Origin: a virus
Strand: one strand, 5' to 3'
Length of the DNA stretch: 21,839 nt
Virus record (IMG/VR): IMGVR_UViG_3300002144_000285
Span: 1-21,839 of that record
Numbering within the stretch: position 1 is the first letter of the stretch; every line of letters begins with the position of its first letter. A model generated the notes under the pieces. That model saw only the letters and a program-made list of their open reading frames with translations, had not been told where the DNA came from and made no database searches. A program made the position numbers and the translations under genes. This document shows, piece after piece, positions 1 through 21,839 of the stretch.

Positions 1-2
1 AA

Positions 3-146
3 GGTAAAAAGAACAGAGCAAAAGAGACTGAAGATACTTTACTATTTTTCTGTTGGGATACAGACTCTTATCGTCTACTTAAACCGAGTAGTGTATCTAG
101 CGTATTACCTCTCTCCTCTATTCTTAAAAATGAAGGTAGAAGATAA
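3..146 (+). CDS. 3' end of an unidentified gene (5' end outside the window)
   Basis: An open frame enters from the window edge and ends in TAA at 144-146. That stop shares its last base with the ATG of the next gene (TAATG), a coupled-gene junction also seen at 11,333-11,337. The 47 visible residues are hydrophilic at the start (GKKNRAKETED), then have an LLFFCWDTDSYRLL segment, and end with a basic tail (NEGRR). No domain can be recognised from this fragment. A second open frame (from base 1) also spans the area but runs deep into the next gene, so it is less likely to be coding. The call rests on the junction and on phage gene packing, not on homology. Confidence 0.55.
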   Translation, partial: GKKNRAKETEDTLLFFCWDTDSYRLLKPSSVSSVLPLSSILKNEGRR

Positions 147-445
147 TGGAGCTTTTCGAAGCCCCAGAGGCTTATTCGCGTGTAATACACTACGACGAAG
201 TTAAAGAAGTGCAGGTTCGTCTCACTATTAATACTTTCCGAGGTATAGAATATATTCACCTCCGAAAGTACTATATGGATTTTGATGAAGAGTGGAAGCC
301 AACACCAGAAGGTGTAGCTATGCCACTTGACTTTAATAATTCAAGAGAGCTGTTCGCAGGTCTTATAGAGATACTTTCTCTAGCAGAGTCCAAATCTGTA
401 CTAGAGGAACATTTCTTGGATTTAATTCAAGACTTGTATAAATAA
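146..445 (+). CDS. PC4/YdbC-like single-stranded DNA-binding protein
   Basis: A 99-residue protein whose residues about 19-75 fit the PC4 (transcriptional coactivator p15) fold: basic beta strands followed by an amphipathic helix. The hallmark is FRGIEYIHLRKYYMD (about residues 31-45) followed by EEWKPTPEGVAMPL. In the family this reads F-[KR]-G-x-x-x-[IV]-x-[IL]-R-[EK]-[YW]-[YW], then a KP-x(2)-[KE]-G-[IV] turn. PC4 proteins dimerise and bind ssDNA or melted duplex. In prokaryotes and phages they are linked to transcription and DNA-repair roles. The acidic C-terminal helix (LEEHFLDLIQDLYK) extends beyond the core. It is coupled to the upstream gene by TAATG, with a purine-rich RBS (GAAGGTAGAAG) before the ATG, and it directly precedes the ligase operon. 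The fold call is by motif only; the role in this phage is inferred. Confidence 0.72.
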   Translation: MELFEAPEAYSRVIHYDEVKEVQVRLTINTFRGIEYIHLRKYYMDFDEEWKPTPEGVAMPLDFNNSRELFAGLIEILSLAESKSVLEEHFLDLIQDLYK

Positions 446-448
446 ATC

Positions 449-477
449 TTGACTAATAGCTAAAACTGACGTATAAT
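449..477 (+). promoter_or_regulatory. Sigma-70-type promoter P1 for ligA
   Basis: TTGACT (449-454) and TATAAT (472-477) are separated by exactly 17 nt, in the 56-nt gap before ligA. The predicted start near 484 gives a leader of about 18 nt carrying AGGAAA (492-497) before the ATG at 502. It shares the CTTGAC[A/T]-N17-TATAATAT pattern with three other promoters in this window. Confidence 0.85.
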
Positions 478-501
478 ATCTTTTCAAATTTAGGAAAACA
501 T

Positions 502-1440
502 ATGCGAAGCCTTTTAGACAATGCGAGTAAGTTATACTATGAAGGTTGTCCTATCCTTTCGGATAATGACTTTGACCTTCTTGCTGCTAAACACAATTAT
601 CATACTGTGGGATACACTGTTACAGATGCCATAGAGCACACATTTCAGATGTATAGTCTCCAAAAGTATTTTAATTTAGCAGATGCTCCATTGCTTCACG
701 GATACATATGTACACCTAAACTTGACGGAGCTGCTGTATCCCTTCTATATATAGACGGGACATTCCAGTTAGCTCTGACACGAGGTGATGGCATTCAGGG
801 TCGCGACATCTCAGATAAACTTAGGCTTATCGTCCCTAGTAGTATATCTACGAAGGGTGTAGTCCAGGTTACTGGGGAGATCGTTTCTCCTAAATCCATA
901 CCTAATGCTCGTAATTACGCTGCGGGTGCATTGAATCTTAAGGACTTGCAAGAGTTCAAGAGTAGAGATGTGACCTTCGTAGCTTACGACATGGTTGGGC
1001 ACGATATGAGTACCTTTGAGAGAGTTATGGCTGAATTAAGCCAGGACGGGTTCAATGTTGTTACCTCATTTGATGCTAGTAACTATCCTACTGATGGTAA
1101 AGTGTTTCGCATTAATTGCTATAATACTTTTCATGAGATGGGATTTACTGCTCACCACCCTCGTGGGGCGTTCGCTCTTAAGGAGCAAGCGGCCGGTATT
1201 GTTACTACCTTGTTAGACGTTGTCTGGCAGGTTGGTAAGAGCGGGGTTGTAAGTCCAGTAGCTATACTAGAACCAGTTACGATTGGGGAAGCAACTGTTG
1301 GGCGTGCAACTCTGCACAATATTCAGTATATTAGAGAGTTAAATTTGGAGATAGGCTGCCAAGTGGAAGTTATACGTTCAGGGGAAATTATACCTCGCGT
1401 AGTTCGACGTATAAATGTTAGTCTACCTGAAGAAAAATAA
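502..1440 (+). CDS. ligA: NAD+-dependent DNA ligase, subunit A (adenylation and OB domains)
   Basis: 312 residues covering the front half of a bacterial-type NAD+ ligase, which seals nicks using NAD+ through a ligase-AMP intermediate. The catalytic motif is KLDG at 73-76 with Lys73 as the adenylated residue. It is followed by TRGDG (93-97), the GE of VTGEIV (125-126), RNYAAG (137-142), and a diverged DGKV motif (198-201) leading into GFTAHHPRGAFALK. The OB domain follows (QVGKSGVVSPVAILEPV, then RATLHN and RSGEIIPRV, residues about 243-300). The domain Ia remnant is short: the MYSLQKYF segment near 50-57 matches the M-x-S-L-x-x-x-F motif of the family. The protein stops right after the OB fold, so the zinc finger, HhH and BRCT domains are in the next gene, an arrangement known in T5-type phages. 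It starts at ATG 502 with AGGAAA upstream and has its own promoter. Confidence 0.93.
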   Translation: MRSLLDNASKLYYEGCPILSDNDFDLLAAKHNYHTVGYTVTDAIEHTFQMYSLQKYFNLADAPLLHGYICTPKLDGAAVSLLYIDGTFQLALTRGDGIQGRDISDKLRLIVPSSISTKGVVQVTGEIVSPKSIPNARNYAAGALNLKDLQEFKSRDVTFVAYDMVGHDMSTFERVMAELSQDGFNVVTSFDASNYPTDGKVFRINCYNTFHEMGFTAHHPRGAFALKEQAAGIVTTLLDVVWQVGKSGVVSPVAILEPVTIGEATVGRATLHNIQYIRELNLEIGCQVEVIRSGEIIPRVVRRINVSLPEEK

Positions 1441-1443
1441 TTC

Positions 1444-1472
1444 TTGACAAAGATGTTTAAAAGCCGTATAAT
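1444..1472 (+). promoter_or_regulatory. Sigma-70-type promoter P2 for ligB
   Basis: TTGACA (1444-1449) and TATAAT (1467-1472) have a perfect 17-nt spacer, in the 58-nt gap between the two ligase genes. The predicted start near 1479 gives a short leader with AGGAG (1487-1491) before ATG 1499. The upstream context GAAAAATAATTCTTGACAA is identical to that of the promoter at 10,904, and the leader (TTTCAATTTCAGGA) resembles the P1 leader (TTTCAAATTTAGGA). Confidence 0.88.
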
Positions 1473-1498
1473 ATACTTTCAATTTCAGGAGATACCAG

Positions 1499-2251
1499 AT
1501 GATAGCAATCCAAGCCCCAACACATTGCCCAAGTTGCAATGCGGTTTTGGAAAGCGTCAACTATCTTCTGTATTGTCGTAACGCATCTTGCGGAGCGAAA
1601 ATAGGAAAACTTATAGAACACTTTGCATCCTCTTTGAAAATCAAGGGACTAGGCCCAGCCACTATACGAAAGTTAGACATTCAAGAATTGAATGAGCTTT
1701 ATTCGTTTGGAAGCTCTATGGAGCTTTCTATTCTCCTTGGGTCAGAGAGACTTGCAAGTAAACTAGAAGAAGAACTACAACGCTCACGAAATGCACCACT
1801 TAATGTGTTATTACCTGCTTTTAGTATTCCTCTTATTGGAAAAACTGCTGCACAAAAACTTGCGAAGGTCTGCAATACTATAAATGATATAGACTATGAT
1901 AGATGTCGTGCTGCAGGTTTGGGAGAGAAATCTACCGCCAGTTTATTAAGTTGGTTAGAGCTAGAGTATCCTCTAGTGAAAGACTTACCTTTTAGCTGGG
2001 AGTTCGTAAAACCACAGAATACCTCTATAGTAAAGGGTATAGTATGTATAACTGGCAAGTTAGTCAGTTATAAAACGAAAGCCCTTGCACACGAAGCCCT
2101 TCAAGAGAACGGCTATGAGGTTAAAAGTAGTTTAACTAGAGATGTAACTATTCTAGTGAACGAAAGCGGAATTGAGTCCGCAAAAACTAAACAAGCCAGA
2201 GCTGCTGGCGTAACTATTGTAACTAATCTTTTAATTTTAACTGGAGAATAA
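1499..2251 (+). CDS. ligB: NAD+-dependent DNA ligase, subunit B (zinc finger, HhH, BRCT)
   Basis: 250 residues equivalent to the back half of bacterial LigA. The zinc finger is C10-x2-C13-x12-C26-x4-C31 (HCPSCNAVLESV, then YCRNASCG). Helix-hairpin-helix modules follow (KIKGLGPATIRKL near 47-59; SIPLIGKTAAQKLAKV near 110-125; GLGEKSTASLLSWL further on). A C-terminal BRCT domain starts near residue 173 (KGIVCITGKLVSYKTKALAH) and ends in TKQARAAGVTIV. There is no adenylation domain, so it cannot act alone; it should pair with subunit A to bind nicked DNA and position the nick. The start is set by AGGAG at 1487-1491, 7 nt before ATG. It is separated from ligA by 58 nt carrying promoter P2 and is followed after 4 nt by the D5-like gene, so the two are probably co-transcribed. 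Confidence 0.92.
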   Translation: MIAIQAPTHCPSCNAVLESVNYLLYCRNASCGAKIGKLIEHFASSLKIKGLGPATIRKLDIQELNELYSFGSSMELSILLGSERLASKLEEELQRSRNAPLNVLLPAFSIPLIGKTAAQKLAKVCNTINDIDYDRCRAAGLGEKSTASLLSWLELEYPLVKDLPFSWEFVKPQNTSIVKGIVCITGKLVSYKTKALAHEALQENGYEVKSSLTRDVTILVNESGIESAKTKQARAAGVTIVTNLLILTGE

Positions 2252-2255
2252 ATAT

Positions 2256-2984
2256 ATGTCCTCATTACCAAAATGGACCGAAGAACGTACCGCCCAATTG
2301 ACAACCTTTATCGGTGACGAAAGTCCCGTCTCTCAAGCTTCTGTAGCTGCTGCTGCTGAAGACCTTGAAACCTCTACTCGTTCCGTTTCTAGCAAGCTGC
2401 GAAAAATGGGCTTCGACGTAGACTTGGCTTCTGCTGGTGCTTCACGCGCTTTCTCAGAAGCTCAAGAAGACACTCTGTCTGCATTCGTGCAAGACAACAG
2501 TGGTGAATATACTTATGCTGAAATTGCTGGTCACTTTGAAGACGGCGCTTTCTCACCTAAGTCTATTCAAGGCAAGATTCTGTCTATGGAACTGACTGCC
2601 CATGTCAAACCTGCTCCTAAAGTAGAGAGTGTTCGCACTTACTCTGTCGATGAAGATGCTGTGTTTGTTAAGATGGTCGCAGACGGCGCTTTCGTAGAAG
2701 ACATCGCTGCCGAACTCGGTCGAAGTGTAAACTCTATTCGTGGTAAGGCTCTGAGCCTCCTCCGCGCTGGTGAGATTGACGCTATCCCCCGTCAGGCAAC
2801 TACCAAGTCAGCCGCTAAGGAAGACCCTTTGGCTGGTATTGATAACATCGGCAGTATGACTGTTGAAGCTATCGCAGAAGCAATTGGTAAAACTGCTCGG
2901 GGTGTTAAGACTATGTTGACTCGTCGTAAAATCAGTGCTTCTGATTACGATGGTGCAGCTAAGAGTGCAAAAGCTGCGGGTTAA
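2256..2984 (+). CDS. D5-like DNA-binding/transcription-associated protein with four helical repeats
   Basis: 242 residues that resemble the D5-type protein of T5-like phages, an abundant DNA-binding protein linked to replication and gene control; this family match is from memory. Four related modules of about 45-55 residues are visible: about 5-55 (WTEERTAQL to SSKLRKMGF), 65-117 (FSEAQEDTL to SIQGKILSM), 128-178 (YSVDEDAVF to SIRGKALSL), and a degenerate one at 190-233 (MTVEAIAEAIGKTARGVKTML). Each has an acidic first helix, an E-[ID]-A-x-x turn, then S-[IV]-x-[SG]-K-[LI], like a Myb/SANT-type helix-turn-helix. The tail is Ala/Lys-rich (AAKSAKAAG). GGAG (2243-2246) precedes ATG by 9 nt and overlaps the end of ligB. 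Codon choice differs visibly from the neighbours (many C-ending and GCT/GGT codons), consistent with high expression. A hairpin follows the stop. Confidence 0.72.
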   Translation: MSSLPKWTEERTAQLTTFIGDESPVSQASVAAAAEDLETSTRSVSSKLRKMGFDVDLASAGASRAFSEAQEDTLSAFVQDNSGEYTYAEIAGHFEDGAFSPKSIQGKILSMELTAHVKPAPKVESVRTYSVDEDAVFVKMVADGAFVEDIAAELGRSVNSIRGKALSLLRAGEIDAIPRQATTKSAAKEDPLAGIDNIGSMTVEAIAEAIGKTARGVKTMLTRRKISASDYDGAAKSAKAAG

Positions 2985-3008
2985 TTCCTAGCAGTACTGT
3001 TTAAATAG

Positions 3009-3038
3009 CAGCCACTGGGTTTTACTCCGTGGCTGTTT
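3009..3038 (+). terminator. Hairpin after the D5-like gene, possible weak intrinsic terminator
   Basis: CAGCCAC (3009-3015) pairs perfectly with GTGGCTG (3029-3035) around a 13-nt loop, 25 nt after the D5-like stop codon. Only three T follow (TTTAA), so termination may be partial. It would separate a highly expressed ligB/D5-like transcript from dnaB; it could equally protect the 3' end of that mRNA. Confidence 0.55.
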
Positions 3039-3050
3039 AACATCGAATTT

Positions 3051-3057
3051 GGGAGAA
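3051..3057 (+). promoter_or_regulatory. Shine-Dalgarno-like GGGAGAA upstream of dnaB, misplaced for the GTG start
   Basis: The only purine-rich RBS between the hairpin and dnaB. Counting from the end of GGGAG (3055), it is 37 nt upstream of the first standard start (GTG 3093) but 7 nt upstream of an in-frame GTT (3063) and 13 nt upstream of an in-frame ATT (3069). The frame is open across the whole interval, so this site argues for a start upstream of 3093. Confidence 0.45.
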
Positions 3058-3092
3058 TTACGGTTAATATTGCAAGTGCATTAATAAATAAA

Positions 3093-4415
3093 GTGTTAAC
3101 GCTTCAGGACTTTCAGACCTGGAGTGTTACTCATAGGCATTATCTGCCTGCTGAGTATCATGCACTTTATAATATAATTGATAAGCACTGCGAAAAGTTC
3201 CATGAAATGCCCTCATTCGATGATCTCAAACTTGAGATTCGGGATAGTGCTACTAAAGAAAAGTTGTATGCAATTCAAAGCGTTGAAGTTGACGCTGATG
3301 CATACATGCTTCTTCAGTACCTAAAGAACGAATATGCTCAGAAAGAGATACTCAACTCGCTCGAAGATTATATTGACAACAGTGTATCTTTTGAAGACGC
3401 ACAAGAGTCAGTAGATCACCTACACCAGATTGTCCTAGACATTGAAAGTAAGGTTGATTTAGAAGATCCGCAAGAAAGTATGCAACGTATTGACTTGTTC
3501 GAGCCAGAAGAGGAACTAGAGAAGTATGTCCCTCTCGGTCTAAACGCTGAGTATGACTTATCAACACAATTCTCTCCCAGGGACTTGGTAATGGTAGGTG
3601 GTAAACGGGGCGCAGGTAAGTCTGTAATCTGTGCTAATATTGCACAGAATGTATTTGCTAGTGGTAAGTCTGCTATTTATTTCACTATTGAGATGGATAG
3701 CAGAAATATCCTGCAGAGATGCTGTTCTATTGCGACTGGTGTTCCATTCAATAGATTAAGAACCAAAAATCTTAGTCTGACTGAGTGGGAGAAAGTCGCA
3801 GGTTGGTGGGCATCTAGGTTTAAAGGTGGGCAAGACCGTTTGAAAGAGTATAAAGTCGACCGAGACTTTGCTAAGTTTCATCATAATCTAACTAACAACT
3901 GTGAGCTTCTCCCAACTCAACAGTTAGACGTAGTTTATGACCCGTCACTTACACTGTCCAAGATTAGGGCCGAGCTTGATAAAAAAGTGCGACCCCTGAA
4001 TGTTGGTATTATCGTAGTTGACTATATAAACCAAGTAAAACGCTCTAACCTACCTTCTAGAACAGGTGGCCAGTACGACTGGACAGAGCAGATAGAAGTG
4101 TCTAAGGCTTTAAAGTCTATGGCACAAGAGTATGACGTTACCGTCTTCTCACCGTATCAGACAGATGCTAGTGGAGAAGCTCGTTTCGCAAAGGGTATTT
4201 TGGATGCAGCAGACGCGGCATTCACGTTGGAGACCTGGGATCACGAGGATAATTGTATTACCCTCAACTGTGTGAAAATGCGAAATGGTGCTATGACTTC
4301 ATTTACATCAGTAGTAGATTGGGAAAGCCTGAAAATTGGCCCCGAGTCGGCTCTTACTCCGCAAGAGAGAGACGCCTCGGCTTCTAAAACTGGTGAAAGT
4401 ATCAATGATATTTAA
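3093..4415 (+). CDS. dnaB: Replicative DNA helicase, DnaB family
   Basis: 440 residues from the first standard start. The N-terminal region (about 1-160) is helical and lacks clear motifs. The RecA-type core has Walker A GGKRGAGKS (169-177), the family-typical IYFTIEMDSRNILQRC with Glu200, Walker B IIVVDY (306-311), then a DWTEQIEVSKALKSMAQEYD helix and a C-terminal KMRNG loop. It should form the hexameric ring that unwinds the fork and works with the primase encoded next. No RBS precedes GTG 3093. Upstream in-frame codons (GTT AAT ATT GCA AGT GCA TTA ATA AAT AAA) encode a plausible VNIASALINK extension, and the best RBS (GGGAG, 3051) sits before it, so the true N-terminus is probably about 8-10 residues longer with a non-standard start. 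The gene ends just before a terminator that contains the next promoter. Confidence 0.9.
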   Translation: MLTLQDFQTWSVTHRHYLPAEYHALYNIIDKHCEKFHEMPSFDDLKLEIRDSATKEKLYAIQSVEVDADAYMLLQYLKNEYAQKEILNSLEDYIDNSVSFEDAQESVDHLHQIVLDIESKVDLEDPQESMQRIDLFEPEEELEKYVPLGLNAEYDLSTQFSPRDLVMVGGKRGAGKSVICANIAQNVFASGKSAIYFTIEMDSRNILQRCCSIATGVPFNRLRTKNLSLTEWEKVAGWWASRFKGGQDRLKEYKVDRDFAKFHHNLTNNCELLPTQQLDVVYDPSLTLSKIRAELDKKVRPLNVGIIVVDYINQVKRSNLPSRTGGQYDWTEQIEVSKALKSMAQEYDVTVFSPYQTDASGEARFAKGILDAADAAFTLETWDHEDNCITLNCVKMRNGAMTSFTSVVDWESLKIGPESALTPQERDASASKTGESINDI

Positions 4416-4424
4416 AAAAAGTTC

Positions 4425-4453
4425 TTGACTTTCCTCCTCCACTCTAGTATAAT
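4425..4453 (+). promoter_or_regulatory. Sigma-70-type promoter P3 for primase, embedded in a terminator
   Basis: TTGACT (4425-4430) and TATAAT (4448-4453) have a 17-nt spacer. The -10 box occupies the start of the loop of the terminator hairpin at 4433-4475, and the spacer is the left arm. A start near 4460 would give RNA containing only the right arm, so it cannot form the hairpin. The transcript should reach primase, polymerase, purM and beyond. Confidence 0.85.
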
Positions 4454-4482
4454 ATTGTTTCTAGAGTGAAGGAGGTTTTTTT
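4433..4482 (+). terminator. Intrinsic terminator after dnaB, with promoter P3 inside its hairpin
   Basis: The left arm CCTCCTCCACTCTAG (4433-4447) and right arm CTAGAGTGAAGGAGG (4461-4475) form 14 pairs with one C-A mismatch around a 13-nt loop. Seven T follow at 4476-4482. It lies 17 nt after the dnaB stop, exactly where an operon end is expected. As DNA, the inner 7 bp (ACTCTAG/CTAGAGT) is a perfect palindrome flanking the -10 box, so an operator role is an alternative. Confidence 0.85.
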
Positions 4483-4496
4483 GGCTCCGTAAACGC

Positions 4497-4504
4497 AAAG
4501 AGGA
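4497..4504 (+). promoter_or_regulatory. RBS AAAGAGGA deciding the primase start
   Basis: AAAGAGGA ends directly against a TTG codon (4505), leaving no spacing for it, but lies 9 nt before GTG 4514. It therefore favours GTG 4514 as the primase start. Confidence 0.6.
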
Positions 4505-4513
4505 TTGTACATA

Positions 4514-5341
4514 GTGAACGTGGAAGAACTGCTAAAATCAAGGGATGTATATTTTATACCTAAAGGTGGAGACTTCTTAGTTTCCTGTCTTAACCCTGAA
4601 CATGCAGACAGAAATCCTAGTATGAGGATTGACCAAATCACTGGCATATTTCAATGCTTTTCTTGTGAATTCAAAGGTAATTTGTTTACCTATTTTGGGG
4701 AAAAGGCAAATCAACTACAACTACGACGAGAACTTCTTAAAAAGAAACTTAAAGATAAGAGGTCGGAAAGTATTGGTTTGTCTTTTCCCAAAAATAGCAT
4801 AGCATATACTGGAACATGGAGAGAGATTAAGCCTGAGACATACAAAAGGTTTGAAGCCTTTCAACACTCAGACGGAGACTTTATAGGTAGGATTAACTTT
4901 CCTATTAGGGATATTTCAGGCAGAATAGTAGCCTTCAATGGCAGACATACTACAAACGGTACGCCTAAGTATATGATCTCGCCTGCGGGTGCAAGGATGC
5001 CTTTATTCCCTATAGTTAAGCCGATACAAGGTTGTGTTATCTTAGTAGAAGGTATATACGACATGATAAACCTACATGATAAAGGATTAACTAATGCAGT
5101 TTGTACGTTTGGCACAAAGAACATCAATGAAGATAAGCTACGAATGCTTTCTATACAGGGAGTAGACACTGTAGATATATTCTTTGATGGAGATGATGCA
5201 GGACAAACAGCAGCAGAAAGAGTTAAGATAATGTGTGAAGAGGCAGAATTATTAACTAGAAATGTATGTTTAAAAGGCACAGACCCAGGAGCTTTAAAAG
5301 AAGCACAAGTAAGAAAACTAAAAGATAAATTATATAACTAG
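4514..5341 (+). CDS. DnaG-type DNA primase (CHC2 zinc finger and TOPRIM)
   Basis: 275 residues from GTG 4514. The zinc-binding domain is at the front: C-x2-PEH-x(8)-SMRID, then a FQCFSC pair, following the CHC2 pattern (C, H, C, C), used for template recognition. The basic linker is KKKLKDKRSE. The RNA-polymerase core has GRINFPIRDISGRIVAFNGR and the PKYMISPAG segment. The TOPRIM domain has VILVEGIYDM (catalytic Glu) and FFDGDDAGQTAAER (the D-x-D metal site), with LKGTDPGAL near the end. At about 275 residues it is roughly half of bacterial DnaG and has no helicase-interaction domain, as is common in phages. It makes RNA primers for the polymerase encoded next. TTG 4505 is a possible alternative start but would abut the RBS. 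Its own promoter P3 drives it, with a 9-nt gap to the polymerase gene. Confidence 0.9.
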   Translation: MNVEELLKSRDVYFIPKGGDFLVSCLNPEHADRNPSMRIDQITGIFQCFSCEFKGNLFTYFGEKANQLQLRRELLKKKLKDKRSESIGLSFPKNSIAYTGTWREIKPETYKRFEAFQHSDGDFIGRINFPIRDISGRIVAFNGRHTTNGTPKYMISPAGARMPLFPIVKPIQGCVILVEGIYDMINLHDKGLTNAVCTFGTKNINEDKLRMLSIQGVDTVDIFFDGDDAGQTAAERVKIMCEEAELLTRNVCLKGTDPGALKEAQVRKLKDKLYN

Positions 5342-5350
5342 AGGTTATAC

Positions 5351-7621
5351 ATGACGAGCCCACGAGTCGCTCTAATAGAGACTAAGAGAAGTAAAACAAA
5401 CTACAAATCTGAATTTGATCATGAGTTCGAATTTGACCAATATCAGCTATGTTCTAATCCTACCATTACGAAAGTACTGAAACGAGATTGTGACATAGAA
5501 ATTAACATTGATGCCTATGACTGGATTATTCTAGTAGGTAGTGATGCTTTGAAATACTTTACCAAAATTAACTCAGTTACTGAATATTCTGGTAAGAAGG
5601 TAGATGAAAAATTTCTTCCTGTAATTAACCCCGCAATGTTAGCTTTTAAGCCAGAGGCTAGAGGTACATGGGAAACTTCACGCGATAATATCATTAAGCA
5701 TATTAAAGGTGAGATTGAAGATGTAACTATTACTAGTGAAAATGCGTATGGCATTGAAAATACTGAAGAAGCTAATGCCTATATTCAAGCAGCAATTGAT
5801 TCTCCTACAGAATATGTTGCTCTTGACTCCGAAACAACGGGTCTGTACCCACGAGATGGATACATGCTTGGAATATCTTTGTCTTACCAAAGAGACAAAG
5901 GTGTTTATATTAATACAGAGTGTTTTGATGAAAAAACTGAAGAGCTTCTTCAGCAGCTATTTGATAAGAAGATAGTAGTATTTCATAACGCTAAGTTTGA
6001 CGTTGCTTTCTTTCAGTACCACTTTAACTTTAACTTTCCTCAGTTTGAGGACACAATGTTGCTCCATTACCTCATAGACGAGAATCCTGGAGGGCATGGC
6101 CTTAAGCAGCTATCTATTAAGTACACTCCATACGGGGACTATGAAAAGCCCATGTATGAGTGGATGGATAACTATAGAAGGGAGCATGGCATACTAAAAG
6201 ACCAATTTACTTGGGATAGTATTCCTTTTGAGACTATGAAGACATATGCTGCGATGGACGCAGTATGTACCTTCCTGCTCTACGAAAAGTTTGTAAAGAT
6301 TAAGCAGAACAAAAGACTGAAGAACGTCTACGATAATATATTGATACCTGGGTCTAAGTTTTTAACTGATGTTCAGGATAATGGAGTACCTTTTGACAGG
6401 GATAGACTTATTGTCTCGCAGGAGTTAATGCAAAAAGAAATTGATGAGGCAATTGCTCAGTTGTATAAACATCCTGCTATATCAAAATTTGAGACAATTA
6501 ATGGAAAAACTTTTAACCCTAATAGCACTGTCCAGCTTAGATCTCTTTTGTTTGACTTTCTTGGTCTACAGCCTACGGGAAAGAAAACTGGTACAGGAGC
6601 AGCTTCGACAGATGCGGAAGTTCTTGGAGAGCTGGCCGAACAGTCAGAAGTACCAAAACTTATCCTTGCCATACGACAAAAGTCGAAAATCAAGAATACT
6701 TACTTGGATAAAATCATACCGCAACTGGACAGAGATTCTAGGCTTCGTACAGGGTTTAACTTACATAGTACTACTTCTGGTCGCCTTAGCTCTAGTGGTA
6801 AGCTCAATATGCAGCAACTACCTAGAGATAACCCTATAGTAAAGGGGTGTATTAAAGCTGCCCCAGGACATAAGATTGTAGCAATGGACTTAACAACAGC
6901 AGAAGTATATGTTGCAGCCATTCTAGCAGAAGATAAAGCACTCATTGAAGTGTTCCGTAGTGGAGGTAACTTTCATAGTAGTATTGCGAAGAGAGTATTT
7001 GGTCTACCATGTGATGTAGAAGATGTTGCAGAGTTGTACAAAGATAAAAGACAGGCTGCTAAAGCAGTAACATTTGGTATTATGTATGGAGCTGGCCCTA
7101 AGAAGATTAGTGAGCAAGTAACAAAGGATTCGGGCAAGTACTTTAGCCCGCAAGAGGCCACAGAAGTAATTACTGAGTACTTTAATGAGTTCCACAAGCT
7201 AAAAGAATGGATAACTAATAATCAGACTTTTATTGCGGCAAATGGATTTATTTATAGTTACTTTGGCCGTAAAAGGAGATTACCCAATGTCGGATCTACT
7301 GACGCAGGTATTAAAAGTCATAGTATTAGGTCTGGTCTTAACTTTTTGGTGCAGTCTGCTGCTTCTGATATTAACTTATTAGGCGCTATAGATATGGGAG
7401 CACACATTAAGGCGAAGAAAATGAAAGCTCGAATATTTGCTTTAGTACATGACTCTATTCTAGCAGAAGTGCCAGATGATGAAGTAGATTCATATGTAGA
7501 ACAGTTACAGAAGTATATACAAATGGATAGAGGATTGTCTATCCCAGGTGCCCCAGTTGGTTGTGATTTTGAGATTGGGGATGATTATTCAATGGGTAAA
7601 TTCGAGAAGATATATGGTTGA
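5351..7621 (+). CDS. polA: Family A DNA polymerase with 3'-5' exonuclease
   Basis: 756 residues. Exonuclease motifs: Exo I LDSETTG (Asp159, Glu161), Exo II NAKFD (213-217), Exo III YAAMD (299-303), so proofreading looks intact. Polymerase motifs: motif A MDLTTAEVYVAA (Asp513, steric-gate Glu518), motif B RQAAKAVTFGIMYG (Arg567, Lys571, Phe575, Tyr579), motif C LVHDSILAEV (His700, Asp701, with Ser702 where bacterial Pol I has Glu). TTSGRLSSSGKLNMQQLPR at 474-492 is the family DNA-binding strand. There is no 5' nuclease domain; that activity is encoded separately at 15,227. Residues about 55-120 (ILVGSDALKYF, then NPAMLAFKPEARGTW) look like a degenerate family 4-type uracil-DNA glycosylase C-terminal half, of unknown role here. 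It starts at ATG 5351 with AGAGG upstream and overlaps purM by 8 nt. It is the likely replicative polymerase. Confidence 0.95.
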   Translation: MTSPRVALIETKRSKTNYKSEFDHEFEFDQYQLCSNPTITKVLKRDCDIEINIDAYDWIILVGSDALKYFTKINSVTEYSGKKVDEKFLPVINPAMLAFKPEARGTWETSRDNIIKHIKGEIEDVTITSENAYGIENTEEANAYIQAAIDSPTEYVALDSETTGLYPRDGYMLGISLSYQRDKGVYINTECFDEKTEELLQQLFDKKIVVFHNAKFDVAFFQYHFNFNFPQFEDTMLLHYLIDENPGGHGLKQLSIKYTPYGDYEKPMYEWMDNYRREHGILKDQFTWDSIPFETMKTYAAMDAVCTFLLYEKFVKIKQNKRLKNVYDNILIPGSKFLTDVQDNGVPFDRDRLIVSQELMQKEIDEAIAQLYKHPAISKFETINGKTFNPNSTVQLRSLLFDFLGLQPTGKKTGTGAASTDAEVLGELAEQSEVPKLILAIRQKSKIKNTYLDKIIPQLDRDSRLRTGFNLHSTTSGRLSSSGKLNMQQLPRDNPIVKGCIKAAPGHKIVAMDLTTAEVYVAAILAEDKALIEVFRSGGNFHSSIAKRVFGLPCDVEDVAELYKDKRQAAKAVTFGIMYGAGPKKISEQVTKDSGKYFSPQEATEVITEYFNEFHKLKEWITNNQTFIAANGFIYSYFGRKRRLPNVGSTDAGIKSHSIRSGLNFLVQSAASDINLLGAIDMGAHIKAKKMKARIFALVHDSILAEVPDDEVDSYVEQLQKYIQMDRGLSIPGAPVGCDFEIGDDYSMGKFEKIYG

Positions 7622-8447
7622 CCAAGCAAAGGCCAATGAATTAGCGGAATACCTAGGATTATCTGGGTATGGTGCAGTAATTAATGTAGGCTCTTATAGA
7701 GACATAGTATTGTCTACAGATGGAGTAGGTACTAAGCTATTAATTGCTGAGTACTTTAATAAGTTTGATACTGTAGGTATTGACTTAGTAGCAATGTGCG
7801 CTAATGATATATTATGTGTTGGTGCTCGCCCTCACAGCTTTTTAGACTATTATGCTACAGGTTCTCTGAACATGGATAAAAGTAAAGAGATTCTAGGGGG
7901 TATTATAAAAGGCTGTGAGTTAGCGGGCTGTAAGTTAGTAGGTGGAGAAACTGCTCAGTTAAACCCAATGTTCTTTAAGAAGGCTTGGTTTGATTTAGCT
8001 GGTTTCATCATGGGAGTAGTAGTACAAAGACTTCCTTCACCTTTCATAGCTGTAGGAGACTATGTTGTAGGTATTCCTAGTAGTGGAGTTCATAGTAATG
8101 GTTTTACCACTATTAGGATGAATGTAAAGGAATGGACAGAAGACTTGCTCACTCCCACCAGAATATATACCAATGAGATTATGAATAATCTGACTCATAT
8201 TAAAGCATGTGCTCACATAACAGGCGGAGGTATTCATGGGAACTTGCCACGGGTGCTCAACGGCTTTAACTATAGTATCGACCTTACACTTGACCCTTAT
8301 TGGAAGAACCTTAAGAAATTAGTAGGAATGAGCACAGCGCAGATGGAGAATACGTTTAATTGTGGCTGGGGGATGTTATTAGTAGTAAGTGACCCAGATA
8401 TGTTAGATATACCAGATGCTAAAGTACTTGGACGAATAGTACCATAA
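7614..8447 (+). CDS. purM: Phosphoribosylformylglycinamidine cyclo-ligase (AIR synthetase), shortened
   Basis: 277 residues; bacterial PurM is about 345. It catalyses ATP-dependent closure of FGAM to AIR, step five of purine synthesis. Clear signatures: STDGVGTKL (about 32-40), VGIDLVAMCANDI, FLDYYATG, LVGGETAQ, SSGVHSNG, LLTPTRIY, HITGGGIHGNLPRVL and TFNCGWGML. The start ATG 7614 overlaps the polymerase stop (ATGgtTGA); the frame extends upstream only inside the polymerase gene, so the short N-terminus is real. Missing relative to bacterial PurM is the first segment of about 30 residues with the YK-x-AGVDI signature, and two central/C-terminal loops are shortened. The end (AKVLGRIVP) corresponds to the normal final strand. 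It is an auxiliary metabolic gene probably supplying purines for phage DNA. It sits directly behind the polymerase, so it is expressed with it. Confidence 0.92.
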   Translation: MVDQAKANELAEYLGLSGYGAVINVGSYRDIVLSTDGVGTKLLIAEYFNKFDTVGIDLVAMCANDILCVGARPHSFLDYYATGSLNMDKSKEILGGIIKGCELAGCKLVGGETAQLNPMFFKKAWFDLAGFIMGVVVQRLPSPFIAVGDYVVGIPSSGVHSNGFTTIRMNVKEWTEDLLTPTRIYTNEIMNNLTHIKACAHITGGGIHGNLPRVLNGFNYSIDLTLDPYWKNLKKLVGMSTAQMENTFNCGWGMLLVVSDPDMLDIPDAKVLGRIVP

Positions 8448-8491
8448 TAGTCACATATAAAACAGCCCATAAGTTAAAGTTTCCAGTATAT

Positions 8492-8938
8492 TTGTTACCC
8501 TCAGATAACTGGATGCTGGCTGATGGACTATTATTTATAGATAGTGCCTTATTAGATGACAAAAATATGCCAGGAGCTACTTTAGGGATTCGTAGAGCAC
8601 AAAGCCCTCATAGAAAGCAGTATAAGTTAAAAAGTGCAGTATTTAGTCACAATGGTATATTAAAGCAGTACACAAAGTATTTTATAGATAGTAACGGTAT
8701 GCCCTTTATTTATGAGAAAACAAAGTTATTAAAGCTATCGTACTTACCAATTAAAAAAGTGATACAAAAGGATGTGGCTTCACTTTTATATGTGAAAGGG
8801 TCTAAAAGCCCTTTTACTATACCACGGCCTCCCGAACAAGGAATGACTTGGGCTGGCATTCTGCATCTAAATGGATTTCCCTGGATGCTATATGAGTATT
8901 CTGACAAGAAACTCAAAGACACTCATAGAAAAGTGTAG
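8492..8938 (+). CDS. Unknown conserved-looking phage protein; true start probably upstream at 8444-8447
   Basis: 148 residues from TTG 8492, the first standard start, which has no RBS. The frame is open upstream to 8423. The codons from ATA 8447 encode a plausible IVTYKTAHKLKFPVYLLPSD lead-in that runs smoothly into the rest. The purM stop reads TAATA at 8445-8449, one base from the TAATG junction used elsewhere here, so initiation at ATA is possible (163 residues). The protein is basic, with aromatic patches: LLFIDSALLDD, GIRRAQSPHRKQYKLK, TKYFIDSNGMPFIYEKTK, SLLYVKGSKSPFTIPRPPEQ and a C-terminal WAGILHLNGFPWMLYEYSDKK. No catalytic motif, signal peptide or membrane span is evident and no function is assigned. 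It lies between purM and phoH, 6 nt before the phoH ATG, with its stop codon inside the phoH RBS. Confidence 0.75.
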   Translation: MLPSDNWMLADGLLFIDSALLDDKNMPGATLGIRRAQSPHRKQYKLKSAVFSHNGILKQYTKYFIDSNGMPFIYEKTKLLKLSYLPIKKVIQKDVASLLYVKGSKSPFTIPRPPEQGMTWAGILHLNGFPWMLYEYSDKKLKDTHRKV

Positions 8939-8944
8939 GAACTT

Positions 8945-9610
8945 ATGGCTAAAAAAAATCGCACAATAGCAGGGGCTAGTCTAGACCTGAGAGACATCGA
9001 ACCTCTTACTAGAAATCAATTAAAGGTTTTTGAGTCAAATAAAAACCTAGTATTGCACGGACTAGCAGGAACAGGTAAAACTTTTATATCTTGTTATCTA
9101 GCATTTGACGATATGCTAAAGGATGAATACGACCGATTAGTAATTATTCGTAGTGCAGTACCAACAAGAGATATTGGCTTTTTACCTGGGAATGAGAAAG
9201 AGAAGTCTTCTGTCTATGAAGAACCTTACAAAGATATTTGTATTGATCTATTTGGACGGGGTGATGCATACCAGATACTGAAGACTAAAAATATTGTAGA
9301 CTTTATGACAACTTCCTTCATTCGTGGTATTACGCTACGGAATGCAGTAATTGTTATTGATGAGTGTCAAAATATGTCTTTTCACGAGTTAGATTCTATT
9401 ATTACTCGTATGGGTGAGAATTGTAGGGTTATATTCTGTGGAGACTTTAGACAGGCTGATTTGAAGAGTGGTCAGAGTGGTATGTTAGACTTTCTTCATG
9501 TTTTAAAACGCATGGAAGAGTTTGATTTTATCGAGTTCGAGGTAGAAGATATTGTTCGCAGTAGCTTCGTTAAAAACTACATTATAGCAAAAAATGAACT
9601 AGGATTATGA
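8945..9610 (+). CDS. phoH: PhoH-like P-loop ATPase
   Basis: 221 residues. Walker A is GLAGTGKT (39-46) and Walker B VIVIDECQNM (135-144, with Asp139 and Glu140). Family signatures include IIRSAVPTRDIGFLPG (67-82), VIFCGDFRQADLKSG (162-176) and VEDIVRSSFVK (200-210) with a likely arginine finger Arg205. PhoH proteins are ATPases of the SF1-helicase-like fold, widespread in phages of aquatic bacteria; their phage role is unsettled, with RNA metabolism or phosphate response suggested. The protein is the short form without KH or PIN domains. It starts at ATG 8945 with TAGGAAC upstream. Its stop overlaps the next start (ATGA at 9607-9610), so it is translationally coupled to the SF2 helicase. Confidence 0.92.
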   Translation: MAKKNRTIAGASLDLRDIEPLTRNQLKVFESNKNLVLHGLAGTGKTFISCYLAFDDMLKDEYDRLVIIRSAVPTRDIGFLPGNEKEKSSVYEEPYKDICIDLFGRGDAYQILKTKNIVDFMTTSFIRGITLRNAVIVIDECQNMSFHELDSIITRMGENCRVIFCGDFRQADLKSGQSGMLDFLHVLKRMEEFDFIEFEVEDIVRSSFVKNYIIAKNELGL

Positions 9611-10893
9611 GCAAAGCAGTTATCAGCAATAGAATTTATATGGATTGTTCCCCTGAGTTGCAGTTAGAACTTGATAGGGAGCTTACATATACAATTCCAT
9701 CATATAACCCTTTAGACCCGCCCCAAGTTATTAAAACTATGGGGCTGATTAGAAGTGGTGTGGTATCGTTACCTATAGGTCGTACTGATTTAATACCAGC
9801 GCACTATAGAATAATTGATAACCGGCTTTTTAAGCCAGTAGAATTTCCTGAGTTTAGGTTTCCTCTACGGGATAGTCAACAGAAGGTTTATGATGAAATT
9901 GATGATAACGCTATAATTAATGCCTGGGTGAGCTGGGGTAAGACTTTCACAGGTCTTGCTATAGCCGGTAAGCTAGGGCAGAAGACTCTCATAGTAACAC
10001 ATACTGTGCCTTTGAGAAATCAATGGGCAAAGGAAGTGGAGAAGGTTTATGGGTTTACGCCAGGTATAATAGGTAGCGGTAAGTTTGAGATTGATAATAA
10101 GATTGTTATTGGCAATACTCAGAGCTTATACCGAAACATTCCCAAAATTCGAAAGGAGTTTGGAACTATTATACTTGACGAAATGCACCATGTTAGCAGC
10201 CCTACGTTCTCTAAGATTATAGATACAAACTACTGTAGGTATAAGATAGGGTTATCTGGCACCATAGAACGAAAGGATGGAAAGCATGTTGTGTTTAGAG
10301 ATTTCTTTGGTAGTAAAATCTTTAGACCTCCAAAGGAAAACTACATGGTGCCTAGCATTCATCTAGTAAAATCAGAAATACGATTTATGGATGGGGCTAG
10401 TATTCCATGGGCTAACAGAGTAACTAAATTATCAAATGATGAGGAATATCGTCATACGATAGCAATGCTGGCAGCGGCCTACGCCGCAAGAGGGCATAAA
10501 GTATTAGTAGTAAGCGACCGAGTCGCATTCCTCAGAGCTTGCGCCGAGCTGACTGGTGACAGAGCAGTTTGTGTTACGGGTGAGGTATCGCATGAGGACA
10601 GGGAGAAATTGGTAGAAGAAGTACTAAGTGGGAATAAGAATGTACTATATGGTACACAAGCAATTTTCTCGGAAGGTATTTCTGTAGATAGTCTAAGTTG
10701 TCTTATTCTAGCTACACCAGTTAATAACGAACCTTTATTAACACAGTTAATAGGTCGCGTAATACGGAAAAGGGAAGGTAAGGTAGACCCTGTTATAGTA
10801 GACATACACTTAAAAGGCAAAACTGCACAGCGGCAAGCCTCTAATAGAGTGGGGTACTACTTGAAAGAAGGCTACCACATGAAGTACCTTTGA
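9607..10893 (+). CDS. SF2 DNA helicase, T5 D10/UvsW-like
   Basis: 428 residues. After an N-terminal region of about 85 residues, a Q-like segment (FPLRDSQQKVYDEI) leads to a P-loop written AWVSWGKTFTGLA (106-118): GKT is intact but the first glycine is replaced. TLIVTHTVPLRNQW is motif Ia, DEMHH (191-195) motif II, GLSGTIERKDG motif III, VLVVSDRVAFL motif IV, TQAIFSEGISV motif V, and QLIGRVIRKREGK motif VI (Gln380, Arg384, Arg387). This matches the XPB/UvsW-like group used by phages to remodel branched DNA, R-loops and recombination intermediates. It sits where D10 is found in T5-like gene order. ATGA overlap with phoH; after its stop comes promoter P4. Confidence 0.88.
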   Translation: MSKAVISNRIYMDCSPELQLELDRELTYTIPSYNPLDPPQVIKTMGLIRSGVVSLPIGRTDLIPAHYRIIDNRLFKPVEFPEFRFPLRDSQQKVYDEIDDNAIINAWVSWGKTFTGLAIAGKLGQKTLIVTHTVPLRNQWAKEVEKVYGFTPGIIGSGKFEIDNKIVIGNTQSLYRNIPKIRKEFGTIILDEMHHVSSPTFSKIIDTNYCRYKIGLSGTIERKDGKHVVFRDFFGSKIFRPPKENYMVPSIHLVKSEIRFMDGASIPWANRVTKLSNDEEYRHTIAMLAAAYAARGHKVLVVSDRVAFLRACAELTGDRAVCVTGEVSHEDREKLVEEVLSGNKNVLYGTQAIFSEGISVDSLSCLILATPVNNEPLLTQLIGRVIRKREGKVDPVIVDIHLKGKTAQRQASNRVGYYLKEGYHMKYL

Positions 10894-10903
10894 AAAATAA
10901 TTC

Positions 10904-10932
10904 TTGACAATTACCCTAAATAGGAGTATAAT
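10904..10932 (+). promoter_or_regulatory. Sigma-70-type promoter P4 before the gene at 10,934
   Basis: TTGACA (10904-10909) and TATAAT (10927-10932) are spaced by 17 nt, directly after the helicase stop. GAAAAATAATTCTTGACAA is shared exactly with the ligB promoter, and AGTATAATATTGTT with the primase promoter. The predicted start (about 10,939) falls at or after the likely start codon of the next gene, which is unusual. Confidence 0.82.
10922..10926 (+). promoter_or_regulatory. RBS AGGAG inside promoter P4, deciding a TTG start
   Basis: AGGAG ends 7 nt before TTG 10934, making that codon the best-supported start of the next gene. It lies in the promoter spacer, so it is present only in transcripts that come from upstream. 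Confidence 0.55.
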
Positions 10933-10933
10933 A

Positions 10934-11335
10934 TTGTTCTTGTATGACTGGCAGAAGGTATATGATGAAGCAAAGGGCAGTGTTGCTTTATGTAATCGTA
11001 TTATGGAAATGATTATAACCAAACGCATTCCAAAAAATACTTACGATCCAATATATAATCTTGCTACTAAGAATTTCTCAGGCGATAGTTTTCTGGTGCA
11101 TCCAGACATACTATTGTTTGAGTCATATAAGTATTCGCACCGTGAGACTGCAGAATACTATGCCCTAGCTTCACTGCGAAGTTTGGGGGAATATATCGTC
11201 TCTCGAAAAGTAACACTAGATTTACTGCATGTTCCAGTAGATTTGGAGTTTATAAACAATAATAGACTACTGAGTATGGATGAGCATTCCGTTCATTTCT
11301 TATACGAAGAAGTCACTAAGGAGAATATACACTAA
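10934..11335 (+). CDS. Unknown phage protein following the D10-like helicase
   Basis: 133 residues from TTG 10934, chosen because AGGAG (10922-10926) lies 7 nt upstream; the first in-frame ATG (11003) has no RBS. The sequence begins FLYDWQKVYDEAKGSVALCNRIMEM, with a helical feel throughout, then GDSFLVHPDILLFESYKYSHRETAEYYALASLRSLGEY and a C-terminal LLHVPVDLEFINNNRLLSMDEHSVHFLYEEVTKE. No enzyme motif, metal site or membrane span is visible and I do not assign a function. Its stop overlaps the SSB start (TAATG), and an AAGGAG at 11318-11323 inside its end serves the SSB, so the two are coupled. The helicase/SSB neighbourhood suggests a replication accessory role, which is inference only. Confidence 0.78.
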   Translation: MFLYDWQKVYDEAKGSVALCNRIMEMIITKRIPKNTYDPIYNLATKNFSGDSFLVHPDILLFESYKYSHRETAEYYALASLRSLGEYIVSRKVTLDLLHVPVDLEFINNNRLLSMDEHSVHFLYEEVTKENIH

Positions 11336-11970
11336 TGGCTATATCATTTAACAATCAAAAAGGTTCTGCACAAAAATCAAGCATGGATACTTTCGTATTC
11401 AAAGATGGCGAAAACAAGATGCGCATCGTAGGTGACATTCTTGCTCGTTATGTTTACTGGATTGAAGGCGAGAACGGTAAAAACCTTCCACTAGAATGTC
11501 TGTCTTTTGATAGAAACGCAGAGCGTTTTAATAATGCAGAGAAAGATTGGGTTCGTGAGTATTACCCCGATCTTAAATGTGGCTGGTCTTACGCTACACA
11601 ATGTATCGACCCTAACGATGGTAAGCTGAAAGTTGTAAACTTGAAGAAGAAGTTGTGGGAGCAGATTGTGCAGACAGCACAGGATGGTCTTGGAGACCCT
11701 ACGGATGTTGTAGATGGATGGGATATTTGCTTTAAGCGAGTAAAAACTGGCCCACTCCCTTACAACGTAGAGTATCAGTTGCAAGTACTAAAGTGCAAAA
11801 ATCGTCCTTTGAGCGAAGAAGAGATTGAAACAATTTCAGAGCTGAAGTCTATGGATGATGTTATGCCTCGCCCAACACCAGACGCACAGAAAGAACTTCT
11901 GGATCGTCTACGAACAGGCAGTAAAGATAACGATGATGAAATGTTAGAGTCTGAGTTTAAAGTAGGATGA
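11335..11970 (+). CDS. Phage single-stranded DNA-binding protein (gp32-like)
   Basis: 211 residues that fit the phage SSB group related to T4 gp32. A short basic N-terminal arm (about 1-18) is followed by the core with DGENKMRIVGDILARYVYWIE, PLECLSFDRNAERFNNAEKDW, YYPDLKCGWSYATQCIDP, LKVVNLKKKLWEQI and GWDICFKRVKTGPLPYNVEYQ. The last 50 residues are rich in Asp and Glu (DNDDEMLESEF), the usual SSB acidic tail that recruits partner proteins. There are three cysteines (55, 82, 90) but no clear gp32-type zinc motif. It would coat ssDNA at forks and in recombination, next to the helicase and SbcCD genes. AAGGAG (11318-11323) precedes the start; its stop overlaps the SbcD start (ATGA at 11967-11970). 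Confidence 0.85.
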   Translation: MAISFNNQKGSAQKSSMDTFVFKDGENKMRIVGDILARYVYWIEGENGKNLPLECLSFDRNAERFNNAEKDWVREYYPDLKCGWSYATQCIDPNDGKLKVVNLKKKLWEQIVQTAQDGLGDPTDVVDGWDICFKRVKTGPLPYNVEYQLQVLKCKNRPLSEEEIETISELKSMDDVMPRPTPDAQKELLDRLRTGSKDNDDEMLESEFKVG

Positions 11971-12926
11971 TTTTATTCACGGCAGATTGGCACATAAAGC
12001 TGGGACAGAAGAATGTCCCAGTAGCATGGGCATTAAATCGCTACAATCTATTCTTTCAACAAATCTATGATTTAGAGAAAGAGTGCAATATGCACATTAT
12101 AGGTGGTGATTTATTTGATAGGCTGCCGAACATGGAAGAGTTGGAACTTTACTTTTCGTTTATTCGATCAGTAAAGATTCCAACCATTATCTACGATGGC
12201 AATCATGAAGCTACTAGGAAGAACAAGACATTCTTTACTCAGTTAAAACAAGTATCAAGGGATATTAATCCTTTGATACACATTGTTGATATTTCTTATA
12301 TTGATGATGATTTAGGCTTTGGTATTCTGCCTTACGCAGATCTACATAGAAAAGACAGTGTTGAACATTTTGATAAGACTAAAGCACTGTTTACACATGT
12401 ACGAGGTGAAATACCTCCTCATGTAAAGCCTGAGATTGATTTAGAAAGGTTTTCAGAGTTCCCTGTAGTTTTCGCTGGTGATTTACATGCACACAGCAAT
12501 TGCCAACGTAACATAGTGTATCCAGGCAGTCCTATGACTACCTCTTTTCATAGAAGTGCAGTAAAGACAGGATATATTCTCATTAATGAACACGACTGGA
12601 CTTGGTTGTGGGAGGCTTTCAATCTTCCACAGCTAATTCGTAAAACAGTAAGTAGTCAAGATGATATGATATCTACGCCTTATGACCATACTATATATGA
12701 AATACAGGGCGACATTCAAGACTTAGCAGGTATTAAGAACTCAGACCTTCTTGATAAGAAAGTAGTAGTTCGAAAATCAGAAGCAAGTCTTATTATTAGT
12801 AAAGATATGACTGTAGAAGAGGAGCTGATAGAGTACCTAAGCTACATATTAGAAATATCAGAAAATAAAATACCAGACATTCTAGGAACTTATAATGATT
12901 ACGCTTCAAAAGCTGAAATGGGATAA
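11967..12926 (+). CDS. sbcD: SbcD/Mre11-like nuclease subunit (T4 gp47, T5 D12 type)
   Basis: 319 residues of the calcineurin-like phosphoesterase fold. Metal-binding motifs appear in order: ADWH (Asp7, His9), GGDLFDR (Asp48), DGNHE (Asn79, His80), FTHV (His144) and GDLHAH (His174, His176), followed by YPGSPMTTSFHR. About 100 residues after the nuclease core form the capping and SbcC-binding region. With SbcC it should make an ATP-controlled exo/endonuclease acting on DNA ends, hairpins and recombination intermediates. The ATG overlaps the SSB stop by 4 nt; the last 32 nt overlap sbcC, a strong sign of stoichiometric coupling. A perfect 8-bp hairpin lies early in the coding sequence at 12000-12021. 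Confidence 0.92.
   Translation: MILFTADWHIKLGQKNVPVAWALNRYNLFFQQIYDLEKECNMHIIGGDLFDRLPNMEELELYFSFIRSVKIPTIIYDGNHEATRKNKTFFTQLKQVSRDINPLIHIVDISYIDDDLGFGILPYADLHRKDSVEHFDKTKALFTHVRGEIPPHVKPEIDLERFSEFPVVFAGDLHAHSNCQRNIVYPGSPMTTSFHRSAVKTGYILINEHDWTWLWEAFNLPQLIRKTVSSQDDMISTPYDHTIYEIQGDIQDLAGIKNSDLLDKKVVVRKSEASLIISKDMTVEEELIEYLSYILEISENKIPDILGTYNDYASKAEMG
12000..12021 (+). other. Perfect stem-loop within the early sbcD coding sequence
   Basis: CTGGGACA (12000-12007) pairs fully with TGTCCCAG (12014-12021) around the loop GAAGAA, about 12 codons into sbcD. No T-run follows, so it is not an intrinsic terminator. It may slow translation or mark an RNA-processing site, or be chance in KLGQKNVP codons. 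Confidence 0.4.
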
Positions 12927-14688
12927 TTGCTTTAGCTACGGCTCAGGCAATGAGCTACAGCTAGATGAAAACATAGTAACACAAATTATCGGTACTAACG
13001 GTATGGGGAAGTCCTCCATACCGTTAATTATTGAAGAGGTTCTATATAATAAAAACTCTAAGGGTATTAAGAAGGCAGATATTCCAAATCGTTATATTAA
13101 TAATGGCTATAATATCTACCTTTCCTTTGTCAAAGATGACGAAAGCTATGAGATAACAGTAAATAGAGGCTCTACTATTAAAGTAAAGCTGGAAAAAGCT
13201 GGAGAAGATATCTCTAGCCACACAGCTACAAATACTTATAAGTCTATACAAGATATTATAGGTATTGACTTCAAGACATTTTCACAGCTAGTATATCAGA
13301 ATACGAATGCTAGTCTACAGTTTCTTACTGCTACTGACGCAAACCGTAAGAAGTTCTTGATAGATTTGTTGCACTTGGAACATTATGTCGAATTGTTCGA
13401 GATATTTAAAGAGGCATCAAAGCAATCAGGACTTAGTATTGCAAGTATAACTTCTAAGTTATTGACCGTAGAAAAATGGCTCGAAGATAATAAATTAGGG
13501 GATACCAATATAGTACCCCTGTTAGATTTTGATATTAATACATCCGAAGATGAGAAGGCATTGGCTTCTTTGACGATAGAACTTCAAAATATCTCGGAGA
13601 AAAATAAAAAAATCAGTAAAAATAATCAATATAAGGCTATTATAAGTACTATTGATATTGCAGCAATAACTGATTCTAGTGTTAAACAGTTAGAAAGCTA
13701 TGATACTTTGCAGTCTGAAGTAGGTAGTCTAAACGCAGTCGCTGCGGGTGCTCAACGGCTTTTGAAAAAGCTGGAGGGATTGGGGGATACTTGTCCTACT
13801 TGTGAACAATCTGTTGATAATTCCTTCAAACAGGGTCTCATGGAGGCGGAAGTGGAGAAGAGTAGCTCCGCTAGTACTAAAATGAAGGAGTTGATGGATG
13901 AAATTGAAAGAATTAAAGCGAACAATAATGTCTACGCAGCTAATGCAAAGGCTAAGAAAGATTGGGAAGATTTGTACAGGTCTATTGACCACGGCTTACA
14001 AAGTGAGCCTGTGGACAAAGGACAGCTTGATAGTAGGATTTCTAGCTTACAGGAGACACTACAAAACGCAAAAGACACTATATCGAAACTCTCGAAGGAG
14101 AATGAACTAAGAACTAAGAAGAATACTAGAATACAAGTAATTCAGGAGCAAACAGATGCGTTTATTGAACAATTAAATGCCTGCCAAGCCGAGTTGGATG
14201 ATTGTGTTAAATTAGATAATAATTTAGAAGTATTAAAGAAAGCCTTTAGCACTAATGGATTGTTAGCATATAAGATAGAAAACTTAGTGAAAGAGTTAGA
14301 AGAGCTAACTAATGAGTATCTTGGAGAACTTTCTGACGGTAGATTCACCTTAGAGTTTGTAGTTTCTAATGATAAGTTGAATGTGCAGATAACGGATAAC
14401 GGTAATATAGTAGATATTCTAGCTCTTTCTTCTGGAGAGTTAGCTAGAGTTAACACTGCTACCCTTATCGCAATTCGCAAGTTAATGAGTAGTATTTCGA
14501 AGTCTAGAATCAATGTATTATTTCTAGATGAAGTCATCAACGTATTAGATGATGCAGGTCGCGAGAAGATGGTAGAAGTACTATTAGGCGAAGACCTGAA
14601 TACTTACATTGTATCGCATGGATGGACGCACCCACTTCTTGAGAAAATAGAAGTGGTCAAGAACGGGAACGTTAGTGGATTAGAATAG
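12895..14688 (+). CDS. sbcC: SbcC/Rad50-like ATPase subunit (T4 gp46, T5 D13 type)
   Basis: 597 residues with the SMC-like plan: N-terminal ATPase half with Walker A GTNGMGKSS (33-41), a long coiled coil interrupted at its tip by a zinc hook CPTC (Cys300, Cys303), and the C-terminal half with signature motif LSSGELARV (511-519), Walker B NVLFLDEV (540-547, Asp545 and Glu546) and SHGWTHP as the H-loop. Length is close to T4 gp46 (about 560). Hook cysteines from two molecules bind one zinc, tethering two complexes. AGGAA (12884-12888) precedes ATG 12895, which lies inside the end of sbcD. Its stop TAG shares a base with the GTG of the following small ORF. Confidence 0.92.
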   Translation: MITLQKLKWDNCFSYGSGNELQLDENIVTQIIGTNGMGKSSIPLIIEEVLYNKNSKGIKKADIPNRYINNGYNIYLSFVKDDESYEITVNRGSTIKVKLEKAGEDISSHTATNTYKSIQDIIGIDFKTFSQLVYQNTNASLQFLTATDANRKKFLIDLLHLEHYVELFEIFKEASKQSGLSIASITSKLLTVEKWLEDNKLGDTNIVPLLDFDINTSEDEKALASLTIELQNISEKNKKISKNNQYKAIISTIDIAAITDSSVKQLESYDTLQSEVGSLNAVAAGAQRLLKKLEGLGDTCPTCEQSVDNSFKQGLMEAEVEKSSSASTKMKELMDEIERIKANNNVYAANAKAKKDWEDLYRSIDHGLQSEPVDKGQLDSRISSLQETLQNAKDTISKLSKENELRTKKNTRIQVIQEQTDAFIEQLNACQAELDDCVKLDNNLEVLKKAFSTNGLLAYKIENLVKELEELTNEYLGELSDGRFTLEFVVSNDKLNVQITDNGNIVDILALSSGELARVNTATLIAIRKLMSSISKSRINVLFLDEVINVLDDAGREKMVEVLLGEDLNTYIVSHGWTHPLLEKIEVVKNGNVSGLE

Positions 14689-14873
14689 TGGGAGCAGGTA
14701 GGAGAAGAGTTTGGTGGGCTTATGATGAGTGTAAACATCATGTAGAAGAAAACAAGTCATGTAGTTATTGTGGCAAGACAGAGGGAGATTATGGTAGATT
14801 CGAGAGCGAAGGGAGCGAGAGGGGAGTATCTAGTAAGGGACATGCTTCGAGAGTTAACAGGGCTGAAGTTTGA
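14688..14873 (+). CDS. Small possible zinc-finger ORF overlapping the nuclease gene
   Basis: 61 residues, starting at GTG 14688 that shares one base with the sbcC stop (TAGTG). The first part has arginine-rich GRRRVWWAY followed by C15-x2-H18-x6-C25-x2-C28 (ECKHHVEENKSCSYCGK), resembling a zinc ribbon or the front of an HNH-type domain. The last 83 nt overlap the next gene in another frame, and there the sequence becomes low-information (Ser/Gly/Glu-rich). Without it, about 100 nt between sbcC and the nuclease would be empty, which is unusual in this block. No function assigned; it may be a real small gene or a remnant. Confidence 0.45.
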   Translation: MGAGRRRVWWAYDECKHHVEENKSCSYCGKTEGDYGRFESEGSERGVSSKGHASRVNRAEV

Positions 14874-15237
14874 AAGAGTTCCCGCCTCAGGAGCACTTGA
14901 ATATTTGAAGGGAGACTTATATGTTCCTAATCAAAGAAACCATTTCTGCATAGAGGTTAAGAACTACAAAGAGTCCCCACTTAGTGATAAAGTATTTACA
15001 CAACCAAAAACAAATGATTTAATTCGTTGGTGGAAAAAGGTAGTAGTACAGGCAGACGGCGGAGACCAGAAGCCTTTATTATTTTTCAAATATGACCGCT
15101 CTAAAGTGTTTGTATGTACAGCCAAGAAACCAGAAGTATGCACAGAGTGGATGTATATCTCGTTTCTTGACTGCTACGCACTACTAGCAGAAGAATGGTT
15201 AAAGAATGAAGTAGTGGAGTTTATAGGTGGCTTTTAA
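14791..15237 (+). CDS. PD-(D/E)XK nuclease, Hjc-like Holliday-junction resolvase candidate
   Basis: 148 residues from ATG 14791. KGARGEYLVRDMLREL supplies the conserved N-terminal Glu, FERVPASGAL follows, then GDLYVP (metal Asp) and CIEVKNYKE (the E-x-K motif), giving the E...D...ExK layout of Hjc-type resolvases and related VRR-like nucleases. RWWKKVVVQADGG is the usual following helix, with a strand PLLFFKYDR after it. It likely cuts branched or junction DNA formed during replication and packaging. It lies between sbcC and the 5' nuclease, where T5-like phages carry D14. GGAG at 14784-14787 sits rather close to the ATG; GTG 14770 would give 7 extra residues (MARQREI). The last 11 nt overlap the next gene. 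Confidence 0.8.
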   Translation: MVDSRAKGARGEYLVRDMLRELTGLKFERVPASGALEYLKGDLYVPNQRNHFCIEVKNYKESPLSDKVFTQPKTNDLIRWWKKVVVQADGGDQKPLLFFKYDRSKVFVCTAKKPEVCTEWMYISFLDCYALLAEEWLKNEVVEFIGGF

Positions 15238-16057
15238 TTTTAATGAGATAGATGCAGGTTCAACACTTATAGTTGATGCTTTGAACTTAGCTTTTAGATG
15301 GAAACACGCAGGTAGAACAGACTTTCGACATGATTATGTTACAACAGTAAAATCTTTAGCAACGTCTTATAAATGTGGGAATGTGATTATCACAGCCGAC
15401 TGGGGTTCGTCTAGCTACAGAAAAGAAATTTTACCCGAGTATAAGCAGAACCGAAAAGATAAATACGAGACACAAACAGAGGCAGAAGCACAGGCTTTCA
15501 AAGACTTTTTTGAAGAGTATGAAGAAACCTTAGAGTTACTAGCAGAGAGTTATAAAGTGATTCGTTTTCAAGGTGTAGAGGCAGATGATCTTGCTGCCCA
15601 CCTAGTAAAACATAAGAACAAGTATAAATTAAATAATATTTGGCTAATATCTAGTGACCGAGATTGGGACTTACTAATCCAAGATGGAGTAAATAGGTTC
15701 TCTTATGTCACTAGAAAAGAAATAACAGTAGAGAATTGGTCTGAGCATTACGGTGTTTCTCGTGAGGAGTATATATCCTTTAAGTGCCTAACTGGCGATA
15801 AAGGAGATAACGTACCAGGCATTAATGGTATTGGCCCAAAACGTGCAGAACAGTTAATAAAAGAGTATGGGGACGCTATGACAATCTATGATAGCATACC
15901 TATTCCAGGACATTACAAGTATATTCAAGAGTTGAATGCTAATGCAGAAATTTTACTCAAGAACTATGAGTTAATGGATTTAATAACATATTGCGACGAT
16001 GCAATAGGGGCTGATAATTTGTCAGAAGTAACACGGAGAATGCTCGATGCAGCTTAA
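15227..16057 (+). CDS. 5'-3' exonuclease / flap endonuclease (T5 D15 type)
   Basis: 276 residues of the FEN family. Metal-binding and catalytic motifs: LIVDALNLAFRW (Asp17), ITADWG (Asp58), the basic arch EYKQNRK (71-77), GVEADDLAAHL (Glu118, Asp120, Asp121), ISSDRDWDLL (Asp144, Asp146) and the H3TH DNA-binding motif LTGDKGDNVPGINGIGPKRAEQL (Asp191, Asp194). It removes RNA primers and 5' flaps, supplying the 5' nuclease domain that this phage's polymerase lacks. The start is GTG 15227, with GGAG about 8 nt upstream, overlapping the nuclease stop; its end overlaps the NrdA start by 11 nt. Confidence 0.92.
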   Translation: MAFNFNEIDAGSTLIVDALNLAFRWKHAGRTDFRHDYVTTVKSLATSYKCGNVIITADWGSSSYRKEILPEYKQNRKDKYETQTEAEAQAFKDFFEEYEETLELLAESYKVIRFQGVEADDLAAHLVKHKNKYKLNNIWLISSDRDWDLLIQDGVNRFSYVTRKEITVENWSEHYGVSREEYISFKCLTGDKGDNVPGINGIGPKRAEQLIKEYGDAMTIYDSIPIPGHYKYIQELNANAEILLKNYELMDLITYCDDAIGADNLSEVTRRMLDAA

Positions 16058-17816
16058 CTATAACAGGGATAAATACTTATCAGAATTTAGTATTAAAACA
16101 CTAGAGGATAGATATTTGATTGAAGGGGAAACTTCTCCCCAAGACGCATTTGCTAGAGCAGCTAAAGCCTTTTCTGATGATGAAGCACACGCGCAGAGGC
16201 TGTACGATTATGCAAGTAAATTATGGTTTATGTTTTCTACACCCATTCTTAGTAATGGCGGTACAAATCGTGGACTTCCAATTAGCTGCTTTCTAAACTA
16301 CGTTGAAGATAGCCGACAAGGGCTTACAGGCCATTACACTGAAAATGCTTTTCTTTCAAGTGTAGGTGGCGGGATTGGGGGATGTTGGAATGACATTCGC
16401 TCAGTAGGAAGTAAAACCTCTGCGGGGTCAGAGAGTACTGGAGTAATACCATTTCTAAAGGTAGTTGATGCAGAAATGTTAGCATTTTCACAAGGTGTAA
16501 CTAGACGAGGTAGCTATGCAGCATATTTGGACATATCACATCCTGAGATTGAAGAATTTTTGGATATGCGGAAACCAACAGGTGGTGACGTTAACAGGAA
16601 ATCCACTAATTTACATCATGCCGTTACTATATCTGATGAGTTCATGAATCTGATTGAACAAGCTACAAGAGTAGAAGGATTTGATGATTCATGGAACTTA
16701 ATTGACCCACATACGCAAAAGGTAGTAAAAACTGTATCTGCTAAAACTCTTTGGGTAAAGCTGATTCAGAATAGAGTAGAGACAGGCGAACCATATATTA
16801 TGTTTAAAGATACGGTTCAAGCGGCCCTTCCAGACTTTCAAAAAAAGCTTGGGCTACAAGTACATCACTCAAATTTGTGCTCTGAGATTACACTTGCTAC
16901 TGATAATGAGCGTACAGCAGTATGTTGTTTATCTAGTGTAAATTTGGAAGAATATGATGAGTGGAAGAACAATGACCAATTCATTCCTGACCTAGTACGT
17001 ATGTTAGATAATGTATTGACTTTCTTCATAGCAAATGCTCCAGCAGAGTTACACAGAGCAAAGTTAAGTGCAGAAAGAGAAAGAAGTATTGGTCTAGGAG
17101 CTATGGGCTTTCATGCTTATCTACAAAGACACAATATAGCTTTTGAAGGGGCACTTGCAAAAGGTGCAAACATTAAAATGTTCAGTAGGATTAAATCGGA
17201 GGCAGTTCGTGCAACAAAACAACTCGCAGTGGAAAGAGGTGCATGTCCAGATGATACTTCTGGCACTGTACGTAACGCTCACCTTCTTGCTGTTGCTCCT
17301 AATGCCAGCAGCAGTATTATATGTGGTAATACAAGTCCTAGTATCGAGCCTTACAGAGCTAATGCATTTACTCAGAAGACAAAAAGTGGTTCAAGCCTTC
17401 TTAAAAATGAGTATTTGGAATTCGCTTTGGATGAAATGGATAAAAATACGGACGAAGTTTGGAAAAGTATAATCACAAACGGAGGCTCAGTACAGCATCT
17501 AGACTTCTTAGACGACTATACTAAAGAAGTATTTAAAACAGCAGTAGAGTTAGACCAGAGATGGCTTATTGAATTTGCAGCAGATAGACAAGTTCTTATA
17601 TGCCAAAGTCAGTCTTTAAACGTATTTTTCCCTGCAAACATATCAAAGCAAGAGTTGCACGCAGTACATATGATGGCTTGGAAGAAGAAAGTAAAGACTC
17701 TATACTACTTGCGTAGTGAAGCGATGAAACGAGCTGAGAACGTATCAGATGAAGTACTAAGACAATATTTATTGGAAAGCATAGACGATGAAGGTTGTCT
17801 AGCGTGTGAGGGGTAG
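16047..17816 (+). CDS. nrdA: Class I ribonucleotide reductase, large subunit
   Basis: 589 residues; reduces ribonucleoside diphosphates to deoxy forms with NrdB. Catalytic features: Cys81 in GLPISCF, the N-L-C-S-E triad (Asn276, Cys278, Glu280), the partner cysteine in TAVCCLSSVNL (Cys293), PNASSSIICGNTSPSIEP, and the radical-path LYYLRSEA tyrosines. The C-terminal CLACEG carries the mobile redox pair (Cys584, Cys587) that reduces the active site. The N-terminus is short: the ATP-cone that lets dATP switch off bacterial NrdA is absent, so overall activity is probably not feedback-inhibited. ATG 16047 overlaps the 5' nuclease stop; nrdB follows after 2 nt. Confidence 0.95.
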   Translation: MQLNYNRDKYLSEFSIKTLEDRYLIEGETSPQDAFARAAKAFSDDEAHAQRLYDYASKLWFMFSTPILSNGGTNRGLPISCFLNYVEDSRQGLTGHYTENAFLSSVGGGIGGCWNDIRSVGSKTSAGSESTGVIPFLKVVDAEMLAFSQGVTRRGSYAAYLDISHPEIEEFLDMRKPTGGDVNRKSTNLHHAVTISDEFMNLIEQATRVEGFDDSWNLIDPHTQKVVKTVSAKTLWVKLIQNRVETGEPYIMFKDTVQAALPDFQKKLGLQVHHSNLCSEITLATDNERTAVCCLSSVNLEEYDEWKNNDQFIPDLVRMLDNVLTFFIANAPAELHRAKLSAERERSIGLGAMGFHAYLQRHNIAFEGALAKGANIKMFSRIKSEAVRATKQLAVERGACPDDTSGTVRNAHLLAVAPNASSSIICGNTSPSIEPYRANAFTQKTKSGSSLLKNEYLEFALDEMDKNTDEVWKSIITNGGSVQHLDFLDDYTKEVFKTAVELDQRWLIEFAADRQVLICQSQSLNVFFPANISKQELHAVHMMAWKKKVKTLYYLRSEAMKRAENVSDEVLRQYLLESIDDEGCLACEG

Positions 17817-17818
17817 AG

Positions 17819-18778
17819 ATGAGTTTACTAGAAGAAAGAGAGTATTATAAACCTTTTAATTACCCTTGGGCTTTTGAGCACTACAAAGCACAACAACATA
17901 TGCATTGGCTACCTGATGAAGTTAACCTAGCAGATGATTTAAAAGATTATAGAGAGAAGATGACTGATGGCAATAAGAAACTTATTGCTAATATCTTTAG
18001 ATTCTTTACACAGGCTGATGTGGATGTATGTTGTGGATATGCTACGCATTATCTACCTACATTCAAGCAGCCTGAAGTAAGAATGATGTTATCTGCTTTT
18101 GCAGCAATGGAAGCAGTACATCAAGAAGCATATTCATTATTGCTAGAAACCCTTGGGTTTGGTGATGATGAATACCAGAAGTTCTTTGAACATAAAGAAA
18201 TGCTGGACAAGCATGAGTACTTAAGTAACTTTGGTATGGAAACTAAGATGGACATAGCTAAAACTATGGCTATCTACTCCGGTTTCACCGAAGGTGTGCA
18301 ATTGTTTAGTAGTTTTGCAATTCTACTAAATTTTCCACGACATAACTTAATGAAGGGTATGGGGCAGATTGTAACTTGGTCTGTGCGGGATGAGAGTTTA
18401 CATGTAGAAGGTATGAGCCGACTATTTAGGACTTTTATTCAGGAAAACCCAGAACTATGGACTGATGACTTAAAGTACCAAATTTATTGTGCGGCGGAGC
18501 GTACAGTAGAGCTAGAAGATGCGTTTATTGACCTTTGTTTTGAAGGAGCTGATGTACCTGATTTAACTCCTGAAGAAGTAAAAGGATATATTCGTTATAT
18601 TGCAGATCGCAGACTATTAGGACTAGGCTTGAAGAAGATCTTTGGAAGTGAGAAGAATCCTTTGGATTGGCTAGACTATATGTTAAACGGCGTTGAACAC
18701 GCTAACTTTTTTGAAAACCGAGCCACCGAGTATTCTCGCGCGAGCACTACCGGTAACTGGCAAGATATCTTTAAATAA
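17819..18778 (+). CDS. nrdB: Class I ribonucleotide reductase, small (radical) subunit
   Basis: 319 residues of the ferritin-like di-metal fold. The metal ligands and radical site appear as MEAVHQEAY (Glu98, His101, radical Tyr105), FTEGVQLF (Glu158) and RDESLHVEG (Glu192, His195), with Asp67 or Asp69 as the first ligand. The retained tyrosine suggests a conventional tyrosyl-radical subclass. Residues after about 300 (RATEYSRASTTGNWQDIF) should dock into NrdA. GAGGGG at 17808-17813, inside the nrdA end, is its RBS; the ATG begins 3 nt after the nrdA stop. A CTCGCGCGAG palindrome near 18735-18744 makes a GC-rich patch at the 3' end. Confidence 0.95.
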   Translation: MSLLEEREYYKPFNYPWAFEHYKAQQHMHWLPDEVNLADDLKDYREKMTDGNKKLIANIFRFFTQADVDVCCGYATHYLPTFKQPEVRMMLSAFAAMEAVHQEAYSLLLETLGFGDDEYQKFFEHKEMLDKHEYLSNFGMETKMDIAKTMAIYSGFTEGVQLFSSFAILLNFPRHNLMKGMGQIVTWSVRDESLHVEGMSRLFRTFIQENPELWTDDLKYQIYCAAERTVELEDAFIDLCFEGADVPDLTPEEVKGYIRYIADRRLLGLGLKKIFGSEKNPLDWLDYMLNGVEHANFFENRATEYSRASTTGNWQDIFK

Positions 18779-18795
18779 ATAGGAACCTATATATT

Positions 18796-19029
18796 ATGGC
18801 AGAAGTAACAGAAAATGCAGTACAGACCATTACCTTCAACGACAAAGAGTATAAAGTCGATGAACTTAGTGAAAAAGCGAAGTATATCATTAGTCAAATC
18901 AGTGATTTACAGCAACAGGGGTCACAGTCTCGAGCTAGACTAGACCAGATTGAGGTCGCTACTCGCGGCTTTACAGACCTGCTAGGTAAGGAGCTGGAAG
19001 CTCCCTTGGAAGGTGAGGTAGTAGAGTAA
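18796..19029 (+). CDS. Small acidic protein resembling phage DUF6447-type proteins
   Basis: 77 residues: ITFNDKEYKVDELSEKAKYIISQISDLQQQ reads like the small phage family with a short beta hairpin (x-G/D-K-E-Y) followed by DELS-E-AK and a coiled helix, then a Gln/Arg-rich helix (SQSRARLDQIEVATRGFTDLL) and an acidic end. The function of that family is unknown to me; the match is by eye. AGGAAC precedes ATG 18796. It is the last gene of the forward block, directly before the terminator. Confidence 0.8.
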   Translation: MAEVTENAVQTITFNDKEYKVDELSEKAKYIISQISDLQQQGSQSRARLDQIEVATRGFTDLLGKELEAPLEGEVVE

Positions 19030-19031
19030 AT

Positions 19032-19058
19032 AAAAAGGGGCTTTGCAGCCCCTTTTTT
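19032..19058. terminator. Strong bidirectional intrinsic terminator between convergent blocks
   Basis: GGGGCT (19037-19042) and AGCCCC (19047-19052) form a perfect stem with loop TTGC. It is preceded by five A and followed by six T, so it works in both directions. It ends the forward replication/nrd transcript and the reverse tail transcript, whose last gene stops at 19066. Confidence 0.95.
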
Positions 19059-19065
19059 ATGCTCT

Positions 19066-19362
19066 TTACCAGGGCAGGCCAGCTTGTGTTATCGGAGCCT
19101 TCTGAGCCTCTATCTGAGTTGACAAAGATGCTTCGGCAGCGTCCTTGTCCAGAGCTGCATAGACCCATTCAAGTACCTGAGCCTCCGTCAGGGCTTCAAA
19201 GGCTATAAAGCCTTCTGCTGTTGGGTCAGGTGTAAAAGAGCAGGTGCCGTATGAGCTGGCTGAGTATTCACCGTCGGAGAGTGTGGCTCTCCAGTGGGTG
19301 ATAGTCACTCCGCCATCTGCTGTGGTTCTTTCGAGTTGTGCGATTGTCCATTGTGTTGTCAT
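19066..19362 (-). CDS. Small phage protein (DUF7936-like), tail-region accessory
   Basis: 98 residues: TQWTIAQLERTTADGGVTITHWRATLSDGEYSASSYG, then FTPDP, ALTEAQVLEWVYAAL and a C-terminal KAPITQAGLPW. This pattern (W-T-I-x-x-L-E-R-T-x-A-D-G, H-W-R-A, G-x-Y-x-A-S-x-Y-G, ending G-L-P-W) is a recurrent small protein of aquatic phages with no settled function; the name is from memory. It lies last in the reverse operon after the tail-fibre-like gene and its chaperone-like gene. GGAG lies 8 nt before ATG. A 7-codon ORF with its own RBS ends one base upstream of its start. Confidence 0.82.
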   Translation of the reverse strand: MTTQWTIAQLERTTADGGVTITHWRATLSDGEYSASSYGTCSFTPDPTAEGFIAFEALTEAQVLEWVYAALDKDAAEASLSTQIEAQKAPITQAGLPW

Positions 19363-19363
19363 A

Positions 19364-19387
19364 TTATTTTGCTCCTTTGAGGGTCAT
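19364..19387 (-). CDS. Possible leader peptide MTLKGAK
   Basis: Reading the reverse strand, AGGAG lies 6 nt before an ATG that opens a 7-codon ORF ending TAA; one base later is the ATG of the 98-residue gene (TAATATG). The GGAG inside it is the RBS of that gene. It may act as a coupling leader or may be fortuitous. Confidence 0.3.
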   Translation of the reverse strand: MTLKGAK

Positions 19388-19398
19388 TTAAGTCTCCT

Positions 19399-19863
19399 TT
19401 ATTGTGGTTTTGTTGGCCATACAATATTAAATGGAAATTCGGGCTGCTCGCTTAAGTCACGCAACTCTTGTCGGTACACTGTGTATATATTAGATATATC
19501 ATCACTCACATCTTTAAATTGAGTCCAATCGCTTTCAACTAATAGACGATATCGATTAGCTCTAACTTCTGCCGCATGTGTATCATACACTACTTGGACT
19601 TCGTCGGTGGTAAGTTCTTGAACTTCCCACTGTTGGGTCCAAACTCCCTCAATTAGAATTGGTTGCAGTTCGACACACTTTTGAAGCAGCGCATCGTATT
19701 CTGGACATTGAGTGGCAAAGACTCTATGAATCCCAAAGTCTATTAATAGTGAAAACTCGGACTCTATATTATTTGGAAAGCTAGTATTCGGGTTTTCACT
19801 ATACACCAAATTTATGTTGTATGGATATACAACAAGCTCATTGTTATCAATTTTTAAAAACAT
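19399..19863 (-). CDS. Tail assembly chaperone-like protein
   Basis: 154 residues. The C-terminal part matches a small phage family found next to tail fibre genes: EVRANRYRLLVESDWTQF (about 99-116), YRQELRDL (130-137), then FPFNIVWPTKP at the end. The family pattern is R-x-x-R-[NY]-x-L-L-x-x-[ST]-D-W, Y-R-Q-x-L-R-D and a final W-P-x-x-P. Such proteins are annotated as tail-fibre or tail-assembly chaperones, though evidence is mostly positional. The first 95 residues (MFLKIDNNELVVYPYNINLV onward) are variable and have a beta-strand character. GGAG lies 6 nt before ATG. It follows the propeller protein by 16 nt, consistent with helping that protein fold or attach. Confidence 0.75.
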   Translation of the reverse strand: MFLKIDNNELVVYPYNINLVYSENPNTSFPNNIESEFSLLIDFGIHRVFATQCPEYDALLQKCVELQPILIEGVWTQQWEVQELTTDEVQVVYDTHAAEVRANRYRLLVESDWTQFKDVSDDISNIYTVYRQELRDLSEQPEFPFNIVWPTKPQ

Positions 19864-19879
19864 ATAATCTCCTTTTCGT

Positions 19880-21839
19880 TTAACTAGTTATTATTCTGCC
19901 GGTAAAGCCGACAGCACAGAGCTGAGTTCCTGTCCATGTAATATCATTAAATGAATCGGTCGTCCAGCTGGTTCTAGTAGTCCAGGTGATGCCATCGGGA
20001 CTAGTTCTGATTGTAGCAGAATTACCAACAAGACAGAACTGAGTGCCTGACCAAGTGATAGCGTTCAGTGTTTGTGTTGTTCCGCTAGTTCTACTAGTCC
20101 AGGTGATTCCGTCAGGACTGGTTTTGATCATACCACTTTGACCGACAAAACAGAACTGTGTTCCAGACCAGACTACTTCATTTAATGTGCTTCCCGTTCC
20201 GCTAGTTCTGAGAGTCCATGTAACTCCATCAGAGCTGGTTATTACTCTTCCACTTGCACCGACAGCACAGAATTGAGTTCCAGTCCATACAACTCCATAT
20301 AATGCTGAAGTGGTCCCACTTGTTCGAGTAGTCCAGGTGATTCCGTCAGGACTAGTTCTTATCGTACCACTAGCCCCAACAACACAGAACTGAGTTCCTG
20401 ACCAAGTAACATCGTACAGTATTGCGGTCGTTCCGCTGGTTCTAGTAGTCCAGGTGATGCCATCGGGACTAGTTATGATCGTACCACTAGCCCCAACAAC
20501 ACAGAACTGAGTTCCTGACCAAGTAACGCTGTACAGTATTGCGGTCGTTCCGCTGGTTCTAGTAGTCCAGGTGATTCCGTCAGGACTGGTTAGAAGCCGT
20601 CCGAGCGCCCCGACAGCGCAGAACTGAGTGCCTGACCATGCGACGTTCTGAAGTGCCTGGTGAGTTCCGCTGGTTCTAGTGGTCCAGGTGATGCCATCAG
20701 GGCTAGTTCTTACTATGGTGCAGTCACCCACAGTGAGGAATTGAGTGCCTGTCCATGCGATTCCGCGAATATTTTGTGTATCCGTTCCGTAGGTATTGGT
20801 ATTACCAAATCTAAGAGTCCATGTAATGCCATCGGGGCTAGTTATGACCATACCGGAATAGCCATTATCTCCACCAACAGCACAGAACTGAGTGCCTGTC
20901 CAAGTAACATCGTATAATCCTCGAACGTACCCGCTTGTTCTAGTAGTCCAGGTGATGCCATTAGAGCTGGTTAAGGTTGTGCTCGCATTACCAATAGCAC
21001 AAAACGTACTTCCAGACCAAGTGACGTCATTTAATGTTTCGCTGGTACCGCTTGTTTGTGTTGTCCAGGTGATGCCATTGGTACTAGTTTTTATCGTACC
21101 GAGAGCACCAACAATACAGAACTGAGTTCCTGACCAAGTGACGCCATATAATGTGCTAGTCGTTCCGCTAGTTCTAGTAGTCCAGGTGATGCCATTGGTA
21201 CTAGTTCTTATCGTACCACTAGCCCCAACAACACAGAACGTACTTCCAGACCAAGTAACATCGTAGAATGTGCTAGTCGTTCCGCTAGTTCTAGTAGTCC
21301 AGGTGAGGTTATCGGGACTAGTTATGATCGTACCACTATTTCCGACAGCGCAGAACTGAGTGCCTGTCCATGTAATGCCCCTTAATGTGCTTGCCGTTCC
21401 GTTGCTCCTAGTAGTCCAGGTGATGCCATTAGAGCTGGTTAAGCTTGCACTATTTAATCCTACGATATAAAACTGTGTTCCAGACCAAGTGACGCCCTTT
21501 AATGTGCTAGTCATTCCGCTAGTTCTAGTAGTCCAGGTGATGCCATTGGTACTAGTTTTTAGCGTACCACTATTTCCAACAACACAGAACTGAGTTCCTG
21601 ACCAAGTGACATCGTTTAGTGTTTGTGATGTTCCGCTAGTTCTGAGAGTCCAGGTGATTCCGTCAGGACTGGTTTTGATCCTACCACTAGCTCCAACTAG
21701 ACAGAACTGAGTTCCTGACCAAGTGACGCCATATAATGTGCTGGTCAATCCGCTGCTCCTAGTAGTCCAGGTGATTCCGTCAGGACTGGTTTTGACCTTA
21801 CCACTAGCTCCAACAATACAGAACTGTGTTCCAGACCAA
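19880..21839 (-). CDS. Asp-box/beta-propeller repeat protein, probable tail fibre or receptor-binding protein (5' end outside the window)
   Basis: 652 residues are visible and the frame is still open at the window edge. It consists almost wholly of a 39-residue repeat: VTWSGTQFCxVGxSGxI, then [IR]TS-[PST]-[DN]-GITWT and a variable TRTSGTxxxLxx linker. S-x-[DN]-G-x-T-W is an Asp-box turn, as in BNR/sialidase-type and Ycf48-like propellers. There are 15 full copies, one near-complete copy cut by the edge, and a terminal 20-residue half copy ending GFTGRIITS. One copy carries about 10 extra residues (GGDNGYSGM, then FGNTNTYGTDTQNIRG). There is no signal peptide or membrane span in view. Position before a chaperone-like gene suggests an exposed tail fibre domain for host recognition; an alternative is an enzyme or structural decoration. 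The truncated N-terminus may hold the tail-attachment domain. Confidence 0.8.
   Translation of the reverse strand, partial: WSGTQFCIVGASGKVKTSPDGITWTTRSSGLTSTLYGVTWSGTQFCLVGASGRIKTSPDGITWTLRTSGTSQTLNDVTWSGTQFCVVGNSGTLKTSTNGITWTTRTSGMTSTLKGVTWSGTQFYIVGLNSASLTSSNGITWTTRSNGTASTLRGITWTGTQFCAVGNSGTIITSPDNLTWTTRTSGTTSTFYDVTWSGSTFCVVGASGTIRTSTNGITWTTRTSGTTSTLYGVTWSGTQFCIVGALGTIKTSTNGITWTTQTSGTSETLNDVTWSGSTFCAIGNASTTLTSSNGITWTTRTSGYVRGLYDVTWTGTQFCAVGGDNGYSGMVITSPDGITWTLRFGNTNTYGTDTQNIRGIAWTGTQFLTVGDCTIVRTSPDGITWTTRTSGTHQALQNVAWSGTQFCAVGALGRLLTSPDGITWTTRTSGTTAILYSVTWSGTQFCVVGASGTIITSPDGITWTTRTSGTTAILYDVTWSGTQFCVVGASGTIRTSPDGITWTTRTSGTTSALYGVVWTGTQFCAVGASGRVITSSDGVTWTLRTSGTGSTLNEVVWSGTQFCFVGQSGMIKTSPDGITWTSRTSGTTQTLNAITWSGTQFCLVGNSATIRTSPDGITWTTRTSWTTDSFNDITWTGTQLCAVGFTGRIITS
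19883..21839. repeat. Tandem array of 117-bp units encoding the propeller repeats
   Basis: The repeat is regular at DNA level: for example TCCAGGTGAT begins at 19981 and 20098, 117 bp apart, and recurs through the array. One unit near 20,750-20,900 is 30 bp longer. Two neighbouring units (20361-20458 and 20478-20575) differ at only three adjacent bases over 98 bp, which indicates recent duplication or gene conversion. Confidence 0.93.

Follow-up and report, generated by a model that had tools for sequence, protein, structure and literature searches.

We found that a 58-bp element in T5-like phage DNA, which occupies the gap between dnaB and primase in the analysed stretch of 21,839 nucleotides (the window), probably acts as a stop-and-restart junction for transcription and, in relatives that carry a small gene at this place (ORF X), also as a mask of that gene's Shine-Dalgarno (SD) sequence. 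RNA polymerase arriving from dnaB would copy both arms of a hairpin, the hairpin would form, and transcription would terminate in the U-tract at about 4480-4482, while RNA started at the nested sigma70-type promoter would begin in the hairpin loop, contain the right arm alone and, because no hairpin forms without the left arm, go on to transcribe primase and DNA polymerase. Where close relatives carry ORF X, the hairpin would also hide the ORF X SD in read-through RNA, leaving RNA from the gene's own promoter as the sole template for its translation; the window has no ORF X, and there the terminator-promoter would remain. The initial annotation had described a promoter nested in a terminator, with opposite fates for the two RNAs, and this is still the best reading of the anatomy, supported by covariation, by a terminator score that exceeds the threshold and by a hairpin and T7 tract that are present despite the absent ORF X; what it missed was the SD in the right arm, with the T run as its spacer. 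Both effects, termination and SD masking, likely act in the family, with termination as the likelier remaining role in the window because the masked gene is absent there. The two fates may further separate dnaB dosage from primase/polymerase dosage.

All coordinates previously assigned to the element were correct when checked on the sequence, and are given in the table together with those of the neighbouring genes. The promoter matched 11 of 12 consensus positions, its -10 box was invariant in all eight rows of alignment A1, and the position of this box predicts a transcription start at about 4459-4463. The pattern TTGAC-N18-TATAAT occurred four times in the window, compared with a mean of 0.04 in 100 shuffles, with all copies on the plus strand (449, 1444 and 4425, intergenic; 10904, just past the helicase gene). 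The hairpin arms pair at 14 of 15 positions, the sole exception being C4439/A4469, and the perfect palindrome beside the loop, formerly described as 7 bp, proved to be 8 bp (CACTCTAG/CTAGAGTG). After the T run the window continues with GGCTCCGTAA, and the three-codon frame there is possibly not translated.

Features of the dnaB-primase junction in the window
Feature	Position	Strand	Evidence
dnaB-like replicative helicase; origin of arriving RNA	3093-4415	+	ORF list, protein matches
-35 box TTGACT	4425-4430	+	sequence, promoter scan, pattern count
Promoter spacer, 17 nt	4431-4447	+	sequence
Left hairpin arm, within promoter spacer; outer end is the anti-SD CCTCCT	4433-4447	+	sequence, repeat list, fold, covariation
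-10 box TATAAT, the first six loop bases	4448-4453	+	sequence, promoter scan, pattern count
13-nt hairpin loop; predicted transcription start near loop end	4448-4460	+	sequence
Right hairpin arm; AAGGAGG at 4469-4475 matches ORF X SD of relatives	4461-4475	+	sequence, repeat list, L015
T7 tract, putative terminator U-tract; in relatives, spacer between the ORF X SD and its start codon	4476-4482	+	sequence, terminator score
Three-codon frame TTG-GCT-CCG-TAA at place expected for ORF X start	4481-4492	+	sequence
DnaG-like primase starting with GTG (4514); first complete gene 3' of promoter	4514-5341	+	ORF list, protein matches
Family A DNA polymerase, next gene after primase	5351-7621	+	ORF list, protein matches

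The repeat of the element ranked second in a list of 12 close inverted repeats in the first 12 kb, and the RNA fold of 4416-4500 reached -23.8 kcal/mol (z = -3.74), a stability equalled by 0 of 200 shuffles; this predicted fold places three extra inner pairs and a 4-nt loop within the 13-nt loop. Using a d'Aubenton-type terminator score with ViennaRNA energies (hairpins of at most 50 nt, T-score of at least 3.2), we obtained two plus-strand sites above 0 in the window, this hairpin (18.5) and 19037-19052, and the hairpins of relatives lay above the terminator threshold in 8 of 14 cases and below it in 6. Like an intrinsic (Rho-independent) terminator, the element has a stable stem with a G+C-rich lower part and seven T directly after it; unlike one, it has a 13-nt loop that holds the -10 box of a promoter. 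Loops of intrinsic terminators are usually short, about 3-10 nt, and the length of this loop is a point against termination. A program scan for terminators in the window did not list the hairpin at 4433-4482 because it admitted loops of 3-8 nt only.

To place the element in its family, relatives were collected at up to 80 loci per query, and since one contig may yield several loci, distinct sequences are counted where stated. Among the matches listed, dnaB and primase occurred together in at least 149 loci (71 distinct junctions), with a TATAAT promoter directly after dnaB in 63 of the 71 distinct junctions and ORF X, a gene of about 95 codons (phrog_4593), between the two genes in 123 of the 149 loci and 58 of the 71 distinct junctions. 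In L015, the hairpin reads CCTCCTCTATTTTAG - loop - CTAAAGTAGAGGAGG, then TTTTTTTATGGCA, with TTTTTTTATG of ORF X behind the right arm, such that this arm holds the SD of the gene and the T run serves as spacer; the same layout was found in L003, L035, L116, L173, L203, L222 and others. Comparison of five ORF X proteins with Pfam and PHROGs yielded no function, the sole match being phrog_4593, which is of unknown function. The ORF X protein (L015:2065-2349 and relatives) has a basic first half and a conserved end with AYNKGAYQVI; matches to this end were also seen in the Pelagibacter phages HTVC008M and Mosig.

At E 0.01, no ORF X match was detected in the window or in the contigs of L001 (36 kb) and L013 (15.7 kb), all of them fragments. 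Distinct promoter junctions lacking ORF X numbered 11 among the matches listed, with a strong stem in two types (the window and L013/L014) and none in the other nine, the ancestors of which may never have had a stem. In the dnaB tree, the window (row L082) grouped as sister with the ORF X carrier L003, and L014, which lacks ORF X, sat on another twig, the fork joining them being open; as the simplest reading we infer that ORF X was lost twice, rather than that these lineages never had it. Both types keep a TTG-GC start after the T run, opening a frame before primase of three codons in the window and six in the L013 type (L239 4433-4453), either a relic or a leader peptide.

These data bear on a purely translational explanation, according to which read-through RNA has its ORF X SD hidden by the hairpin, the T run is a mere spacer and the window carries a decaying relic. 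All 14 strong ORF X stems have the SD in their right arm (partly so in L238), the nine junctions with neither ORF X nor a strong stem fit this explanation, and the T4 precedent is well documented. Opening the SD was costlier in RNA arriving by read-through than in RNA started at the promoter, by a median of +2.3 kcal/mol across 96 ORF X promoters, and the excess reached +4.8 to +16.8 kcal/mol in 13 of the 14 strong stems, L203 having been dropped for its short upstream sequence. In L038, L043 and L137, strong stems that are followed by no T run also cover the SD, and could at most mask it. Against this explanation, the window and the L013 type still carry hairpin and T7 tract without ORF X, L013 has an eroded SD (AGAAGGG) but retains, by a shift, a stem of 16 positions in which 15 pair, and the score of the window exceeds the terminator threshold. 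We therefore consider translational control alone rather unlikely, and favour a junction at which termination and restart are combined with SD masking where ORF X is present.

The distribution of strong stems restricts how widely such a junction would operate. The initial annotation held that related phages keeping the promoter without the pairing arms would speak against the nested arrangement, and a strong stem was indeed absent in 80 of the 98 distinct related promoter rows among the matches listed; insulation would therefore be optional and lineage-specific. A T-rich stretch was present in 13 of 18 strong-stem junction rows (five rows having no T run) versus 6 of 80 without a strong stem, and when counted by ORF X promoter, a T run accompanied 11 of 14 strong stems versus 6 of 83 others. 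Once freed of relatedness, this link was not significant, with two to three independent pairs in agreement (median P = 0.25), and under a stricter definition of the T run one independent pair sometimes disagreed (median P = 0.5). The junction-row counts were taken from a separate tally instead of the labels on the dnaB tree, where L137 and L054 are marked 'HP+T' spuriously (tail TATGATTGT) and 'HP' for L116 hides a T5. Strong stems of 13-19 positions appeared on separate branches of the dnaB tree and needed at least nine changes on it, and have therefore been gained or lost repeatedly.

Covariation of the arms in related phages, which had been put forward as a check of the hairpin, was found in six same-register sequences. 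Across these six related sequences, on which the covariation result rests, 94.4% of cells were paired compared with 50-60% in slid controls, double changes were seen in three pairs (reached by 9 of 500 shuffles), and the covariation score was reached by 0 of 500 shuffles; further pair types numbered six, below every shuffle (mean 7.4). Between the window and L003 (row L160 of alignment A2, the same contig), 7 of 15 pairs differed: two by compensatory double changes, three by one-sided changes that still pair, and two being broken in one of the sequences. Judged from these sequence comparisons, the pairing of the arms is selected.

We further asked in which molecule the pairing acts, since the initial annotation had also suggested that the dyad around the -10 box might be a repressor operator or a promoter-masking cruciform. 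The position of the -10 box between dyad arms that are perfect over the 8 bp beside the loop would suit such a DNA-level device, and two features of the window speak against plus-strand RNA, namely that its own mismatch is C/A and that its minus-strand RNA, because of this mismatch, folds better (-28.9) than the plus-strand RNA. Against a DNA-level device, the sequence of the dyad varies while pairing is kept, and 80 of 98 related promoters have no strong stem. Departures from pairing were mostly G-U in the plus-strand RNA, with 26 G-U versus 1 A-C in the 14 strong ORF X stems, 27 versus 3 when the window and L013 types were added, and 114 versus 66 in 78 weak stems, under a scoring that treats both alike; because related sequences are counted apart, these counts are indicative. 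This excess of G-U is an indication in favour of plus-strand RNA over a DNA dyad, the window's own departure being A-C, and a DNA-level device thus has less support and seems very improbable.

We then assessed whether spacers pair with their own downstream regions across ORF X promoters. Among the matches listed, 335 loci yielded 298 with ORF X, 295 with a start and 278 with a promoter, corresponding to 100 distinct sequences, of which 97 were used after removal of L230, L215 and L335 (weak boxes or a gap above 43 nt); the SD-opening set comprised 96 of them. In 43 clusters, which still contain related ones, the spacers paired at -7.05 kcal/mol with their own downstream region compared with -5.29 kcal/mol when permuted, beyond all 10,000 permutations (SD 0.31, lowest -6.76), a signal stemming from a subset, with weak or no pairing in many clusters. 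The notion that a pyrimidine-rich spacer pairs by chance with a purine-rich SD, to no function, accommodates these weak clusters and the compositional pairing of T-rich spacers with SDs (null mean -5.3 kcal/mol), but is largely refuted by the compensatory changes in the arms and further opposed by the permutation result and the 13-19-position stems in separate branches, and can hardly be upheld. A general rule of spacer-SD pairing for the promoters of these phages is not claimed, as pairing at their other promoters was barely above permutation (-5.64 versus -4.97 in 29 clusters, 0.026 of permutations). Spacers that pair with a downstream SD region were also seen before other genes (L217:1427, L241:1026 and, at the ligase gene, L101:364).

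The stop-and-restart junction was compared with known systems. In the fold-back inhibition of IS10 transposase, transcripts that enter from outside fold back over the start site, unlike those of the inner promoter; IS10 is a transposon guarding itself against outside promoters, and the window has a phage-operon junction instead. According to passages in PMC3014915 and PMC2988022, T4 gene e (lysozyme) and I-TevI have a hairpin that hides the ribosome-binding site (RBS) and a local promoter whose RNA is without the 5' strand of this hairpin, the gene e promoter of T4-type phages is said to sit in the region encoding this 5' strand, and soc and 49 are named as having inhibitory structures. The likeness, as far as these passages describe it, is that long RNA from upstream hides the RBS and locally started RNA is free; correspondingly, the -10 box of the window follows the left arm, and the RNA expected from a start at about 4460 would be without the 5' strand. 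The window differs in that its arm contains an SD with ORF X absent and a three-codon frame only, and is therefore not assigned to the gene e type, although L015 and L003 would work like one. It differs further in its sigma70-type TTGAC-N18-TATAAT promoter, in place of the late promoter (TATAAATA) that goes with delayed expression in gene e, and in the U-tract after the stem, with likely termination, in a T5-like replication block.

Phrase searches of the open-access literature found no paper on a promoter inside a terminator, an absence that proves little given this coverage, and likewise, within open-access literature only, none on read-through RNA with a masked RBS and an internal promoter, and no T5 transcript map was recognised among the papers listed; the phrase for IS10 fold-back inhibition likewise occurred in none of the papers listed for it. 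The gene e principle is known; its combination here with a sigma70-type promoter, a U-tract, a T5-like replication block and a device without masked gene appears new. If the proposed junction is correct, one short sequence halts incoming transcripts and restarts transcription, a compact insulator that brings its own promoter, and in relatives restricts translation to the restarted RNA. The covarying natural variants provide a ready test set for a terminator, a promoter and a ribosome-binding site that share bases.

These variants also suit the question of whether a terminated polymerase restarts on the spot. Passages in PMC6978380 and PMC6978322 describe that RNA polymerase can stay on the DNA after intrinsic termination and restart nearby, where one DNA carries a terminator and, within its reach, a promoter; in these accounts the two are separate, and in the window they would overlap. 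By analogy, the nested layout would suit such post-termination recycling. A polymerase terminated at the T run, and so at the promoter or only a few bases away from it, might restart without leaving the DNA, making the element a hand-over device that these T5-like phages would have gained several times at one place; we regard this as a speculative and improbable extension, which, if true, would turn dnaB transcription into fresh, hairpin-free RNA for primase and polymerase.

The window encodes a two-part NAD ligase, a D5-like regulator, a DnaB-like helicase, a DnaG-like primase, a family A polymerase, a 5'-3' exonuclease and a ribonucleotide reductase. The top-ranked named phages by dnaB and primase were Vibrio phages (identity 32% and 45%). 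The cultured T5-like Vibrio phages Gary and VPG01 belong to Demerecviridae and were set aside as a comparison for the element, as their dnaB and primase overlap and hence leave no such junction. In an Rfam search of 4300-4700, the lone match up to E 1 was a microRNA family on the minus strand, which was taken as chance (E 0.34; 17.9 bits versus a gathering score of 171). Between the D5-like gene and dnaB, a hairpin at 3009-3035 (CAGCCACTGGGT/ACTCCGTGGCTG) has three T only behind its stem and a terminator score below 0. A symmetric hairpin at 19032-19057 (AAAAAGGGGCT/AGCCCCTTTTT), listed on both strands, separates the plus-strand block from minus-strand ORFs and is likely a two-way terminator. 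The replication block also contains an AIR synthetase (purM)-like gene at 7548-8447.
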